From NCBI GenBank assembly GCA_001725325.1, contig MEFY01000002.1:1925559-1989558 (forward strand): DNA of 64,000 nucleotides. The letters run 5' to 3'. Positions 1 through 64,000 of this stretch are shown piece by piece; within the stretch, counting starts at the first letter, position 1; each line of letters starts with the position of its first letter. Position numbers and translations under genes: made by a program. The notes beneath the pieces were generated by a model. The model worked only from the letters and a program-made list of their open reading frames with translations. It had not been told where the DNA came from and made no database searches. This DNA is from Leifsonia sp. SCN 70-46. GTDB taxonomy: Bacteria > Actinomycetota > Actinomycetes > Actinomycetales > Microbacteriaceae.

Positions 1-636
1 CGGCGCGGCGCGGGGCCGGAGTCGGTCGACGACTTCCCCAACCAGGTCATCGAGCTGCTCGCGTGGTTCGGCACGATCCCGCCGCTCGACAACGGCATCG
101 GCTCGCACGTCGTCGCGATCCCGGGCCTCGGCGACTCGCCAGAGCTGTGGCTGCTCGGCTCGAGCGACTTCAGCGCGCGGCTCGCGGGCATGATGGGCCT
201 GCCGTTCGCGTTCGCGCACCACTTCGCGGGCGGAGCCAACACGCGCATCGCGTTCGACGTCTACCGCGACGCGTTCACGCCGTCCGTCGTGCTGCGCGAA
301 CCGCACTCGATGGTCGCGGTAGCGGCCCTCGTCGCCGACACCGCGGCGGAGGCCGAGCGCCTCATGCTGCCGGGCAACCTGGGCTTCGTGCGCATGCGGC
401 AGGGCGCGCGGCCGTCGCGCATCCCGACCCTCGCGGAGGCCGAGGCGCACCCGTGGACGATCAACGAGCGCGAGTGGGTCACGGAGCGGAACGCCCAGCA
501 GGCGATCGGCACCGTCGACCACGTGACGCAGCGGATCGACGACCTGCGGGCGGTGACGAAGGCCGACGAGGTCATCGTCGTGCCCCAGGGGCCGGAGCTC
601 GACGTCAAGCTCAGGACGCTGCGAGAGCTCGCCTAG
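1..636 (+). CDS. LLM-class flavin-dependent oxidoreductase, C-terminal part
   Basis: The frame is open from base 1 to a TAG at 634-636, so the N-terminus lies outside the window; the track's ATG at 190 is internal. The upstream residues in the same frame (PELWLLGSSDFSARLAGMMG and LPFAFAHHF) are typical of bacterial luciferase-like monooxygenases of the MsnO8 type, which use reduced FMN and oxygen. The substrate cannot be told. The stop overlaps the convergent MarR stop by 4 bases. The family call is firm, the physiological role is not. Confidence 0.85.
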   Translation, partial: RRGAGPESVDDFPNQVIELLAWFGTIPPLDNGIGSHVVAIPGLGDSPELWLLGSSDFSARLAGMMGLPFAFAHHFAGGANTRIAFDVYRDAFTPSVVLREPHSMVAVAALVADTAAEAERLMLPGNLGFVRMRQGARPSRIPTLAEAEAHPWTINEREWVTERNAQQAIGTVDHVTQRIDDLRAVTKADEVIVVPQGPELDVKLRTLRELA

Positions 637-1097
637 GCCTCGCCGCGCAGCGTCGCGGCGTGCTCGCGGGCGACCCCGCGCATCCTGTCGAAGATCTCGA
701 GCACCGTCTCGAGCTCCTCGTCGGTCTTGTCGGCGAGGGCGCTCATCCACGAGTGCGACATCTCGGCGTAGACCTCGCCGATCTCGCCGCGGCGCGTCTT
801 GTTGAGCACGACGAGCACGCGACGGCGGTCGCGCGCGTCCATGAAGCGCTCGACCCAGTTGGCGCGCTCGAGGCGGTCGACCATGCGCGTGGCGGCGCCG
901 CTCGTGAGGCCGGCCGCGTCGGCGAGCTCGCTCGTCGCGACGGTGCCCTTGCGCATGAGCAGGGTTATGGCGCGGAGGTCGCTCGTGGTGAGACCGAGAC
1001 GGTCGGCGAGGGCCTCCTGCAGCGCGACACCGTCGGAGACGGTCTCGGCCACGTCAGCCTGCAGCCGGGCGACGAGTTCCGCGCGCGTGGGGGCCAT
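633..1097 (-). CDS. MarR family transcriptional regulator
   Basis: A 154-residue protein of normal MarR length. It has a winged helix-turn-helix around residues 50-100 (TSELADAAGLTSGAATRMVDR, then the wing DARDRRR). MarR proteins act as dimers and usually release DNA on binding small phenolic or hydrophobic ligands. No Shine-Dalgarno precedes the ATG; TAGCAT lies 5 bases upstream, suggesting a leaderless transcript. It converges on the flavin oxidoreductase, so the target is not obvious from context. Confidence 0.88.
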   Translation of the reverse strand: MAPTRAELVARLQADVAETVSDGVALQEALADRLGLTTSDLRAITLLMRKGTVATSELADAAGLTSGAATRMVDRLERANWVERFMDARDRRRVLVVLNKTRRGEIGEVYAEMSHSWMSALADKTDEELETVLEIFDRMRGVAREHAATLRGEA

Positions 1098-1153
1098 GGC
1101 TCATGCTAAGCCGCTTGTACCCCGATTCGCGACGACCACGCCGGTGCCGGGCG

Positions 1154-3178
1154 CTAGTTGAGCCCGCGGCGGTCGAGCAGCGGCTGGATGTCCGCGTCGC
1201 GGCCGCGGAAGTCGCGGAACGCCTCGAGCGGGTCTTTCGACCCGCCCACGCCCAGCAGCCGCTGGCGGAACCGGTCGCCGTTCGCGCGCGTGAGCCCGCC
1301 GTTCTCCTTGAACCACTCGACGGTGTCGGCGTCGAGCACCTCGCTCCAGATGTAGGAGTAGTACCCCGCGTCGTACGCCGAGTTGGCGAACACGTGCTGG
1401 AAGTAGGTGCTCGAGTACCGGGTGGGCACCGCGGGGTTGTCGAGCCCCACGGCGGCGAGGGCGGCGACCTCGAAGCCGGGCACGTCCTCGAAGTCCGCGT
1501 CGGCGGGCAGCGTGTGCCACGCCTGGTCGAGCAGCGCGGCGGCGAGGTACTCGCTCGTCGCGAACCCCTCGTTGAACGCCGACGACGCCTGGATCTTGTC
1601 CACGAACTCCTGCGGCATGGGCTCGCCGGTCTTGTGGTGCACGGCGTAGTTCGCGAGCACCTCCGGCCACAGCATCCACATCTCGTTGACCTGGCTCGGG
1701 AACTCGACGAAGTCGCGGAACGTGTTGGTGCCCGCGAACTTCGGGTACTTCACGCGCGCGAAGAGGCCGTGCAGCGCGTGCCCGAACTCGTGGAAGAACG
1801 TGTTGACCTCGTCGTAGGTGAGCAGCGTGGGCTCGCCCGCCGCGGGCTTCGGCACGTTGAGGTTGTTGGTCACGACGACGGGATGCCCGAGCAGCTCCGA
1901 CTGCGAGATGAGCGAGTTCATCCACGCGCCGCCGCGCTTCGAGTCGCGCGTGTAGAGGTCGAGCGTGTAGAGGCCCACGGGGGAGCCGTCCTCGTTCGTG
2001 ACCTCGAACACGCGCACGTCGGGGTGGTACGCGGGGATGTCGGGGCGCTCGGTGAACGTGATGCCGTAGAGCTTCGTGGCGGCGAAGAACACGCCGTCCT
2101 GCAGCACGCGCTCCGACTCGAAGTACGGCCGCATGGCGACCTCGTCGACGTCGTACTTCGCCTGGCGCACCTTCTCGCTGTAGAAGGCCCAGTCGTGCGC
2201 CTCCACGGGGTGTCCGGCCTGCGCCTCGAGGTCGGCCTGCTCCTCCTTGGCGTTGCGCGCGGCGGGCGCGGCGAGCTTGTCGAGCATGGCCCGCACGTTG
2301 CCCGGGTTCTTGGCCGTCTCGTCGGCGATCACCCAGTCCGCGTGGCTCGCGAAGCCCAGGAGCTTCGCGCGCTCGGCACGGGCACGCGCGATGTCGAGCA
2401 CGAGCTGCGTGTTGTCCCAGTCGTTGCCGCGGATGCCACGGGCCCGCGAGGCCGCCATGATCCTCTGCCGCACGTCCCGGTTGGTGAGCGACGAAAGCCA
2501 GGGGTGTCCCGTGGGCAGCACGAGGGTCACGAGGTACTTGCCCTCGAGCCCGCGCTCCTTGGCCGCCTCGGCCGCTGCCGAGATCTCGCCGGGCTCGAGG
2601 CCGGCGAGCTCGGCGACATCCTCGATGACGACCGCGAGGTCGTTCGTGTCGGCGAGCAGGTTCTTCTCGAAGCGCGTCGTGAGCGTCGAGAGGCGCTGGT
2701 TGTACTCGCGCAGCTTCTCCTTCTCGGCGTCGTCGAGGCCGGCGCCCGCGATCGTGAACTCCATGTAGTAGCGCTCCACGAGGTAGCGGCTCTCGGCGTC
2801 GAGGCCGAGGTCGTCGAGCTGGTCGTGGATCGTCTTGATGCGCCAGTAGAGCTGCGAGTCGAGCTTGATGGCGTCGGAGTGCGCGGCGAGCTTGGGCGCG
2901 ATCTCCTCCTCGAGCTCGGCCGTCGCGTCGTTGCCGTCGGAGGACACCTTGTTGAAGAACACGGTCGCGACGCGCTCGAGGGTCTGGCCCGCCTTCTCGA
3001 GGGGGATGAGCGTGTTCTCGAACGTGGGCATGTCGCGCTTCATCGTGATGGCGCGGATCTCACGGAGGTGCTCCTCCATGCCGATCTCGAACGCCGGTGC
3101 GTAGTGCTCGTCGCGGATCTGCGCGAAGGGCGGCATGCCGAAGGGGAGGGTGCTCGGTTCGAGGAAGGGGTTGCTCAT
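1154..3178 (-). CDS. M3 family zinc metallopeptidase (Dcp/oligopeptidase A type)
   Basis: A 674-residue protein with the zinc motif HEFGHALH (gluzincin HExxH) and the downstream conserved EFPSQVNEMW region that supplies the third ligand. Length and the N-terminal PFAQIRDEHYAPAF segment match cytosolic peptidyl-dipeptidase/oligopeptidase A. It should cleave short peptides in the cytoplasm. No signal peptide is seen. TAGGGT is followed by 6 bases and the ATG, so the message may be leaderless. It is divergent from the ArsR-type gene across a repeat-rich spacer. Confidence 0.93.
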   Translation of the reverse strand: MSNPFLEPSTLPFGMPPFAQIRDEHYAPAFEIGMEEHLREIRAITMKRDMPTFENTLIPLEKAGQTLERVATVFFNKVSSDGNDATAELEEEIAPKLAAHSDAIKLDSQLYWRIKTIHDQLDDLGLDAESRYLVERYYMEFTIAGAGLDDAEKEKLREYNQRLSTLTTRFEKNLLADTNDLAVVIEDVAELAGLEPGEISAAAEAAKERGLEGKYLVTLVLPTGHPWLSSLTNRDVRQRIMAASRARGIRGNDWDNTQLVLDIARARAERAKLLGFASHADWVIADETAKNPGNVRAMLDKLAAPAARNAKEEQADLEAQAGHPVEAHDWAFYSEKVRQAKYDVDEVAMRPYFESERVLQDGVFFAATKLYGITFTERPDIPAYHPDVRVFEVTNEDGSPVGLYTLDLYTRDSKRGGAWMNSLISQSELLGHPVVVTNNLNVPKPAAGEPTLLTYDEVNTFFHEFGHALHGLFARVKYPKFAGTNTFRDFVEFPSQVNEMWMLWPEVLANYAVHHKTGEPMPQEFVDKIQASSAFNEGFATSEYLAAALLDQAWHTLPADADFEDVPGFEVAALAAVGLDNPAVPTRYSSTYFQHVFANSAYDAGYYSYIWSEVLDADTVEWFKENGGLTRANGDRFRQRLLGVGGSKDPLEAFRDFRGRDADIQPLLDRRGLN

Positions 3179-3184
3179 GCCTCC

Positions 3185-3190
3185 ACCCTA
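3185..3190 (-). promoter_or_regulatory. -10 box of M3 peptidase gene
   Basis: TAGGGT on the minus strand lies 6 bases from the ATG at 3178, the spacing used by many other genes in the window. The intervening GGAGGC could also serve as an abutting ribosome site, so leaderless initiation is an inference. Confidence 0.45.
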
Positions 3191-3237
3191 GGCGGCGGTA
3201 TCCGGGTGCGCACGTGCCCGCGAGCTGCGTTGACCGT

Positions 3238-3290
3238 CGCGAGATGCGTGGAATGTTCCGCCCCGCTCGCCATCCTGCGCGCAGGATGCA
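3238..3290. repeat. Interspersed intergenic repeat, copy A
   Basis: About 48 bases (from GAGATGCGTGG to GCGCAGGATGC) align without gaps, with roughly ten mismatches, to copy B at 17118-17165. The 3' end holds a perfect 18-base palindrome CATCCTGCGCGCAGGATG (3271-3288). Both copies are intergenic. It may be a REP-like element or a conserved regulatory structure. Confidence 0.6.
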
Positions 3291-3346
3291 AAGAAACGAT
3301 TGCAAAGGGTAGGTTGCAAAGAACACTTTGCAATGATACCTTTGCA
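3287..3346. promoter_or_regulatory. ArsR-type operator array and promoter
   Basis: Three direct TGCAAAG half-sites start at 3287, 3301 and 3315, each 14 bases apart. Two inverted CTTTGCA half-sites start at 3326 and 3340, again 14 apart. The central pair forms the perfect palindrome TTGCAAAG-AACA-CTTTGCAA (3314-3333). A promoter is embedded: TTGCAA (3314), 17 bases, TACCTT (3337-3342), then 6 bases to the ATG. Binding would therefore block transcription of the downstream regulator, pointing to autorepression. Confidence 0.75.
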
Positions 3347-3348
3347 CC

Positions 3349-3966
3349 ATGAGCGAGAACGAGACGCCGCCGGACCGGCAGCTGGACATGGAGAGCCTCA
3401 AGGCCCTCGCGCACCCGCTGCGGGTGCAGATCCTCGACACGCTCAGCACCTACGGCCAGTTCACCGCGAGCGGCCTCGCCGAGCGCCTGGGCGAGTCGAG
3501 CGGCGCGACCAGCTACCACCTGCGCCAGCTCGAGAAGCACGGGTTCGTGCGCGAGGTCGAGGGAAGGGGCACGGGCCGCGAGCGCTGGTGGGAGAGGATG
3601 CCCGGCGCCATCAACCTCAACGCGAGCGAGCTCGGCGACACCCCCGCCAACCGCGCGGCCACGAAGACCGTGCTGCGCCAGTGGGAGCGCAACCGCTCGG
3701 GGCTCCTGAGCGACTTCCAGGAGCGCGGCTTCGACGTGCTCCCGAAGGAGTGGCTCGGCGTCTCCGAGATCTCGACGGTCAACGTGCGCATCACCCCCGA
3801 CCAGCTCCGCGAGATCGCCGAGCACTGGGAGGCGTTCATGGAGGAGCACCTCAACCGCTACCGCGGACAGAACCCGCCGGGCTCCCGCCCGGTGCAGATC
3901 CACTTCAACGCGTTCCCCGTGATCGACGGTGACGAGACGCCCAAGAGCCCCGAGAAGGAGGCCTGA
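3349..3966 (+). CDS. ArsR-like winged-helix transcriptional regulator
   Basis: A 205-residue protein with an HTH_20-type winged helix near residues 15-75 (KALAHPLRVQILDTL, then SGATSYHLRQLEKHGFV) and a longer C-terminal region of unknown ligand specificity that is not the short metal-sensing ArsR type. No Shine-Dalgarno precedes the ATG; the -10 box sits 6 bases upstream, so the mRNA is probably leaderless. The operator array overlaps its own promoter. A small ORF follows, probably co-transcribed. Confidence 0.88.
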   Translation: MSENETPPDRQLDMESLKALAHPLRVQILDTLSTYGQFTASGLAERLGESSGATSYHLRQLEKHGFVREVEGRGTGRERWWERMPGAINLNASELGDTPANRAATKTVLRQWERNRSGLLSDFQERGFDVLPKEWLGVSEISTVNVRITPDQLREIAEHWEAFMEEHLNRYRGQNPPGSRPVQIHFNAFPVIDGDETPKSPEKEA

Positions 3967-4049
3967 GAACCATGATCGAACTGCTCGAGAAGGCCCCGGA
4001 ATTGTCGGTGGCCGACGGTAATTTCCTACGTGAGGAAGAGGTGTACACG

Positions 4050-4274
4050 ATGACTGCAACGACCGCCGCCTACGGGATCCCCGCTCGCCGCAACCGCCCG
4101 CACGGGCTCGACAGGGCCGTCATGCGGCTGAGCCTCATGATGCTGCTCGCGGCCCGCCGCCACGCCGACCGCACGGCCGTCGGCTACGAGGAGCACACGC
4201 GCCGGCGCGCCGTGCGCCTCGCGACGCAGCAGCGCGAGCGAGCGGCGTCGACGCTCATCGCGCGCCCGTACTGA
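4050..4274 (+). CDS. Small basic hypothetical protein
   Basis: A 74-residue Arg-rich protein (ARRNRPHGLDRAVMRLSLMM, later RRRAVRLATQQRERA) with an amphipathic, possibly membrane-associated centre; no family recognised. The track starts at 3972 (100 aa), where AAGGAG also precedes the ATG by about 10 bases. I prefer 4050 because GGAAGAGG precedes it and the stretch before it has relaxed codon use (AAT, CTA, CGT) unlike real genes here. It follows the ArsR-type regulator by under 90 bases and is probably in its transcript. Confidence 0.55.
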   Translation: MTATTAAYGIPARRNRPHGLDRAVMRLSLMMLLAARRHADRTAVGYEEHTRRRAVRLATQQRERAASTLIARPY

Positions 4275-4287
4275 GCGCGCCGCGCTC
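4273..4287 (+). terminator. Weak stem-loop after small ORF
   Basis: GAGCGC-GCC-GCGCTC directly overlaps the stop codon of the small ORF. There is no T-run, so it is only a possible terminator. Confidence 0.3.
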
Positions 4288-4390
4288 CGCTCCAGACCCC
4301 CGGCCCCGGCCGTCGCGACCACGAACGCACTCGGCGTCCTAGCGCCATCCTCCTGTGCTGACCTCTCGCGGCTGTCGGGGCCGGCCTGCG

Positions 4391-4618
4391 TCAGTCCGGG
4401 TCTTCCACGAGCACGGCGCCCTCGTGGTCGATGCGGATGACCGTGCCGTCGTCGAGCTCGACGACGGGCCGCCCCTCGAGCCACGTGAGGGTCCAGCGCC
4501 AGCCGTCGGTGGAGACGCCCGCGAGCTCGCCCTCGACGCCCGCTATCGCCTCGACGACCTCGACGGGCAGCCGCGACGGGGGAGTGTCTCCCACGTTCCA
4601 GCGCGTGCCGAGCTGCAT
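4391..4618 (-). CDS. Small acidic hypothetical protein downstream of GNAT
   Basis: A 75-residue protein starting MQLGTRW, with beta-strand-like text (GWRWTLTWLEGRPVVELDDG). Its ATG shares one base with the GNAT stop (TGATG), indicating translational coupling as third gene of the valS operon. The long track ORF 4391..4945 runs out of frame through the acetyltransferase, so only this C-terminal part is real. No family recognised. Confidence 0.7.
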   Translation of the reverse strand: MQLGTRWNVGDTPPSRLPVEVVEAIAGVEGELAGVSTDGWRWTLTWLEGRPVVELDDGTVIRIDHEGAVLVEDPD

Positions 4619-5058
4619 CAGGTCTGCTTCTCGTACGTGACCCACGTCGTGCGGGTCGCGAGCTTGTCGTAGACGCTCTGCGCGGTCGCGTTGTCGGCGG
4701 CCGTGATCCAGCGCAGCTTGCCGCCGCCGTCGGATGCCGCCCGCTCGGCGACCGCCTCGATGAGCGCCGAGCCGGCGCCCGAGCCGCGGTGGCCGGGCTC
4801 CACGTAGAGGTCGTCGAGGTACCACTCGTTCGACGCCGTGAAGGTGTCGGGCAGCGCGCGGTAGTGCGCGAACCCGTAGGCGCGGCCGTCGTCGACGGCG
4901 ACCACCGCCTCGAGCGGCGACTCGGCGTTCATGAGCCAGTGCCACACGCCGTCGAGCACCTCGTCGCTGAACTCGGTCTTGTAGAAGACCCCGTACTCGC
5001 GGAACAGGCGGCGCCAGGCGTCCTGGTCGCCCTCATGGATGTCACGCACTTCGCTCAT
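4618..5058 (-). CDS. GNAT family N-acetyltransferase
   Basis: A 146-residue acetyl-CoA-dependent acetyltransferase. Motif A is visible as LDDLYVEPGHRGSGAGSALI near residues 80-100, the usual pyrophosphate-binding loop. The start MSEVRDIHEG overlaps the valS stop by 4 bases (ATGA), and its stop overlaps the next small gene by one base. The acceptor substrate is unknown. The track shows it only as the tail of a 978-residue shadow ORF (4618..7554). Confidence 0.9.
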   Translation of the reverse strand: MSEVRDIHEGDQDAWRRLFREYGVFYKTEFSDEVLDGVWHWLMNAESPLEAVVAVDDGRAYGFAHYRALPDTFTASNEWYLDDLYVEPGHRGSGAGSALIEAVAERAASDGGGKLRWITAADNATAQSVYDKLATRTTWVTYEKQT

Positions 5059-7601
5059 TCGGCAGCCTCCGCGAGAACGATGTCCCGCACCTCGATGGAC
5101 TCGGACACCACGAACTCTACGCTCGCGATGCGCCCGACCGCCCGCAGGTCGCCGAGACCCTGCTCGAGGATGGCCGGGCCGGAGATCGTCGCGGATGTGA
5201 CATCCGTCTTCTGCGAGGCCTTCGCGTCGGTCTTGGCGCGGCGGATCGAGATGAGCGCCTCGCTCACGGCGGGCAGCAGGCCCGTGGGCGCGCCCGTGCC
5301 GGCCTCGTCGGGCGTCGGCCAGGATGCCACGTGGATCGAGCCCTCGTGGGTCCAGCTCCACACCTCCTCGGTCGCGAACGGCAGGTAGGGCGCGAAGAGG
5401 CGCAGGAGCACGTCGATGGCGGTGCGGAGCGCCGTGGCGGCGCTCGCCTGGCCCTCGGGCGTGCCCGAGCCGTAGGCCCGCTCCTTGACGAGCTCGAGGT
5501 AGTCGTCGCAGAACGTCCAAAAGAACTGCTCCGCCGTCTCGAGCGCGCGGGCGTGGTCGAACTCCTCGAGCGCCCTCGTCGCGGTGTCGACGACGACGGC
5601 GAGCTCGGCGAGCATGTCGACGTCGAGGGGCTCGGTGACGGCGCCCGAGGCCTCGGGGAACGAGTACACGAACTTCGCCGCGTTGAGCACCTTGATCGCG
5701 AGCCTGCGGCCGATCTTGATCTGCTTCGGGTTCTGCGGGTCGAACGCCGCGTCGGTGCCCAGGCGCGAGGAGGCGGCCCAGTAGCGCACCGCGTCGGAGC
5801 CGTGCTCGTCGAGCATGCCCTTGGGCGTGACGACGTTGCCCTTCGACTTGGACATCTTCTTGCGGTCGGGGTCGACGATGAAGCCCGAGATGCCCGCGTT
5901 CTTCCACGGGATGCGGCCCTCCTCGAGCTCGGCGCGCAGCACCGTCGAGAACAGCCACGTGCGGATGATGTCCTGCCCCTGGCTGCGCAGGGAGTACGGG
6001 AACACGAGGTCGAACAGCTCGGGGTCGGTGCCCCAGCCGCCCGCGATCTGCGGCGTGAGCGACGAGGTCGCCCACGTGTCCATGATGTCGAGCTCGCCCA
6101 CGAACCTCGTGCCGCGGTCGGCCTCGGTGTAGCCGGCGGGCACGTCGGTCGACGGGTCGATGGGCAGCACGTCCTCGCTCGGCAGGATGGGCGCGCCCTT
6201 CTCGCCGTCGGGCCCGAGCTCGTACCAGACCGGGATGGGCACGCCGAAGAAGCGCTGGCGGGAGATGAGCCAGTCGCCCGTGAGGCCTCCCACCCAGTTG
6301 TCGTAGCGCACGCGCATGTGCTCGGGCGTGAACGAGATCTGCCGGCCCGCCTCGAGCAGGCGGTCGCGCAGCCCCGCATCCCTCGCGCCGTTCTTGATGT
6401 ACCACTGGCGCGTGGAGATGATCTCGAGCGGCTTGTCGCCCTTCTCGAAGAACTTCACGGCGTGCGTGATGGGCTTGGGGTCGCCGATGAGCTCGCCCGA
6501 CTCGCGCAGCAGCTCGACGACGCGCGCCTTGGCGCTGAACACGGTCTTGCCCGCGAGCTCCGCGTAGGCGGCCTTCGCCTCGTCGGAGGCGATCACGTCG
6601 GGGGCCTCGGCGACGATGCGGCCGTCGGCCCCGATGATCGTGCGGTTGGGCAGGTCGAGCTCGCGCCACCACACGACGTCTGTGACGTCGCCGAAGGTGC
6701 AGATCATGGCGATTCCCGAGCCCTTGTCCTGCTGGGCGAGGTGGTGGGCCACGACGGGCACCTCGACGCCGAAGAGCGGCGTGCGCACGGTCGTGCCGAA
6801 GTACTGCTTGTAGCGCTCGTCGTCGGGGTGGGCGACGAGGGCGACGCACGCGGGGAGCAGCTCGGGCCGGGTCGTCTCGATCTCGATGTCGCCCGAGCCG
6901 TCGGTCTTGTGGAACGCGACGCGGTGGTAGGCCGCGGGCTGCTCCTTGTCTTCGAGCTCCGCCTGCGCGACGGCGGTGCGGAACGTGATGTCCCACAGCG
7001 TGGGGGCGTCGGCCTGGTAGGCCTCGCCGCGCGCGTGGTTGCGCACGAACGCCCGCTGGGCGGCGAGCTGCGCCTCGCGGCCGATGGTGCGGTAGGTGAG
7101 GTTCCAGTCGACGCTCAGGCCGAGCTGGCGCCAGAGGTCTTCGAACTGCTTCTCGTCCTCTGCGGTGAGGGTCTCGCACAGCTCGATGAAGTTGCGCCGC
7201 GAGATGGGCACCTGGTCGGCGGCCTTCGAGGAGGCGTTGTCGCCGCCCTCGAGGGGCGGCACGTAGTTCTCGACGTAGGGGAGCGTGGGGTCGCAGCGCA
7301 CTCCGTAGTAGTTCTGCACCCGGCGCTCGGTGGGCAGGCCGTTGTCGTCCCAGCCCATGGGGTAGAAGATGTCGCGCCCGCGCATGCGCTGGAAGCGCGT
7401 CACGAGGTCCATGTGCGTGTAGCTGAACACGTGCCCGATGTGCAGGCTGCCCGAGGCGGTGGGCGGAGGGGTGTCGACCGAGAACACGTTGTCGCGGGTG
7501 GCTGCATCCCTGTCGAACCGGTAGGTGCCCTGGGCCTCCCACGCGGGCGACCACTTGTCTTCGAGGCCTTCGAGGGCGGGTTTGTCAGGGATGTTCGACA
7601 T
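5055..7601 (-). CDS. valS: Valyl-tRNA synthetase
   Basis: A class I synthetase that charges tRNA-Val in the cytoplasm. Signatures: the HIGH-type motif in SGSLHIGHVFSYTHMD, the KMSKS loop in RKKMSKSKGNVVTP, and the CP1 editing region between them. I place the start at the ATG giving MSNIPDK (848 aa) because CGGAG lies about 8 bases upstream; the track's start at 7631 adds ten unlikely residues. It heads a tightly overlapping operon with a GNAT enzyme and a small protein. No T-box is visible upstream, unlike ileS. Confidence 0.97.
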   Translation of the reverse strand: MSNIPDKPALEGLEDKWSPAWEAQGTYRFDRDAATRDNVFSVDTPPPTASGSLHIGHVFSYTHMDLVTRFQRMRGRDIFYPMGWDDNGLPTERRVQNYYGVRCDPTLPYVENYVPPLEGGDNASSKAADQVPISRRNFIELCETLTAEDEKQFEDLWRQLGLSVDWNLTYRTIGREAQLAAQRAFVRNHARGEAYQADAPTLWDITFRTAVAQAELEDKEQPAAYHRVAFHKTDGSGDIEIETTRPELLPACVALVAHPDDERYKQYFGTTVRTPLFGVEVPVVAHHLAQQDKGSGIAMICTFGDVTDVVWWRELDLPNRTIIGADGRIVAEAPDVIASDEAKAAYAELAGKTVFSAKARVVELLRESGELIGDPKPITHAVKFFEKGDKPLEIISTRQWYIKNGARDAGLRDRLLEAGRQISFTPEHMRVRYDNWVGGLTGDWLISRQRFFGVPIPVWYELGPDGEKGAPILPSEDVLPIDPSTDVPAGYTEADRGTRFVGELDIMDTWATSSLTPQIAGGWGTDPELFDLVFPYSLRSQGQDIIRTWLFSTVLRAELEEGRIPWKNAGISGFIVDPDRKKMSKSKGNVVTPKGMLDEHGSDAVRYWAASSRLGTDAAFDPQNPKQIKIGRRLAIKVLNAAKFVYSFPEASGAVTEPLDVDMLAELAVVVDTATRALEEFDHARALETAEQFFWTFCDDYLELVKERAYGSGTPEGQASAATALRTAIDVLLRLFAPYLPFATEEVWSWTHEGSIHVASWPTPDEAGTGAPTGLLPAVSEALISIRRAKTDAKASQKTDVTSATISGPAILEQGLGDLRAVGRIASVEFVVSESIEVRDIVLAEAAE

Positions 7602-7681
7602 GGTCGTGCTCCGGTTCGATATGTGCGGCACCGAGTCAGTAGGTGAGGTGCCTGAGTGTGGGGTAGTGCTTCGATGGTACC

Positions 7682-7963
7682 GTGCCCCCGCCCACGAGAC
7701 GTGTCGCCATCGACCTCCGCGGGGGTGTGCTCGGGCTCCTGGGCGTTCGGCCCACCATCGTGGTCGGAGGCCGTGCCCAGCCCAGCCAGTGGGGCGTCGG
7801 CACGTGGCAGCTGCCCGCGGACGGAGACGCCGAGGTCGCGGTCTTCCTCTACCGCTTCGGCGTCACCTGGGGCCGCGCGGCGCACACCATCGGGCCCGAG
7901 GATGCCCCGGCGCTCGTCTACCGCGCGCCGCTGCTGCCGTTCCGGCCGGGGCGGCTCGCCTAG
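7682..7963 (+). CDS. Hypothetical protein (93 aa)
   Basis: A GTG-started ORF of 93 residues with good local codon bias (RRVAIDLRGGVLGLLGVRP; later GDAEVAVFLYRFGVTWGRA). It resembles a compact beta-rich domain but no family is recognised. The stop overlaps the convergent membrane-protein stop by 4 bases. It is divergent from valS; no clear ribosome site was found, so the start is uncertain. Confidence 0.6.
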   Translation: MPPPTRRVAIDLRGGVLGLLGVRPTIVVGGRAQPSQWGVGTWQLPADGDAEVAVFLYRFGVTWGRAAHTIGPEDAPALVYRAPLLPFRPGRLA

Positions 7964-8640
7964 CCCGTCACCTTGACGATGACGCTGTCCTTGCTGCCGT
8001 CGGAGCCGACGGCGGTGATCACGTAGGTGTGGCTGCCGTTGCCGCACGTGTAGGTGAACGGACGGTACCCGTCCGGGAAGTCGTTCGTGGAGTTGCCGCT
8101 CGCGGGCAGCGAGTCCGCGAAGAAGGGCGACTGCTGGGCGTCGTTGGTGCCCGTGTCGACGCCGAAGAAGACGTTGTTCGCGTTCGACGTCGACCACTGG
8201 AGCGTGATGACGGGGTCGCCGTTCGCGCAGCTCGCGCTCGTGGGGTTGATCGTGAAGCTGTCGACGACGGCCGCGGTGCTCGGGGGCGGCGGGGCGACGG
8301 TCTCGGTGGGCGTCGGGGTGGGCGTGGGGGTCGCCGTGGGAGTGGGGGTGGCAGTGGCGGTCGGCGTGGCCGACGGCGTGCCCGTGGGCAGCGCGCTCGG
8401 GGTGCCGCCGCGCGTGAGCAGCAGCACGAGCACGACGATGAGGGCGATGAGCAGCAGCCCGCCGACCACGGCGAGGATGATGACGGGCCGGCGCGACTTC
8501 GGGTCGGCGGCGGGAGCGGGGGCGGCGGCCGGGGCCTCGAAGCGCTCGGTGGGGGAGTCTGCGGGTGCCGCGTCGAGCTTGCGCGTCGGCACGTCGCCCG
8601 TCGCGTCGAACCGCTCGGTGGGAGTGCCGTCGTCGCTCAT
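7960..8640 (-). CDS. Membrane-anchored protein with PT-rich linker and extracellular beta domain
   Basis: A 226-residue protein. Residues 1-50 are cytoplasmic and contain the repeats PTERFD, PTRKLD and PTERFE, which could be phosphothreonine sites (inference). One transmembrane helix follows (VIILAVVGGLLLIALIVVLVLLL), then a Pro/Thr linker made of PT/TPT repeats (about residues 80-118), then a C-terminal domain with two cysteines (SASCANGD, TYTCGNGS) resembling a cell-surface Ig-like fold. The architecture suggests a wall-spanning sensor or adhesion protein; function unknown. Confidence 0.75.
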   Translation of the reverse strand: MSDDGTPTERFDATGDVPTRKLDAAPADSPTERFEAPAAAPAPAADPKSRRPVIILAVVGGLLLIALIVVLVLLLTRGGTPSALPTGTPSATPTATATPTPTATPTPTPTPTETVAPPPPSTAAVVDSFTINPTSASCANGDPVITLQWSTSNANNVFFGVDTGTNDAQQSPFFADSLPASGNSTNDFPDGYRPFTYTCGNGSHTYVITAVGSDGSKDSVIVKVTG

Positions 8641-8676
8641 GCCTCGCCCCTCGGTGGAGAACGCACGGGGTAGTGC

Positions 8677-8716
8677 CCCCGGACGAGGAAAGCCTACGGC
8701 CAGCCCTCGTCCGGGG
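8677..8716. terminator. 12-bp stem inverted repeat between two minus-strand genes
   Basis: CCCCGGACGAGG (8677-8688) and CCTCGTCCGGGG (8705-8716) are perfectly complementary around a 16-base loop. On the minus strand it follows the MFS transporter stop and precedes the membrane-protein gene, fitting a terminator without a U-run. The loop contains TAGGCT in minus orientation, so it may also overlap the downstream promoter. Confidence 0.6.
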
Positions 8717-8740
8717 ACAACGGGTGATGAGGGGTGTCCG

Positions 8741-10111
8741 CTAGTCGGCGATGTCGTCCACGGGGCGCTTCCAGCGCGCCGCGATGAGCGACGTCACGAG
8801 CGTGATCGCGGAGATGACCGCGAGCACGACGCCCGGGTGCCACCACGCGGCATCCGTCGCGTTCGACAGCTCCTGCGTGACGAGCGGGATGAATCCCGAG
8901 ATCGTCGCCGCGAGCGCGTAGGCGATCGACATGGCGCTGTAGCGGATGGGACCGCCGAAGATGTTCGCCATGAGTCCGCCGAGGCCCGCCCACGCGAGGG
9001 TGGGCAGGATGCCGCCGATGATCATCGTGCCGACGAGGATCTGGAACGTCGCGAACTGCAGCAGGTAGTACATCGGGAACGCGATGGCGAGCGTGCCGAT
9101 CGCGCCGATGAGCACGACGCGCGCCGGCCCGATGCGGTTGGCGAGCACCCCGAAGAGCGGGATGGTCACGAACTGCAGGAGGCTGCCGATGAGCGTCGCG
9201 AGCGCGAGGTCCGGGTAGGAGAACCCGAGCACGCTGATGCCGTAGCCGATCGTGTACGTGTTCATGAGCGAGTACGACCCGATGCCGAGCAGCGCGGTGC
9301 CGACGGCGACCGCGATGGCCACGGGGTGCTTGCGCAGGGCCGCGAGCACGGGGATGCGCTCACGCCTGTCGCCCGCGAGGATGCTCTTGAACACGGGCGT
9401 CTCGTCGATCGTGAGCCGCAGGTACAGCGACACGAGCAGCAGGGGGAACGCCGCGAGGAACGGGATCCGCCAGCCCCACGCGAGCATGTCGGGCCCGGAG
9501 ATGACGAGCGGGAGCGTGAGCAGCAGCGCGGCCGTGATGGTCGTGCCGATGGGCGAGCCGAGCTGGGGGAGCGCGGCGTAGAAGCCGCGCCTCTTGGGCT
9601 CGACCTGCTCGACGGCGATGAGGATGCCGCCGCCCCACTCGCCGCCGAACGACAGGCCCTGGATGACGCGCATGAGCAGCAGCAGGATGGGCGCCGCGAT
9701 GCCGATGGTCGCGAAGTCGGGCAGGAGCCCGATGACGCCCGTCGCGATCCCCGTGATGGTGATCGTGATGATGAGCGTGCGCTTGCGCCCGATCCGGTCG
9801 CCGATGTTGCCGAAGATCGCGGCGCCGATGGGGCGCACCACGAAGGCGACGGCGATGCCCGCGAAGGAGGCGAGCAGCGCCGCCCCCGTGTCGAGCTCGG
9901 GGAAGAACAGGGTGGGGGCGAAGATCGCGGAGAAGTACGCGAACACGTAGAAGTCGTACGACTCCAGGGATGAGCCGACGAGTGCGGCCCAGACTGCCCT
10001 ACGGGCCTTGCGGCTGTCGTAGAGCGGGACGGGTGTTGCTTCGGTAGTGGTTGGCACTTTGCCACTGGTGATAGTCACGCGGACAGTAAACCAGCACTTG
10101 GACGATTCCAT
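8741..10111 (-). CDS. MFS transporter, metabolite:H+ symporter (MHS) type
   Basis: About 456 residues with 12 predicted transmembrane segments. MHS-family marks are the opening LVGSSLESYDFYVFAYF, the loop GDRIGRKRTLI between helices 2 and 3, and RVIQGLSFGGEWGGG. Such carriers import organic acids, betaines or shikimate-like compounds with protons. The track start is used, but the first 20-25 residues are poorly conserved in character and an in-frame GTG giving VPTTTEATPV is a credible alternative. It is divergent from a YtrA-type GntR regulator. Confidence 0.9.
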   Translation of the reverse strand: MESSKCWFTVRVTITSGKVPTTTEATPVPLYDSRKARRAVWAALVGSSLESYDFYVFAYFSAIFAPTLFFPELDTGAALLASFAGIAVAFVVRPIGAAIFGNIGDRIGRKRTLIITITITGIATGVIGLLPDFATIGIAAPILLLLMRVIQGLSFGGEWGGGILIAVEQVEPKRRGFYAALPQLGSPIGTTITAALLLTLPLVISGPDMLAWGWRIPFLAAFPLLLVSLYLRLTIDETPVFKSILAGDRRERIPVLAALRKHPVAIAVAVGTALLGIGSYSLMNTYTIGYGISVLGFSYPDLALATLIGSLLQFVTIPLFGVLANRIGPARVVLIGAIGTLAIAFPMYYLLQFATFQILVGTMIIGGILPTLAWAGLGGLMANIFGGPIRYSAMSIAYALAATISGFIPLVTQELSNATDAAWWHPGVVLAVISAITLVTSLIAARWKRPVDDIAD

Positions 10112-10122
10112 TTCCGCATTAG

Positions 10123-10140
10123 TTCTAGTTGCACTAGAAT
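10123..10140 (+). promoter_or_regulatory. GntR operator overlapping -10 of leaderless promoter
   Basis: TTCTAGT-TGC-ACTAGAA is a perfect 7-3-7 inverted repeat (10123-10139). TAGAAT (10135-10140) is the -10 box and lies 6 bases before the GTG of the gntR gene. Occupancy would occlude the promoter, so autoregulation by the YtrA-type protein is likely. The palindrome also sits just upstream of the divergent MFS gene. Confidence 0.75.
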
Positions 10141-10146
10141 AAACGC

Positions 10147-10497
10147 GTGTACCTCTCCCTCGACCCCGGCTCGACGACGCCGCTCTTCGAGCAGCTCGTG
10201 GCGGGCATCCGCGCGCAGGTCATCGACGGCACGCTCGCCGCGGGCGAGCGCCTGCCCGCCGCGCGCGACCTCGGCGACTCGCTCGACGTCAACGTGCACA
10301 CCGTGCTGCGTGCGTACCAGGTGCTGCGCGACGAGGGCTTCGTCGACCTGCGTCGCGGCCGGGGTGCAGTCGTCGCCGCCCGGCAGGGCGACTACGCCCA
10401 GCTCGCGCGCGACATCGACCGCGTCGTCGCCGAGGCCAAGTCCCTCGACCTCAGCCCCTCGGCGCTCACCGCCCTGATCAGGAAGGCCTACGAATGA
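10147..10497 (+). CDS. GntR family regulator, YtrA subfamily
   Basis: A 116-residue protein made of an N-terminal winged helix (PLFEQLVAGIRAQVIDG, LPAARDLGDSLDVNVHTVLRAYQ) and a very short C-terminal helix region, the hallmark of the YtrA subfamily, which lacks a large effector domain. It starts at GTG 6 bases after TAGAAT. Its stop overlaps the next gene by 4 bases (ATGA). YtrA-type regulators typically control a neighbouring membrane protein or ABC system, which fits. Confidence 0.93.
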   Translation: MYLSLDPGSTTPLFEQLVAGIRAQVIDGTLAAGERLPAARDLGDSLDVNVHTVLRAYQVLRDEGFVDLRRGRGAVVAARQGDYAQLARDIDRVVAEAKSLDLSPSALTALIRKAYE

Positions 10498-11462
10498 CCA
10501 AGCGCACAAGGATGCTCGTCGTGGGCGTCATCGTCCCGCTCCTCATCGCGGCGGCGGCGGTGGTCGTCATGATCGCCGCGCTGCCCGACCTGCCCGACCC
10601 GGTCGCCGTGCACTGGGGACCCTCCGGCGCCCCCGACCGCTTCGGCTCGCCGGTCGGCCCCGTCCTGCTCGTCGGCATCGGGGTGCTCGCCTACAGCGCG
10701 TTCGCCTTCGTCATGGCGCGCGCGCAGCACACGGTCAACGCGCGCATCGTGCTCGCGGCGGCACCGTTCCTCGCCACCGTGCTCGGGGTCATCGCCGCGG
10801 GCGGGCTGCTCGTGCAGCGCGGCATCGCCGACGCGCGCGACACCCCGTCGATCCTGCCCGTCGTGCTCGTGGGCTTCGCGGCCGGCATCGCGCTCGCCGT
10901 CGTGGCGTGGTTCGTGCTGCCGGCGGCGGACCCCGTGCCCGAGCCCGAGCCCGCGGACCTGCCGACGCTCGACCTCGCGGAGGGGGCGCGCGCCGCGTGG
11001 TTCCAGCGCGTCGAGCCCGCGCGCTGGCTGGGCGTCCTGCTCGTCGTCGTGGGCCTCGCGGCGCTCGTCGGCGGCGGCGTCGCCATGTGGCTCGCCGGCT
11101 CGACCGCCGTGCTCGTCGTCTACCTCGTCGTGATCGGCCTCGTCGTCGTCGCGGCCGTGAGCTCGCTGTTCTGGACCGTGCGCGTCGACGGCCGGGGGCT
11201 CCTCGCGCGCTCCGTGCTGGGCTTCCCGCGCATCACGGTCCCGCTCGACGACGTCGAGTCGGCGTCGTCGCTCGCCGCGGGCGGCGCGCGCGACTTCGGC
11301 GGATGGGGCCTGCGGTGGGCGGGACCCGGCCGGGTCGGCATCATCCTCGACTCGGGCCCGGCGCTCGAGGTGCGCAGGAAGAGCGGCGGCTCGCTCACCA
11401 TCACCGTCGCCCACAGCGAACGGGCCGCGGCACTGCTGAACTCGCTCGCCCGTCGCGCATAG
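10494..11462 (+). CDS. DUF1648-containing membrane protein
   Basis: A 322-residue polytopic membrane protein. The N-terminal region LPDLPDPVAVHWGPSGAPDRF is the DUF1648 signature between helices 1 and 2. Further helices follow near residues 60-140 and 185-230, and a C-terminal cytosolic beta-rich domain ends the protein. It is translationally coupled to the GntR/YtrA regulator. Homologous pairs occur in Bacillus and actinobacteria, but the molecular role is not established. Confidence 0.88.
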   Translation: MTKRTRMLVVGVIVPLLIAAAAVVVMIAALPDLPDPVAVHWGPSGAPDRFGSPVGPVLLVGIGVLAYSAFAFVMARAQHTVNARIVLAAAPFLATVLGVIAAGGLLVQRGIADARDTPSILPVVLVGFAAGIALAVVAWFVLPAADPVPEPEPADLPTLDLAEGARAAWFQRVEPARWLGVLLVVVGLAALVGGGVAMWLAGSTAVLVVYLVVIGLVVVAAVSSLFWTVRVDGRGLLARSVLGFPRITVPLDDVESASSLAAGGARDFGGWGLRWAGPGRVGIILDSGPALEVRRKSGGSLTITVAHSERAAALLNSLARRA

Positions 11463-11463
11463 A

Positions 11464-11621
11464 ATGGCTCCACAGGCAGTGATCCGCTATCCACGGGGAG
11501 CCTCCGGAAGAACGGCGCGAGCCCAGTAGAACCGGACAAGCGGTTTGAGTGGCGCAGCAGTGCGCAAGCGGGGTGGTACCGCGGCCGAGAGGTCGTCCTC
11601 GTGTGACAGACACCACAGGAG
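11464..11621 (+). promoter_or_regulatory. T-box riboswitch of ileS (translational type)
   Basis: The conserved T-box GGGTGGTACCGCGG is at 11571-11584; its UGGU bulge complements an ACCA tRNA end, as expected for tRNA-Ile. A short stem I is closed by GGCTCC (11466-11471) and GGAGCC (11497-11502) and contains AUC triplets at 11482 and 11489, either of which could be the isoleucine specifier. Stem III is AACCG/CGGTT (11530-11545). No terminator with a U-run follows; the AGGAG ribosome site (11617-11621) lies just downstream, as in actinobacterial T-boxes that control translation. Confidence 0.92.
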
Positions 11622-11625
11622 CCAC

Positions 11626-14600
11626 ATGTCGTACCCCCGCCACACGCCCGACGAGCCGGTGCAGCCCTCTCCGTCGTTCCCGGACATCGAGAAGCGCATC
11701 CTCGCCTTCTGGAAGCAGGACGGCACGTTCCAGGCGTCGATCGACCAGCGCGAGGGCGCGCCCGAGTGGGTGTTCTACGACGGCCCGCCGTTCGCCAACG
11801 GCCTGCCGCACTACGGCCACCTTCTGACGGGCTACGCGAAGGACGTGTTCCCGCGCTTCCAGACCATGCGCGGCAAGCAGGTGCACCGGCGCTTCGGCTG
11901 GGACACCCACGGCCTGCCCGCCGAGCTCGAGGCCATGCGCCAGCTCGGCATCACCGAGAAGTCGCAGATCGAGGAGATGGGCATCGCGACCTTCAACGCC
12001 AAGGCGCGCGAGTCGGTGCTCGAGTACACCAAGGAGTGGGAGGACTACGTCACCCGCCAGGCCCGCTGGGTCGACTTCGAGAACGACTACAAGACGCTCG
12101 ACGTGACCTACATGGAGTCGGTCATCTGGGCGTTCAAGCAGCTGCACACGAAGGGTCTGGCCTACGAGGGCTACCGCGTGCTGCCGTACTGCTGGCACGA
12201 CGAGACGCCGCTCTCGAACCACGAGCTGCGCATGGACGACGACGTCTACAAGATGCGCCAGGACCAGTCGGTCACGGTCACCTTCCCGCTCGACGGGCCC
12301 AAGGCCGAGACCCTCGGGCTCACGGGGGTGAAGGCCCTCGCGTGGACGACGACGCCGTGGACCCTCCCGACGAACGCCGCGCTCGCCGTGGGGCCCGACA
12401 TCGAGTACTCGGTGGTGCAGTCCGCCGACGGCGCGAGCCAGTACCTGCTCGCGTCCGCGAGCGTCGCGGGCTACGCGAAGGACCTCGGCTACGCCACGCC
12501 CGACGAGGCTCTCGGCGCCGTCACGAGCACGGTCGTGGGCCGCGACCTCGAGGGCGTGCGCTACGACCGGCTGTGGGACTACTACGCCGACGCCCCCGGC
12601 ATGGAGAACGCGTGGCAGATCCTCGTCGCCGACTACGTCGCGACGGGAGAGGGCACGGGCATCGTGCACCAGGCCCCCGCGTACGGCGAGGACGACCAGC
12701 TCGTGTGCGCGGCGGCGGGCATCCCCATCATCCTGTCCGTCGACGACGGCGGGCGGTTCCTGCCGGTCATCGAGGATGTCGCGGGCCTGCAGGTCTTCGA
12801 CGCGAACAAGCCGCTCACCCAGAAGCTGCGCGCCGACGGCCGCCTGCTGCGCGTCGCGAGCTACGAGCACAGCTACCCGCACTGCTGGCGCTGCCGCAAC
12901 CCGCTCATCTACAAGGCCGTGTCGAGCTGGTTCGTGAAGGTGCCGGAGTTCCGCGACCGCATGGGCGAGCTCAACCAGGAGATCAACTGGGTGCCGGAGA
13001 ACGTCAAGGACGGCCAGTTCGGCAAGTGGATCGGCAATGCGCGCGACTGGTCGATCAGCCGCAACCGCTACTGGGGCAGCCCCATCCCGGTGTGGAAGAG
13101 CGACGACCCCGCCTACCCGCGCGTCGACGTGTACGGCTCGCTCGACGAGCTCGAGGCCGACTTCGGCGTGCGTCCCACCGACCTGCACCGCCCGTTCATC
13201 GACGAGCTGACCCGCCCGAACCCCGACGACCCCACGGGGCGGTCCACGATGCGCCGCATCGAGGACGTGCTCGACGTGTGGTTCGACTCGGGCTCGATGC
13301 CGTTCGCGCAGGTGCACTACCCCTTCGAGAACCGCGAGTTCTTCGAGAGCCACAACCCCGCGGACTTCATCGTCGAGTACATCGGGCAGACGCGCGGCTG
13401 GTTCTACCTCCTGCACGTGCTCTCGACGGCGCTGTTCGACCGGCCCGCGTTCCGCAACGTCATCAGCCACGGCATCGTGCTGGGCTCCGACGGCCAGAAG
13501 ATGTCGAAGAGCCTGCGCAACTACCCCGACGTCAACGAGGTCTTCGACCGCGACGGCGCGGACGCCATGCGGTGGTTCCTCATGTCGAGCTCGGTCATCC
13601 GGGGCGGAAACCTCATCGTGACCGAGGAGGGCATCCGCGAGGGCGTGCGCCAGCTGCTGCTGCCGCTGTGGAGCACGTACTACTTCTTCACCCTGTACGC
13701 GAACGCCGAGGGCTACGAGGCGAAGCCCGTCACCGGCACCCCCGCGCACGTGCTCGACCGCTACATCCTCGCCAAGACCGGCGAGCTCGTGGACGCCGTG
13801 ACCGTCGAGCTCGAGGGGCTCGACAGCCCCGTGGCCGCCGCGAAGCTGCGCGACTTCGCCGACGTGCTCACCAACTGGTACGTGCGCCGCAGCCGCGACC
13901 GGTTCTGGGCGGGCGACCGCGAGGCGTTCGACACGCTCTACACCGTGCTCGAGACCGTCACGCGGGTCGCGGCGCCGCTCATCCCGCTCGTCGCGGACGA
14001 GACGTGGCGCGGGCTCACCGGCGGCCGCAGCGTGCACCTCGAGGACTGGCCGGCCGCGGCATCGTTCCCGAGCGACCCCGACCTCGTCGCCGAGATGGAC
14101 GCCGTGCGCGAGATCGCGTCCGCGGGGCTCGCGCTGCGCAAGACGCGCGGACTGCGCGTGCGCCTGCCGCTCGCGCGCCTCACGGTGTCGTCGAGCCGCA
14201 CGGGCTGGTTCGACGGCGTCGAGGGCATCCTGCGCGACGAGCTCAACGTCAAGGCGGTGTCGTTCCTCGCCGCGGCCGACCCGGGCGACTTCGGCATCAC
14301 GAAGAAGCTCACCGTCAACGCGCGCGCCCTCGGCCCGCGCCTCGGCAAGCAGGTGCAGCAGGTCATCCAGGCCGCGAAGGCCGGGCAGTGGGTGCAGACC
14401 GGCGCGAGCATCGTCGAGGTCGGGGGCGTCGAACTGTTCGAGGGCGAGTTCGACCTCGAGCTCGAGGCGTCGGACGAGTCGAGCGCGATCGCGTTCCTCG
14501 GCGACGGCGGCTTCGTGCTGCTCGACACGGCGCTCACGCCCGAGCTCATGGCGGAGGGGTTCGCGCGCGACGTCATCCGCGCGATCCAGGACACGCGCAA

Positions 14601-14871
14601 GGCCGCGGGCCTCGACGTGAGCGACCGCATCGTGCTCACGATCACGGGCGCCCACAAGGCCGACGTGGGGGCTCTCGGCGTGTTCGCGGAGATGATCGCG
14701 ACGGAGACGCTCGCGGTCGACGCGACGTTCACCGAGGCGGCCGACCCCGAGACCGCGGCCGCCCTCGGCGGCGCGGCGGGCGCCCAGCGCACCGTCCTCG
14801 CAGCCGGCCAGTACCAGAATGCTGGTGTACTGGTCATCGACGTGACCAAGTCGGGAGCCGTGGATGTCTGA
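11626..14871 (+). CDS. ileS: Isoleucyl-tRNA synthetase
   Basis: A class I synthetase charging tRNA-Ile (1081 aa). Signatures: HIGH-type motif in [25 protein letters not shown] loop [13 protein letters not shown], the long CP1 editing insert, and a C-terminal DUF5915/anticodon-binding extension typical of the long form. The start is the ATG giving [10 protein letters not shown], 5 bases after AGGAG; the track start at 11545 lies inside the T-box. It is controlled by that riboswitch and overlaps folC by 8 bases. Very long shadow ORFs cover it on both strands. Confidence 0.98.
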
Positions 14872-16330
14872 TCGCGAGGATGACCTCGATCCCAGTGAGA
14901 ACCCGCTGGCCGACCTGAGCCCGTTCGCCGACGGCAACGAGGGCACGAACCTCGACGAGGACTCCGACTACGAGCTCGAGGACGCGGAGTACCAGGACGA
15001 CGCCGACCGCGTCTACGCCGAGCTCCTCGAGCGCATCGGCGAGGCGGCCCCGCAGCCGCGCCTCGACGCCACGCGGCGCGCGCTCGAGCTGCTGGGCGAC
15101 CCGCAGCGCTCGTACCCGATAGTCCACATCACGGGCACGAACGGCAAGACCTCGACGAGCAGGATGACCGAGAGCATCCTGCGCGCCTACGGGCTGCGCA
15201 CGGGCCTCATGACGAGCCCGCACCTCGTGCGCGTCAACGAGCGGATCGTCGTCGACGGCCAGCCGATCTCGAACCGCTCGCTCGCCGCCAACTGGGACGA
15301 CATCAGCCCCTTCCTCGCGCTCGTCGACTCCGAGCTGCAGGCGAAGGACGAGGAGCCGCTCACGTTCTTCGAGGCCCTCACGGTGCTCGCGTACGCGAGC
15401 TTCGCCGACGCGCCCGTCGACGTCGCCGTCATCGAGGTCGGCATGGGCGGCGAGTGGGACTCCACGAACGTGGGCGACGGCCAGGTCGCCGTGTTCGCGC
15501 CTATCGCGCTCGACCACACCCAGCGCCTCGGCTCGACGGTCGCGGAGATCGCGCGCACCAAGGCCGGCATCATCAAGCCGTCGGCCGCCGTCGTCTCCGC
15601 CGCGCAGGATCTGGAGGCGCTCGAGGAGCTCGAGCGCGCCGCCGAGCTGCGCGAGGCGACCCTCGCGGTCGAGGGCGGCGCGTTCGCCCTCGAGGAGTCG
15701 ACGGTCGCCGTCGGCGGCCAGGTCATCACCGTCCGCGGGCTCGCCGGCACGTACGAAGACCTCTTCCTCCCGCTCTTCGGCGACCACCAGGGACACAACG
15801 CGGCCCTCGCGATCGCCGCTGTCGAGTCGTTCCTCGGCGGCGGCACGCAGCCGCTCGTCGGTGACGTGCTCGCCGAGGGCCTGGCTACCGCGACCTCTCC
15901 CGGCCGCCTGCAGATCATCGGCACCGAGCCGACGGTGCTCGTCGACGCCGCCCACAACCCGCACGGCGCCCGCGCGCTCGCGACGGCCCTGGGGGAGTAC
16001 TTCACGTTCGACGAGATCGCCGTCGTGCTGGGCGTGCTGCAGGACAAGGACGCGAACGGCATAGTCGAGGCGCTCGTGCCCGTCGCCTCCGCGTTCTACG
16101 TCACACAGTCCCAGTCCGACCGGGCCGTGCCCGCCGAAGCGCTCGCCGACCTCGTGATCGCGCACGCGGGCCCCGACGCGGTGGTGCCGTACTCCTCGTT
16201 CGAGCACGCCGTGCAGGATGCCCGGGTCTGGGCCTCCGCGGCCCCGCGCCGCGCGGTCGTCGTCACGGGCTCCATCACCCTCGTGGGCGAGGCCATCGAG
16301 CTCGCGGCAGCCGAGAAGTGGAAGCAGTGA
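14864..16330 (+). CDS. folC: Bifunctional folylpolyglutamate/dihydrofolate synthase
   Basis: A 488-residue Mur-ligase-type enzyme that adds glutamate to dihydropteroate and folates. The P-loop [16 protein letters not shown] lies near residues 85-100, followed by [12 protein letters not shown] and the C-terminal ligase domain ([14 protein letters not shown]). The first 50 or so residues are an unusual acidic extension ([24 protein letters not shown]). GGGAG precedes the ATG. It overlaps ileS by 8 bases and the DUF4233 gene by 4. Confidence 0.96.
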
Positions 16331-16677
16331 AGCGCCAACGGTCCACCACGGAGTCCCTCCTCAGCATCGTGCTGGGGCTCGAGGCCGTGCTCATGTTCTT
16401 CGTGACGCTCACGGCGTTCGGCCTCAAGGCCGTCGAGCCCGTCGTCGCGTTCGCGGGCGGGGGAGGGCTGCTCGTCGCCCTCGTCCTCACCGCGGGGCTG
16501 CTGCGGTTCCCCTTGGGGGTGTGGCTCGGCTGGGTGATGCAGGCGGTACTCATCGCCACGGGCATCCTGCTGCCCATCATGTTCGTGGTCGCGACGGGGT
16601 TCGTCGCGATCTGGGTCTACTGCTTCGTCAAGGGACGGCAGATAGACTCCGCCCGCCGTCAACTACAGGAGAACTAA
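16327..16677 (+). CDS. DUF4233 membrane protein
   Basis: A 116-residue protein with four predicted transmembrane helices (LLSIVLGLEAVLMFFVTLTAF, VVAFAGGGGLLVALVLTAGLL, GWVMQAVLIATGILLPIMF, then a final helix). DUF4233 is the actinobacterial family found between folC and ndk, and that is its position here. I start at the GTG overlapping the folC stop (GTGA) rather than the track's GTG three codons earlier. The stop overlaps ndk by one base (TAATG). Function unknown. Confidence 0.9.
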   Translation: MKRQRSTTESLLSIVLGLEAVLMFFVTLTAFGLKAVEPVVAFAGGGGLLVALVLTAGLLRFPLGVWLGWVMQAVLIATGILLPIMFVVATGFVAIWVYCFVKGRQIDSARRQLQEN

Positions 16678-17090
16678 TGTCTGTCGAAGAAACCCTCGTC
16701 CTCGTCAAGCCCGACGGTGTCGCGCGCAACCTGACCGGTGAGATCCTGCGCCGCATCGAGGCGAAGGGCTACCAGATCGTCGACCTCAAGCTCGTGCAGG
16801 CCGACCTCGAGCTGCTCGCGGCCCACTACGAGGAGCACCAGGGCAAGCCCTTCTACGAGCCGCTCGTCGAGTTCATGCAGTCCGGCCCCGTCGTGGCCGT
16901 GCGCGTCGCCGGCAACCGCGTCATCGAGGGCTTCCGCTCGCTCGCGGGCACGACCGACCCCACGACGGCCGCGCCCGGCACCATCCGCGGCGACCTCGGC
17001 CGCGACTGGGGCCTCAAGGTGCAGCAGAACCTCGTGCACGGCAGCGACTCGCCCGAGAGCGCCGCGCGCGAGCTCGCCCTCTGGTTCTAG
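16677..17090 (+). CDS. ndk: Nucleoside diphosphate kinase
   Basis: A 137-residue enzyme, the standard size, that transfers gamma-phosphate from ATP to nucleoside diphosphates. The phospho-histidine active site is visible as NLVHGSDSPESA near residue 120, and the N-terminal strand ETLVLVKPDGVARNL is characteristic. The ATG shares one base with the upstream stop, and AGGAG lies 6-10 bases before it. The track reports it only inside a longer frame starting at 16218. Last gene of the ileS operon. Confidence 0.98.
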   Translation: MSVEETLVLVKPDGVARNLTGEILRRIEAKGYQIVDLKLVQADLELLAAHYEEHQGKPFYEPLVEFMQSGPVVAVRVAGNRVIEGFRSLAGTTDPTTAAPGTIRGDLGRDWGLKVQQNLVHGSDSPESAARELALWF

Positions 17091-17100
17091 GGCGTCCCTT

Positions 17101-17165
17101 CCTGCCCGCAGGTGGGCGAGCTGCGGGGAACGTTCCGCGCAGCTCGGCACCCTGCCCGCAGGATG
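17101..17165. repeat. Interspersed intergenic repeat, copy B, with nested palindromes
   Basis: Homologous to copy A (3238-3290). Here the centre is a 28-base near-perfect palindrome (17118-17145): arms GAGCTGCGGGGAAC and GTTCCGCGCAGCTC differ by one pair. It is flanked on both sides by CCTGCCCGCAGG (17101-17112 and 17151-17162). It lies between the convergent ndk and VKOR genes and could act as a bidirectional terminator, although no T-runs are present. Confidence 0.65.
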
Positions 17166-17177
17166 CGGTGAGGGAGG

Positions 17178-17780
17178 CTAGCCGACCGTGAGCGTCGCGA
17201 GCACGTCGAGGCGCACCTGCGCGACGACGGCGATGAGGATGTACCCCACGACGGTGATCACGGGAACCCACGAGTAGAGGCGTGCCCCGACGGGCTGCAG
17301 CGCCGCTCCGAAGCGGCCGGCGCGCGCGTTGGAGAGCGTGAGCGTCCAGAACATCGGGATCGTCATCGACCAGACGAGCATGCACCACGGGCACAGCGTG
17401 CCGAGGTTGAAGATGCTCTGGTACGCGAGCCACAGGATGAAGGCGAAGGCGCCCAGCACGCCCACGTTGAACGCGATCCAGAACCAGCGCGCGAACGTCG
17501 CCCCCGCGAGGAGCGCGACGCCGACGGCGATGGGCGCGACGAAACCGCCGAGCCCGAGGAGCGGGTTGGGGAAGCCCAGGAGCGATCCCTGCCACGAGCC
17601 GAGGTTGACGCCGCACTGCACCAGCACGCTGAAGTTGCAGTCGAGATCGGCCTGCGGGTTCTGGAGGACGGCGAGCTTGTCGAGGGTCAGCGCGAACGAC
17701 GCGTACCAGCCGACGACGCCCGCGACGATGAGCACGAGGGCGAGGACGAGGGGCCGGCGCTGCACGACGGGGTCGGTCAT
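17178..17780 (-). CDS. Vitamin K epoxide reductase (VKOR) family membrane protein
   Basis: A 200-residue protein with about five transmembrane helices. The active-site CPWC lies near residue 130 (GTLCPWCMLVWS) and a loop cysteine pair is seen in LDCNFSVLVQCG. Actinobacterial VKOR replaces DsbB: it reoxidises a DsbA-like oxidase using menaquinone and so supports disulfide formation outside the membrane. No fused thioredoxin domain and no neighbouring DsbA were seen. AATAAT lies 6 bases before the ATG, so the message is probably leaderless. Confidence 0.94.
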   Translation of the reverse strand: MTDPVVQRRPLVLALVLIVAGVVGWYASFALTLDKLAVLQNPQADLDCNFSVLVQCGVNLGSWQGSLLGFPNPLLGLGGFVAPIAVGVALLAGATFARWFWIAFNVGVLGAFAFILWLAYQSIFNLGTLCPWCMLVWSMTIPMFWTLTLSNARAGRFGAALQPVGARLYSWVPVITVVGYILIAVVAQVRLDVLATLTVG

Positions 17781-18151
17781 GGTCGGATTATTGCACGCGC
17801 CAAATCGCGGCTGGCTGCGAATGCGTGCGATAATCGAGTTCAGTCAGTCGGGCCGCGCCCGGCATGACACCAAACAGTGCTTTCCGGGCTGGACCTGCAA
17901 CGAACACGCAGGGCTGAACCGGGCCAGTGCCGCACAGGACCAGTACCTGACAGAGGCAGAGCCGGATAGCCAGTTCCGGAGTATTGCAGTGAGAGTGCAA
18001 GGCAGGCGCGAGCCAGTGCCCGAGAAGAGGCGCAGAGCCCGCTTGCAGACCTGAAGGATTAGTAGCGGTGCCGCCGAGAAGGCGGGATAGCGCACGAGAG
18101 AGTACCCGGTGGGTGGCGCGGTTGCCCACCCGGGCTAGGAGTACGCCAGCA
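17781..18151 (+). promoter_or_regulatory. Promoter and long structured 5' leader of rne
   Basis: This 371-base gap holds no convincing gene. An extended -10 box TGC-GATAAT (17826-17834) gives a predicted leader of roughly 310 bases. Hairpins include CCGCC-GAGAA-GGCGG (18071-18085) and CCCGGTGGG paired with CCCACCCGGG (18105-18134), the latter ending 2 bases before the AGGAG ribosome site. The motif GCCAGT recurs at 17923, 17969 and 18012. RNase E genes elsewhere are autoregulated through their leader; that is suggested here but not shown. Confidence 0.6.
17787..17792 (-). promoter_or_regulatory. -10 box of VKOR gene
   Basis: AATAAT on the minus strand, preceded by TGC (extended -10), is separated from the ATG at 17780 by 6 bases. 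Confidence 0.55.
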
Positions 18152-20506
18152 ATGGTGACAAACGAAAACGAGAACGAGAACCCGAAGAAGCGGGGCCGCC
18201 TGTTCGGTCGCAAGGCCGCTGCGGAGACCCCCGTCGAGCAGGCTCCCGAGCCGGCCGCCGAGGTCGCCCCCGAGGTCGCAGACGCCCCCGAGGCCGCGGC
18301 GCCGGAGAAGCCCAAGCGCACGCGCGCCCCCAGGGCCACGGCGCCCGCGAAGAGCGCCGCCGACCACGTGAACGCCGCCGAGGTCGCCCTGCCGGAGGTC
18401 GCCCCGGAGGCGCCCGTCGCGCCGTCCCGCCCCGCCACGACGTCGCTCCTGTTCCAGGCCCCCGACCTCCCGCCGACCCCGCCCGTGCGCAACGGCCGCG
18501 GTGGCGGTGCTCCCGTGCTCGACCTGCCCGAGGAGGCCGGCACGGTCCGCCGCCGTTCGCGCCGTCGTCCCGGTGAGGATGCCCGCCCGGGCGACGAGGC
18601 CCCCAACACCGTCGTGCGGGTGCGCCAGCCGCGCCCCGAGCCCGTGCTGAGCAACGAGCCCACGCGCGTCAAGGGCTCCACGCGCCTCGAGGCCAAGAAG
18701 CAGCGCCGCCGCGACGGCCGCGATGCCGGACGCCGCCGTCCCGTCGTCACCGAGAGCGAGTTCCTCGCCCGCCGCGAGAGCGTCGACCGCGTCATGGTGG
18801 TGCGCTCGAAGTTCGACCGCATCCAGATCGCCGTGCTCGAGGACAACGTGCTCGTCGAGCACTACGTCGCCAAGTCGCAGGACGCGAGCCTCATCGGCAA
18901 CGTCTACCTCGGCCGCGTTCAGAACGTGCTCCCGAGCATGGAGGCCGCCTTCGTCGACATCGGCCGCGGCCGCAACGCCGTGCTCTACTCGGGCGAGGTC
19001 GACTGGGATGCCGCCGCGCTCGAGAGCGAGGGCGGCAAGAACCAGGCCCGCCGCATCGAGCTCGCGCTCAAGCCCGGCGACCGCGTGCTCGTGCAGGTCA
19101 CGAAGGACCCCGTGGGCCACAAGGGCGCCCGCCTCACGTCGCAGGTCTCCCTGCCCGGCCGCTACCTCGTGTACGTGCCCAACGGCTCGATGTCGGGCAT
19201 CAGCCGCAAGCTGCCCGACACCGAGCGCGCGCGCCTCAAGAAGATCCTCAAGGAGGTGCTCCCCGAGAACGTCGGCGTCATCGTGCGCACGGCGGCGGAG
19301 GGTGCCACGGAGGAGCAGCTCACGCTCGACGTGCAGCGGCTCACGAACCAGTGGGCCGAGATCAGCCGCCTCGTCGAGACGCAGCAGGCGCCCGCGCTCC
19401 TGCACTCCGAGCCCGACCTGCTCATCAAGATCGTGCGCGACGTCTTCAACGAGGACTTCCAGCGCATGGTCATCGAGGGCGACGACGCCCGCGCCACGAT
19501 CGAGGGCTACCTCCGTGCCGTCGCGCCCGACCTGCTCGACCGCGTGTCGAGCCACGAAGGTCCCGTCGACTCGTTCGAGTCGTTCCGCGTGAGCGAGCAG
19601 ATCGAGAAGGCGCTCGACCGCAAGGTGTGGCTGCCCTCGGGCGGTTCCCTCGTGATCGACCGCACCGAGGCCATGACGGTCGTCGACGTCAACACGGGCA
19701 AGTTCGTCGGCTCCGGCGGAAACCTCGAGGAGACGGTCACCAAGAACAACCTCGAGGCGGCAGAGGAGATCGTGCGCCAGCTGCGCCTGCGCGACATCGG
19801 CGGCATCATCGTCGTCGACTTCATCGACATGGTGCTCGAGTCGAACCGCGACCTCGTGCTGCGCCGCCTCGTCGAGTGCCTGTCGCGCGACCGCACGAAG
19901 CACCAGGTCGCCGAGGTCACCTCGCTCGGCCTCGTGCAGATGACCCGCAAGAAGCTCGGCCTCGGCCTGCTCGAGACGTTCAGCGAGCCGTGCGAGCACT
20001 GCGCCGGCCGCGGCATCATCGTGCACCACGACCCCGTGACGAAGCACCGCTCGCAGCAGCCCGCCCAGCAGGAGTCGGGCAACGGCAACGGCGGCGGACG
20101 CCGCAGCCGCAGCCGCGGCGGCAACGGGGGCGGCGCGACCGCGCCGGCGTCCACGACCGTCAAGAACGGCGTCGGCTCGGCCGGCACGCACGCGATAACC
20201 GAGGATGTGCGCAACGCCCTCGCCCGCGTCGCGGCGAGCACCGTGCACACGACCGAGATCCCCGTGCAGGACGGCGCGGACCCGGCGCCCGCAGAGGTTG
20301 CCGTCGTGGCTCCCGAGGCCGTCGCGATCCTCGACATCCCCGTGACGAAGGCGCCCCGCCGCGAGCGGAAGATCTCGACGCACGACGCGGAGCAGATCCT
20401 CGACTCCGTGCTCGACGCGCTGCCCGAGCCCAAGCAGCCCGGTCAGGGCCGAGCGCGAGGCTCCCGCCGCGTGTCGTCGCCGATCATCAGCACCGACAAC
20501 CAGTAA
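18152..20506 (+). CDS. rne: Ribonuclease E/G family endoribonuclease
   Basis: A 784-residue RNA-processing enzyme of the actinobacterial RNase E/G type. After a disordered acidic/basic N-terminal region (about residues 1-220) come the S1 domain (VFVDIGRG-like FVDIGRGRNAVLY), the catalytic DNase I-like domain (TEAMTVVDVNTGKF, GGIIVVDFIDM) and the zinc-link CEHCAGRG. A basic Gly/Arg stretch and a variable tail follow. The start is the ATG of MVTNENENEN, 10 bases after AGGAG; the track start at 18068 lies in the structured leader. Confidence 0.95.
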   Translation: MVTNENENENPKKRGRLFGRKAAAETPVEQAPEPAAEVAPEVADAPEAAAPEKPKRTRAPRATAPAKSAADHVNAAEVALPEVAPEAPVAPSRPATTSLLFQAPDLPPTPPVRNGRGGGAPVLDLPEEAGTVRRRSRRRPGEDARPGDEAPNTVVRVRQPRPEPVLSNEPTRVKGSTRLEAKKQRRRDGRDAGRRRPVVTESEFLARRESVDRVMVVRSKFDRIQIAVLEDNVLVEHYVAKSQDASLIGNVYLGRVQNVLPSMEAAFVDIGRGRNAVLYSGEVDWDAAALESEGGKNQARRIELALKPGDRVLVQVTKDPVGHKGARLTSQVSLPGRYLVYVPNGSMSGISRKLPDTERARLKKILKEVLPENVGVIVRTAAEGATEEQLTLDVQRLTNQWAEISRLVETQQAPALLHSEPDLLIKIVRDVFNEDFQRMVIEGDDARATIEGYLRAVAPDLLDRVSSHEGPVDSFESFRVSEQIEKALDRKVWLPSGGSLVIDRTEAMTVVDVNTGKFVGSGGNLEETVTKNNLEAAEEIVRQLRLRDIGGIIVVDFIDMVLESNRDLVLRRLVECLSRDRTKHQVAEVTSLGLVQMTRKKLGLGLLETFSEPCEHCAGRGIIVHHDPVTKHRSQQPAQQESGNGNGGGRRSRSRGGNGGGATAPASTTVKNGVGSAGTHAITEDVRNALARVAASTVHTTEIPVQDGADPAPAEVAVVAPEAVAILDIPVTKAPRRERKISTHDAEQILDSVLDALPEPKQPGQGRARGSRRVSSPIISTDNQ

Positions 20507-20543
20507 TACGGCGCGGAGGACCCTCCTCTCAGGAAGTTCCGCC

Positions 20544-20549
20544 TAGCCT
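20544..20549 (+). promoter_or_regulatory. -10 box of permease gene
   Basis: TAGCCT is followed by 6 bases and the GTG at 20556, the leaderless arrangement repeated across the window. Confidence 0.55.
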
Positions 20550-20555
20550 TTACGC

Positions 20556-21587
20556 GTGGTGATGAGCACGGAGCGCGAGCATGCACATCACCACGCGCCC
20601 ACCCGCAGCCCCCGTCGGCTCGTGTGGCTGGGCGTCGGCGCCGCAGGGCTAGCGCTGCTGTTCGGCGCGCGCTGGCTGCTCGAGGGCAGCGGGTTCTCGC
20701 TGCCCAACGAGGTGCAGGACCTCCTGACCCTGAGCATCAGCGTCGTCATCGAGTCGTTGCCGTTCGTCATCCTGGGCATCCTGCTCTCGATCGTGGTGCA
20801 GGTGTGGCTGCCCGACGGCATCCTCATGAGGTACCTGCCCCGCAACCCCGTGCTGCGCAGGCTGTGCATCTCGATGTTCGGAATCTTCCTGCCCGTGTGC
20901 GAGTGCGGCAACGTGCCCCTCGCGCGCGGCCTCATCGTGGGCGGCTTCACCGTCCCCGAGTCGATGACGTTCCTGCTCGCGGCGCCCATCGTCAACCCGA
21001 TCACGATCATCACGACCCACCAGGCCTTCGGGTTCGACGACGGCATCCTCGTCGCCCGCCTGCTCGGCGGGCTCGCGATCGCCAACATCCTCGGCTGGCT
21101 CTTCTCGCTGCATCCCCGGCAGGATGCCCTGCTCACGCCGGGCTTCGCGGCCGAGTGCCGGCGTCCGGCGGACGAGCACCACCACAGCCGCACGTCCAGG
21201 AGCGTGGACATCTTCATCCGCGAGGCGAGCGTCATCATGCCCGCGCTGTTCATCGGGGCGCTCGTCGCGGGGGCCATCCAGGTGGCGGTGCCGCGGGACG
21301 TGCTCGTGACCCTCGGGAGCAACCCGCTGTGGTCGATCCTCGCCATGATGGTGCTCGCGTTCGTCATCGCCGTGTGCTCGAACGTCGACGCGTTCTTCAT
21401 CCTCCCGTTCGCGAACACGTTCATGCCCGGCTCGATAGCGACCTTCCTGGTGTTCGGCCCGATCATCGACATCAAGATGCTCGCGATCCTCAGAACGACA
21501 TTCACGACGCGCACGCTCGTGCAGCTCACGGTCATCGTGGGGCTGCTGAGCGCGCTCGTGGGATTGGTGGTGAACGTTGTGGCGTGA
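20556..21587 (+). CDS. Permease, DUF318/ArsP-like
   Basis: A 343-residue polytopic membrane protein of the permease family that includes YcgR and ArsP. The conserved cysteine motif PVCECGNVPLARGL is near residue 115, and paired repeats (TFLLAAPIVNPITI; later CSNVDAFFILPFANTF) support the two-fold architecture. A His-rich N-terminus (EHAHHHAP) and the HHHSRTS loop may bind metal (inference). It overlaps the TIGR03943 gene, its usual partner. The transported substrate is not known for this branch. Confidence 0.9.
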   Translation: MVMSTEREHAHHHAPTRSPRRLVWLGVGAAGLALLFGARWLLEGSGFSLPNEVQDLLTLSISVVIESLPFVILGILLSIVVQVWLPDGILMRYLPRNPVLRRLCISMFGIFLPVCECGNVPLARGLIVGGFTVPESMTFLLAAPIVNPITIITTHQAFGFDDGILVARLLGGLAIANILGWLFSLHPRQDALLTPGFAAECRRPADEHHHSRTSRSVDIFIREASVIMPALFIGALVAGAIQVAVPRDVLVTLGSNPLWSILAMMVLAFVIAVCSNVDAFFILPFANTFMPGSIATFLVFGPIIDIKMLAILRTTFTTRTLVQLTVIVGLLSALVGLVVNVVA

Positions 21588-22329
21588 CGTCCAGCGCTGG
21601 CGCGGCGTGGTGCTCATCGGCATCGCCGTCGTCGCGACGATCTGGCTGTCGTTCGGCAACCAGCTCGTGCTCTACATCCACCCCCGGTACATCCTGTTCA
21701 CCGTCATCATGGGCGTGATCGCCCTCGTGCTCGTCGCCGCGAGCCTCATCGTGCGCACCCACCCCGAGGACGGCGACGAGGATGTGCCGCGCCGCGGCGC
21801 GCGCGCCCTCTCCACCCTCGGGCTCGTCATCGCCGGGGTCATCGCGGCCGCCATGATCGTCGTGCCGCCCGCGACCCTCTCGAGCGCCACGGCGAGCCAG
21901 CGCGACATCAACAGCTCGACGATCCTCGCGGACACCCAGAGCGTGAGCGACGCGAGCTCCGCGTCGAACGACACGTTCAAGGGCTTCACCGTCGTCGACT
22001 GGGCGTCGCTGCTGCGCCAGACGAGCGACCTGCAGTTCTACGCGGGCAAGCCCGTCGACGTGGTGGGGTTCATCACGCCGGATCCGGACGACCCGCAGAA
22101 CATGTTCTACGTCTCGCGGTTCGTCGTCACGTGCTGCGCCGTGGACGCGCAGCCCACGGGCATCCCCGTGTTCCTCGCGAACTGGCAGGACACGTACGCG
22201 ACAGACGACTGGGTGCAGGTGACGGGCACGTTCGCCACCAACCCGAGCACGGCGAGCTCGCAGTCCGTGGCCCTCAAGACCGACTCCGTCACGAAGGTGG
22301 ACCAGCCGAGTGAGCCGTACCTCTTCTGA
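21577..22329 (+). CDS. TIGR03943 family membrane protein (YcgQ-like)
   Basis: A 250-residue protein with two N-terminal transmembrane helices and an extracytoplasmic C-terminal domain. The conserved segments FYAGKPVDVVGFI and VVTCCAVDAQPTG, with paired cysteines, identify TIGR03943/UPF0703. It overlaps the upstream permease by 11 bases; the pair probably forms one transport or assembly complex. No biochemical role is established. The third gene of the operon overlaps its end by 20 bases. Confidence 0.9.
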   Translation: MWRDVQRWRGVVLIGIAVVATIWLSFGNQLVLYIHPRYILFTVIMGVIALVLVAASLIVRTHPEDGDEDVPRRGARALSTLGLVIAGVIAAAMIVVPPATLSSATASQRDINSSTILADTQSVSDASSASNDTFKGFTVVDWASLLRQTSDLQFYAGKPVDVVGFITPDPDDPQNMFYVSRFVVTCCAVDAQPTGIPVFLANWQDTYATDDWVQVTGTFATNPSTASSQSVALKTDSVTKVDQPSEPYLF

Positions 22330-23680
22330 CGAGCGGGGGTTCCGGCGCGCGCTCGCGCTCACCGTCGGCATCCTCGTCGCCCTGTGCGCAGTGTTCCTGA
22401 CCCTCGGCTACCTGCAGGGGCCGAAGCTGTCGAGCGCGCAGGTCGACCCGCGCGGGGTCGTCGAGCAGAGCGGGCAGCAGGTGCGCCTCTTCGCCAACCA
22501 GGCCGTCGCGCAGGTCGCGCCGTCGCAGGTGGCCGTCGAGCCGGCGGTCGACTTCACGGTGACCACGGAGGGCGACATCATCGCCGTGCAGTTCGCGTCG
22601 CGACTTGACTACGCCACGGAGTACACGGTCACCGTCTCGGGCGTCACGAGCGTCTACATCGCGCAGCCGTCGACCATCAGCTACTCGTTCACGACGTCGT
22701 CGCCCACGCTGTACTACCTCGACCGCGGCGACGGGGCCGACGACATCGTCACCACGGGCCTCACGGGGTCGGGGCGCGAGGTGATCTACTCGGCGCCCCA
22801 CATCCAGGACTTCGCGGTGCTCGACGAGTTCCTCGCCGTCGTGACCCTCAACGACGACCACACGAGCTCGCTGAGCTTCGTCAACACGTCGACGGACGTC
22901 GTCGAGGCCGTGCGGCTGCCCGACTCCGGTTCGATATCCGGGCTGGATGCCTCGGCCGCGGGCAACGCCGTCGGCTTCACGCTCACGAGCCAGCCGCCCG
23001 GCGCAGACCAGGCCAACAACTCGACGCTGTACGTGATCGACCTCACCGCCGGCCGGACCGTCGCCCCCGTCGTCGGGCTCACGGGCAAGCCCGTCGACGT
23101 GCTCGGCTGGCAGTTCCTCCCCAACAGCGCGACGCTGCTCGCCCTCACGTTCGAGCGCAGCCTCCTGCTCATCGACCCCACGGGGGCCGTGAGCCCCCTC
23201 GGGCAGTACATGGGCCTCGACAAGCTCTCGCCCGACGGCAGCATCGCGACCATGACCGACTCGTTCGGCGAGCTCGCCCTCACCCTCGCGACGGGCACGA
23301 CCGAGCGTCTCGAGCCCTCGGCGGTCGAGGGGGCGAAGGCGTTCCTCGGCTCGACGGTCGTGCTCGACAACGGCGACCGCGTGCAGAAGGTCGTCGTGCC
23401 CGATCCGTCCGGCCGCCGGTTCGCGAGCCTCCTCGTGTACGACGACGGGTCGAGCGCGCGCATCCTCTACCGCACACCCGACGACGGGGGCAGCATCTCC
23501 GACTTCACGGTCTCGCCGAACGGGCAGTACGTGGCGATCGAGACGGTGCCGGATGCCTCGGCCGCCGTCTCGGACGGCTACTTCTTCGACGCCCGCGCCA
23601 CGAGCGTGACGACGATCATCGTCGACATCGCCTCGGGCGCCCAGACCCGCAGCGTGGAGGGCTTCGGCCTGCGCTGGTGA
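22310..23680 (+). CDS. Membrane-anchored beta-propeller-like extracytoplasmic protein
   Basis: A 456-residue protein with one N-terminal transmembrane anchor (ALALTVGILVALCAVFLTLGYL), an Ig-like segment (VDFTVTTEGDIIAVQFASRL), then repeated strand pairs resembling WD40/TolB-like blades (DFTVSPNGQYVAIET near the end). GTG start, overlapping the previous gene by 20 bases. Probably a surface component working with the permease/TIGR03943 pair; function unknown. Confidence 0.75.
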   Translation: MSRTSSDERGFRRALALTVGILVALCAVFLTLGYLQGPKLSSAQVDPRGVVEQSGQQVRLFANQAVAQVAPSQVAVEPAVDFTVTTEGDIIAVQFASRLDYATEYTVTVSGVTSVYIAQPSTISYSFTTSSPTLYYLDRGDGADDIVTTGLTGSGREVIYSAPHIQDFAVLDEFLAVVTLNDDHTSSLSFVNTSTDVVEAVRLPDSGSISGLDASAAGNAVGFTLTSQPPGADQANNSTLYVIDLTAGRTVAPVVGLTGKPVDVLGWQFLPNSATLLALTFERSLLLIDPTGAVSPLGQYMGLDKLSPDGSIATMTDSFGELALTLATGTTERLEPSAVEGAKAFLGSTVVLDNGDRVQKVVVPDPSGRRFASLLVYDDGSSARILYRTPDDGGSISDFTVSPNGQYVAIETVPDASAAVSDGYFFDARATSVTTIIVDIASGAQTRSVEGFGLRW

Positions 23681-23693
23681 GCCCGCCGCGCCC

Positions 23694-23969
23694 TCAGCGC
23701 CCGCCGCGGCGGTCGCGCTGGGGCACTCGCAGGCCGCTCGCCCGCAGGCGCTCCACGAACTCGCGCACGCCCACGGGGTGCGCGCCGAGCTCCACGAGCT
23801 CGTGCCACTTGTGGGCGGGCACGTCGTAGTGGTCGAGGTCGAAGCCGCGGCGGGGGATGCCCGCCCGCGCCGCGAACGCGTGCAGCTCGTCGAGCGACTC
23901 GTCGCTCACGATGTGCGCCCACACCGTGTCGTGCGCCGGCCATATCGGCTGGTCGATGAGGACGGTCAT
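23694..23969 (-). CDS. DUF4031 domain protein
   Basis: A 91-residue protein starting MTVLIDQPIWPAHDTVWAHI and containing RAGIPRRGFDLDHYDVP, which matches DUF4031. The track starts 27 codons earlier, but TACAAT sits exactly 6 bases upstream of this ATG, so the internal ATG is preferred. Its start codon is only 22 bases from that of the divergent membrane-protein gene. No function is known. Confidence 0.9.
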   Translation of the reverse strand: MTVLIDQPIWPAHDTVWAHIVSDESLDELHAFAARAGIPRRGFDLDHYDVPAHKWHELVELGAHPVGVREFVERLRASGLRVPQRDRRGGR

Positions 23970-23975
23970 GGCCCG

Positions 23976-23985
23976 ATTGTAGGCT
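23976..23985. promoter_or_regulatory. Overlapping divergent leaderless promoters
   Basis: On the minus strand TACAAT (23976-23981) lies 6 bases before the DUF4031 ATG. On the plus strand TAGGCT (23980-23985) lies 6 bases before the GTG at 23992. The two -10 boxes share the same TA dinucleotide. Confidence 0.65.
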
Positions 23986-23991
23986 CGTCCC

Positions 23992-24576
23992 GTGGCCCTC
24001 ACCGTGAAGAAGCTCGTGAACCGGCACGGCGCGCTCGTGTCCGCCGTCACGGGAGCCCTCGTCGGTGCGGCGATCGTCGTGCTCGGCGTGCTGCAGACGC
24101 TCGTCCAGCTCCTCTACACGGTCGCGCCGGGGTCCACGGGGCTCTACGACCTCGTGCCGCTGTGGTCGGGCGTGCTCACGCGCATCCTGCTCGTGGCGCT
24201 GCCGTTCGCGGTGGGCTACTTCGTGAGCCTGTGGATCATCGCCCCGATCGCCGAGGAGCTGCGCCTGCCGCACGTGGTCACGCGCGCCGTGCTCGCGACG
24301 GGCGTCGCGGCGACGGTGTGCTTCATCGTCGCGGGGGTCGTCGGGGTCATCGCCTCCTTCTGGCTCGACGGGAGCCTGTACACCCAGTCGCTTCCGTCGG
24401 TGCTCGGGTTCAGCGCCCACAACGCCGCGAACGCGCTCTGGGGGGCGCTCGTGGGGGCGCTCACGAGCTTCGTCGCGAACCTCCCGCTGGGCATCCTCGC
24501 GGGCGTGCTGCTGTGGCTGTGGCGCAAGGACCACCCGCCCCGCCGACCGCTCTCGGGCCTCATCGACGAGGTTTGA
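23992..24576 (+). CDS. Hypothetical polytopic membrane protein
   Basis: A 194-residue protein with about four hydrophobic helices (ALVSAVTGALVGAAIVVLGVL; LTRILLVALPFAVGYFVSLWI; TGVAATVCFIVAGVVGVIASF; ANLPLGILAGVLLWLW). GTG start 6 bases after TAGGCT. It lies between DUF4031 and rplU. No family recognised, no catalytic motif seen. Confidence 0.75.
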   Translation: MALTVKKLVNRHGALVSAVTGALVGAAIVVLGVLQTLVQLLYTVAPGSTGLYDLVPLWSGVLTRILLVALPFAVGYFVSLWIIAPIAEELRLPHVVTRAVLATGVAATVCFIVAGVVGVIASFWLDGSLYTQSLPSVLGFSAHNAANALWGALVGALTSFVANLPLGILAGVLLWLWRKDHPPRRPLSGLIDEV

Positions 24577-24671
24577 CCGCCGCCCCTTCACCCCGTATGC
24601 TTGACCCTTGGTGTCTGCTGGGCCAAGCCCGCATCTAGTACACCGTCAGCTTTCAAAAGTAGGGAAACCAA

Positions 24672-24980
24672 GTGGTTTACGCAGTTGTGCGCGCCGGTGG
24701 GCGCCAGGAGAAGGTCGAGGTCGGCTCGATCGTCGTTCTCGACCGCATCGCGGCCGACGCCAAGGGCAACGTCGAGCTCGTCCCCGTGCTCCACGTGGAC
24801 GGTGACAAGATCACCCACGCCGCCAAGGACCTCGCCAAGATCAAGGTCGTCGCGGAGGTGCTCGGCGACGAGCGCGGCCCGAAGATCGTGATCCAGAAGT
24901 TCAAGAACAAGACCGGGTACAAGAAGCGCCAGGGCCACCGCCAGGAGCTCACCCGCATCAAGATCACCTCGATCGCGTAA
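24672..24980 (+). CDS. rplU: 50S ribosomal protein L21
   Basis: A 102-residue protein of standard L21 length, with [17 protein letters not shown] at the start and the C-terminal [18 protein letters not shown] start with AGGGA 9 bases upstream. A 95-base leader precedes it, starting near a TATGCT box (24596-24601). It is followed after 12 bases by rpmA, the conserved L21-L27-Obg order. Confidence 0.98.
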
Positions 24981-24992
24981 GGGAGTCGACTC

Positions 24993-25247
24993 ATGGCACA
25001 CAAAAAGGGCGCAAGCTCCACCCGTAACGGTCGCGACTCCAACGCGCAGTACCTCGGCGTCAAGCGCTTCGGCGGCCAGGTCGTCAAGTCGGGCGAGATC
25101 CTCGTCCGCCAGCGCGGCACCCACTTCCACCCCGGCGCCAACGTGGGCCGCGGCGGAGACGACACGCTGTTCGCCCTCGCGGCGGGCTCGGTCGAGTTCG
25201 GCGCGAAGGGCGGCCGCAAGGTCGTCAACATCGTCGTCGCCGACTAG
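24993..25247 (+). CDS. rpmA: 50S ribosomal protein L27
   Basis: An 84-residue protein starting [19 protein letters not shown]. The N-terminus is the short form without the cleavable Firmicutes extension, so it can reach the peptidyl-transferase centre directly. GGGAG precedes the ATG. A strong terminator follows. Confidence 0.98.
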
Positions 25248-25267
25248 TTCTTAGCACCACCCGCGAG

Positions 25268-25288
25268 AGCGAGCTTCGGCTCGCTTTT
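25268..25288 (+). terminator. Intrinsic terminator after rpmA
   Basis: AGCGAGC-TTCG-GCTCGCT followed by TTTT: a stable stem with a UUCG tetraloop and U-run, separating rplU-rpmA from obg. Confidence 0.9.
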
Positions 25289-25328
25289 CGCCGTTAACAC
25301 GACAATTCGCACACGATAGGAGAGTGCC

Positions 25329-26849
25329 ATGGCGTCATTCGTCGACCGCGTGACACTGCACCTCCTCGCCGGGCACGGCGGCAACGGGTGCGTGTCGGTC
25401 AAGCGCGAGAAGTTCAAGCCCCTCGCGGGCCCCGACGGCGGCAACGGCGGTGACGGCGGCGACATCGTGCTCGTGAGCGACCCGCAGGTCACGACGCTGC
25501 TCGGCTACCACCGCGCCCCGCACCGGAAGTCGCAGCACGGCCAGCCCGGCATGGGCGACAACCGCAGCGGCACCTCGGGCGAGGAGATGGTGCTGCCGGT
25601 GCCCGTCGGCACGGTCGTCAAGGATGCCGACGGCGTGGAGCTGCTCGACATGGACCAGCCCGGCATGCGCATCGTCATCGCGCCCGGCGGCCAGGGCGGC
25701 CTCGGGAACGCCGCGCTCGCGTCGACCAAGCGCAAAGCCCCCGGCTTCGCGCTGCTCGGCACTCCCGGCTTCGAGGGCGACATCCAGCTCGAGCTCAAGA
25801 CCGTCGCCGACATCGCGCTCGTGGGCTACCCGTCCGCGGGCAAGTCGAGCCTCGTCGCGGCGATGAGCGCCGCGAAGCCGAAGATCGCCGACTACCCGTT
25901 CACGACCCTGCACCCCAACCTCGGCGTCGTGGAGTCGGGGGAGACCCGCTACACGATCGCCGACGTGCCCGGCCTCATCGAGGGCGCGAGCGAGGGCAAG
26001 GGGCTCGGCCTCGAGTTCCTGCGCCACGTGGAGCGCTGCACGGCGCTCCTGCACGTGCTCGACTGCGCGACGCTCGAGCCCGGCCGCGACCCGCTGAGCG
26101 ACCTCGACATCATCCTCGCCGAGCTCGCCGCCTACCCGGTTCCCGAGGGGCAGGTGCCGCTCCTCGAGCGCTCGCAGCTCGTCGCGCTCAACAAGATCGA
26201 CGTGCCCGAGGCCCAGGAGCTGGCCGACCTCGTGCGCCCCGAGCTCGAGGCGCGCGGCTACCGTGTGTTCGAGATCTCCGCGGTGAGCCGCAAGGGCCTG
26301 CGCGAGCTGTCGTTCGCCCTCGCCGAGCTCGTCGTCGCCGACCGGGCCGCCAAGGTCGCCGAGGCGCCGAAGCAGCGCATCGTCATCCGCCCGCGCGCGG
26401 TCGACGAGAAGGACTTCGAGATCGTCGTCACGGGCGGCAGCTACGGAAACCTCTACACGGTGACGGGCGACAAGCCCGAGCGCTGGGTGCACCAGACCGA
26501 CTTCAACAACGACGAGGCCGTGGGCTTCCTCGCCGACCGGCTCGCGAAGCTCGGCGTCGAGGGCGAGCTCTTCAAGGTGGGTGCCGTCCCCGGCGCCGCG
26601 GTGTCGATAGCGGGTCGCGAGTTCGACTGGGAGCCCACGCTCTCGTCCGCGGCCGAGCTCATCACCGCCCCGCGCGGCACGGACGAGCGCCTCGGCGACC
26701 GCACGCGCGCCACGTACAAGGAGCGCCGCCAGGGCTACCTCGAGCGCATGGACGCCAAGGCCGCCGCGCGTGCCGAGCTCGAGGCGGAGCGCGAGGCCGG
26801 AATCTGGCGCGACGACGAGGGCTTCGCGGTAGAGCGTGGCGATGACTAG
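25329..26849 (+). CDS. obg: GTPase Obg/CgtA
   Basis: A 506-residue ribosome-assembly GTPase. The Gly-rich Obg fold is at residues 1-160 ([16 protein letters not shown]). The G domain follows with G1 [11 protein letters not shown]3 DVPGLIEGA and G4 NKID. The C-terminal OCT domain (about 340-430) and a charged tail complete it. AGGAGAG lies just upstream of the ATG. The stop overlaps proB. Confidence 0.97.
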
Positions 26850-27624
26850 TTCGCGCGACCAGATCCCGTCAGCCCGGCGCATCGTCGTCAAGGTGGGGTC
26901 GTCCTCCGTGTCCGGTGCGAACGTCGGGCAGATCGGGATGCTCGTCGACGCGCTCGCGTCGGCGCACGCCCGCGGCTCCGAGGTGATCCTCGTGTCGTCG
27001 GGGGCCATCGCCACGGGCATCCCGTTCCTCAAGCTCGACGCGCGCCCCACCGACCTCGCGACGCAGCAGGCCGCGGCCGCGGTCGGGCAGAACGTGCTCA
27101 TCTACCGCTACCAGGAGAGCCTCGACCGCTACGCGATCGTCGCGGGCCAGATCCTGCTCACGGCGGGCGACATGGAGAACCCGACCCACCGCAGCAACGC
27201 CCAGCGCGCCATGGAGCGCCTGCTGGGGCTGCGCATCCTGCCCATCGTCAACGAGAACGACACGGTCGCGACGCAGGAGATCCGCTTCGGCGACAACGAT
27301 CGGCTCGCCGCCATGGTGTCGCTGCTCGTGGGCGCCGACGTGCTCGTGCTCCTGAGCGACATCGACGCCCTCTACACGCGCCCGCCGGGGGAGCCCGGCG
27401 CCGAGCGCATCGACGTCGTGCCGTTCGACGACGAGCTCACGGAGGTCACCTTCGGCGACATCGGCGCCGCGGGCGTCGGCACGGGCGGAGCCGGCACGAA
27501 GGTCGCCGCGGCAAAGCTCGCCGCGGCCGCGGGCATCCCCACCCTGCTCGCCGCCACCGAGAGCGTCGCCGACGCCCTCTCGGGCGCCCCGCTCGGCACG
27601 TGGTTCGAGGCGGCGGCGCTCTAA
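26842..27624 (+). CDS. proB: Glutamate 5-kinase, PUA-less form
   Basis: First enzyme of proline synthesis, phosphorylating glutamate with ATP. Amino-acid-kinase motifs include [24 protein letters not shown], and [17 protein letters not shown]. At about 260 residues it lacks the C-terminal PUA domain of the Escherichia coli enzyme. The ATG at 26842 overlaps the obg stop; the track's GTG two codons upstream is equally possible. It feeds gamma-glutamyl phosphate to ProA, encoded next. Confidence 0.96.
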
Positions 27625-27627
27625 ACT
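27622..27627 (+). promoter_or_regulatory. -10 box of proA
   Basis: TAAACT overlaps the proB stop codon and precedes the proA ATG by 6 bases, suggesting a second, leaderless proA transcript besides read-through from proB. Confidence 0.5.
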
Positions 27628-27633
27628 CGGAGC

Positions 27634-28899
27634 ATGCCTGACACCGCGCTCGCCCCGTCGTTCACCGACAAGCTCTCGTCAGCGCGCGACGCCGCGCGCG
27701 TGCTCGCGACGGTCACGACGAAGCAGAAGAACGTCGCGCTCGAGACCATCGCCGACTCCGTGATGCGCAACGAGAGGCGCATCCTCGAGGCGAACGCCCT
27801 CGACCTCGCGAACGGCCGCGAGAACGGCATGGCCGAGGGGCTGCAAGACCGCCTCACACTCGATGAGAAGCGCCTCGCCGCGCTCGCGCGGGCCACCCTC
27901 GAGATCGTCGCCCTGCCCGACCCCGTGGGAGACGTCGTGCGCGGCTCGACGCTCGAGAACGGCCTGCAGCTCACCCAGGTGCGCGTGCCGTTCGGGGTCG
28001 TCGGGGCCATCTACGAGGCGCGCCCCAACGTGACCATCGACATCGCCGCGCTCGCGCTCAAGAGCGGCAACGCCGCCGTGCTGCGCGGCGGATCGGCGGC
28101 CGAGAACACCAACCGCGTGCTCGTGGAGGTCATCCAGTCCGCCCTCGTCGAGGCCGGGCTGCCCGCCGAGGCCGTGCAGACGATCGACGAGTTCGGGCGC
28201 GAGGGCGCCAAGCAGCTCATGCAGGCGCGCGGCTTCGTCGACGTGCTCATCCCGCGGGGCTCCGCCCAGCTCATCAACTCCGTCGTCGCCGAGTCGACGG
28301 TGCCCGTCATCGAGACGGGCGCGGGCGTCGTGCACGTGTTCCTCGACGAGAGCGCCGACGAGTCGATGGCCGTCGAGATCGTGAGCAACGCCAAGGTGCA
28401 GCGCCCGAGCGTGTGCAACGCCCTCGAGACGCTGCTCGTCCACGAGGCGTCCGCGCCCCGCCTCCTGCCGGGCGTGCTGTCGCGCCTGCGCGAGCAGGGC
28501 GTCACGCTGCACGCCGACGAGCGCGCGCGGGCGATCTTCCCCGACTCCGTGCCCGCGACCGAGGAGGACTGGTCGACCGAGTACATGACGCTCGACCTGG
28601 CCGTGCGGGTCGTCGCCGACCTCGACGAGGCGCTCGACCACATCCGCGCGTACTCGACCCACCACACCGAGTCGATCATCACGAACGACCTCGCGAAGGC
28701 CGACAGGTTCCTCGCCGAGGTGGATTCGGCCGTGGTCATGGTCAACGCGTCCACGCGGTTCACCGACGGCGGGGAGTTCGGCTTCGGCGCCGAGGTGGGC
28801 ATCTCCACCCAGAAGCTGCACGCCCGCGGACCCATGGGCCTGCCGGAGCTCACGAGCACGAAGTGGGTCGTGCGCGGGGCCGGCCACACGCGCGGCTAG
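27634..28899 (+). CDS. proA: Gamma-glutamyl phosphate reductase
   Basis: A 421-residue aldehyde-dehydrogenase-fold enzyme converting gamma-glutamyl phosphate to glutamate semialdehyde with NADPH. The catalytic cysteine is in RPSVCNALETLLVHE. Other conserved segments are GVVGAIYEARPNVT and FTDGGEFGFGAEVGIST. Nine bases separate it from proB, and it may also have its own leaderless promoter. Confidence 0.97.
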   Translation: MPDTALAPSFTDKLSSARDAARVLATVTTKQKNVALETIADSVMRNERRILEANALDLANGRENGMAEGLQDRLTLDEKRLAALARATLEIVALPDPVGDVVRGSTLENGLQLTQVRVPFGVVGAIYEARPNVTIDIAALALKSGNAAVLRGGSAAENTNRVLVEVIQSALVEAGLPAEAVQTIDEFGREGAKQLMQARGFVDVLIPRGSAQLINSVVAESTVPVIETGAGVVHVFLDESADESMAVEIVSNAKVQRPSVCNALETLLVHEASAPRLLPGVLSRLREQGVTLHADERARAIFPDSVPATEEDWSTEYMTLDLAVRVVADLDEALDHIRAYSTHHTESIITNDLAKADRFLAEVDSAVVMVNASTRFTDGGEFGFGAEVGISTQKLHARGPMGLPELTSTKWVVRGAGHTRG

Positions 28900-28928
28900 A
28901 CTCTCTACGAACCCTGAACGGAGAACCG

Positions 28929-29126
28929 ATGTCGCTGCTCGCCACCCTCGTCACCGAGACCGAGGAACTCGCGCCCCTCATCATGCCGCCGCTCGCCTTC
29001 GCGGGCGTCGCGGTCGCCGTCTTCCTGCTGCTCGGGTTCGTCACGTGGAGCTTCCGCGACGTCGCGAACCGCCACAGCAACAAGACCGCCAAGGGCGGCG
29101 ACGCGCACCACGGCGCGGGCCACTAG
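28929..29126 (+). CDS. Small single-span membrane protein
   Basis: A 65-residue protein with one transmembrane helix (LAFAGVAVAVFLLLGFVTW) and a hydrophilic His/Lys C-terminal tail. CGGAG lies 6 bases before the ATG. The track shows it only at the end of ORF 28413..29126. It sits between proA and nadD. Function unknown. Confidence 0.8.
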   Translation: MSLLATLVTETEELAPLIMPPLAFAGVAVAVFLLLGFVTWSFRDVANRHSNKTAKGGDAHHGAGH

Positions 29127-29141
29127 GCACATCCGCGCACC

Positions 29142-29744
29142 ATGGCCGAAACAGCACAGCGGCGTGCACGTGTCGGCGTCATGGGCGGCACCTTCGACCC
29201 CATCCACAACGGCCACCTCGTGGCCGCGAGCGAGGTGCAGCAGAAGTTCGACCTCGACGAGGTGATCTTCGTGCCCACGGGCGAGCCGTGGATGAAGAAG
29301 ACGGTGACCGAGGGGGAGCACCGCTACCTCATGACGGTCATCGCGACCGCGGCCAACCCGCGCTTCACCGTGAGCCGCGTGGACATCGACCGGGCGGGCC
29401 CCACGTACACGGTCGACACCCTGCGCGACGTGCGCAAGGCGCGGCCGGACGCCGATCTGTTCTTCATCACGGGGGCTGACGCGGTCGCCCAGATCCTCGA
29501 CTGGAAGGACGTCGACGAGGTCTGGTCGCTCGCCCATTTCGTGGCGGTTTCACGGCCTGGGCACCCGCTCACCATTAGCGGATTGCCAGAGCAGGGCGTA
29601 AGCTCGTTGGAAGTGCCGGCGCTGGCGATCTCGTCAACGGACTGCAGGAGCAGGGTCAGTCGGGGGTTCCCCGTCTGGTATTTGGTTCCCGATGGTGTAG
29701 TCCAGTACATCGCCAAGCACCACCTGTATCGGAGTAGCCAATGA
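29142..29744 (+). CDS. nadD: Nicotinate-nucleotide adenylyltransferase
   Basis: A 200-residue enzyme joining ATP and nicotinate mononucleotide to deamido-NAD. The nucleotidyltransferase motif [15 protein letters not shown] is at residues 12-26 and the [10 protein letters not shown] (ISSTxIR-type) motif is near 163. The stop overlaps the next gene by 4 bases (ATGA). Order nadD-hypothetical-rsfS is conserved in actinobacteria. Confidence 0.96.
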
Positions 29745-31300
29745 CCACTTACCACGAGCCTCAGCCGCAGTCGCGGCGTGCCGTGCGTCAGAGTGAGCGC
29801 GGCGACGCATCCGAAAGCGCGTTCGCAGACAACGCCTTCGCCGAGAGCGGCCTCTCCGACGACATGTGGGACACCACGTCGCGCCGCGCCGCCCAGCTCC
29901 CGCCCGTGTCGTCGCTGCCCGAGGATGCGCGCCCCGCGGGTTCGCCGGAGCCCCTGACGTATTCGACGCTCAACCGCGCGGCCACCCCCGCCCCCGAGGG
30001 GCCCACGTTCCGCTCGCGCGGCTCGGCCGCACCGCAGCCCGTGCCCTACGACCCGGCGACGCAGCCGCCCACCGAGGCGATCCAGCAGCAGCCGTCGGAG
30101 CAGGCCTACCGCGTGCGCGACTTCAGCCCGGCCGGATCCGCCACGACGTCGGCCTGGTCGCAGCCCGCCCAGGCAGCGCCCGCCGCGCCGCCGAGCGACC
30201 TCGACTACCACACGGAGGCGCGCTTCCGGGCCGCCGCCGCCGCGGCGCCGCTCGCGCCCGTGTCCGAGGTTCCCGCGACGATCGCGCCCATCAACCGCAT
30301 GTGGGCCCCGCCGGAGCCCGCCGCTCCCGAGCCGGCGCGCGTCATCCCCGCGAACTCCGACTTCCCGCTCGAGCAGACGTTCACGCGCCGCGAGCTGCGC
30401 GCCATGCAGCAGGCAGAGGAGGCGGCGGCCGCCGCGTCGCTCCAGTCGCAGCAGCCCGCCGCCGTGTCGCCGACGTTCCAGCCCTCCTCGCCGCAGACGC
30501 AGCAGCCTGCCGCCGCGCCGTTCCCGCTCGTGGAGCCGACGCTGCAGACGCAGCAGCCGGTGCAGGCCCAGCAGCCCGTCGTGCCTGCGCAGCCCGCGGC
30601 GCAGGCGCAGCCTGTGGTCGAGCAGCCGCAGCCCGTCGTGCAGCAGCAGAGCGCCCCGCCCGCCCTGCCGCCCGTGTCGCCCACGTTCACCCCGCAGGCC
30701 GCCGCAGCGCCCGTCGCCGCGAGCCCCTTCGAGTCGCTCTTCACCCCGTCGGCTCCCGCGGCGCAGCCCGAGCCCGTGGCCTCGATCCCCGCCGAGATCG
30801 CGCCCGCGCCCGTCGCCGACGAGGCCTCGCCGTGGACGCCCCCGACGGGCCACTGGTCGACGCAGGTCGACGACGACGAGATCGAGATCACGCTCAGCCG
30901 CCGCATCGGCAGCGGCACGACGACGACGAGCGCCCTCGTGCTCCCGTCGATCCCCAACGGCACCGACATCCGCGGCCCGCTCACGAGCACGGGCGAGATC
31001 ATGCTCACGGGCTCGATCGACCTGCCGCGCAGCCTCGGCACCACCGGCCAGTCCGACAGGTACGACGGGGGCGGCATCGACGACCTCTTCGACCTGCAGG
31101 ACCACGAGGTGATCTCCACCGACTCGTCTCCCGTGCGGGCGATCCGCGCCGTGAGCACCCACACCTCGGGCCACGGCGTCACCCACACCCAGAAGCCCAA
31201 GGGCACGCGTGCACTCACGGCGCTCCTGATCGCCGCATCCTCGATGGCTGTCGTCGTCGCCGGACTGCTCGTCGCGGCGTTCGCGTTCAACGTGTTCTGA
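29741..31300 (+). CDS. Pro/Gln/Ala-rich protein with C-terminal membrane anchor
   Basis: A 519-residue protein. Residues 1-350 are low-complexity, rich in Ala, Pro and Gln (repeated QTQQPAA, QAQQPVV). A conserved-looking segment follows ([25 protein letters not shown]), and one transmembrane helix ends the protein ([23 protein letters not shown]). It lies between nadD and rsfS, where related genera carry similar proteins. Probably cytoplasmic and tail-anchored; function unknown. Confidence 0.8.
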
Positions 31301-31337
31301 GCCGCGTGAGCTCCCACCACCTCCCACTAAGGACCCT

Positions 31338-31718
31338 GTGACTGCATCCTCGCGCGCGCGCGAAATCCTTGCCGTGGCCGCTCTCGCCGCCGACTCCAAG
31401 CAGGGCGACGACCTCGTCGCGCTCGACGTGTCGGGGCCGCTGCCGCTCACCGACATCTTCTTCCTCGCCTCGGGACGCAACGAGCGCAATGTGCAGGCCA
31501 TCGCCCAGGAGATCGAGGACAAGCTCCTCGAGGCCGGCACCAAGGCCCTGCGCCGCGAGGGCCGCGCGGAGGGCCGCTGGATCCTGCTCGACTTCGGCGA
31601 CCTCGTCGCGCACGTCTTCCACGAGGAGGACCGCATGTACTACTCGCTCGAGCGCCTGTGGAAGGACTGCCCGGCGATCCCGCTCGACCTCCCCGTCGCG
31701 AAGACCGCCGAGGCCTAG
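31338..31718 (+). CDS. rsfS: Ribosome silencing factor
   Basis: A 126-residue RsfS/DUF143 protein that binds L14 and blocks subunit joining under starvation. The family segments are DIFFLASGRNERNVQAIA and GRWILLDFGDLVAHVFHEEDRMYYSLERLW. GTG start with AAGGA 4 bases upstream. The stop overlaps the convergent monooxygenase-like gene by 4 bases. Confidence 0.95.
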   Translation: MTASSRAREILAVAALAADSKQGDDLVALDVSGPLPLTDIFFLASGRNERNVQAIAQEIEDKLLEAGTKALRREGRAEGRWILLDFGDLVAHVFHEEDRMYYSLERLWKDCPAIPLDLPVAKTAEA

Positions 31719-32272
31719 CGCCCCCTGAGCAGCCAGGGCCGCAGCGCGCGCGTGATGAACGGCAGCGCGAGGTAGGTCATGATGGGCGACACGATCGTCA
31801 CGAGCAGCAGCACGCGCAGGGGCAGCAGCCAGTCGTGCGTGAACGGGGCTATCGCCCAGTTCGTGGCGAGGCTCAGCGGGTAGAACACGAGGAAGATCGC
31901 GATCATCTGCTTCCAGCGCGGGGGCGAGGATGTCGCGGGCTTCACGACCTCGACCGTGGCGGGTTCGTCGAACCACCCCTCGATGCCCGTGCGGCGCTCC
32001 TCGGGCTCGTGCTCGACCATGCCGAGGGCGGAGGCCATCCACCACTCCCGCTCCGGCGACCGCTGCCACGCCTCGAGGGATGCCGTGTCGGCGAAGCGGA
32101 AGAGCATGTGCCACTCCGGGCTCTCGGGATCAGGCCGCACCCACCCCGAGCCGAGATAGCCGGGGGAGGCGCTCAGCAGGTCCTGGCCGGCCCTCGCCCA
32201 CGCGGCGACCTCCTTCGCCCGCTCCGGGTCGACGATGCGGGTGATGGAGACGGTGATCGGCTGCTCGGTCAT
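31715..32272 (-). CDS. Antibiotic biosynthesis monooxygenase-like domain fused to membrane segment
   Basis: A 185-residue protein. The N-terminal ABM ferredoxin-like domain (ITVSITRIVDPERAKEVAAWARAG, then PEWHMLFRFADTASLEAWQ) is followed by about two to three transmembrane helices (MIAIFLVFYPLSLATNWAI; LLPLRVLLLVTIVSPIMTYLAL). The track starts 20 codons earlier; I prefer the internal ATG giving MTEQPITV because the upstream residues are not family-like. Such membrane-linked ABM proteins are widespread but uncharacterised. Confidence 0.85.
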   Translation of the reverse strand: MTEQPITVSITRIVDPERAKEVAAWARAGQDLLSASPGYLGSGWVRPDPESPEWHMLFRFADTASLEAWQRSPEREWWMASALGMVEHEPEERRTGIEGWFDEPATVEVVKPATSSPPRWKQMIAIFLVFYPLSLATNWAIAPFTHDWLLPLRVLLLVTIVSPIMTYLALPFITRALRPWLLRGR

Positions 32273-32324
32273 CCATCTATTCTGATCTGTAGTAGTCTTG
32301 TCGAGTTGCTTTCGCAGCATTCCG

Positions 32325-32398
32325 GGGTCCATGGCGCAGCCCGGTAGCGCACCTGCATGGCATGCAGGGGGTCAGGGGTTCGAATCCCCTTGGATCCA
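32325..32398 (+). tRNA. tRNA-Ala(GGC)
   Basis: A 74-base cloverleaf. The acceptor GGGTCCA pairs with TGGATCC and carries the G3-U70 pair that specifies alanine. The D-arm is GCGC..GCGC, the anticodon stem is CCTGC/GCAGG with loop ATGGCAT (anticodon GGC), and the T-arm is AGGGG-TTCGAAT-CCCCT. Discriminator A; the 3' CCA is not encoded. Confidence 0.97.
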
Positions 32399-32403
32399 CA
32401 GCG

Positions 32404-32430
32404 AGAAGCCCCGCTCCGGCGGGGCTTCTT
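32404..32430 (+). terminator. Intrinsic terminator after tRNA-Ala
   Basis: AGAAGCCCCGC-TCCG-GCGGGGCTTCT followed by T: an 11-bp stem directly after the tRNA. It marks the edge between the core chromosome block and the accessory island. Confidence 0.9.
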
Positions 32431-32462
32431 CCGTTTCCGACACCGAGGCTTGTACGCGACTG

Positions 32463-32488
32463 TGGATCGATTCAATTTGGGCTACTCT
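32463..32488 (+). promoter_or_regulatory. lacI-type gene promoter with operator 1
   Basis: TGGATCGATTCA (32463-32474), one base from the TGAATCGATTCA consensus of this locus, lies between the expected -35 region and the -10 box TACTCT (32483-32488). The -10 box is 6 bases from the ATG. Autorepression is likely. Confidence 0.7.
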
Positions 32489-32494
32489 GTCTGC

Positions 32495-33502
32495 ATGATC
32501 GGCGACCGACCTCGCACACCCGTCACCATCGGCGATGTCGCACAGCACATCGGTGTGTCGAAGGCCACGGTGTCGTACGCGTTGACGCGCCCGGACAGGC
32601 TGTCTGCCGACATGCTCGGACGAGTCACGGCGGCCATAGAAGAGCTCGGCTACGTGCGCAACAGCGTTGCTCGACAGTTGCGCGTGGGTCGCAGCCAGGC
32701 GGTGGCGTTCATCGTGTCGAATGCGGCCAACCCTCTGTACAGCGAATTGGCCCTCGGTGCCGAAGCCGAAGCATCGAAGACGGGTCACGTCGTCCTGATC
32801 GCAGATAGTCATGAAGACCCGCGCCGAGAACGGGAGTACATCTCCTTCTTCGAGTCCCAGCAGGTGAGCGGGATCATGATCGCTCCCGTGGAGGATGTGC
32901 CCCAGGAGCTCATCGACGTTGGCCAGCGAGGCACTCCCTTCGTGCTCATCGGATCGCCACCGACCCCTCAGGCGTATCCTTCGATCTCCGGCGACAATGT
33001 GCTGGGCGGCGAACTCGCCACGCGCCACCTCCTGGATCAGAACCGGCGACGGCTGATCTTCGTGGGGGGAACCCATCTCAACGTTGACTCCCGGCGCGCG
33101 GGTGCGCGCCGGGCGCTCGAGGGTCGGCGCGACGTGTCGCTTGAGTTCATCTCCGTCGAGCGTCAGACCGCTGGGGTGGGAGAGGAGGTCGCGCGCGATC
33201 TGCTCTCACGCGGTGAGCTGCCCGACGGGATCTTCGCCGGAAACGACCTGCTTGCCCTCGGCATTCTCAACGTCCTGATCACCGCGGGGATCGCTGTGCC
33301 CGGCCAAGTGTCGCTCGTCGGCTACGACGACATCGAGTTCGCCGGATTCTCCATAGTCCCCCTGACCACCATCCGGCACCCTTCGACAGTCGTCGGGGCG
33401 AGTGCGATTCGGATGATCCTCGGTCAGGAGGAAGAGCTCCACGAGGTGGATCCGAGGTTCGCCCCGCACTTGGTGGTGCGGGGCACCTCGCTCCCGACCT
33501 AG
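32495..33502 (+). CDS. LacI family transcriptional regulator
   Basis: A 335-residue repressor. The helix-turn-helix and hinge helix are at residues 10-60 (TIGDVAQHIGVSKATVSYALTRPDRLS); the sugar-binding periplasmic-protein-like domain follows (NPLYSELALGAEAEA; GIFAGNDLLALGIL; VSLVGYDDIEFAGF). The start is the ATG at 32495, not the track's 32357, which lies inside the tRNA. Five TGAATCGATTCA-like palindromes in the island fit the symmetric sites of this family. The inducer is probably an oligosaccharide from the lyase. Confidence 0.93.
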   Translation: MIGDRPRTPVTIGDVAQHIGVSKATVSYALTRPDRLSADMLGRVTAAIEELGYVRNSVARQLRVGRSQAVAFIVSNAANPLYSELALGAEAEASKTGHVVLIADSHEDPRREREYISFFESQQVSGIMIAPVEDVPQELIDVGQRGTPFVLIGSPPTPQAYPSISGDNVLGGELATRHLLDQNRRRLIFVGGTHLNVDSRRAGARRALEGRRDVSLEFISVERQTAGVGEEVARDLLSRGELPDGIFAGNDLLALGILNVLITAGIAVPGQVSLVGYDDIEFAGFSIVPLTTIRHPSTVVGASAIRMILGQEEELHEVDPRFAPHLVVRGTSLPT

Positions 33503-36500
33503 TGAACTTCGACCTCGCTGAACTGCATGCGGTACAGGTTGCTGTCCAGCGGGTTGGGCCGCAAATGCGTCCCCGTGATTCGGATCGCGGCCCCCGCCAC
33601 GGGCGTGAATGTCACATGCTGTGTGCCCTCCGGCACGGCATAGGCGGTCGGACCCAGGATGGTCGTCCAGCCCGACGTCCCGTCCGGCGACACTTCGATC
33701 ATCAGTTCTGACGGGAAACCGTGCTGTCCGTTGTGGATCACGGGCGACAGGTCGATTGATGAGAACGTCTTGGAGGAGCCCCAGTTGATCGTGATCGCCT
33801 CCACGTGGTCGCTGGTGAGCGAGCTGTTGCTGCTCCAGCCGTAGCTCGAGGGCAGGCTCCCGCGTAGGCCGTCCGTCACCCGGTTCGCGCCCCAGCCGGA
33901 GCCGCCGTAGGGCGGTGTGCTCGTCGTCACACTCGCGCCGTAGGCGATGTTCGCGTTGCGTACCTCGATCTCCGCGAGTTGGGCCCGATAGAGGTTGCTG
34001 TCGTACGGATTAGGACTCAGCGACGAGAAGGTGAGCCTAATGTACCGCGCATCCACCGAGGGGAAGGTGGTCCGCGAGCCGGTCGCCGTCGCGGTCGTAG
34101 TGGCTGAAACGACCCCCGTCCCGGTCCACGGACCGTTGGTGGCGGACGCCTCGACGGTCACGCCCCCGGGGAACGATGCCTCACTGCCCCACCTGCCGGC
34201 GAAGAGATCAACGGTGTTGAACGTCGAGGTGGCACCGAGGTCGTAGACGACATTCTCGCTGTGGGGCGACCCTGTGTTCGAACTGCTGGACCAGCCCATC
34301 GAGACGGGGGTGGACTCCCGGTCGCCGTCCGTCAGGTTGGCGACGCCCCACACCGGACTGGCCACGACGCTGCTTTGAGAGAGCGGGGACCTACCCAGGA
34401 TGAGGTTCGTGTCGAACGGAGCACCTCCGGCATAGGAGAAGGACGCCTCCAGCGGAGTGCCGGCGGTGCCATTCACCCGGGCAGAGAGTTTGATGGTCGG
34501 GCTGAGCTGCGTGACGGTGATGCGCGGATCAACCGAGCCGATGCCGAACGCGGCGCGCGCGATCTCGACCTCGATGGTCCCACCATTCACCTGGGTCGGA
34601 TCGGAGAGGGAGACCGATATGCCCGTCGCTGTCTCGCGGGTCATCACCGAGGCCTTCTTGGTGCTGGAGACGAAGTTCGTGCCGCCGACCTTGACCCACG
34701 TGGGCGTGTCGGTCCAGAAGTTCGCGCCCACGACATTCGATGCGGTGCTCTTGACTGCCTGGACGGTGGTGTCGTTGGCGAGCACGACATAGGTCGGGTT
34801 CGCGGCGAATGCCTTCGTCTGGCTCGCAGTCTTACCCGGCAGCAGCGCGTAGGAGTACGCGCCGTTGGTCGGAGCTTCGCCGTGTTTGACGCTGATTGTC
34901 AGATAGGTCGCCGACAGTGGAGCTGAGCTCTGGCCCGCGGAGTTGATGTCCGCCCACGCGCCCGTGTTCGTCTTTCGTGTGAGGGTGAGGTCCTGCCCGC
35001 CCGGGAAGTAGTAGCCGATATCGGATCCGGCGGTCGCGCCGGTGATGTGGGCCCATTGGACGCCAGTCGAGTCCTGAGTCCACGGCACGGTCGTCGGCTT
35101 GGCGGCGTCGTCGACCGTGAGCACCGTCGACGTGGTGATCTTGCGGTTCTCCACCGTCGTCTCGATCTGTCTACCGGCGTCGGTCGAGGTGATTCCCGCG
35201 CCCAGCGCGACGACCGCGTCATCGAAGGTGAACCACGACTTCTTGGCGACGAGCGAGCTCGCCACCGCGGCGAAGTCCATCCCCGTCGCACCATAAAGGC
35301 CCTGCAAGGATGTACCGCCCACCCAGTTCTTCGTCGTCACCTGCGACTCGTTGGAACCGGGACCGCGGACGAACGTAGTATCGGTAGTCGTCCCAGGGCG
35401 GCGGTAGGGATCGATGGTCGGCTGGTAGGCGCCGCTGAACTGGCCCAGGTCCGAGTTGTAGAGGAACGTCTGCCCATCGGCGCTGAACCAACCACGCTTG
35501 TTCTCGCTGCCGTTCGTTTCGAAGTTCGCCATGCGATTGGACGTCATCGCGATGCCGAACGCCCATCCCGGGCGCTGGTGGACGGCCTGCGCGATGCTCG
35601 GGAACTGCTTGTTGACGGAGAGTGCCGGGCGGACCGGCACCGTGGCGTCTGCCATGATCGCGCGCGAGAGGGTGATCACGTGCAACGGGGCATCGATGAA
35701 GTAGTCCCGGAACGTGTCGGCTGTGATCCAGGTCTTCACCATCGACCTGAAGGCAACAGCGTCGGCTGCCGGCGCGTACTGGGAGAGTAGGACGATCGAC
35801 TGCATGATGATGTGCCCGGCCACGTGCTCATCCGAGTCGCGCGAGATGTTGCGACCTCTGGTCATGTCGAATACCGCGCCGCGCCACATGAGAGGCTCGA
35901 CGGTGTCGTAGATCCACCGGTAGACGTTGGGCAGCTGCGGACCGGAAAACGCCCACGTCGAGTCCTGGAGAGTGAAGTAGAGGCGCGAGAACGTGTCGAG
36001 CAAGTTCACGCCGTAGCCACCGAGGTACGAGAACTTCGTATGCTGCACGTAGCCCCCGTCGAGGAAGAATCCGCCCTCGCCTCCCGCCACATAAGGCAGT
36101 ACACGTGAGGCCTCGCTCGCGCCCTGTGTTACCAGCGCGCTGTCCTTGAGCAGGACTCCCCGGAGTGCCTTGATGGTCGCGCGCCACACCTGGTTGGCAC
36201 CGGTGTCGGAGTAGCTGCTGGGTGTCTGATAGGCGATTGCCGCCATGTAGTTCGAGACCTGCGTGCTCGTCAGCTGCGAGTATGAGAGGACCGTGATGTC
36301 GGTGAGCGCCAGCGGCACGCCGATCTGAAGCTGCCACCACCATGCCGACGGCTTCGCAGTCGTCGTGTTGTAGTACTTCGTGTGCATCCAGTCGAGGCCG
36401 CCCTTGATCGAGGTCATGAGGGCGGTCGAGTGGTAGGTCGACGTGCCGACGGTGGCCCATCCCAGAGTCATGTCCCGCAGGCGGTTGTAGGTCGTCACGA

Positions 36501-36801
36501 GATCGTTGTAGTTCGTCGCGGGTACGAGGTCGCTCCACAGTGTCGTCGTGGGGGAGCTGATCATCGACCCCGCGGTGCTCGACGCCGTCGCGCCCACAGC
36601 CGCGATGCGGGAAGCGATGACCGTGTCGCTCGTGTTGAGCGATGCCCCTCCGGTGAGCAGGAGCTCCCACTTCGCGCGGACGTCGTCGAAGGTGTCGGCC
36701 GCACGGGCGGGGGGCGCGCCCTGCAGCGACGTGAAGAGCAGCGCGAGAACGGTTGCTGTGGCGGCAAGTATGGGAAGGCGAGCACGGGTGTGCGACATCA
36801 T
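33499..36801 (-). CDS. Secreted polysaccharide lyase family 8 with two discoidin domains
   Basis: About 1100 residues. A Sec signal peptide ends near PPARA-AD. The alpha/alpha toroid carries all expected PL8 catalytic residues: Asn in TGANQVWR (~203), His in GGYVQHTKFSY (~254), Tyr in GGYGVN (~263) and Arg in DMTRGRNISR (~315). Middle and C-terminal beta domains follow, then two tandem F5/8 type C domains (~800-945 and ~950-1100). PL8 enzymes cleave hyaluronan, chondroitin or xanthan by beta-elimination; the substrate is undecided. The aromatic patch reads WWWQLQIG instead of the usual WW(D/N)xEIG. Start at the first ATG after GAGGA. Confidence 0.93.
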   Translation of the reverse strand: MMSHTRARLPILAATATVLALLFTSLQGAPPARAADTFDDVRAKWELLLTGGASLNTSDTVIASRIAAVGATASSTAGSMISSPTTTLWSDLVPATNYNDLVTTYNRLRDMTLGWATVGTSTYHSTALMTSIKGGLDWMHTKYYNTTTAKPSAWWWQLQIGVPLALTDITVLSYSQLTSTQVSNYMAAIAYQTPSSYSDTGANQVWRATIKALRGVLLKDSALVTQGASEASRVLPYVAGGEGGFFLDGGYVQHTKFSYLGGYGVNLLDTFSRLYFTLQDSTWAFSGPQLPNVYRWIYDTVEPLMWRGAVFDMTRGRNISRDSDEHVAGHIIMQSIVLLSQYAPAADAVAFRSMVKTWITADTFRDYFIDAPLHVITLSRAIMADATVPVRPALSVNKQFPSIAQAVHQRPGWAFGIAMTSNRMANFETNGSENKRGWFSADGQTFLYNSDLGQFSGAYQPTIDPYRRPGTTTDTTFVRGPGSNESQVTTKNWVGGTSLQGLYGATGMDFAAVASSLVAKKSWFTFDDAVVALGAGITSTDAGRQIETTVENRKITTSTVLTVDDAAKPTTVPWTQDSTGVQWAHITGATAGSDIGYYFPGGQDLTLTRKTNTGAWADINSAGQSSAPLSATYLTISVKHGEAPTNGAYSYALLPGKTASQTKAFAANPTYVVLANDTTVQAVKSTASNVVGANFWTDTPTWVKVGGTNFVSSTKKASVMTRETATGISVSLSDPTQVNGGTIEVEIARAAFGIGSVDPRITVTQLSPTIKLSARVNGTAGTPLEASFSYAGGAPFDTNLILGRSPLSQSSVVASPVWGVANLTDGDRESTPVSMGWSSSSNTGSPHSENVVYDLGATSTFNTVDLFAGRWGSEASFPGGVTVEASATNGPWTGTGVVSATTTATATGSRTTFPSVDARYIRLTFSSLSPNPYDSNLYRAQLAEIEVRNANIAYGASVTTSTPPYGGSGWGANRVTDGLRGSLPSSYGWSSNSSLTSDHVEAITINWGSSKTFSSIDLSPVIHNGQHGFPSELMIEVSPDGTSGWTTILGPTAYAVPEGTQHVTFTPVAGAAIRITGTHLRPNPLDSNLYRMQFSEVEVH

Positions 36802-36831
36802 CGTCGAGTCCTCAAGTCCCCGTCGATTCAT

Positions 36832-36845
36832 GTGAATCGATTCAC
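36832..36845. promoter_or_regulatory. LacI operator 2 (perfect palindrome) at lyase gene
   Basis: GTGAATCGATTCAC is a perfect 14-base palindrome. It lies just downstream of the lyase promoter, so bound repressor would act as a block to elongation. Confidence 0.8.
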
Positions 36846-36855
36846 GGTTGCGAGG

Positions 36856-36884
36856 AGACTACCGATCTTCTGACGCGTTGTCAA
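36856..36884 (-). promoter_or_regulatory. Promoter of the PL8 lyase gene
   Basis: On the minus strand TTGACA (36879-36884), a 17-base spacer and TAGTCT (36856-36861). It overlaps the end of the upstream gene, so the lyase can be transcribed separately. Confidence 0.75.
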
Positions 36885-38118
36885 TCGGTGCCCAGCCGTT
36901 GGCGCGCGCCACGACCGCGAGTGTCTCGTTCAACGGAGCGCGGGGGATGAAGTGACCGAAGGTGTCGTTCGCGAAGAACATCACCCCGTCGCATTCGGGC
37001 CCGAGCTCGCTGTAAACCTCGTGCTGGAACAGGAAGTGCCGACGGTCGTCCAGATGGATTCGGTACCAGTACCAGGGGTCGACGAAGTCCATGGCCATTG
37101 CGATCTCGACCCCTCCCGCGCGACGAGCGATGTCGAGCTTCCCCCGGAGGTTCGGACGAACGTTCATGCGCTCGACGAGCACGGCGAAGGTGGAGCAGAT
37201 GATGCCGTCCAGCATGGAGTAACTGTGCTCGCCCATGGCCCAGGCGCGGTCCTCGACGTCTGCGGGCCAAAAGGAGTCCTGCCAGTAGATCTTGCGCTCG
37301 CCGAAGTGCTCGCGCATCGTGGCGAAGAATGCTGCCACGCCCGCCCGCCGTTCCGGGGTCGGCTCGGGCGCGGATCGGGGATCCCACAGCCCCAGCAAGC
37401 CGAACTGGTTTCCGAGCTGGATGCCGTCGAGCCCGAGATCGCGGACGAAGGCGGCGGATTGACGCGCAATGAAGTCCATGGTCGCGGTTCCTTGAGGAAT
37501 CCCGTCCGGGAAGGAGGCATAGTGCCTCGGGTCCGCGTCGAGTGACGAGCAGACGTCAATGAGGCCTCGGGCGATGGTCCCGCCCGCGTCCGCGGAACCC
37601 CGGGCGGCTTCAGGATGGCGCAGGGTCTTCCACTCGGATGCGCAGAACTCCGGCCCTGGTTCGAGGTACTCGAGGAGCGTGAGGCGGATCCCGCGTTCGT
37701 CGGCAGCGCGCCTGAATGCCGCGTAGATGCTCGCCAGCACTCGGTAGTCGAGCACTGCCTCGCTCACGATGAACATCGGTCCGGCCATATAGGGATTGAA
37801 CGAGCGCTCGCCACCTTCGCGCACGCGCGAGGTCCAGTTCGCATTGTGAGCCAGCGGGTCGCTGTCGGGTCCGCCATAGCAGTTGTAGCGCGCCCAGTCG
37901 AAGGTGTCGTCATGGTGGCGATTGCCGCGGTAGTTCAGGATGTGGTCGCCGTTGCCTGAGGCGATGGTGAGAACCACCTCGTCAGCGCGCGAGAACCAGT
38001 CGGCGTAGTGGTCGAAGAACTCGCCCGCGCGCGCGTCGGGGCTGGCGGGATCGGCGAAGATCTTGGGCGTCACCCAGGGGTAGACCTTGCGGTAGGGGGG
38101 CGAGGCTTGCGTCGTCAC
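36859..38118 (-). CDS. Unrecognised TIM-barrel-like protein, possible novel glycoside hydrolase
   Basis: A 419-residue protein without a signal peptide, hence cytoplasmic. Regular strand-helix alternation and acidic strand ends suggest a barrel: VVLTIASGNGDH, LTLLEYLEPGPEF, LGLDGIQLGNQFG, KIYWQDSFWP, and GGVEIAMAMDFVDPWYWYR. Many Trp/Tyr and Asp/Glu residues would suit sugar binding. I do not recognise the family. Start at GTG 5 bases after AAGGAG; the track ATG is 9 codons earlier. Its own LacI-controlled promoter and position beside the lyase suggest it processes imported oligosaccharides. Confidence 0.7.
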   Translation of the reverse strand: MTTQASPPYRKVYPWVTPKIFADPASPDARAGEFFDHYADWFSRADEVVLTIASGNGDHILNYRGNRHHDDTFDWARYNCYGGPDSDPLAHNANWTSRVREGGERSFNPYMAGPMFIVSEAVLDYRVLASIYAAFRRAADERGIRLTLLEYLEPGPEFCASEWKTLRHPEAARGSADAGGTIARGLIDVCSSLDADPRHYASFPDGIPQGTATMDFIARQSAAFVRDLGLDGIQLGNQFGLLGLWDPRSAPEPTPERRAGVAAFFATMREHFGERKIYWQDSFWPADVEDRAWAMGEHSYSMLDGIICSTFAVLVERMNVRPNLRGKLDIARRAGGVEIAMAMDFVDPWYWYRIHLDDRRHFLFQHEVYSELGPECDGVMFFANDTFGHFIPRAPLNETLAVVARANGWAPIDNASEDR

Positions 38119-38180
38119 TGAAGCTCCTTGAGAAAGTTGCCCCACCGCGGACCTGGCACGGGCGGTGGGGCGGGTGCGAT

Positions 38181-38209
38181 GCTATATCAATCGATTCACA
38201 AAGCGCCAA
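38181..38209 (-). promoter_or_regulatory. Promoter of the unknown barrel gene with LacI operator 3
   Basis: On the minus strand TTGGCG (38204-38209), 17 bases, TATAGC (38181-38186). TCAATCGATTCA (38187-38198), one mismatch from consensus, fills the spacer. Confidence 0.7.
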
Positions 38210-38240
38210 CCCATGGCCTCGTGCGCGTGAGCGGGTCGTC

Positions 38241-38297
38241 TTGACAATCGATTTGCGAGCGCCATACGATGCACTCGTTCTCGCTTGAATCGATTCA
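38241..38297 (+). promoter_or_regulatory. Promoter of the sugar ABC operon with LacI operators 4 and 5
   Basis: TTGACA (38241-38246), 18 bases, TACGAT (38265-38270). A weaker box ACAATCGATTTG (38244-38255) overlaps the -35, and a perfect TGAATCGATTCA (38286-38297) lies about 10 bases after the predicted start. Two sites could allow tighter repression. Confidence 0.75.
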
Positions 38298-38319
38298 CAA
38301 AGAAGTGTCAGGAGATTGA

Positions 38320-39249
38320 TTGCCCGCCCTCGTCGCAACTCCCCGGACCCCGGGCTCCCGCCGTCGCGCTCAGAGTCTCAGCGGCCCGAGCCGATGGACG
38401 CTGTTCTTCGCACTGCCGGCAGTGGCCCTCTACTGCTTCGTGCTGGTCGTTCCGACCGTGCGCGGAGCAGGGTTCGCGTTCACCGATTGGGACGGGATCA
38501 GCCGTGCGATCGAGTGGGTGGGCTTCGACAACTTCGCCCGGGTGGTGACCGATCCTGACTCGCTCGCCGCGTTCGGCGTCACCCTCCTGATCGCTGGGGC
38601 GGTCACGGTCGTGCAGAACACCCTCGGTATGCTGCTCGCACTCGGCGTCAACTCCCGCATCCGATCGCGGAACATCCTCCGCGTACTCCTGTTCGCCCCG
38701 GCGGTCATGACGCCCGTCGTCACCGCCTACGTGTGGAAGTACATCCTCGCCCCCGACGGAGTGCTGAACGGGGTCCTCGACGGCATCGGCCTGCCGGCAC
38801 TCAAGCAGAGCTGGCTCGGCAGCCCGCAATGGGGCCTCGTTTCCATCATGCTCGTCATCGTGTGGCAGTTCTCCGGCTATTCCATGGTGATCTTTCTGGC
38901 GGGACTGCAAGGTGTCCCCACCGAGGTCGTCGAGGCCTCGATCATGGACGGTGCCGGCCCCGTCCGACGGTTCTGGTATGTCGTGCGCCCCTTCCTCGCG
39001 CCTGCCATCACGATCAACCTCATGTTGAGCGTCATCGGGGGCCTGAAACTCTTCGACCAGGTCTTCATCCTCACCGGTGGGGGACCAGGGGGGTCCACGA
39101 ACACCCTGTCGACGTTGATCTACAAGAACGCGTTCACCTTCGGGGAGTTCGGCTACAGCATCGCCATGGCCATCGTGCTCACCCTTCTCGTCGCCATCAT
39201 CTCCAGCGTGCAATACCGGGGCCTCTCCAAGAACGAGGCGCGAGGATGA
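38320..39249 (+). CDS. Sugar ABC transporter permease (CUT1, MalF type)
   Basis: A 309-residue inner-membrane permease with six helices. The EAA loop that contacts the ATPase reads VVEASIMDGAGPVRRFWYVVRPFL, and the N-terminal FDNFARVVTDPD segment is typical of MalF-type subunits. TTG start with AGGAG 5 bases upstream. The stop overlaps the second permease by 4 bases. First gene of a LacI-controlled operon. Confidence 0.93.
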   Translation: MPALVATPRTPGSRRRAQSLSGPSRWTLFFALPAVALYCFVLVVPTVRGAGFAFTDWDGISRAIEWVGFDNFARVVTDPDSLAAFGVTLLIAGAVTVVQNTLGMLLALGVNSRIRSRNILRVLLFAPAVMTPVVTAYVWKYILAPDGVLNGVLDGIGLPALKQSWLGSPQWGLVSIMLVIVWQFSGYSMVIFLAGLQGVPTEVVEASIMDGAGPVRRFWYVVRPFLAPAITINLMLSVIGGLKLFDQVFILTGGGPGGSTNTLSTLIYKNAFTFGEFGYSIAMAIVLTLLVAIISSVQYRGLSKNEARG

Positions 39250-40067
39250 AACGCTACTCCCTCCGGACGTTCGTGCTCGAGGTCGTGATGATCGCCGTCA
39301 CCGCGCTCTTCGCCTTTCCCCTCTACGTGCTCGTGAACCTGTCCCTTCGCACGGCTGACGACCCCACGCCGGACGTGCTGCCCACCCTCAGCCCCACATT
39401 CGAGAACTACGTCGAGGCGTGGAACCAGGCGGGTCTTGGCAGCGCCATGGTCAACAGCCTCATCGTCACCGTGGCGAGCGTCGCGCTCGTCGTCGTCGTC
39501 TCGGCCCTTGCGGCGTACCCGCTCGTGCGCCTCACATCGAGGTTGTCGTCGGTCGTCTTCTGGTTCGTTCTGGTCGGGCTTCTCCTTCCCTTCCAGGTCG
39601 CGCTGATCCCCCTGTACCAGACCATGCGCGACCTCGGCCTGCTCGGATCGGTGGTCTCGCTCATCCTCTTCTACGCTGGCTTGCAGGTACCGTTCTCCGT
39701 CTTTCTCTACGCAGGGTTCCTTCGCGCACTTCCTCGGGAGTACGAGGAGGCGGCCTCCGTGGACGGTGCCAACACCTGGACCTCGTTCTGGCGCGTGGTC
39801 TTCCCGATGCTTCGTCCGGTGACCGGGACCGTCGTCATCCTCAACGCGATCTTCGTCTGGAACGACTTCCTCACACCGCTGCTCTACCTGAGCGGAAGCG
39901 AGCAGCAGACGATACCGGTCGCCTTGTACACATTCCTCGGGCAGTACGTATCGAACTGGCCGCTCGTATTCGCAGGCCTCGTGATCGGGCTCGCGCCGAT
40001 CCTCGTGGCCTACTTCCTCATGCAGAGGTCGATCATCCACGGATTCGCGGGCGGCCTCAAGGGGTGA
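39246..40067 (+). CDS. Sugar ABC transporter permease (CUT1, MalG type)
   Basis: A 273-residue partner permease with six helices and the EAA motif YEEAASVDGANTWTSFWRVVFPML. Segments FPLYVLVNLSLR and LTPLLYLSGSEQQTIPVAL are typical of MalG-type subunits. It begins at the ATG overlapping the first permease stop; the track start at 38733 is a shadow extension. No ATP-binding gene follows, so a shared MsmX/MsiK-type ATPase encoded elsewhere is probably used. Confidence 0.94.
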   Translation: MKRYSLRTFVLEVVMIAVTALFAFPLYVLVNLSLRTADDPTPDVLPTLSPTFENYVEAWNQAGLGSAMVNSLIVTVASVALVVVVSALAAYPLVRLTSRLSSVVFWFVLVGLLLPFQVALIPLYQTMRDLGLLGSVVSLILFYAGLQVPFSVFLYAGFLRALPREYEEAASVDGANTWTSFWRVVFPMLRPVTGTVVILNAIFVWNDFLTPLLYLSGSEQQTIPVALYTFLGQYVSNWPLVFAGLVIGLAPILVAYFLMQRSIIHGFAGGLKG

Positions 40068-40169
40068 TCGAAGCCCGAACCTGATGTAGCGCGGGCTGTC
40101 GGCCCACGTGACAACCCGGACCGTCTACCGACGATCCGTCCCCACCAAGAAAGCAAGAAGAGGAGTTCC

Positions 40170-41438
40170 ATGAACACGAGGCGAACAGCGCTGTTTGCAG
40201 CGACCGCCGTGGTGGCGGCCCTGGCGACCACCGCGTGCAGCAACGGGGGAGGAGGGTCGTCGTCGACCGTCCTGTCCATCGCGTCCACGACCGATGCGAA
40301 GGCGGCGGTGGAGGAGGCCATTGCTGCGTTCGAGGCCGAGAACCCCGGCGTCGAGGTGAAGGCGACGTATGCGGAGACCGACTCCCTGGTGACGACCCTG
40401 CGCACTCAGCTCTCCTCGGGCACCGCGCCCGACGTGCTGACCGTCTGGCCCGGCTACGGCAACGCTATGGGCATGCGCGTCCTCCAGGAGAACGGGTATC
40501 TGGCCGACCTCTCCGACGAGGCCTTTGCGGCGAAGATCCCCTCCGGCCTCCAGGGCCTCTCACAGGTCGACGGCAAGAGCTGGGTGTTGCCGCTCACCGT
40601 CGTCGGTATCGGCGCGATCTACAACGAGCAGGCGGTGGAGGCGGCCGGTGCCGAGATCCCGACGACCTTCGACGAGGTGCTGGACTTCTGCGACGCAGCA
40701 ACCGCTGCGGGCAAGGTGGCCTTCGCGCTCGGCAACCAGGCGGCCTGGGTCACGCAGCTCGTGAACTACGCGCTCGTTCCCACGACGGTGTTCCAGAAGG
40801 AGCCTGACTTCGACGCCAAGATGGCGGCCGGCGATGCCACGTTCGTCGACTCCGGGTGGACTACCGCGTTCGACGAGTACATGGAGATGAACAGCCGAGG
40901 ATGCTTCACCGCCGACTCCCTCGGAACGTCGTTCGAGGCGACGACGGCTCAGGTCGCCGCGGGTGACGCCCTCGCGGTGGTCCAGGTGACCTCGGTGCTC
41001 CCCGGCATTCGCGACCAGGCGCCCGCGGGGACGACCTTCAGCATGTTCGCCCTTCCTGGTGACGACGACGCCGAAGACACCTGGATGCCTGCAGCGCTCG
41101 GATTCAGCCTCGGCGTGAATGCCGCTTCGAAGAATCAGGAGCTCGCGAGGAAGTTCATCGACTTCATGGCGTCCGACAAGGCGATGGCTTCGTTCGCGAC
41201 GACATCCGGGTCGCTTCCGGCGCTGCCCACCGACGCATTTGAGGCCGACCCGGCTCTGCAGATCCTCGTCGACTTCCAGGCGGAGGGGCGTACCTATCCC
41301 TTCATGGACCAGTTCTGGCCTAACGCCAAGGTCCAGCAGGAGCACCTCGACGGCGTGCAGAAGGTGTTCGCCGGCACGGCGACCATTGACGACGTCCTGG
41401 CTGCGATGGACGCGGCCTACGCGGAGGGCGTGAAGTAG
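40170..41438 (+). CDS. Sugar ABC transporter substrate-binding lipoprotein
   Basis: A 422-residue family 1 solute-binding protein. The lipobox LATTAC has its Cys near residue 23 and is followed by a Gly/Ser linker, so it is anchored to the outer face of the membrane. Family segments are FEAENPGVEVKATYAE, PDVLTVWPGYG and QVDGKSWVLPLTVVGIGAIYNE. AGAGGAG lies just upstream of the ATG. It presumably binds oligosaccharides released by the lyase. Confidence 0.94.
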   Translation: MNTRRTALFAATAVVAALATTACSNGGGGSSSTVLSIASTTDAKAAVEEAIAAFEAENPGVEVKATYAETDSLVTTLRTQLSSGTAPDVLTVWPGYGNAMGMRVLQENGYLADLSDEAFAAKIPSGLQGLSQVDGKSWVLPLTVVGIGAIYNEQAVEAAGAEIPTTFDEVLDFCDAATAAGKVAFALGNQAAWVTQLVNYALVPTTVFQKEPDFDAKMAAGDATFVDSGWTTAFDEYMEMNSRGCFTADSLGTSFEATTAQVAAGDALAVVQVTSVLPGIRDQAPAGTTFSMFALPGDDDAEDTWMPAALGFSLGVNAASKNQELARKFIDFMASDKAMASFATTSGSLPALPTDAFEADPALQILVDFQAEGRTYPFMDQFWPNAKVQQEHLDGVQKVFAGTATIDDVLAAMDAAYAEGVK

Positions 41439-41448
41439 AAGGACGACC

Positions 41449-41480
41449 GGCGGCGGCCGCGCGCTCGCGCGGCCGCCGCC
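41449..41480 (+). terminator. Long GC stem-loop between binding protein and esterase genes
   Basis: GGCGGCGGCCGCGCG and CGCGCGGCCGCCGCC are perfectly complementary with a two-base centre, ending in TT, 24 bases before the next ATG. It is probably a partial terminator or mRNA-stabilising hairpin that keeps binding-protein levels above those of the esterase. Confidence 0.7.
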
Positions 41481-41503
41481 TTGGCGTGAGGAAGGACGAG
41501 CTT

Positions 41504-42652
41504 ATGACCCCGTTGGGACCGGTGGCCGAATCCGTCATCCGTGAGTCTGTTCGCGGAGCGGCCGACATCGTAGCGCCGGGAGTGACGCCCGTGCGCCTAC
41601 CCGCGTGGGCCACCGCACAGATGGCGGAAGGGTTCTCGCGCGTGGTCGCCGACCATACGGCTGGAGTGCGCCTGGACCTCGAGACAGCCGCTTCTGTCCT
41701 TGAGCTCGAGGTCTCCCTGGCTCGGTATCTGTCGCCCGACATGGCTCATCATTCTGCGAGGTCCGTGTTTGCCGTGACGGACGATAGCGGCGTCCTCTGC
41801 GAGGTGGCGACCACCGCCGGATCACGAGTAGTCGAGCAGTCCGACCGCAGTGTGGCCGTCGCGGACGGCGGCATCGTGACTATCCAACTTGAACTCGAGC
41901 CGGCCTCCGAGGCGCGACGCGTGCAGGTTTGGCTGCCGCACAACTCGGCGGTGACCATCCACAGCCTCAGAGCCGATCGGCCGGTGGAAGCACACGCGCC
42001 GGCCGGGTCCCGATGGGTCCACCACGGCAGTTCGATAAGCCACTGCCTCGATGCGCACGGTCCGTTGGGGGCATGGCCGGTGCTCGCCGCCCGGAGCCTC
42101 GGGCTCGAACTGACCGATCTCGGTCTCGCCGGCAATTCCATGCTCGACCCGTATGTCGCCCGCACGATCCGCGACCTGCCGGCTGACCTCATCACTCTCA
42201 AGGTGGGGATCAACATCGTCAACGGCGACTCATTCACGGAGCGCACGCTCGTACCGGCGCTTCATGGCTTCATCGACACGGTGCGGGAGGGCCACCCTGA
42301 AGTGCCCTTCGTCGTCATGTCGCCGGTCTGGTGCGGGATCCATGAGGACACAGCCGGACCTACCAGTTTCGACCCGATCACGATGATGTGCTCCGCTCTC
42401 GGAACGGGTGATCTGACCTTGGCGCGGACCCGCGAGATCGTCGAACGAGTCGCCCGCGCGCGGGCGGCAGCCGACGCCCGGCTGTTCGTCCTAGACGGGC
42501 GCGAGTTGCTGTCGGCCCGCGATGCTTCCCATCTCTGGGACGGCCTGCACCCGGACCACGAAGGGTACGCGATCATGGCCGATCGCTTCGTGTCCCTCGC
42601 GAGATCCGGCGAAGGGCCCGTGGCGACGGCTCTCGGGCTGGCGCGACGCTAG
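41504..42652 (+). CDS. SGNH/GDSL hydrolase with N-terminal beta domain
   Basis: A 382-residue protein. Block I is WVHHGSSISHC (nucleophile Ser near residue 172), block II is LGLAGNSMLD with Gly/Asn, and the catalytic Asp-His block is LWDGLHPDHEGYAIMAD. The first 165 residues form a beta-rich domain (VRLDLETAASVLELEVSL), as in several carbohydrate esterases. No signal peptide. A role in removing acyl groups from imported sugars is likely. Start at ATG after GAAGGA. Confidence 0.88.
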   Translation: MTPLGPVAESVIRESVRGAADIVAPGVTPVRLPAWATAQMAEGFSRVVADHTAGVRLDLETAASVLELEVSLARYLSPDMAHHSARSVFAVTDDSGVLCEVATTAGSRVVEQSDRSVAVADGGIVTIQLELEPASEARRVQVWLPHNSAVTIHSLRADRPVEAHAPAGSRWVHHGSSISHCLDAHGPLGAWPVLAARSLGLELTDLGLAGNSMLDPYVARTIRDLPADLITLKVGINIVNGDSFTERTLVPALHGFIDTVREGHPEVPFVVMSPVWCGIHEDTAGPTSFDPITMMCSALGTGDLTLARTREIVERVARARAAADARLFVLDGRELLSARDASHLWDGLHPDHEGYAIMADRFVSLARSGEGPVATALGLARR

Positions 42653-42655
42653 GCG

Positions 42656-43543
42656 TCAGGGGCGAAGCGCCGGACTGGAGAACCGGCTCGGCGCCTCGCC
42701 ATGCACAGCCTTGAAAGCCCGCGAGAAGTGAAGTGGATCGTCGAACCCCACGCGCAAGGCGACTTCGCGGACCCGCAGACTGCTGCTTCGCAGAAGATGA
42801 GCCGCCTCCGCCATGCGCTGGGCCCGCGCCCAGCTCTGGACGGACATGCCGGTGTGCTTCCGGAACAGGCGCTCGGCCGTCGCGCTGCTGCAGCCGCCGA
42901 CATCCGAGATCTCCTCGAGCCGCGGGTGAGCGTCCAACCGGCGCGTGATGTACTCCATCATCGCCCGCAGCGCGGCCGGAAACGGGGGAGGGGTCGACGC
43001 CCATGATCTCGCCTCATCGAGCAGTAGGCGTCCGAGCGCGCGCATGACTGCCTCGTCGGGAGCAGGACCGGCGAAACGGCTCACCGCGTATTCCGCGATT
43101 CCGACGAGCGCGTCCTCCGCCGGCGTCGAGCGATGGAGCAGCACGGGATGGCGCGGCAACGCCCCGCCTTCTCGGAAGTCGGCGTCGAGCAGCGGATCCC
43201 CGGGCAGGTGGGCAACCCGCGCTTCGACCACCTGCGCGTGAGCATGGGCGGGCACGAGGTGCACGGTGCCTATCTCGAACGGCTTCACAGCGTCGGCTCG
43301 GTAGATCGCCTCGTGCATCCAGGGCATGAGCACGATGCTGCCGGCACCCACTGCGAACCGCCGTCCGTCGACGGTCACATCGCCGACACCACGCCGCACC
43401 CAGAGCACGCAGACGCTGCCCACACGCCGATTGCGGATCACCTCCGAGCCGTGGAACTGGTAATGGTTCGCCCACACGACGGCTGCGCTTGGTTCCTCCA
43501 TGAATCGATCATCCCAGAGGACATATCTGTGCGGAATATCCAT
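42656..43543 (-). CDS. AraC family transcriptional regulator
   Basis: About 295 residues. An N-terminal cupin-like sensor (GDVTVDGRRFAVGAGSIVLMPWMHEAIYRAD) precedes the C-terminal double helix-turn-helix (LEEISDVGGCSSATAERLFRKHTGMSVQSWARAQRM; VREVALRVGFDDPLHFSRAFK). The track start at 43873 runs through the divergent ferredoxin gene; the ATG giving MDIPHRYVLW is the likeliest start, though no clear ribosome site is seen. Divergent from the P450 operon, which it probably activates in response to a sugar. Confidence 0.85.
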   Translation of the reverse strand: MDIPHRYVLWDDRFMEEPSAAVVWANHYQFHGSEVIRNRRVGSVCVLWVRRGVGDVTVDGRRFAVGAGSIVLMPWMHEAIYRADAVKPFEIGTVHLVPAHAHAQVVEARVAHLPGDPLLDADFREGGALPRHPVLLHRSTPAEDALVGIAEYAVSRFAGPAPDEAVMRALGRLLLDEARSWASTPPPFPAALRAMMEYITRRLDAHPRLEEISDVGGCSSATAERLFRKHTGMSVQSWARAQRMAEAAHLLRSSSLRVREVALRVGFDDPLHFSRAFKAVHGEAPSRFSSPALRP

Positions 43544-43557
43544 GAAATGCGTGCCAT

Positions 43558-43600
43558 AGATCTGCACCCTCCCCCTCGCGCTGCCTAGCGTTGAGATCTG
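43558..43600. promoter_or_regulatory. Direct repeats upstream of the P450 operon
   Basis: AGATCTG at 43558-43564 and 43594-43600, each followed by (C)ACCC, 36 bases apart in the AraC/ferredoxin spacer. Direct repeats suit an AraC-type activator. TAGCGT between them could be a -10 box. Confidence 0.45.
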
Positions 43601-43621
43601 ACCCGACGAGAGGACAACACA

Positions 43622-43813
43622 GTGCAGATTCATGTTGATGCGGTCGCCTGCGTCGGTGCGGGCCAGTGCGCGCTGGTCGCCGGCTCGCTGTTCGACCAGG
43701 ACGATGACGGCATAGTCGTCCTCCTCGACCCGAACCCCGATCCCCGCGAAGAGGCGCTCGTGCGACGAGCGGCGTCGCTCTGTCCGGCGCGCGCTATCGT
43801 CGTCGATGACTGA
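43622..43813 (+). CDS. [3Fe-4S]-type ferredoxin
   Basis: A 63-residue ferredoxin typical of those that serve bacterial P450s. Three cluster cysteines are visible: VACVGAGQC (two) and SLCPARAI (third), with Ala/Gly where the fourth Cys of a 4Fe-4S type would be. GTG start with GAGAGGA 7 bases upstream. Overlaps the reductase gene by 8 bases. Confidence 0.93.
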   Translation: MQIHVDAVACVGAGQCALVAGSLFDQDDDGIVVLLDPNPDPREEALVRRAASLCPARAIVVDD

Positions 43814-44981
43814 CAGGACGTTGCGGGAGCAGGACCGGGTCGTTGTCGTGGGCGCAGGCGCGGCCGGAGCCACGGCGGCCGTCGAGCTTCGGCGTCACGG
43901 CTTCCGAGGTCGGGTCGTCCTCGTGGGCGGTGAGCCGCATCCGCCCTACGCCCGGCCGCCGCTCTCGAAGAACGTGCTGGCCGGACCAGATGAGTCTGCC
44001 GACTTGTACACCGAGCAGGAGCTCCGATCGCTCGACATCGAGTTCCGGACCGCCACCGTCGCGCTCGGGCTCGATGTCGCCTCCGGGCGCCTGAGGTTGT
44101 CCCAAGGGCTGCTGGAGTTCGACCACCTCATCATCGCCACAGGTGTCGCCGCTCGCCGTCCGGCATGGGCTCGAGGCGACGGGGTCCACTTGCTCCGCAC
44201 GCGCGACGATGTCGCCGGCCTGCTGTCCGACCTCAGAGAGGGCGGGCCTGCGGTTATCGTCGGCGGCGGGGTGCTGGCTTCAGAAGCGGCATCGACGCTC
44301 GCCGCGACTCGCGAGTGCGCCCTCGTGGTGCGGGGAGGTGAGCTTCGCCTGGGTGCGGTGGGCGGTGCCTTCTCCTCGAGGATCATCGACCTGCACGAGT
44401 CGCATGGGGTCGGTGTGCACCTGCAGGAGCATGTCGACACCGTCCTAGCTCAGGGACGGGGTCTGGAGATCCGCACGCAGCATCATCGCCACAGGGCGGA
44501 TGCCGTGGTGGTCGCGGTGGGATCGCAGCCCGCTGTCGAATGGCTGTCGGGCACCGGGATCGGCGGTCCCGACGGTGTGTTGTGCGATGCCGCCGGCCGC
44601 GCCAGTTCCACGGTTTCCGCGGTGGGGGACGTCGCAGCATGGTGGGATCCCGTCGCCCAGAGGCATGTGCGTGTCGAACACCAGTCGGCCGCTCTCGAGC
44701 ACGCATCGATCGTCGCGCAGCGCCTCCTCAACGGGGTCTGCCCCGATCCGCCTGTCCCGTTCTTCTCGTCGGAGCTGTACGGCACTCGGATTCAGATATG
44801 CGGGCGTTTCGGACCCGGAGCACCCTGGGACTATGTTCACGGGGCGCCGGGCGCAGCCTCGTTCGTGGCGCTCGCGACGACGGGAGCGCTTCGGGGCCTC
44901 GTGGGGTGGGATGCGCCGCGCGCATTCCGTGAGGCCCGACGAGCCAGGCCCGATCTCATGCCAGCTATCGCAACGCACTGA
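43806..44981 (+). CDS. FAD/NAD(P)H-dependent ferredoxin reductase
   Basis: A 391-residue reductase of the putidaredoxin-reductase type. The FAD Rossmann motif is VVVVGAGAAGATAAVELRRHG, followed by ARPPLSKNVL, the NAD(P) motif VIVGGGVLASEAAS, and the FAD-contacting STVSAVGDVAAW. It passes electrons to the ferredoxin encoded upstream and on to the P450 downstream. Confidence 0.94.
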   Translation: MTDRTLREQDRVVVVGAGAAGATAAVELRRHGFRGRVVLVGGEPHPPYARPPLSKNVLAGPDESADLYTEQELRSLDIEFRTATVALGLDVASGRLRLSQGLLEFDHLIIATGVAARRPAWARGDGVHLLRTRDDVAGLLSDLREGGPAVIVGGGVLASEAASTLAATRECALVVRGGELRLGAVGGAFSSRIIDLHESHGVGVHLQEHVDTVLAQGRGLEIRTQHHRHRADAVVVAVGSQPAVEWLSGTGIGGPDGVLCDAAGRASSTVSAVGDVAAWWDPVAQRHVRVEHQSAALEHASIVAQRLLNGVCPDPPVPFFSSELYGTRIQICGRFGPGAPWDYVHGAPGAASFVALATTGALRGLVGWDAPRAFREARRARPDLMPAIATH

Positions 44982-44998
44982 ACAAGGAGTTCGAAGAG

Positions 44999-46180
44999 AT
45001 GAGCGGATGCCCGCGACACCACCCCATCACCATCCCCACGGATGGAACGCCGTTGGCACCGTCGCCCACCCTTGCCGAGCTTCGGGAGGACTCGGCGGCG
45101 GTCCCGCTTCTCTACGAGGACGGCACGACAGGATGGCTCGTGACCCGCTACGATCTCGCGCGGTCCGTGCTGGAAGACCCTCGTTTCTCGCAGCTGCCGC
45201 AACGCATGCCGGCTGGGGACGGCTCGGTGGCGGAACTCGATGTCGACAGTGACGCGCGCGCCGCCCGACAGGCGGGCAACCTGCTCGCCCTCGACGGCGA
45301 TCAGCACTCGAAGATCCGCCGTGCGATCACCAGCCGCTTCTCGGTCCGCGCAGTTCGCGCCGAGCGGGAGGCGGTGACCGCCATCGTCTCGCAGCAGCTC
45401 ACCAGCATGCTCGCGCTCGGCAACCGTGCGGACCTGCTGGCGGACTACGCCGAACCCATCTCAGCCGCAGTGCACCGTCACGTGCTTGGCATCCCCGAAG
45501 ACCTCGCTTCCGAGTTCGACCGCATCTTCGTGCACGGTGCTCCGGACCAGGATGCCTTCGACTTCACGCGGACGGTTCTCTCTCGCGCGGAGACGGAGCC
45601 TGGCGACGATGTGTTGGGCGACCTCGTGCGTTCGGCGCTCTCTCCGGCAGAGCGCGAGGGCGTCGCGCACGTCCTCATGACCTCGGGGCGGGACTCCGTC
45701 GCCTACCTCATCGTCACGAGCGTCGTGGCCCTGCTGGGGCATCCCGATCAGCTCGGACGCCTTCGAGCAGACCCGTCGCTCCTAGCGCCCGCGTTGGAGG
45801 AGTTCCAGAGGTTCGGCACCATGTTCGTCTCGCTCTTCCCCCGCACCGCGCTGGAGGACGTGCAGCTAGAGGGGATGATCGTGCGCGCGGGGGAGTCGGT
45901 CTCCGTCTCCCCGGTCGCAGCCAACCGGGACCCTCGTCGATTCAGCTATCCCGACATCCTCGACACCGCTCGTGATTCGTTCGGCCACCTCGGCTTCGGG
46001 CACGGCATACACGGTTGCGTGGGACAGCAGCTCGCCCGGCTGGAGGTGACCGAGGCCCTGACGCAGCTTCTCTCAGCCCTTCCTTCCCTCGCTCTGGTAT
46101 CTGCCGAGCAACTGCGTCCGGGAGCGTTCGCGCATCCAGTGCCGATCTACGCCGCAGGAAGCGCCATCGTCTCGTGGTGA
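44999..46180 (+). CDS. Cytochrome P450, soluble class I
   Basis: A 393-residue bacterial P450. The heme-thiolate loop FGHGIHGCVGQQLAR is near residues 333-347 (Cys ~340), ExxR is in LEEFQRFG, and the I-helix reads VLMTSGRDSVAYLI, with Asp-Ser instead of the usual Asp/Glu-Thr. AAGGAG lies 8 bases before the ATG. With its own ferredoxin and reductase it forms a complete mono-oxygenase. Substrate unknown; the polysaccharide context suggests oxidative demethylation of an O-methyl sugar as one option. Confidence 0.93.
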   Translation: MSGCPRHHPITIPTDGTPLAPSPTLAELREDSAAVPLLYEDGTTGWLVTRYDLARSVLEDPRFSQLPQRMPAGDGSVAELDVDSDARAARQAGNLLALDGDQHSKIRRAITSRFSVRAVRAEREAVTAIVSQQLTSMLALGNRADLLADYAEPISAAVHRHVLGIPEDLASEFDRIFVHGAPDQDAFDFTRTVLSRAETEPGDDVLGDLVRSALSPAEREGVAHVLMTSGRDSVAYLIVTSVVALLGHPDQLGRLRADPSLLAPALEEFQRFGTMFVSLFPRTALEDVQLEGMIVRAGESVSVSPVAANRDPRRFSYPDILDTARDSFGHLGFGHGIHGCVGQQLARLEVTEALTQLLSALPSLALVSAEQLRPGAFAHPVPIYAAGSAIVSW

Positions 46181-46194
46181 TCGCCTCGGGGCTG

Positions 46195-46200
46195 TACCGT
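46195..46200 (+). promoter_or_regulatory. -10 box of hexapeptide-repeat protein gene
   Basis: TACCGT precedes the ATG at 46207 by 6 bases. It lies at the right-hand edge of the accessory island. Confidence 0.5.
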
Positions 46201-46206
46201 CGAGCC

Positions 46207-46797
46207 ATGCTCGTAGAACACCGCGGAAGCCGTCCGACAGTCCACCCCGACGCGTGGGTAGCGCCCACGGCCTCCGTGATCGGCGATGTGACGGTCGGCG
46301 CGGGCGCGCGCATCCTGCACGGTGCCGTGGTGACGTCGGAGGACGGCAGCATCAGCATCGGCGTCGACACGGTCGTGATGGAGAACGCCCTCGTGCGGGC
46401 GCGTGCCGGCCACGACGTCGTGATCGGGTCGGGCGTCATGATCGGGCCGCACGCGCACGTCAACGGCGCGAGGATCGGCGACGGGGTGTTCGTCGCGACG
46501 GGCGCGTCGCTCTTCCCGGGCAGCTCCGTGGGGGAGGGGGCCGAGGTGCGCATCAACGCCGTGGTGCAGGTCAACACGCGGCTCGACCCGGGGGCCGTGG
46601 TGCCCATCGGCTGGGTGGCGGTGGGGGAGGCCATCCTGCCGCCCGACAAGCACGACGAGATCTGGGAGATCCAGCGCGGGCTGGACTTCCCCGGGACGGT
46701 CTACGGGGTGGATCGAGACACGACGATGGCGGAGCTCATGCGGCGCCAGTCGGAGTTCTACGGCGCGCACCGCGACGACGCGGTGGTGGAGAGCTAG
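46207..46797 (+). CDS. Left-handed beta-helix (gamma-carbonic-anhydrase-like) protein
   Basis: A 196-residue hexapeptide-repeat protein (HPDAWVAPTASVIGDVTVGAGARI, GSGVMIGPHAHVNGARIGDGVFVATGASLFPG) of the PaaY/CaiE/gamma-CA group, which form trimers with metal at subunit interfaces. Histidines at the expected positions include GPHAHVN. Start at the ATG 6 bases after TACCGT; the track start at 46015 lies in the P450 gene. Codon bias returns to the core pattern here. Confidence 0.9.
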   Translation: MLVEHRGSRPTVHPDAWVAPTASVIGDVTVGAGARILHGAVVTSEDGSISIGVDTVVMENALVRARAGHDVVIGSGVMIGPHAHVNGARIGDGVFVATGASLFPGSSVGEGAEVRINAVVQVNTRLDPGAVVPIGWVAVGEAILPPDKHDEIWEIQRGLDFPGTVYGVDRDTTMAELMRRQSEFYGAHRDDAVVES

Positions 46798-46952
46798 CCG
46801 GCGCTGACCGCGCGCAGCGGCGGGTACTCGACGGCGTCGAGGCGGTACAGCTCCTCGAGCATGCGGCTCATGGCCTCGGTGGTGAGCTCGGCGGCCTTCT
46901 GGGCGTCGCGGTCGGGCGTGTGCAGGCGATTGGTCCAACGGTTCGTGTCCAT
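46794..46952 (-). CDS. Small 52-residue protein, absent from the ORF track
   Basis: The minus-strand ATG at 46952 has AGGAGG 6 bases upstream and an in-frame TAG at 46794-46796. The product starts MDTNRWTNRLHTPDRDAQKA and contains a helical EAMSRMLEELYRLDAVEYPP segment. Codon bias is strong. It converges on the beta-helix gene with 4 shared bases. No family recognised. Confidence 0.75.
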   Translation of the reverse strand: MDTNRWTNRLHTPDRDAQKAAELTTEAMSRMLEELYRLDAVEYPPLRAVSAG

Positions 46953-47031
46953 GACTGCCTCCTCACCAAGAGAGACCGGCGAACATGCCGGTTATGACGG
47001 GAACTCTACTCCCTTTGTGCCCCCCGTTGGA

Positions 47032-47066
47032 GTGACGTCACATCGGCGTGTCGGCGCTCCTAGACT
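47032..47066 (+). promoter_or_regulatory. Promoter region of the PEBP-like gene with palindrome
   Basis: TAGACT (47061-47066) is 7 bases from the ATG. A perfect palindrome GTGACGTCAC (47032-47041) overlaps the expected -35 position and could be an operator. Confidence 0.4.
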
Positions 47067-47073
47067 GGTGCGC

Positions 47074-47610
47074 ATGTCACCCCGCTGGCTCGGCCGCCTG
47101 CTCGACAGCAGCCACGCCGACGCGTCGCTGAGCGCCTGGAACATCCTCGACTCGCCGCGCGACCTCATCCTCACGAGCACGTCCTTCGACGACGGCGGCG
47201 CTCTTCCGCGCCGGTTCGCGGGCAGGGGCGTCGGCGACAACGTCTCGCCCGCGCTCTCGTGGAGCGGCGTCCCGGTCGAGGCAGACCACCTGGTCGTCAT
47301 CGTCGAGGATGTCGACGTGCCGCTCGCACGTCCGCTCATCCACAGCCTGAGCATCCTCGACGCAGACGCGGTGGGCGTCCCTGAAGGCGGCCTCGCCGCC
47401 GGCGCCCCGGACGTCACGCACCTGCGCACGCTGCAGGGCCGCGGCTACCAGGGACCGCGGCCGATAGTCGGGCACGGGCCGCACCGCTACCGGTTCATGG
47501 TCTTCGCGGTCGAGGGCGACATCGACACGTCGTCGACGAGGCACGCCGTCGAGTCGATGGTCGGTCGGGTCGTCGCGCGCGGCAGGCTCGTCGGCACCTA
47601 CGAGCGCTAG
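47074..47610 (+). CDS. YbhB/YbcL (PEBP-like) family protein
   Basis: A 178-residue phosphatidylethanolamine-binding-protein fold member. Visible segments are NVSPALSWSGVP, VVIVEDVDVPLARPLIHSL and GPHRYRFMVFAVEGDID. Bacterial members bind small anions or lipids and have no settled role. The start is the ATG 7 bases after TAGACT; the track start at 46861 lies antisense to the small gene. The end overlaps the antiporter stop by 4 bases. Confidence 0.9.
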   Translation: MSPRWLGRLLDSSHADASLSAWNILDSPRDLILTSTSFDDGGALPRRFAGRGVGDNVSPALSWSGVPVEADHLVVIVEDVDVPLARPLIHSLSILDADAVGVPEGGLAAGAPDVTHLRTLQGRGYQGPRPIVGHGPHRYRFMVFAVEGDIDTSSTRHAVESMVGRVVARGRLVGTYER

Positions 47611-48803
47611 GCCGAGAGGCTCTCGCTCCTCGACTCCGCGGCGATGCGACGGTTGCGCACCGCTGTCTTGAACCAGGCGCTGTCGGGGATGCGCGCGAGC
47701 AGCGGCCCCGAGACCACGGTGATGAGCACGTACGCGGTCGCGAGCGGGGCGAGCCGCGGCTCCACGCCGCCCGCGAGGCCGGCGATGACGATCGAGAACT
47801 CTCCTCGCGGGGTGAGCGCGAAGCCGGTGCGCCAGCGCCCGGGCACGCCGATGCCGGCGCGCTTGGCGGCGAGGTAGCCGCTCAGGGTCTTGGTGCCCAT
47901 GGTGATGATCGCGAGCGCCAGCGCGGGCAGCAGGGCGGGGACGAGGTCGGCGGGGTCCGTCGCGATGCCGAAGAACACGAAGAACACGGTGGCGAAGAGG
48001 TCGCGCAGCGGCGCGAGCACGACCGTCGCGTTGTGCGCGACCTGGCCCGAGATCGCGATGCCCACGAGGAACGCGCCGACGGCCGCCGACACGCTCGCCT
48101 GATCGGCGAGCCCCGCGACGAGCATCGTGAGCCCCAGCACGCCGAGCAGCAGCGGCTCGGGGCTGTTGGCGGGGAACAGGCGCGACAGCACCTTGCCGAA
48201 CCGCAGGGCCGCGAGCAGGATGACGAGCACGACGCTCACGGCGATGACGACGGTCGTCGCCCCCTGAAGCAGCCCCTGGCCGATCACGAGCGCGGAGAGT
48301 ACGGGCAGGTAGAAGGCCATGGCCAGGTCTTCGATCACGAGCACCGAGAGGATGACCGGGGTCTCGCGGTTTCCGAGGCGGCGGAGGTCGCGCAGCACCT
48401 TCGCGACGACCCCCGACGACGACACCCACGTCACGCCCGCGAGCGTCACGGCCGCGACGGGACCCCAGCCGAGCAGGAGCGCGAACGCGGCCCCCGGCAG
48501 CGCGTTGAGCGCGCCGTCGAGCAGCCCGGCCACGCGGGCCTGGCGCAGGTTGCGCACGAGCTCCGTGGGGGAGTATTCGAGACCGAGCATCGCGAGCAGC
48601 AGGATGACGCCGATCTCGGCTCCCACCTCGAAGAAGTCGTGGCTCGCATCGAGCGGGAAGAAGCCGCCGTGGCCCACCGCGAGGCCCGCGAGCAGGTAGA
48701 GCGGGATGGGGGAGATGCCGAAGCGCCCGGCAAGGCGACCCAGGAGGCTCAGTACGAGCAGCAGCGCTCCGACTTCGATGAGGAGCAGGGTCGTCTCATG
48801 CAT
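47607..48803 (-). CDS. Monovalent cation:proton antiporter (CPA2, KefB/KhtU type)
   Basis: A 398-residue membrane protein with about 12-13 helices. CPA2 features include FEVGAEIGVILLLAMLGLEYSP, the GLxDxxSxSAAxGAFLVG-like GLADQASVSAAVGAFLVG and RGEFSIVIAG. It lacks the C-terminal TrkA-N domain of KefC; the regulatory domain is instead the separate upstream gene, as in KhtTU systems. It is the last gene of a five-gene minus-strand operon that begins with lipid-type enzymes. Confidence 0.93.
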   Translation of the reverse strand: MHETTLLLIEVGALLLVLSLLGRLAGRFGISPIPLYLLAGLAVGHGGFFPLDASHDFFEVGAEIGVILLLAMLGLEYSPTELVRNLRQARVAGLLDGALNALPGAAFALLLGWGPVAAVTLAGVTWVSSSGVVAKVLRDLRRLGNRETPVILSVLVIEDLAMAFYLPVLSALVIGQGLLQGATTVVIAVSVVLVILLAALRFGKVLSRLFPANSPEPLLLGVLGLTMLVAGLADQASVSAAVGAFLVGIAISGQVAHNATVVLAPLRDLFATVFFVFFGIATDPADLVPALLPALALAIITMGTKTLSGYLAAKRAGIGVPGRWRTGFALTPRGEFSIVIAGLAGGVEPRLAPLATAYVLITVVSGPLLARIPDSAWFKTAVRNRRIAAESRSESLSA

Positions 48804-48810
48804 CGGCGGA

Positions 48811-49305
48811 TCAGCTCGGACCCTTGTCGATGATCTTGCCGAGCAGGTCGAGGCCCTTGCGGGTGCCGACCGCGATGATGACGTCGCCGCGCTCGAAGAT
48901 CTCGCCGGGGGTGGGCGAGGGGATGATCTCGGTGCCGCGCGCGATCGCGACTATCGACGAGCTCGTGACCGTGCGCGCCTTCGTGTCGCCCATGGGCCTG
49001 CCGATGAACTTGGAGTCGAAGGGCAGCGAGATCTCCTCGGTGAAGAGGCCGGGAACCTTGTCGCTCAGGCTCGAGAGCCTGCTTATCGCGATCGACGCGC
49101 CGAGGAGCTCGGCGATCGCGGCGGCCTCGTCGTCGGAGAGCGCGACCGTGTCGGTGCTCGCGTCGGGGTCGTCGACGTCGAAGAGCGCGAGGTCACGCTC
49201 ACCCGAGCGCTGGGAGACGACGCTCACGCGACGGCCGCTCTCCGTGATGACGTCGGTGCGCACACCGATCCCGGGGAGGTCTACCCTCTCGACCCTGACA
49301 CTCAT
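48811..49305 (-). CDS. Antiporter regulatory subunit with RCK_C domain (KhtT-like)
   Basis: A 164-residue soluble protein. The N-terminal region (VERVDLPGIGVRTDVITESGRRVSVV) and the C-terminal TrkA_C/RCK_C domain (SSSIVAIARGTEIIPSPTPGEIFERGDVIIAVG) match KhtT-type subunits, which in other bacteria bind c-di-AMP. It starts at the ATG overlapping the upstream ferritin-like gene by 4 bases and lies 5 bases before the antiporter gene. Confidence 0.92.
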   Translation of the reverse strand: MSVRVERVDLPGIGVRTDVITESGRRVSVVSQRSGERDLALFDVDDPDASTDTVALSDDEAAAIAELLGASIAISRLSSLSDKVPGLFTEEISLPFDSKFIGRPMGDTKARTVTSSSIVAIARGTEIIPSPTPGEIFERGDVIIAVGTRKGLDLLGKIIDKGPS

Positions 49306-50105
49306 GCGGCGTCGACGTAGCCGTACTTGTTGCGCAGGGAGTTCTCGACGATCGTCAGACCCTCGAGCCCGGGCATCCTCGAGATGTGCTCGTCGAGCTT
49401 GCGCACCTCGCGCAGGCCCTCCTCGCCGGCGAAGATGTGGCTCATGACGTGGGTGACCTCGGCGGGCTCCATGACCGACGAGCCCACGGGGCCCCACGCG
49501 TTCTTGAGCGCGAAGCGCGCGAGCACCTGGGCCTTCTTGCTGCGGGCGAGGCGCTCGCGGGCCTGCGTCGCGTAGAAGGCTACGTGGCGCGCCTCCTGCT
49601 TCGCGATGCGGCGCAGGAGCTCGGCGAGCACGGGGTGCTGCTCGAGGTCGGCCATGCGGTTGTAGGCGGCGACGGCCGACCACTCGTTGGCGGCGCCCCA
49701 GATCATGTGCACGGCGATGAAGTCCTTGCCCACGATGTTGCCCAGCAGCGACTGCTTGATCGGGTCGAGGCGGTCCTTCCAGCCGAGCTTGAGGCGCGTC
49801 GACTTGAGCTCGTCGAAGTCGAGCGTGATGCCGTGCGCCGCAAGCACCGCGGAGAGCGCCTCGCCGTGCCAGAACTCCTCGCGGTTCCACATCGTCATGA
49901 AGGCCGAGACGTCGGCCTCCTTGTGCGACGGGGTTACGAGCAGGTCGCGCAGGTAGCAGACCGTGTGGTACTCGATGTCGGCCATGTAGCGGATGCTCCG
50001 CAGCGTGGCCTCGGGCAGCGGGTTGCGCTCGAACTCCGTGAAGTCGAGGTCACCCCACACGACCTTCTTCGACGTGCTGGTGTACTTGTCGATGTCAAAC
50101 GCCAT
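49302..50105 (-). CDS. Ferritin-like di-iron protein with complete metal site
   Basis: A 267-residue helical protein. It carries six candidate di-iron ligands: Glu45 (MADIEYH), Glu77-x-x-His80 (EEFWH), Glu141 (NEWSAV) and Glu171-x-x-His174 (EARH). Such sites activate O2 in desaturases, oxygenases and aldehyde-deformylating oxygenase. It overlaps the acyl reductase gene by 11 bases and has a paralogue two genes upstream. The likely substrate is a fatty or ether-lipid chain, by context only. Confidence 0.88.
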   Translation of the reverse strand: MAFDIDKYTSTSKKVVWGDLDFTEFERNPLPEATLRSIRYMADIEYHTVCYLRDLLVTPSHKEADVSAFMTMWNREEFWHGEALSAVLAAHGITLDFDELKSTRLKLGWKDRLDPIKQSLLGNIVGKDFIAVHMIWGAANEWSAVAAYNRMADLEQHPVLAELLRRIAKQEARHVAFYATQARERLARSKKAQVLARFALKNAWGPVGSSVMEPAEVTHVMSHIFAGEEGLREVRKLDEHISRMPGLEGLTIVENSLRNKYGYVDAA

Positions 50106-52419
50106 CGGAAACCATCTCCTCACGTGATTCGCGTGCCGTGCTTGCCCGCCGCTTCCAGTCGAGCACGTTCCAGTGCTTCTCCTTGGCGTGACGGTACAGG
50201 TTGATGTCGGGGTTGACCGCGCTCGGGTTCCCGACGAGCTGGAGCCAGACCAGGTCGGCGTGGCTGTCGCCGTAGCCGTACGAGTTCTCGAGGTCGAAGC
50301 CGTTCTGCGCCGCGTAGTGGCGCAGCCAGGCGGCGCGCGCCTCGTCCACGAGCGGCGGGTCGGCGAGGAAGCCCGTGAGCACACCGTCGCGCACGTGCAT
50401 CCTGCCCGCGACGACCTCGTCGAAATAGGGGAGGAACGGCGTGACGGTGAGGTCGATCGACCCCGTCACGAGGATGGTGCGGTGCCCGGCGTCGCGATGC
50501 TCCTGCACGCGGCGCAGTGCGTCGGGGAGGGTGCGGCGCAGCATGGCGCGGCCGAACTGGCCGCGCACCTGGCGCTCGATCTCGGTGACCTTGAAGCCGC
50601 GGTAGCGACGCATGAACGTGCGGATGAACTCGCCGCGGTCGCGGCGCTCGGCGCGCCAGTACTTGCGCAGCGAGAACGAGAAGTTGGCGAGGTCGTGGGC
50701 GACGCGCGAGCGCGGCACGCTGCCCGCCCACAGCTGCAGGTACTGCTTGACGAGGTTCGACTCGAGCACGGTGCCCTCGAGGTCGAACACGGCGACGACG
50801 TCGGTGCGGGCGGGCAGCACGCGCTGCGCCTTGGCCTTGGCCGACGGGCGCTTGCCGAACGCGCGCGTGAGCGTCGTGACGGCGGGGAAGTGGATCTGCT
50901 GCCAGTACGTCTCCCAGTCGATCTCGGTGACGTCGAAGCCCTCGTCGTGCTGCACCTTCTCGGGCAGCGACGCGAGCAGGGCGCGCGTGTTGGTGTCGTC
51001 GAAGATGATCTCCGTCTGCACGTACGCGCGGTAGAGCTCGGTGAACGCGCGCAGCTGCTGGAGGCCGTGCTTGCCCTTGCGCACGGTGTCGAGCCACTCG
51101 CGCGTGCGCTTGGTCGTCGGCATCCGCTCGATCATGCGCTCGGCGCGCACGACCTGCTGCTCGCGCTTGGCGAGGGCCTTCTCGACCTTCTGGCCGCCCG
51201 GGAAGCGCCACTTCGGGACGATGATGTCGCCCTTCTCGTCGGGCAGCGGGTTCTCGGTGAAGTAGCGGTTGACGTTCTCGTACATGCGGTGGAACGGCAG
51301 CGGGTTCGTCTTGCCCGACACCACCTGGAAGTACTGCGCGTCGTTCGGCTTGGCGGGGCGCGCGGCGGCCGCGAGGGCCGCGTTGACCACGAAGTCGACG
51401 GGGATGACGTCGAGGATCGAGTCGGGCAGGCCCGGGAAGTCGGGCAGCTGGCCGCGGCCGTACGCGATGATGAGCGGGTCGGCGACCTTGAAGCCGTCGA
51501 TCCAGCCGGGGAACGGGTGCTTGAGGGCGCTCTCGATGATGCTCGGGCGCACGATCGAGAGACGGTGGCCGGCCTGCGACCACAGCTCCTCCGCCGCGCG
51601 CTCGGCGAAGGCCTTCGTGAGGGTGTAGACGTCGGTCCAGCCGAGCGACTCGGCCCGTGTACGCCCGTAGTCGACGAGGCGCTCGCGCACCCACTCGGTG
51701 CGCGCGGCCTCGGCGAAGCCCGCGACGGCCTGCGGGCCGGTCTTGCCGTGGCGCGCCTTCGCGGCGTTGAGCTGCTCGCGCAGGGCCTGCGGCTCGCGCG
51801 ACTCGAGCTCGACGCGCGCGCGGGCCGACTTCGCGGCCTCGTACTCGGCTCGCCAGTCGACGGTGTGGGTGAGGGATGCCTCGGGCGCGATGCCCTTGCG
51901 GATGCCGCCCACGTACGCCGTGGAGATGTGCACGACATGCGGGTCGCTCTTCGAGGCGAGCAGCGAGCCGTACACGCCGTACGCTCCGCCCACGTTGGTG
52001 TCGAATGCCTCGTCGATGGGCGGGTCGAACGACACCGTCGACGCCGAGTGGATGACCACGTCGATGTCGTCGGGCAGCACGCCGACGTTGCCGAGCGAGC
52101 CCTCGTGCGCCTTCACGCGCTTGGCGAAGATCGCGCGCGCCTTCTCCTCGCCGCCCACGGACTCGATCCAGCCCTTGAACACGGGCTTGCGCAGCAGGCC
52201 CTCGAGGCGGGCCTGGCCGGAGAGGCTGCCCTTGCCGCGCACGAGCAGCGTCATGCGCGTCTTGGGGTGGCTCGTGAGCAGTCGCTCGAGGATCGCCTGC
52301 CCGACGAAGCCCGTGCCACCCGTGAGGAAGACGTGCTCGTCGGTGAGGACGGGGGAGGCGGCCTTGGTCCGCGGCGCGGCCTTGCGCGCGGGGGTCTTGG
52401 CGGTCGGGGAGGTCGTCAC
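50095..52419 (-). CDS. Fatty acyl reductase fused to a HAD-type phosphatase domain
   Basis: A 774-residue fusion. Residues 1-25 are Lys/Ala/Pro-rich (AKTPARKAAPRTKAA). An extended-SDR NAD_binding_4 (male-sterility type) domain follows with FLTGGTGFVGQAIL (~31-44) and the catalytic pair in YTLTKA (Tyr265, Lys269); this fold reduces acyl-CoA or acyl-ACP to aldehyde or alcohol. A linker leads to a HAD-IB domain from about residue 540 with FDLEGTVLES, VTGSIDLTV and YGYGDSHADL; motif I has Glu where Asp is usual. Overlaps both neighbouring genes. Confidence 0.92.
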   Translation of the reverse strand: MTTSPTAKTPARKAAPRTKAASPVLTDEHVFLTGGTGFVGQAILERLLTSHPKTRMTLLVRGKGSLSGQARLEGLLRKPVFKGWIESVGGEEKARAIFAKRVKAHEGSLGNVGVLPDDIDVVIHSASTVSFDPPIDEAFDTNVGGAYGVYGSLLASKSDPHVVHISTAYVGGIRKGIAPEASLTHTVDWRAEYEAAKSARARVELESREPQALREQLNAAKARHGKTGPQAVAGFAEAARTEWVRERLVDYGRTRAESLGWTDVYTLTKAFAERAAEELWSQAGHRLSIVRPSIIESALKHPFPGWIDGFKVADPLIIAYGRGQLPDFPGLPDSILDVIPVDFVVNAALAAAARPAKPNDAQYFQVVSGKTNPLPFHRMYENVNRYFTENPLPDEKGDIIVPKWRFPGGQKVEKALAKREQQVVRAERMIERMPTTKRTREWLDTVRKGKHGLQQLRAFTELYRAYVQTEIIFDDTNTRALLASLPEKVQHDEGFDVTEIDWETYWQQIHFPAVTTLTRAFGKRPSAKAKAQRVLPARTDVVAVFDLEGTVLESNLVKQYLQLWAGSVPRSRVAHDLANFSFSLRKYWRAERRDRGEFIRTFMRRYRGFKVTEIERQVRGQFGRAMLRRTLPDALRRVQEHRDAGHRTILVTGSIDLTVTPFLPYFDEVVAGRMHVRDGVLTGFLADPPLVDEARAAWLRHYAAQNGFDLENSYGYGDSHADLVWLQLVGNPSAVNPDINLYRHAKEKHWNVLDWKRRASTARESREEMVSDGV

Positions 52420-53198
52420 AGCTGGGCGGCCTTTCGGATGAGCGACTGTCCGGACTGTCCGGGAAGCGTGTCGATACGGGCGTCGAGCTCGGAGATGAGC
52501 TCACGGGCAGATCCGAAGAGCCGCTCGAAGAAGTAGTGGGTCTCGGCCGCGGGCTCCGCCTTCGCGCCGATGGGCCACGGGGTCTTGGCGATGCGCTTGC
52601 GGGTGAGGCGGCGCGCCTGCGCCGACTCGGTGAGGCGGTAGCGCGACTGCGCCTCGAAGAAGTGCAGCTGGCGTGCCTTGAGCTCGGTGAACCGCTCCAT
52701 CGTGCGCGCGAGGGCCGGGTGGTCCTCGAGCGCGGCGAGGCGCGCGTATGCCGCCTGGCTCAACCACGTGTCGATCGTGCCGAGCGTCATGTGCACGGCG
52801 ATCATGGGCAGGCCCACGATGTTGGCGAACACCGACTCGCGGATCGTGCGCTCCGACGGGGTGATGAACGGCGCGCGGTCCACGTCGGTGCCCTCGGGCT
52901 GGTGGGCGAGGCCGATCTGCTCGAAGGCGTCGGCGATCCAGTACTTCTCGAAGGCCCAGGTCGTGAGGAAGGCCGTGATGCGGGCATCCTTGTGCGTCGC
53001 CGTGACGAGCACGCTGCGCAGGTGCGTCATGGTCGCGCGCTCGATCACCTGGAGGTAGCGGATGATGCGCAGGCCCTCCGGGCTCAGCGGATTCGTGCGG
53101 TACGACTCGAGCTCGAGGTCGTCGCGGTGGGAGCCGGCGGCCTCGCGCGCGTACTCGCGCACATCGAAGTCGGGGGCCGGGAACCGCATGATGTCCAC
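52416..53198 (-). CDS. Ferritin-like protein with degenerate di-iron site
   Basis: A 260-residue paralogue of the 49302 gene with the same layout, but aligned ligands are lost. EEFWH becomes EKYWI, NEWSAV becomes DTWLSQ, EARH becomes KARQ; only the first Glu (VIERAT) remains. It is probably a structural or regulatory partner of the active paralogue. GTG start 5 bases after AAGGAGG; the track ATG at 53222 overlaps the ribosome site. First gene of its operon, overlapping the reductase gene by 4 bases (ATGA). Confidence 0.85.
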   Translation of the reverse strand: MDIMRFPAPDFDVREYAREAAGSHRDDLELESYRTNPLSPEGLRIIRYLQVIERATMTHLRSVLVTATHKDARITAFLTTWAFEKYWIADAFEQIGLAHQPEGTDVDRAPFITPSERTIRESVFANIVGLPMIAVHMTLGTIDTWLSQAAYARLAALEDHPALARTMERFTELKARQLHFFEAQSRYRLTESAQARRLTRKRIAKTPWPIGAKAEPAAETHYFFERLFGSARELISELDARIDTLPGQSGQSLIRKAAQL

Positions 53199-53257
53199 GG
53201 ACGCCTCCTTGTGTTCCGGCATCCGTTACCTTCCGAGAGTGGTGGAGAGTCGAGTGA

Positions 53258-53297
53258 AGTCTACCCGAGGGGCGCTACGGAGCCCGTAGCGTAATGT
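53258..53297. promoter_or_regulatory. Divergent promoter region with perfect 8-3-8 palindrome
   Basis: CGCTACGG-AGC-CCGTAGCG (53273-53291) lies between a plus-strand -10 TAATGT (53292-53297, 7 bases from the SDR ATG) and a minus-strand -10 TAGACT (53258-53263). It covers both -35 regions, so one regulator could control both lipid operons. Confidence 0.65.
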
Positions 53298-53304
53298 AGC
53301 CGTC

Positions 53305-54093
53305 ATGGCTACGGCTCTCATCACGGGCGGCACCTCCGGCATCGGCGCCGCGTTCGCCCGGCAGCTGGCCTCCGAGGGTGTCGACCTCGTGCTCGTGGCC
53401 CGAGACGCGGGCCGCCTCAAGACCGTCGCCGACGAGCTGCATGCCGCTGCGGGCATCCGTGTCGAGACCCTCGTCGCAGACCTCGCGGACCGCAAGGATG
53501 TCGCGGCCGTGGTCGCCCGGATCGAGGACGCCGAGCGCCCCCTGGACATCGTCATCAACAACGCCGGCTCGGGGGTGCGCGCACCGCTGACCACGGCGGA
53601 CGTCGCCGTGCACGAGCATGCCTTCGAGGTCATGTGCCGGGCCATCCTCGTGATCGGGGGAGCCGCCGGGCGCTCGATGCGAGGCCGCGGCGGCCGCATC
53701 ATCAACATCTCCAGCCTGCAGACGTACCTCGCCACGGGCTCGTACGCGGCGATCAAGGCGTGGGTGACGGCGTACAGCCAGAGCCTCGCCGTCGAGCTCC
53801 GCGGCACGGGCGTCACGTCTACGGTCGTGCTGCCCGGATGGGTGCGCACGGAGTGGCACGAGCGCGCCGGCGGGCGCAGCTCGCTGCCCGGCTTCCTGTG
53901 GATCGAGCCCGAGACCGTCGCGCGCGTGGCGCTGCGCGACGCACGTCGGGGCAGGGGGGTATCCATACCCAGTGTTCGCTACCGCGTGCTCGGGTGGTTT
54001 GCCCGGCACCTGCCTCTCGTCCTCATCCGGCGGATCTCGGCAAGCATCTCGTCGACCCGCTCCGAACCCTCTGCCGTGACGGAGAAGAGCTGA
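53305..54093 (+). CDS. Short-chain dehydrogenase/reductase (possible acyl/alkyl-DHAP reductase)
   Basis: A 262-residue classical SDR: TGGTSGIGAAFA cofactor loop, NNAG, catalytic Ser in NISSLQTY and Tyr-Lys in SYAAIKAW. The C-terminus is hydrophobic and basic (RVLGWFARHLPLVLIRRI), suggesting membrane contact. It overlaps the acyltransferase by one base (TGATG). By analogy with the eukaryotic pathway, where an SDR reduces acyl/alkyl-DHAP, that reaction is proposed here. Confidence 0.9.
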   Translation: MATALITGGTSGIGAAFARQLASEGVDLVLVARDAGRLKTVADELHAAAGIRVETLVADLADRKDVAAVVARIEDAERPLDIVINNAGSGVRAPLTTADVAVHEHAFEVMCRAILVIGGAAGRSMRGRGGRIINISSLQTYLATGSYAAIKAWVTAYSQSLAVELRGTGVTSTVVLPGWVRTEWHERAGGRSSLPGFLWIEPETVARVALRDARRGRGVSIPSVRYRVLGWFARHLPLVLIRRISASISSTRSEPSAVTEKS

Positions 54094-54782
54094 TGGACAG
54101 GTTCACGTCCCCGGGCGTGGCCCGCGTGCGCAAGATCGCGCAGCGCGGACTGCTCAAGCCCCTCGTGTGGCGGCTCGTGCGCGTGACGACGAAGGGCGAG
54201 GAGAACATCGCCGACCTCGAGGCGCCCTTCATCGTGATCGCGAACCACTCGAGCCACCTCGACGCGCCCCTCATCATCGGCGGCCTGCCGTACCGGCACG
54301 CCCAGTACCTCGCGGCGGGCGCCGCCGCCGACTACTTCTTCGACGTCCAGTGGCGCAAGTGGCTCACGACGCTCTTCTTCAACGCGTTCGCGATCGAGCG
54401 CAACTCCGAGGGAAAGAGGGGCGGCTCGTCGAAGGCGCTCCTGGAGCGCAAGGTGCCGCTGCTCATCTTCCCCGAGGGCGGCCGCTCGAAGACGGGCGTC
54501 ATGGGCAAGTTCAAGCCCGGCGCCGCCGCGCTCTCCATCACCACCAAGGTGCCGTGCCTGCCGATAGCGCTCGTGGGCGCGAGCGACGCCATGCCGCGCG
54601 GCGTCAACTGGCCCAAGCCGGGGCGATACCCCGTGACTGTAGTCTTTGGCGCACCGATGCTCGCCGGCGAGGGCGAGACGGCAGACAGCTTCTCCACCCG
54701 ACTCAACGCGGAAGTCCGCAGGTTGCACGAAACCGTGGCGCCGATGAAGGCCCACACTCAGAAGGGAACAGCTCATGACTGA
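54093..54782 (+). CDS. PlsC-type 1-acylglycerol-3-phosphate acyltransferase
   Basis: A 229-residue LPLAT-family enzyme. The HX4D motif is NHSSHLDAP (~53-61) and the substrate motif is FPEGGRSKTG (~125-135). It transfers an acyl chain to a lysophospholipid-like acceptor at the inner membrane face, here possibly to DHAP or alkyl-glycerol phosphate. The start shares a base with the SDR stop; the track start at 53634 is a shadow extension. Overlaps the flavoprotein gene by 8 bases. Confidence 0.93.
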   Translation: MDRFTSPGVARVRKIAQRGLLKPLVWRLVRVTTKGEENIADLEAPFIVIANHSSHLDAPLIIGGLPYRHAQYLAAGAAADYFFDVQWRKWLTTLFFNAFAIERNSEGKRGGSSKALLERKVPLLIFPEGGRSKTGVMGKFKPGAAALSITTKVPCLPIALVGASDAMPRGVNWPKPGRYPVTVVFGAPMLAGEGETADSFSTRLNAEVRRLHETVAPMKAHTQKGTAHD

Positions 54783-56628
54783 CGTCAAGCACATGAAGTG
54801 GTGGGGCTGGGGCGTCGACGGTGTCGGCTTCCACTACGAGGACAAGCCGGGCTTCGCGCCCTTCGTCGAGTACGCGGTGGGCCTCGACCTCATCAACGCC
54901 ACGCGCGCGGGAGAGCCGTCGTTCGCCGACCTCAAGGTCGGCAAGTCGGTGGCGACCGCGGCCTTCGTCAAGACCCTCACGGGCATCGTCGGCGCCGACA
55001 ACGTCACGACCGACGACATGGCCCGCGTCGTGCACACGTACGGCAAGAGCATCCGCGACCTCATGCGCGTGCGCGGCAACATGATCCTCCGCAGCCCCGA
55101 CGTCGTGATCTACCCGGCCGACGAGGCCGAGGTGCAGCAGGTGGTGGATGCCGCGGTCGCGGCCAACGCCGTCATCATCCCCTTCGGCGGCGGCAGCAAC
55201 ATCGCGGGCAGCCTCGAGCCGATGCCCGAGGAGAAGCGCACGATCGTCTCCCTCGACCTCGGACGCCTGCGCAAGGTCGTCTCGATCGACGCGGAGTCGG
55301 GTCTCGCCCGCATCCAGGCCGGCGCCCAGGGCCCCGACCTCGAGGAGCAGCTCAACAAGCAGGGCTGGACCATCGGCCACTTCCCGGACAGCTTCACCCA
55401 CTCGACCATCGGCGGGTGGGTCGCGACGCGCTCGTCGGGCATGCAGTCGGACAAGTACGGCGACATCGCCGACATCGCGCGCGGCCTGCGCGTCGTGCGC
55501 CCGGGCGGCACCCTCGTGCTGCGCCCGCTGCCGTCGACGTCGAGCGGCCCGTCGGTGCGCGAGATGATCCTCGGGTCGGAGGGCCGCCTCGGCGTCATCA
55601 CCGAGGTCACCGCGCAGGTGCACCGCGTGCCGGCCAAGCGCGACGTCTACGCCTACTTCTTCCCGAACTGGGAGGCCGGCATCACGACGATGCAGCAGAT
55701 CTCCGAGTCGGACGCCGCGCCCTCGATCACGCGCATCAGCGACGCGCGCGAGACGGCCTTCACGCTCGCGACCTCGAAGGACCGCAAGGGGCTCGACAAG
55801 TTCATGGCGGGCACGCTGCTGCCCTGGATCATGGGCCGCAAGTGGGGCAAGAAGAACCTCGACCAGATCTGCATCTCGTTCATCGCGTACGAGGGCAGCC
55901 CCGAGCACGCGAAGCGCCAGCGCAAGCTCGTGGAGAAGATGATCCGGGCGAACGGCGGCCTCACGATCATCGGCACCGGCCCGGGCATCCTCTACGACCA
56001 GAAGAAGTTCGACACCCCGTACCTGCGCGACTTCCTGCTCGACATGGGCGCCGCGGGCGACGTGTCGGAGACCGCGGCGCCGTGGTCGAAGCTCAACCAG
56101 GTGCACGATGCGGCCTACGCCGCGGCGCAGGGCGCGTACGACCAGATCGGCATCAAGGGCTGGATCATGTCGCACATGTCGCACTCGTACCACTCGGGCG
56201 CGTGCCTCTACTTCACGTTCGCCTTCGTGTTCGACAAGGACCCGATCGCCGAGTACAACGTCGTCAAGAACGCCATCCAGCAGTCGTTCGTCGACAACGA
56301 GGCGACGATCTCGCACCACCACGGCGTGGGCGTCGAGCACTCCCCGTGGCTCGCGGAGGACATCTCGCCCGAGGGCGTGAAGATCATGAGCGGCCTCTTC
56401 ACGGCGACGGATGCCGGCGGCAACTTCAACCCCGGCAAGATCCTGCCGCGCGCCGCGGCCAAGGCCCCGGCGAAGGCCGCCGCGGCGAAGGCAGCACCGA
56501 AGGCCGCTGCCGCGAAGGCTCCCGCGGCGAAGGCCGCGACGGCCAAGACGGCGACGGCCAAGGCGCCCGCGGCCAAGGCTCCGGCCGCGCGCAAGCCCGC
56601 CGCGAAGAAGGCCCCCGCGGCCCAGTAG
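54775..56628 (+). CDS. Alkyldihydroxyacetonephosphate synthase-like FAD enzyme
   Basis: A 617-residue VAO/PCMH-fold flavoprotein. Diagnostic AGPS features are MKWWGWG at the N-terminus, the FAD loop PFGGGSNIAGS (~136), GGWVATRSSGM (~213), ILGSEGRLGVITE (~265) and the His triad in ISHHHGVG (~514). AGPS replaces the acyl group of acyl-DHAP with a fatty alcohol, forming the ether bond. The last ~55 residues are an Ala/Lys/Pro-rich tail resembling histone H1. Other VAO oxidases (glycolate oxidase-like) are less likely because of the HHH loop. Confidence 0.9.
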   Translation: MTDVKHMKWWGWGVDGVGFHYEDKPGFAPFVEYAVGLDLINATRAGEPSFADLKVGKSVATAAFVKTLTGIVGADNVTTDDMARVVHTYGKSIRDLMRVRGNMILRSPDVVIYPADEAEVQQVVDAAVAANAVIIPFGGGSNIAGSLEPMPEEKRTIVSLDLGRLRKVVSIDAESGLARIQAGAQGPDLEEQLNKQGWTIGHFPDSFTHSTIGGWVATRSSGMQSDKYGDIADIARGLRVVRPGGTLVLRPLPSTSSGPSVREMILGSEGRLGVITEVTAQVHRVPAKRDVYAYFFPNWEAGITTMQQISESDAAPSITRISDARETAFTLATSKDRKGLDKFMAGTLLPWIMGRKWGKKNLDQICISFIAYEGSPEHAKRQRKLVEKMIRANGGLTIIGTGPGILYDQKKFDTPYLRDFLLDMGAAGDVSETAAPWSKLNQVHDAAYAAAQGAYDQIGIKGWIMSHMSHSYHSGACLYFTFAFVFDKDPIAEYNVVKNAIQQSFVDNEATISHHHGVGVEHSPWLAEDISPEGVKIMSGLFTATDAGGNFNPGKILPRAAAKAPAKAAAAKAAPKAAAAKAPAAKAATAKTATAKAPAAKAPAARKPAAKKAPAAQ

Positions 56629-56714
56629 CACCCCGGAGGGCGGTCCGGCGATGCCGGGCCGCCCTCGCGCGCGCCCGGGCATCCTCGCCGCCCGCGTTCC
56701 GGGCCACCGTCGGC

Positions 56715-57284
56715 TCAGGCGCGGAAGGCTGGCCAGAGCAGGGCGAGCACGGCGTCGACCCAGTCGTCGTCGGTCTGCCGCCCGCGGATGAGTTCCGCGA
56801 CGACCGCGCCGAGCAGGATGCTCATCGCGAGCTCCACGTCGAGGTCGGCCCGCAGCTCGCCGGCGAGCGCGCGCTCGCGCAGGTCGGCCCGCAGCGGCCG
56901 CGTCGAGTTGCGGATCATCCCCAGCAGCAGCTGGGTGACGTGCGGGTCCTCGTCGAGGAGCACCGCCGCGAGCGTGCCGCGCCCGACGACGTCCTCGATC
57001 GTGTCGCGCGCGTGCTGGAGCACCCAGCGCAGCGACTCCCGCGCCGTGAGCGACGCCGGGATCTCGACGGTCGTCGCCGTCGACGAGATGGCGGCCGTCA
57101 GCAGCGACTCGCGGTTCTCGTAGCGGCGGTAGATCGTGGTCTTCGCGACGCCGGAGGCTGCCGCAACCGACTCCACCGATACGGCGAGCGGACCGCGGCT
57201 GCGGAGGATGTCGAGCGCTGTCGCGAAGAGCCGCGCATCCACGTCGCCGCCCCGGGAGGCTCGGGGAGCAGCCACGTGCGTCAC
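56715..57284 (-). CDS. TetR family transcriptional regulator
   Basis: A 189-residue repressor. The helix-turn-helix is at about residues 25-65 (SVESVAAASGVAKTTIYRRYENRESLL); the ligand domain follows. GTG start after GGGGAG; the track ATG is 8 codons earlier. It converges on the AGPS-like gene and is the natural candidate for binding the palindrome between the lipid operons. Confidence 0.92.
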   Translation of the reverse strand: MTHVAAPRASRGGDVDARLFATALDILRSRGPLAVSVESVAAASGVAKTTIYRRYENRESLLTAAISSTATTVEIPASLTARESLRWVLQHARDTIEDVVGRGTLAAVLLDEDPHVTQLLLGMIRNSTRPLRADLRERALAGELRADLDVELAMSILLGAVVAELIRGRQTDDDWVDAVLALLWPAFRA

Positions 57285-57310
57285 TCGATCTCCCCTCGTC
57301 GCACCCATGA

Positions 57311-57329
57311 TACGGGCCCGGGCCGCGTA
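57311..57329. promoter_or_regulatory. Possible operator upstream of tetR
   Basis: TACGGGCCCGGGCCGCGTA is palindromic except for one mismatched pair. It shares the TACGG half with the lipid-operon palindrome but has different spacing. A TTGACT (57350-57355) downstream has no convincing -10 partner. Nothing else is seen in this spacer. Confidence 0.3.
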
Positions 57330-57461
57330 CCCCCCGAACGGCCAACCCCTTGACTCCCGGGGGTAGACAGCTCAGTCTGAGATCAGGACCGGCTTTTCTG
57401 GGATGCACGTCCCGCCGATCATGAACGGTGCGCTTCACCTCATGTATCGACTGGACCTGCC

Positions 57462-58481
57462 ATGGACACGCATCCCCGTACCTTCGTCACCCTCTCGCTC
57501 GCCCTGGGCGCGACGCTCGCGCTCGTCGCGGCCGCGGGCCCCGCGGCCGCCGTCCCGGGCGTTCCCGGTGACGCTGACTTCCTCGGAGCCGCGCAGAGCC
57601 TCGCGGTGCTGGGCGGGCAGACCGTGACGAGCACCGGTCCCACCGTCATCACGGGGGATGTCGCGGTCGCGCCCGGTCTCGCCGTCACGGGCTTCCCGCC
57701 CGGCCTCGTGAGCGGCGGCATCTACGTGCCGCCCGCGGCCCAGGCCACGGCGGGCCAGCTCGACGCGAGCGCCGCCTACGACGCCCTCGAGGCGCTCGGC
57801 GGAACTCCCGTGCCCACCGAGCTCGGCGGGCTCGAGTACGGCCCCGGCGTCTACCACGGCGCGCCCGCGGCGAGCACGCTGCAGCTCACCGGAACGGTCG
57901 TGCTCAACGGCGGGCCCGACGACATCTTCGTCTTCCAGTCGAGCTCGACGCTCATCACGGCCTCCGGCAGCGTCGTCGCCCTCATGGGAGGCGCGCGCGC
58001 GTGCAACGTGTTCTGGCAGGTCGGCAGCTCGGCGACCCTCGGCACGAGCTCGCTCTTCGCCGGCACGATCATCGCGCGCACCTCGGTCACCGCGACGACG
58101 GACGCCGTGGTCGGATCGGGCGCGGACGAGGGAGCGCGGCTGCTCGCCCTCGACGGGTCGGTGACCCTCGACAGCAACGTCATCGGCGCTCCGTCAGCGT
58201 GCGCGACCGCGACCGGCGGCCTCACGGCCGGCGCTCCGGGCACCCCCATCTCCGCGCCCACCCTCGCGACGGCCACCGCGCTCGCGAACGCCTCGTTCGC
58301 CAACGCCGCCGCCGTGCGCGCCGCGAACGCGCCCGCTGTCGTGGCGGCCGCCGCCCCCGTGCTCGCCGAGACGGCGCTCGACCAGCGCCGCCCCGCGGCC
58401 GTCGCGCTCCTCGTGCTCCTGCTGGGCGTCGTCGCGACCACCGCGAGCGCCCGGCGCAGGGCTGGAGCGCGCCGGGGGTAG
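57462..58481 (+). CDS. Ice-binding-like protein (DUF3494), secreted and membrane-anchored
   Basis: A 339-residue protein. A signal peptide ends near GPAAA-VP. Residues 35-245 match the DUF3494 beta-solenoid (DFLGAAQSLAVLGGQTVTSTGPTVITGDVAVAPG; PDDIFVFQSSSTLITASGS; NVFWQVGSSATLGTSS). An Ala-rich linker follows, and a C-terminal hydrophobic helix with a basic end (ALLVLLLGVVATTASARRR). No LPxTG is present, so anchoring is by the helix. The family includes ice-binding proteins and adhesins. Confidence 0.9.
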   Translation: MDTHPRTFVTLSLALGATLALVAAAGPAAAVPGVPGDADFLGAAQSLAVLGGQTVTSTGPTVITGDVAVAPGLAVTGFPPGLVSGGIYVPPAAQATAGQLDASAAYDALEALGGTPVPTELGGLEYGPGVYHGAPAASTLQLTGTVVLNGGPDDIFVFQSSSTLITASGSVVALMGGARACNVFWQVGSSATLGTSSLFAGTIIARTSVTATTDAVVGSGADEGARLLALDGSVTLDSNVIGAPSACATATGGLTAGAPGTPISAPTLATATALANASFANAAAVRAANAPAVVAAAAPVLAETALDQRRPAAVALLVLLLGVVATTASARRRAGARRG

Positions 58482-58485
58482 ACGC

Positions 58486-58491
58486 TACGGT
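58486..58491 (+). promoter_or_regulatory. -10 box of DUF1353 gene
   Basis: TACGGT is followed by 6 bases and the ATG at 58498. Confidence 0.5.
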
Positions 58492-58497
58492 GCACCT

Positions 58498-59307
58498 ATG
58501 CCGTTCGTGGACTCTGACCGTGCCAAGCTCCTGACCGTCGAGCTGGGGCAGGCGCCGCTCGCCGCGCCCACGTTCCAGCTGCGGCGGCGGTTCGGCTACT
58601 ACGAGCCGACCGACGACGGCTCCGTGCCCGACGAGGGCGCCATCACGTGGGCCGACGCCCACGTGCCCGACGACCATCCGAGCCCCGGCAACCGCACCGA
58701 CCTCGCGTCGGTGCCGCCGCTGTTCTGGGGGATCATCGCGTCGTACGGCCGCCAGACCGCGCCCGCGGTGATGCACGACAGCGAGTGCTGGAAGGTGCGC
58801 GAGGATGCCCGCGCGGGCACGATCACGCCCACCGAGGCCCTCCGCCGCCGGGAGCGGATCGACTACCGCTTCCGCCTCGGGCTGCGCGAGCTCGCCGTGC
58901 CGCCGTTCATGGCGTGGCTCATGTGGACGTTCGTGTCGCTCGAGCGGTACCAGAAGCACTCGGTGCCGCGGTTCATGGGGATGCTCGCGATCGGATCCGT
59001 GGGGCTCGGGCTCACGGTCTTCTCGGTGGTCGGCCTCATCCTCGGGCTGCCGTGGCCGCTCGCGCTCGCGAGCCTCGTGCTGCCGGTCGCGACGAGCGCG
59101 GTCGCGGGGCGCCACTGGCGGCTGCAGCTGTGGCTCGCCTACGCGGGGGCGCTCATGGTGCCGGTCGCCGTGTTCTCGGTGCTCGCGTACCTGCCGTTCC
59201 TCGTCGTGGAGAACCTCGCGTGGTTCGTCATCGACCGGCCGCAGAGCAAGGGCTCGCCCGTGGTGGGTCCCGTGGACGTCAAGAACATCCAGCGGACGGC
59301 GGCCTAG
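58498..59307 (+). CDS. DUF1353 domain membrane protein
   Basis: A 269-residue protein. The N-terminal DUF1353 domain holds the conserved TDLASVPPLFWGIIASYGRQTAPAVMHDSE; two to three transmembrane helices follow (FMGMLAIGSVGLGLTVFSVVGL; LALASLVLPVATSAVAG; LMVPVAVFSVLAYLPFLV). DUF1353 is often phage-derived, but no other phage gene is near. The stop overlaps the convergent small gene by 4 bases. Confidence 0.85.
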   Translation: MPFVDSDRAKLLTVELGQAPLAAPTFQLRRRFGYYEPTDDGSVPDEGAITWADAHVPDDHPSPGNRTDLASVPPLFWGIIASYGRQTAPAVMHDSECWKVREDARAGTITPTEALRRRERIDYRFRLGLRELAVPPFMAWLMWTFVSLERYQKHSVPRFMGMLAIGSVGLGLTVFSVVGLILGLPWPLALASLVLPVATSAVAGRHWRLQLWLAYAGALMVPVAVFSVLAYLPFLVVENLAWFVIDRPQSKGSPVVGPVDVKNIQRTAA

Positions 59308-59492
59308 CGCGGCTCGGGGGCCGGCGGCACCTGCTTCGCCGCGATCACGTCGTCGACGGCGATGCGCTCGACCCCGCGCTTGCCGTCGACGACGAGGTGC
59401 TCCGCATCGGCGGAGAGCAGGATGCCCAGGGCGTCGGTCGCACGCCCGTCGGCGATGCGGTAGCGCACAACCACGCGGTCGCCGGGTCTCAT
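59304..59492 (-). CDS. Small SH3-like protein (Rv0428c-type N-terminal domain)
   Basis: A 62-residue protein starting MRPGDRVVVRYRIADGRATDALG, with two Val-rich strand pairs. It resembles the N-terminal SH3-like domain found before GNAT domains in actinobacterial proteins such as Rv0428c, here standing alone. The track shows it only as the end of a longer frame (59304..59825). Confidence 0.65.
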   Translation of the reverse strand: MRPGDRVVVRYRIADGRATDALGILLSADAEHLVVDGKRGVERIAVDDVIAAKQVPPAPEPR

Positions 59493-59509
59493 CTCAGCAG
59501 GATACGGCC

Positions 59510-59842
59510 CTACTTCACCGCCGCCGTGATCGCCGCGATGCTCTCGATGACGCCTGAGAGCGCGAAGAAGGTGACCGCGAGAACGTAGAGGCGCGTGGAC
59601 CGGTCGAGGTCCTTGAGCGCGCCCGCGAGCTTCGCGATCGCATCCACGGTCTTGCCGAAGCCGTCGCCGAACTCGGCGAGGGCGACCCGGTCGCCGTCGA
59701 CGGTCACCGACTTCTGGGCGGCGGCTTTCGCGGCCTTGCGGACTGCGGCTTCGGCGACCCACGTGAGGATGAGGTCGATCGTGGCGAGGATCACCAGCAG
59801 TACGCCGGCGCTGATGAAGGACCAAGACGAGAACAGGACCAT
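59510..59842 (-). CDS. Small membrane protein, 110 aa
   Basis: Two hydrophobic helices (SFISAGVLLVILATIDLILTW; LYVLAVTFFALSGVIESIAAI) flank a charged central segment. The ATG of MVLFSSWSF follows AAGGAG by 6 bases, so it is preferred to the track start 25 codons upstream. No family recognised. Confidence 0.75.
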   Translation of the reverse strand: MVLFSSWSFISAGVLLVILATIDLILTWVAEAAVRKAAKAAAQKSVTVDGDRVALAEFGDGFGKTVDAIAKLAGALKDLDRSTRLYVLAVTFFALSGVIESIAAITAAVK

Positions 59843-59932
59843 GACAACTCCTTGACGACAGCTGGACGTTCTCCGAATGGAGAAGTGGCTGGAGTCAAGC
59901 ACCCCGCCGGGGTACACGTCAATGAAATTGAT

Positions 59933-61378
59933 TCACCAAGCGCCCGGCGCGTAGTCCTTCAAGAACACGCCGAACACGTCCTCGCCCGCCTCGCCGCGCA
60001 CGACGGGGTCGTACACGCGCGCGGCGCCGTCGACGAGGTCGAGCGGCGCGTGGAAGCCCTCCTCGGCGAGGCGCACCTTCGTGGGGTGGGGGCGCTCGTC
60101 GGTGATCCAGCCCGTGTCGACGCTCGTCATGAGGATGCGGTCGGTCTCGAACATCTCGCGCGCGCTCGTGCGCGTGAGCATGTTGACCGCGGCTTTGGCC
60201 ATGTTGGTGTGCGGGTGCCCCGGGCCCTTGTAGCCGCGGCCGAACACGCCCTCCATCGCCGAGACGTTCACGACGTACTTGCGGCGCGCGGGCGACGAGG
60301 CCATCGAGGGGCGCAGCTTGGAGATGAGGATGAACGGCGCCGTCGAGTTGGCGAGCTGCACCTCGAGCAGCTCGAGCGGCTCGACCTCCTCCACGCGCTG
60401 CACCCACGAGTTGCTGTGGTCGAGGTCGGGCACGAGCCCGCCCGCGTCGATGGCCGTGCCCGCGGCGAGGCGCTCGAGCGACGAGCTGCCCGCCGACATC
60501 GCGAGCTCGGTGAGCTCGTCGGCACGCGCGGACGCCGCCGCGAGGATGGGGTGCGACGCGACCGACTGCTGCAGGGCGAGCGGATGCGCGTCGTTGGTGT
60601 GCCCAAACGTCACGAGCTCGGGCAGCGGCCCGTCCGGCAGGGGCGCGAGCTCCGCGTCGACGAGCGGCTGGTAGGCGCCGGGGGAGCGGCGCACGGTCTG
60701 CGTAGCGTTGTTGATGAGGATGTCGAGGGGGCCTGCGGCGGCCACATCCTCGGCGAGCCCGATCACCTGGGCCGGGTCGCGCAGGTCGATGCCCACGACC
60801 TTGAGGCGGTGGATCCACTCGCCCGAGTCGGGCAGGGAGCTGAAGCGGCGCACCGCGTCGCGCGGGAACCGCGTCGTGATCGTCGTGTGCGCGCCGTCGC
60901 GCAGCAGGCGAAGCGCGATGTACATGCCGATCTTGGCGCGGCCGCCCGTGAGCAGGGCGCGGCGGCCCGTGAGGTCGGTGCGGGCGTCGCGCTTGGCGTG
61001 GCTCATCGCCGCGCAGTCGGGGCAGAGCTGGTGGTAGAAGGCGTCGACCACCGTGTACGGCTTCTTGCAGATGTAGCAGGCGCGGGCCTTGATGAGGGTT
61101 CCCGCGGTGGGGGTCTCGAGCCGGGTTGCGATGGGGATGCCGCGCGTCTCGTCGTCGATGCGGTCGGGCGCGCCCGTCGCGGTCGCGGCGATGACGGCCC
61201 TGTCGGCATCCGCGATGCCGGCGCGCTTCTCGAGCCTGCGCTCCTTCTTCACGGCCTTGAACATCTTGGCCGTGGCCTGGCGCACGGTGATGAAGTCGGG
61301 GTGCTCCTGGTCGATGTCGGCAAGGCTCTCGAGCACCCGGAGGGTGGTGGCGAGGTCGTCGGGGTCGATGGAGGGCAC
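59933..61378 (-). CDS. SDR-family oxidoreductase with N-terminal zinc-ribbon-like segment
   Basis: A 481-residue protein. Residues 1-95 are helical. A Cys cluster ACYICKKPY..LCPDC (~99-122) could bind zinc. An SDR-type Rossmann domain follows (LTGGRAKIGMYIAL, DILINNATQTV), with Ser in NVSAMEG and a Tyr-Lys pair in YKGPGHPHTNMAK at the expected place. The substrate is unknown. GTG start 5 bases from TAGAAT; its -10 box overlaps that of the divergent EamA gene. Confidence 0.85.
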   Translation of the reverse strand: MPSIDPDDLATTLRVLESLADIDQEHPDFITVRQATAKMFKAVKKERRLEKRAGIADADRAVIAATATGAPDRIDDETRGIPIATRLETPTAGTLIKARACYICKKPYTVVDAFYHQLCPDCAAMSHAKRDARTDLTGRRALLTGGRAKIGMYIALRLLRDGAHTTITTRFPRDAVRRFSSLPDSGEWIHRLKVVGIDLRDPAQVIGLAEDVAAAGPLDILINNATQTVRRSPGAYQPLVDAELAPLPDGPLPELVTFGHTNDAHPLALQQSVASHPILAAASARADELTELAMSAGSSSLERLAAGTAIDAGGLVPDLDHSNSWVQRVEEVEPLELLEVQLANSTAPFILISKLRPSMASSPARRKYVVNVSAMEGVFGRGYKGPGHPHTNMAKAAVNMLTRTSAREMFETDRILMTSVDTGWITDERPHPTKVRLAEEGFHAPLDLVDGAARVYDPVVRGEAGEDVFGVFLKDYAPGAW

Positions 61379-61383
61379 ACGAG

Positions 61384-61393
61384 ATTCTACGCT
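61384..61393. promoter_or_regulatory. Overlapping divergent leaderless promoters
   Basis: Minus-strand TAGAAT (61384-61389) serves the SDR gene and plus-strand TACGCT (61388-61393) lies 6 bases before the EamA ATG. They share TA, the same geometry as at 23976-23985. Confidence 0.6.
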
Positions 61394-61399
61394 GTACCC

Positions 61400-62275
61400 A
61401 TGCTCCTCACCGTCGTGGTCTCGTCGCTCGCCGCCCTGTCGTACGGCGTGTCCGACTTCCTCGGGGCGGTGGGCGCCCGGCGGCTGCGCGTGCTGCCCGG
61501 CACGGCGGTGACCTACGCGTTCGCGACGGCCACGATCCTCATCGGCACGCTCATCGTGGGCGGGGTGTGGAGCGGCGGCGCGATCGGGTGGGGCGTCGCC
61601 GCGGGGGTCTCCGCGATCACGGGGTTCCTCGCGTTCTACGCCGCCCTCGCCGCGGGACCCATGAGCCTCGCGTCGCCGCTCATCGCCGTGCTCGGGTCGC
61701 TCGTGCCCGTGGTCGTCGCGATCGCGCTCGGGGAGCAGCTGCCCTGGCTCGGCTGGGTCGCCGTCGTCATCGCGCTCGTGGGCGGCGCGCTCATCTCGAT
61801 AACGCCGCGCGGGTCGGATCGGGGCATCCCGCGCCGCACCGTCGTGCTGTCGTTCGTCGCGGGTGTGTTCCTCGGCCTCTCCATCGTCGCCCTCGACTTC
61901 GCGCCCGCGGACGCGGGGCTCGTGCCCGCCTTCCTCGAGATCGCGACGGGGACGGTGCTGCTGGGCATCCTGCTGGTGCTCGCCCCGCTGCGACGACGCC
62001 TCGCCGTGCTCGACGAGGAGCAGGAGAACCCGCCCACCGTGGTGAAGGCGCGGCTCGCGAGCGCGTTCGGCGGGGTGCTGCTAGGCGCCGCGAACGCCCT
62101 CATCCTCGTGGGGCTGCAGGTCGGCAGCCTCGCCGTCGTGTCGGTCATCGTGGGCCTGTACCCGGTGGTGACGATCGCGCTCGCGGCGATCGTGCACCGC
62201 GAGCGGCTCACGGTCGTGCAGGGCGTGGGGGTGGCGCTCGCCGTGGCCGCGCCCGTGCTGCTCGCCGCGGCCTAG
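61400..62275 (+). CDS. EamA/DMT-family transporter
   Basis: A 291-residue membrane protein with ten predicted helices in two EamA repeats (LSYGVSDFLGAVGARR at the start of the first; FVAGVFLGLSIVALDFAPADAG at the second). DMT carriers export metabolites or drugs. The track's 807-residue frame from 59852 is a shadow extension; the ATG at 61400 follows TACGCT by 6 bases. Confidence 0.9.
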   Translation: MLLTVVVSSLAALSYGVSDFLGAVGARRLRVLPGTAVTYAFATATILIGTLIVGGVWSGGAIGWGVAAGVSAITGFLAFYAALAAGPMSLASPLIAVLGSLVPVVVAIALGEQLPWLGWVAVVIALVGGALISITPRGSDRGIPRRTVVLSFVAGVFLGLSIVALDFAPADAGLVPAFLEIATGTVLLGILLVLAPLRRRLAVLDEEQENPPTVVKARLASAFGGVLLGAANALILVGLQVGSLAVVSVIVGLYPVVTIALAAIVHRERLTVVQGVGVALAVAAPVLLAAA

Positions 62276-62278
62276 GCT
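62273..62278 (+). promoter_or_regulatory. -10 box of nucleoside hydrolase gene
   Basis: TAGGCT overlaps the EamA stop and is 6 bases from the ATG at 62285. Confidence 0.5.
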
Positions 62279-62284
62279 CGACCC

Positions 62285-63214
62285 ATGCCCTACTCGATCC
62301 TCCTCGACTGCGATCCCGGTCTCGACGACGCCCTCGCGCTGCTGCTCGCGCACGGCGACCCGAACATCGACCTCGTCGGCGTCACGACCGTGGGCGGCAA
62401 CGTCGGGCTCGAGAACACGACGCGCAACGCCCTGCAGCTGCGCGAGTACCTGCGCTTCCCCGACGTGCCCGTCTCCGCGGGCGCCGCGCACGGCCTCGTC
62501 AAGGAGCCGCGCGACGCCGCGCACGTGCACGGGTCCGGCGGCCTCGGCAACGTCGTGCTGCCCGAGGCGACGCTGGGCGTGACGGGCGAGCACGCTGTCG
62601 ACTTCATCATCGAGACGCTGCGGAAGACCCCGGGCTCGATCCACCTCGTGGCCACGGGCCCGCTCACCAACATCGCCCTCGCGCTCGAGAAGGAGCCCGC
62701 GATCGCGCGGTGGGCGGCATCCTTCACGATCATGGGCGGCTCGTACACGCGCGGCAACGCGACGGTCGCCGCCGAGTTCAACATCTGGGCAGACCCCGAG
62801 GCCGCGAAGATCGTCTTCGACGCCGACTGGCGCGTGACGATGATCGGGCTCGACCTCACGCTGCAGGCCCAGGCGAACAAGGCGGTCGTCGACAGGATGA
62901 AGCAGCTCGGCCGTCTCGCCGACGAGCTCATCGTGCCGCTCTCGACGTTCTACTTCAACCCGACGATGCCCGACTGGGACGGCCAGGCCGTGCACGACGT
63001 GTGCGCCGTGGCGTACGTGGCGCGGCCCGACCTCTTCCTCGCGCAGCCCGCGCGCGTCGACGTGGAGACGAAGGGCGAGTTCACCGAGGGGATGACCGTG
63101 GTCGACTTCACCACGGCGACCCCCAACGCGCTCGTGGCGACCAAGCTCGACGTCGACGGGTTCTGGGCCTACGTGGAGAGCGTCTACGCGAGGGTCGCGG
63201 CCGAGCACTCGTGA
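62285..63214 (+). CDS. Inosine-uridine preferring nucleoside hydrolase family protein
   Basis: A 309-residue enzyme that cleaves the N-glycosidic bond of ribonucleosides. The calcium-binding motif LLDCDPGLDDALAL is at residues 6-19, and the conserved LVATGPLTNIALAL, IMGGSY and AEFNIWADPEAA segments follow. The end overlaps the helicase gene by 4 bases (GTGA). Likely nucleoside salvage. Confidence 0.95.
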   Translation: MPYSILLDCDPGLDDALALLLAHGDPNIDLVGVTTVGGNVGLENTTRNALQLREYLRFPDVPVSAGAAHGLVKEPRDAAHVHGSGGLGNVVLPEATLGVTGEHAVDFIIETLRKTPGSIHLVATGPLTNIALALEKEPAIARWAASFTIMGGSYTRGNATVAAEFNIWADPEAAKIVFDADWRVTMIGLDLTLQAQANKAVVDRMKQLGRLADELIVPLSTFYFNPTMPDWDGQAVHDVCAVAYVARPDLFLAQPARVDVETKGEFTEGMTVVDFTTATPNALVATKLDVDGFWAYVESVYARVAAEHS

Positions 63215-64000
63215 CCTCCCTCCTCGACCTCGCGCCGCGGCCCTTCGAGGCGGATGCGGCGTACACGGCGTTCGCCGGCTGGGCGGAGGGCCGCGGCCTG
63301 CCGCTGTACCCCGCGCAGGACGAGGCGCTCATCGAGATCGTCTCGGGCGCCAACGTCGTGCTCTCGACGCCCACGGGCACGGGAAAGTCGCCGTCGCCGT
63401 CGCCGCGCACTTCACCGCCCTCGCCCAGGGCGGACGGTCGTACTACACGGCCCCCATCAAGGCGCTCGTGAGCGAGAAGTTCTTCGCCCTCGTCGACATC
63501 TTCGGGGCCGAGAACGTCGGCATGGTCACGGGCGACTCGAGCGTCAACGGCGACGCGCCCATCATCTGCTGCACCGCCGAGATCCTCGCGAACCTCGCGC
63601 TACGCCAGGGTGCGGACGCCGACGTCGACCAGGTCGTCATGGACGAGTTCCACTTCTACGCCGATCCCGAGCGCGGGTGGGCGTGGCAGGTGCCGCTGCT
63701 GACCCTGCCGAGGGCTCAGTTCATCCTCATGTCCGCGACGCTCGGCGACATGAAGCCCATCGCCGACGACCTCTCGAAGCGCACCGGTCGCGAGACGGCG
63801 CTCATCACGGGCGTCGACAGGCCCGTGCCCCTGCACTACTCCTACGTGCTCACGCCCGTGCACGAGACCGTGGAGGAGCTGCTGCACACGGGGCAGTCAC
63901 CCGTCTACATCGTGCACTTCTCGCAGGCCGCGGCCCTCGAGCGCGCGCAGGCCATGACGAGCGTCAAGGTCATCAGCCGCGAGCAGCGCGACGAGATCGC
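63211..64000 (+). pseudogene. DEAD/DEAH helicase (DUF3516 type), 5' part, frameshifted
   Basis: GTG start overlapping the nucleoside hydrolase stop. Frame 1 encodes LYPAQDEALIEIVSGANVVL and Walker A STPTGTGKS, then loses homology near 63391 and stops at 63471. The -1 frame from 63393 continues with VAVAAHFTALAQGG, YYTAPIKALVSEKFFALV, the DEFH box (VVMDEFHFYADPERG) and LMSATLGDM, open to the window end. Restoring one T (CCGTCG to CTCGTCG) would give GKSLVAVAA, the expected text. Either a true frameshift or a sequencing error in a CCGTCG repeat. Confidence 0.88.

Follow-up and report, generated by a model that had tools for sequence, protein, structure and literature searches.

P450 demethylation of 6-O-methyl-galactose is known (PMC10033563), and the P450 sugar demethylation that we found in the literature is confined to marine porphyran degraders. 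In the porphyran loci of Zobellia and Formosa, which act on 6-O-methyl-D-galactose, a P450 lies with its ferredoxin and reductase amid glycan-catabolic genes (PMC10033563). The locus analysed here has the same three components in such surroundings, but it is actinobacterial, carries an AraC regulator, and has relatives with GH78/rhamnose neighbours. A literature search for rhamnosidases combined with a P450, or for P450 sugar demethylation, returned nothing on rhamnosides.

In this study, we propose that the locus consists of two separately regulated catabolic modules and that its P450 would oxidize a rhamnoside-derived sugar, most likely by O-demethylation; we put the probability of this reading at roughly 0.4. 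If true, a rhamnoside-tied actinobacterial P450 clade would be a lead on the recycling of methylated glycans of plants and algae, such as those with the 3-O-methyl-rhamnose of mosses and ferns, and the opening of methylated sugars to catabolism by P450s would extend beyond the marine porphyran degraders.

Borders and composition of the island

The window (the whole stretch of 64,000 nucleotides that was analysed, C2:1925559-1989558) belongs to a two-contig genome of 3.12 Mb. Third-position GC is 0.77-0.88 in the genes from the LacI regulator to the P450, compared to 0.95-0.98 in the genes on either side (ObgE, ProB, ProA, Kef). Based on this low third-position GC and a start directly 3' of a tRNA-Ala gene (Table 1), the block of about 14 kb and foreign composition reads as a laterally acquired island. 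No integrase was noticed, and the tRNA region and the right border have no exact repeat of 11-20 bases in common that could mark attachment repeats. Just to the right of the island follow genes of the hexapeptide (gamma-carbonic-anhydrase-like) and PEBP types (window 46015-46797 and 46861-47610).

The sequence-only reading had named a PL8 lyase with discoidin domains, an importer, an SGNH esterase, an AraC regulator, a ferredoxin, a reductase and a P450, all of which are present in the window with the right borders. It had combined them into a single polysaccharide-use island, yet the LacI operators and comparative genomics divide the island into two modules that are not one system, module 1 (32463-42652) and module 2 (42656-46180). 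These meet tail to tail, each with its own regulator.

Table 1. Features of the island and its left border (window positions)
Feature	Position	Strand	Basis or remark
tRNA-Ala (GGC)	32325..32399	+	ARAGORN; left border of the island
LacI-type palindrome TGGATCGATTCA	32463..32474	.	20 bp ahead of LacI start
LacI-family regulator	32495..33502	+	Pfam LacI and Peripla_BP_3; start MIGDRP...
PL8 lyase, xanthan-lyase-like, two C-terminal discoidin repeats	33499..36831	-	Pfam, homology, self-alignment
Perfect LacI-type palindrome TGAATCGATTCA	36833..36844	.	directly before PL8
Unclassified TIM-barrel protein, 428 aa	36859..38145	-	no Pfam/NCBIfam family; predicted model
LacI-type palindrome TCAATCGATTCA	38187..38198	.	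in divergent promoter
AATCGATT core	38246..38253	.	adjoins TTGACA of predicted promoter (38241-38270)
Perfect LacI-type palindrome TGAATCGATTCA	38286..38297	.	in divergent promoter
Sugar ABC permease 1	38320..39249	+	Pfam BPD_transp_1
Sugar ABC permease 2	39246..40067	+	Pfam BPD_transp_1
Sugar-binding lipoprotein (SBP)	40170..41438	+	Pfam SBP_bac_1
SGNH/GDSL esterase, SsfX3-like	41486..42652	+	domain search and homology
AraC-family regulator	42656..43501 or 43543	-	starts MEEPS at 43501, MDIPH at 43543
Conserved element TGTGCGGAATATCCATGAAATGCGTGCC, putative AraC-type site	43528..43555	.	TCCAT 83 bp before ferredoxin
[3Fe-4S]-type P450 ferredoxin, 63 aa	43622..43813	+	Pfam Fer4_15; CXXAXXC...CP
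NAD(P)H ferredoxin reductase, HcaD-like	43806..44981	+	Pyr_redox_2
Cytochrome P450, rhamnoside-linked clade	44999..46180	+	domain search, motifs, tree

Module 1: lyase, importer and LacI-type sites

The PL8 lyase contains Lyase_8_N, Lyase_8 and Lyase_8_C, all above the Pfam cut-off (E 4e-68 and 2e-60 for the Lyase_8 domains), and by inspection it retains the catalytic motifs TGAN, VQHT, GGYG and RGRxISR. Xanthan lyases score 620-650 bits, compared to at most 298 bits for chondroitin/hyaluronate and other PL8 lyases. The protein is thus nearest to the xanthan lyase subgroup, with cleavage of xanthan side chains as its predicted activity, and much more distant from the chondroitin and hyaluronate lyases. 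Its alignment with the xanthan lyases of Bacillus GL1 and Paenibacillus (PDB 2e24, 6f2p) is full-length across the three PL8 domains, but the island protein ends in two discoidin-like repeats. One is recognized by Pfam as an F5/8-type C domain, and the second emerges from self-alignment (score 208 compared to a shuffled maximum of 66). In addition, and different from those xanthan lyase systems, the whole host genome is devoid of GH88/GH105. Such enzymes are thereby ruled out as partners of the lyase, and the substrate of module 1 is therefore predicted solely from the PL8 subgroup.

The start of the LacI-family regulator was placed downstream of a longer open reading frame, from 32357, that would overlap the tRNA. 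No ABC ATPase gene was seen in the island. LacI-type palindromes with at most one mismatch occur eight times genome-wide, four of them in module 1, where they mark the LacI, PL8, TIM-barrel and ABC genes as putative LacI sites; they stop short of the P450 cassette. A LacI regulon common to both modules was considered and rejected, as the cassette has a single site nearby (43503, AATCGATC), of a kind found 9 times where chance predicts 6.6. Of the four palindromes outside module 1, one lies in the rhamnose locus of the host (L093 1430, C2:577330), where genes for a LacI regulator and an ABC ATPase flank the same perfect 12-base sequence as in module 1.

A counterpart of module 1 is found in a Propionicimonas MAG, where LacI, the TIM-barrel protein, permease 1, the SBP and the SGNH esterase share 61-85% identity and the gene order matches on both contigs seen (L034, L038). 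On these two contigs, PL8 is missing between the LacI and TIM-barrel genes and a P450 does not occur, which argues against the reading of the island as one unit.

Module 2: the P450 cassette and its clade

The P450 carries the heme ligand Cys340, the ExxR motif (E268-R271) and FGHGIHGCVG, and its predicted model has a pLDDT of 92. With the adjacent ferredoxin and FAD reductase it forms a three-component (class I) bacterial P450 system. The ferredoxin motif reads CVGAGQC...CP, within the class CXXA/GXXC(X)nCP (PMC6237146). An element around TCCATR...TGC occurs 81-141 bp before the ferredoxin gene in 8 of 9 cassettes (shuffled mean 0.04), a count of limited weight since the element was found post hoc and two of the loci are near-copies.

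Relatives of the P450 occur in five other genomes among 300 Microbacteriaceae at 48-56% identity, followed by a gap to about 34%; searches of the order and class add sixteen loci and bring the neighbourhoods of relatives to 21. Plasmid records yielded only P450s with identities of about 40% or lower. Within a larger P450 set, the 21 relatives and the window P450 (n=22) form a long-stemmed clade (support 100/100). Its members have the segments SGRD(S/T)VAY and TMFxTxFPRTA in common, also carried by the window P450, and 45 positions are conserved across the clade and absent from four comparison P450s. The segments taken as SRS1 core, SRS4, SRS5 and SRS6, with borders set by eye, reach a conservation of 0.75-0.81 compared to a protein average of 0.65, which suggests that the clade members have one shared substrate type. 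Most relatives keep the same ferredoxin and reductase.

Clustering with terpene or macrolide hydroxylases had been named as an outcome that would speak against a role in glycan use. The nearest solved P450s are indeed macrolide-/polyketide-type hydroxylases (StvP2, CYP105A1, PikC and EryF, CYP105/107-like), yet among the best 50 fold matches they share 29-35% identity, below the approximately 40% of CYP105/CYP107 membership, and their function is not transferable. The fold is the same, whereas CYP105/CYP107 proteins serve secondary metabolism and the present clade has its two characteristic segments. The demethylating P450s of Zobellia and Formosa belong to the CYP236 group. No CYP236 entry was recognized among the best 60 sequence or best 50 fold matches, a comparison that included no CYP236 reference sequence.

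Genomic neighbourhoods of the P450 relatives

GH78 and/or L-rhamnose isomerase (RhaI) lies within about 10 kb of the P450 in 11 of 21 relatives, compared to none of 28 control neighbourhoods taken around other P450s (homology search; Fisher p 1.2e-5, uncorrected for relatedness, with one lineage counted more than once). Sugar ABC genes follow the same pattern (14/21 and 0/28, respectively). The neighbourhoods mostly span 16-20 kb, one locus being joined from two stretches, and the sugar-gene association is seen in five families of the class, one of the genomes being 1.3 Mb in size (L145). The earlier proposal of a P450 in actinobacterial glycan catabolism thus gains support in the setting of GH78/rhamnose loci but not for the PL8 glycan: PL8 is absent from all 21 neighbourhoods. 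Among the 300 Microbacteriaceae the clade co-occurs with PL8 in this genome only, a weak observation with just five other P450 genomes.

Pfam bears out the GH78 assignment in six loci (L043, L072, L079, L082, L078 and L145) and not in L143. The closest relatives (L072/L073) have SBP-permease-GH78 blocks on both flanks. Three loci encode RhaI, two of which also encode RhaD and RhaB; the isomerase and the rhamnulose-1-phosphate (bifunctional) aldolase exceed the NCBIfam cut-offs, while the kinase has rhamnulokinase as its best model with a score under the cut-off. GH78/RhaI is not nearby in 10 of the 21 relatives, and a homology scan found no sugar genes near the P450 in L041, L074, L075 and L077.

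The cassette in the window has no GH78 or rhamnose pathway gene within about 10 kb; they are present elsewhere on the chromosome, with four GH78 genes, of which three lie at C2 0.45-0.57 Mb and the fourth at 1.76 Mb, and a RhaI-RhaD-RhaB set at 0.58 Mb. Mycothiol-dependent formaldehyde dehydrogenase gave 13 matches in the genome, none above the cut-off (best 210 compared to 513 bits).

Several features recur around the cassettes. An NHL/SMP30-like protein repeatedly adjoins it (L039 13040, L043 6955, L040 about 10401). In one family (L144, L146, L147) the cassette is accompanied by a sugar importer and an NHL-type protein; L144, the one examined of the three, additionally has a NAGLU alpha-N-acetylglucosaminidase-type glycosidase. 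In the 1.3-Mb actinobacterial genome (L145 9390-15401, 47% GC in the stretch), the P450 is three genes from GH78 with an ABC permease near, and the ferredoxin and reductase are not beside it.

Discussion

Module 1, under LacI control, would serve the breakdown and import of an acidic, probably mannose-containing polysaccharide. The secreted, xanthan-lyase-like PL8 enzyme would cut the polymer, the ABC importer would take up the products, the esterase would strip acyl groups and the TIM-barrel enzyme may assist. In module 2, under AraC control, electrons would pass from NAD(P)H via the reductase and the 3Fe-4S ferredoxin to the P450. A function of this P450 in glycoside catabolism is plausible because its relatives sit mainly in carbohydrate-catabolic loci, especially those with GH78/rhamnose genes. 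The clade appears to travel mostly with genes for imported rhamnosides, and its substrate would be a sugar or aglycone from such a rhamnoside. The P450 would oxidize the freed sugar, likely demethylating, for example, 3-O-methyl-rhamnose to rhamnose and formaldehyde, and the rhamnose would enter the isomerase/kinase/aldolase pathway, whose genes lie at another place on the chromosome. In bryophytes and ferns, arabinogalactan-proteins carry terminal 3-O-methyl-rhamnose (PMC6918356). We infer the O-demethylation step with a chance between roughly one third and two fifths, and prefer it since free rhamnose is what the neighbouring pathway uses, a methyl ether would need such a step and a precedent exists (PMC10033563). 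We tentatively propose a second and independently evolved route, in which an actinobacterial clade apart from CYP236 strips rhamnose or a similar sugar of its O-methyl groups.

Oxidation of the aglycone (flavonoid, terpenoid or saponin type), once GH78 has taken off the rhamnose, is the main rival and rather unlikely. GH78 often acts on plant glycosides, and the nearest solved P450s act on lipophilic natural products, but three of the relatives' loci encode the sugar pathway itself, aromatic or terpene catabolic genes were not noticed in the locus maps (in which not every gene was scanned), and the 1.3-Mb genome retains its P450 close to GH78. That the P450 O-dealkylates the glycan on which the adjacent PL8 lyase acts, as the sequence-only reading had it, appears improbable. 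The two modules do share one block of low third-position GC and may have arrived together, and demethylation of 6-O-methyl-galactose provides a precedent (PMC10033563); against it stand the lack of PL8 around all relatives, the LacI-type sites that end before the cassette, the tail-to-tail arrangement with separate regulators and the Propionicimonas module.

Actinobacterial P450s are commonly detoxification or biosynthetic enzymes, and the four loci in which no sugar genes were found nearby would suit a general P450 of this kind that landed here by chance. The strong contrast with the control neighbourhoods and the conserved substrate-recognition segments make this distinctly improbable. Oxidation of a rhamnoside-derived sugar in a separately regulated module thus remains our preferred reading. 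Counted against it are the relatives without GH78/RhaI, the family whose cassette is accompanied by a NAGLU-type glycosidase instead, the lack of a rhamnose gene beside the window cassette and of a mycothiol-dependent formaldehyde dehydrogenase above the cut-off in the genome, and the secondary-metabolism hydroxylases as nearest solved P450s.

An unclassified TIM-barrel protein

Directly upstream of PL8 and on the same strand lies a gene that the first inspection had passed over. The encoded 428-aa protein matches no family in Pfam or NCBIfam, and a PDB sequence search gave nothing significant. Its AlphaFold model (pLDDT 67, middling) shows strands alternating with helices as in a TIM barrel, and the best fold matches, weak with a TM of 0.3-0.5, are to glycosidases. 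The protein is probably a glycoside-active enzyme; a family assignment was dropped because of the middling model and the weak fold matches. Among 347 genomes of the order it occurs in this genome only, and 300 of the family yielded two distant relatives, with open frames of about 820-840 aa. Given its location beside PL8 in a genome without GH88/GH105, it may represent a new glycoside-active family. The motifs EPGPEF, DGIxLGNQFG, IYWQDSFWP and DFVDPWYWYR are conserved. Both distant relatives (about 820 aa; L114 7941-13617, L115 7802-13459) adjoin an SGNH esterase like that of the window, an L-rhamnonate-dehydratase-like enolase and an amidohydrolase, and in L115 a GH78 is also present nearby.
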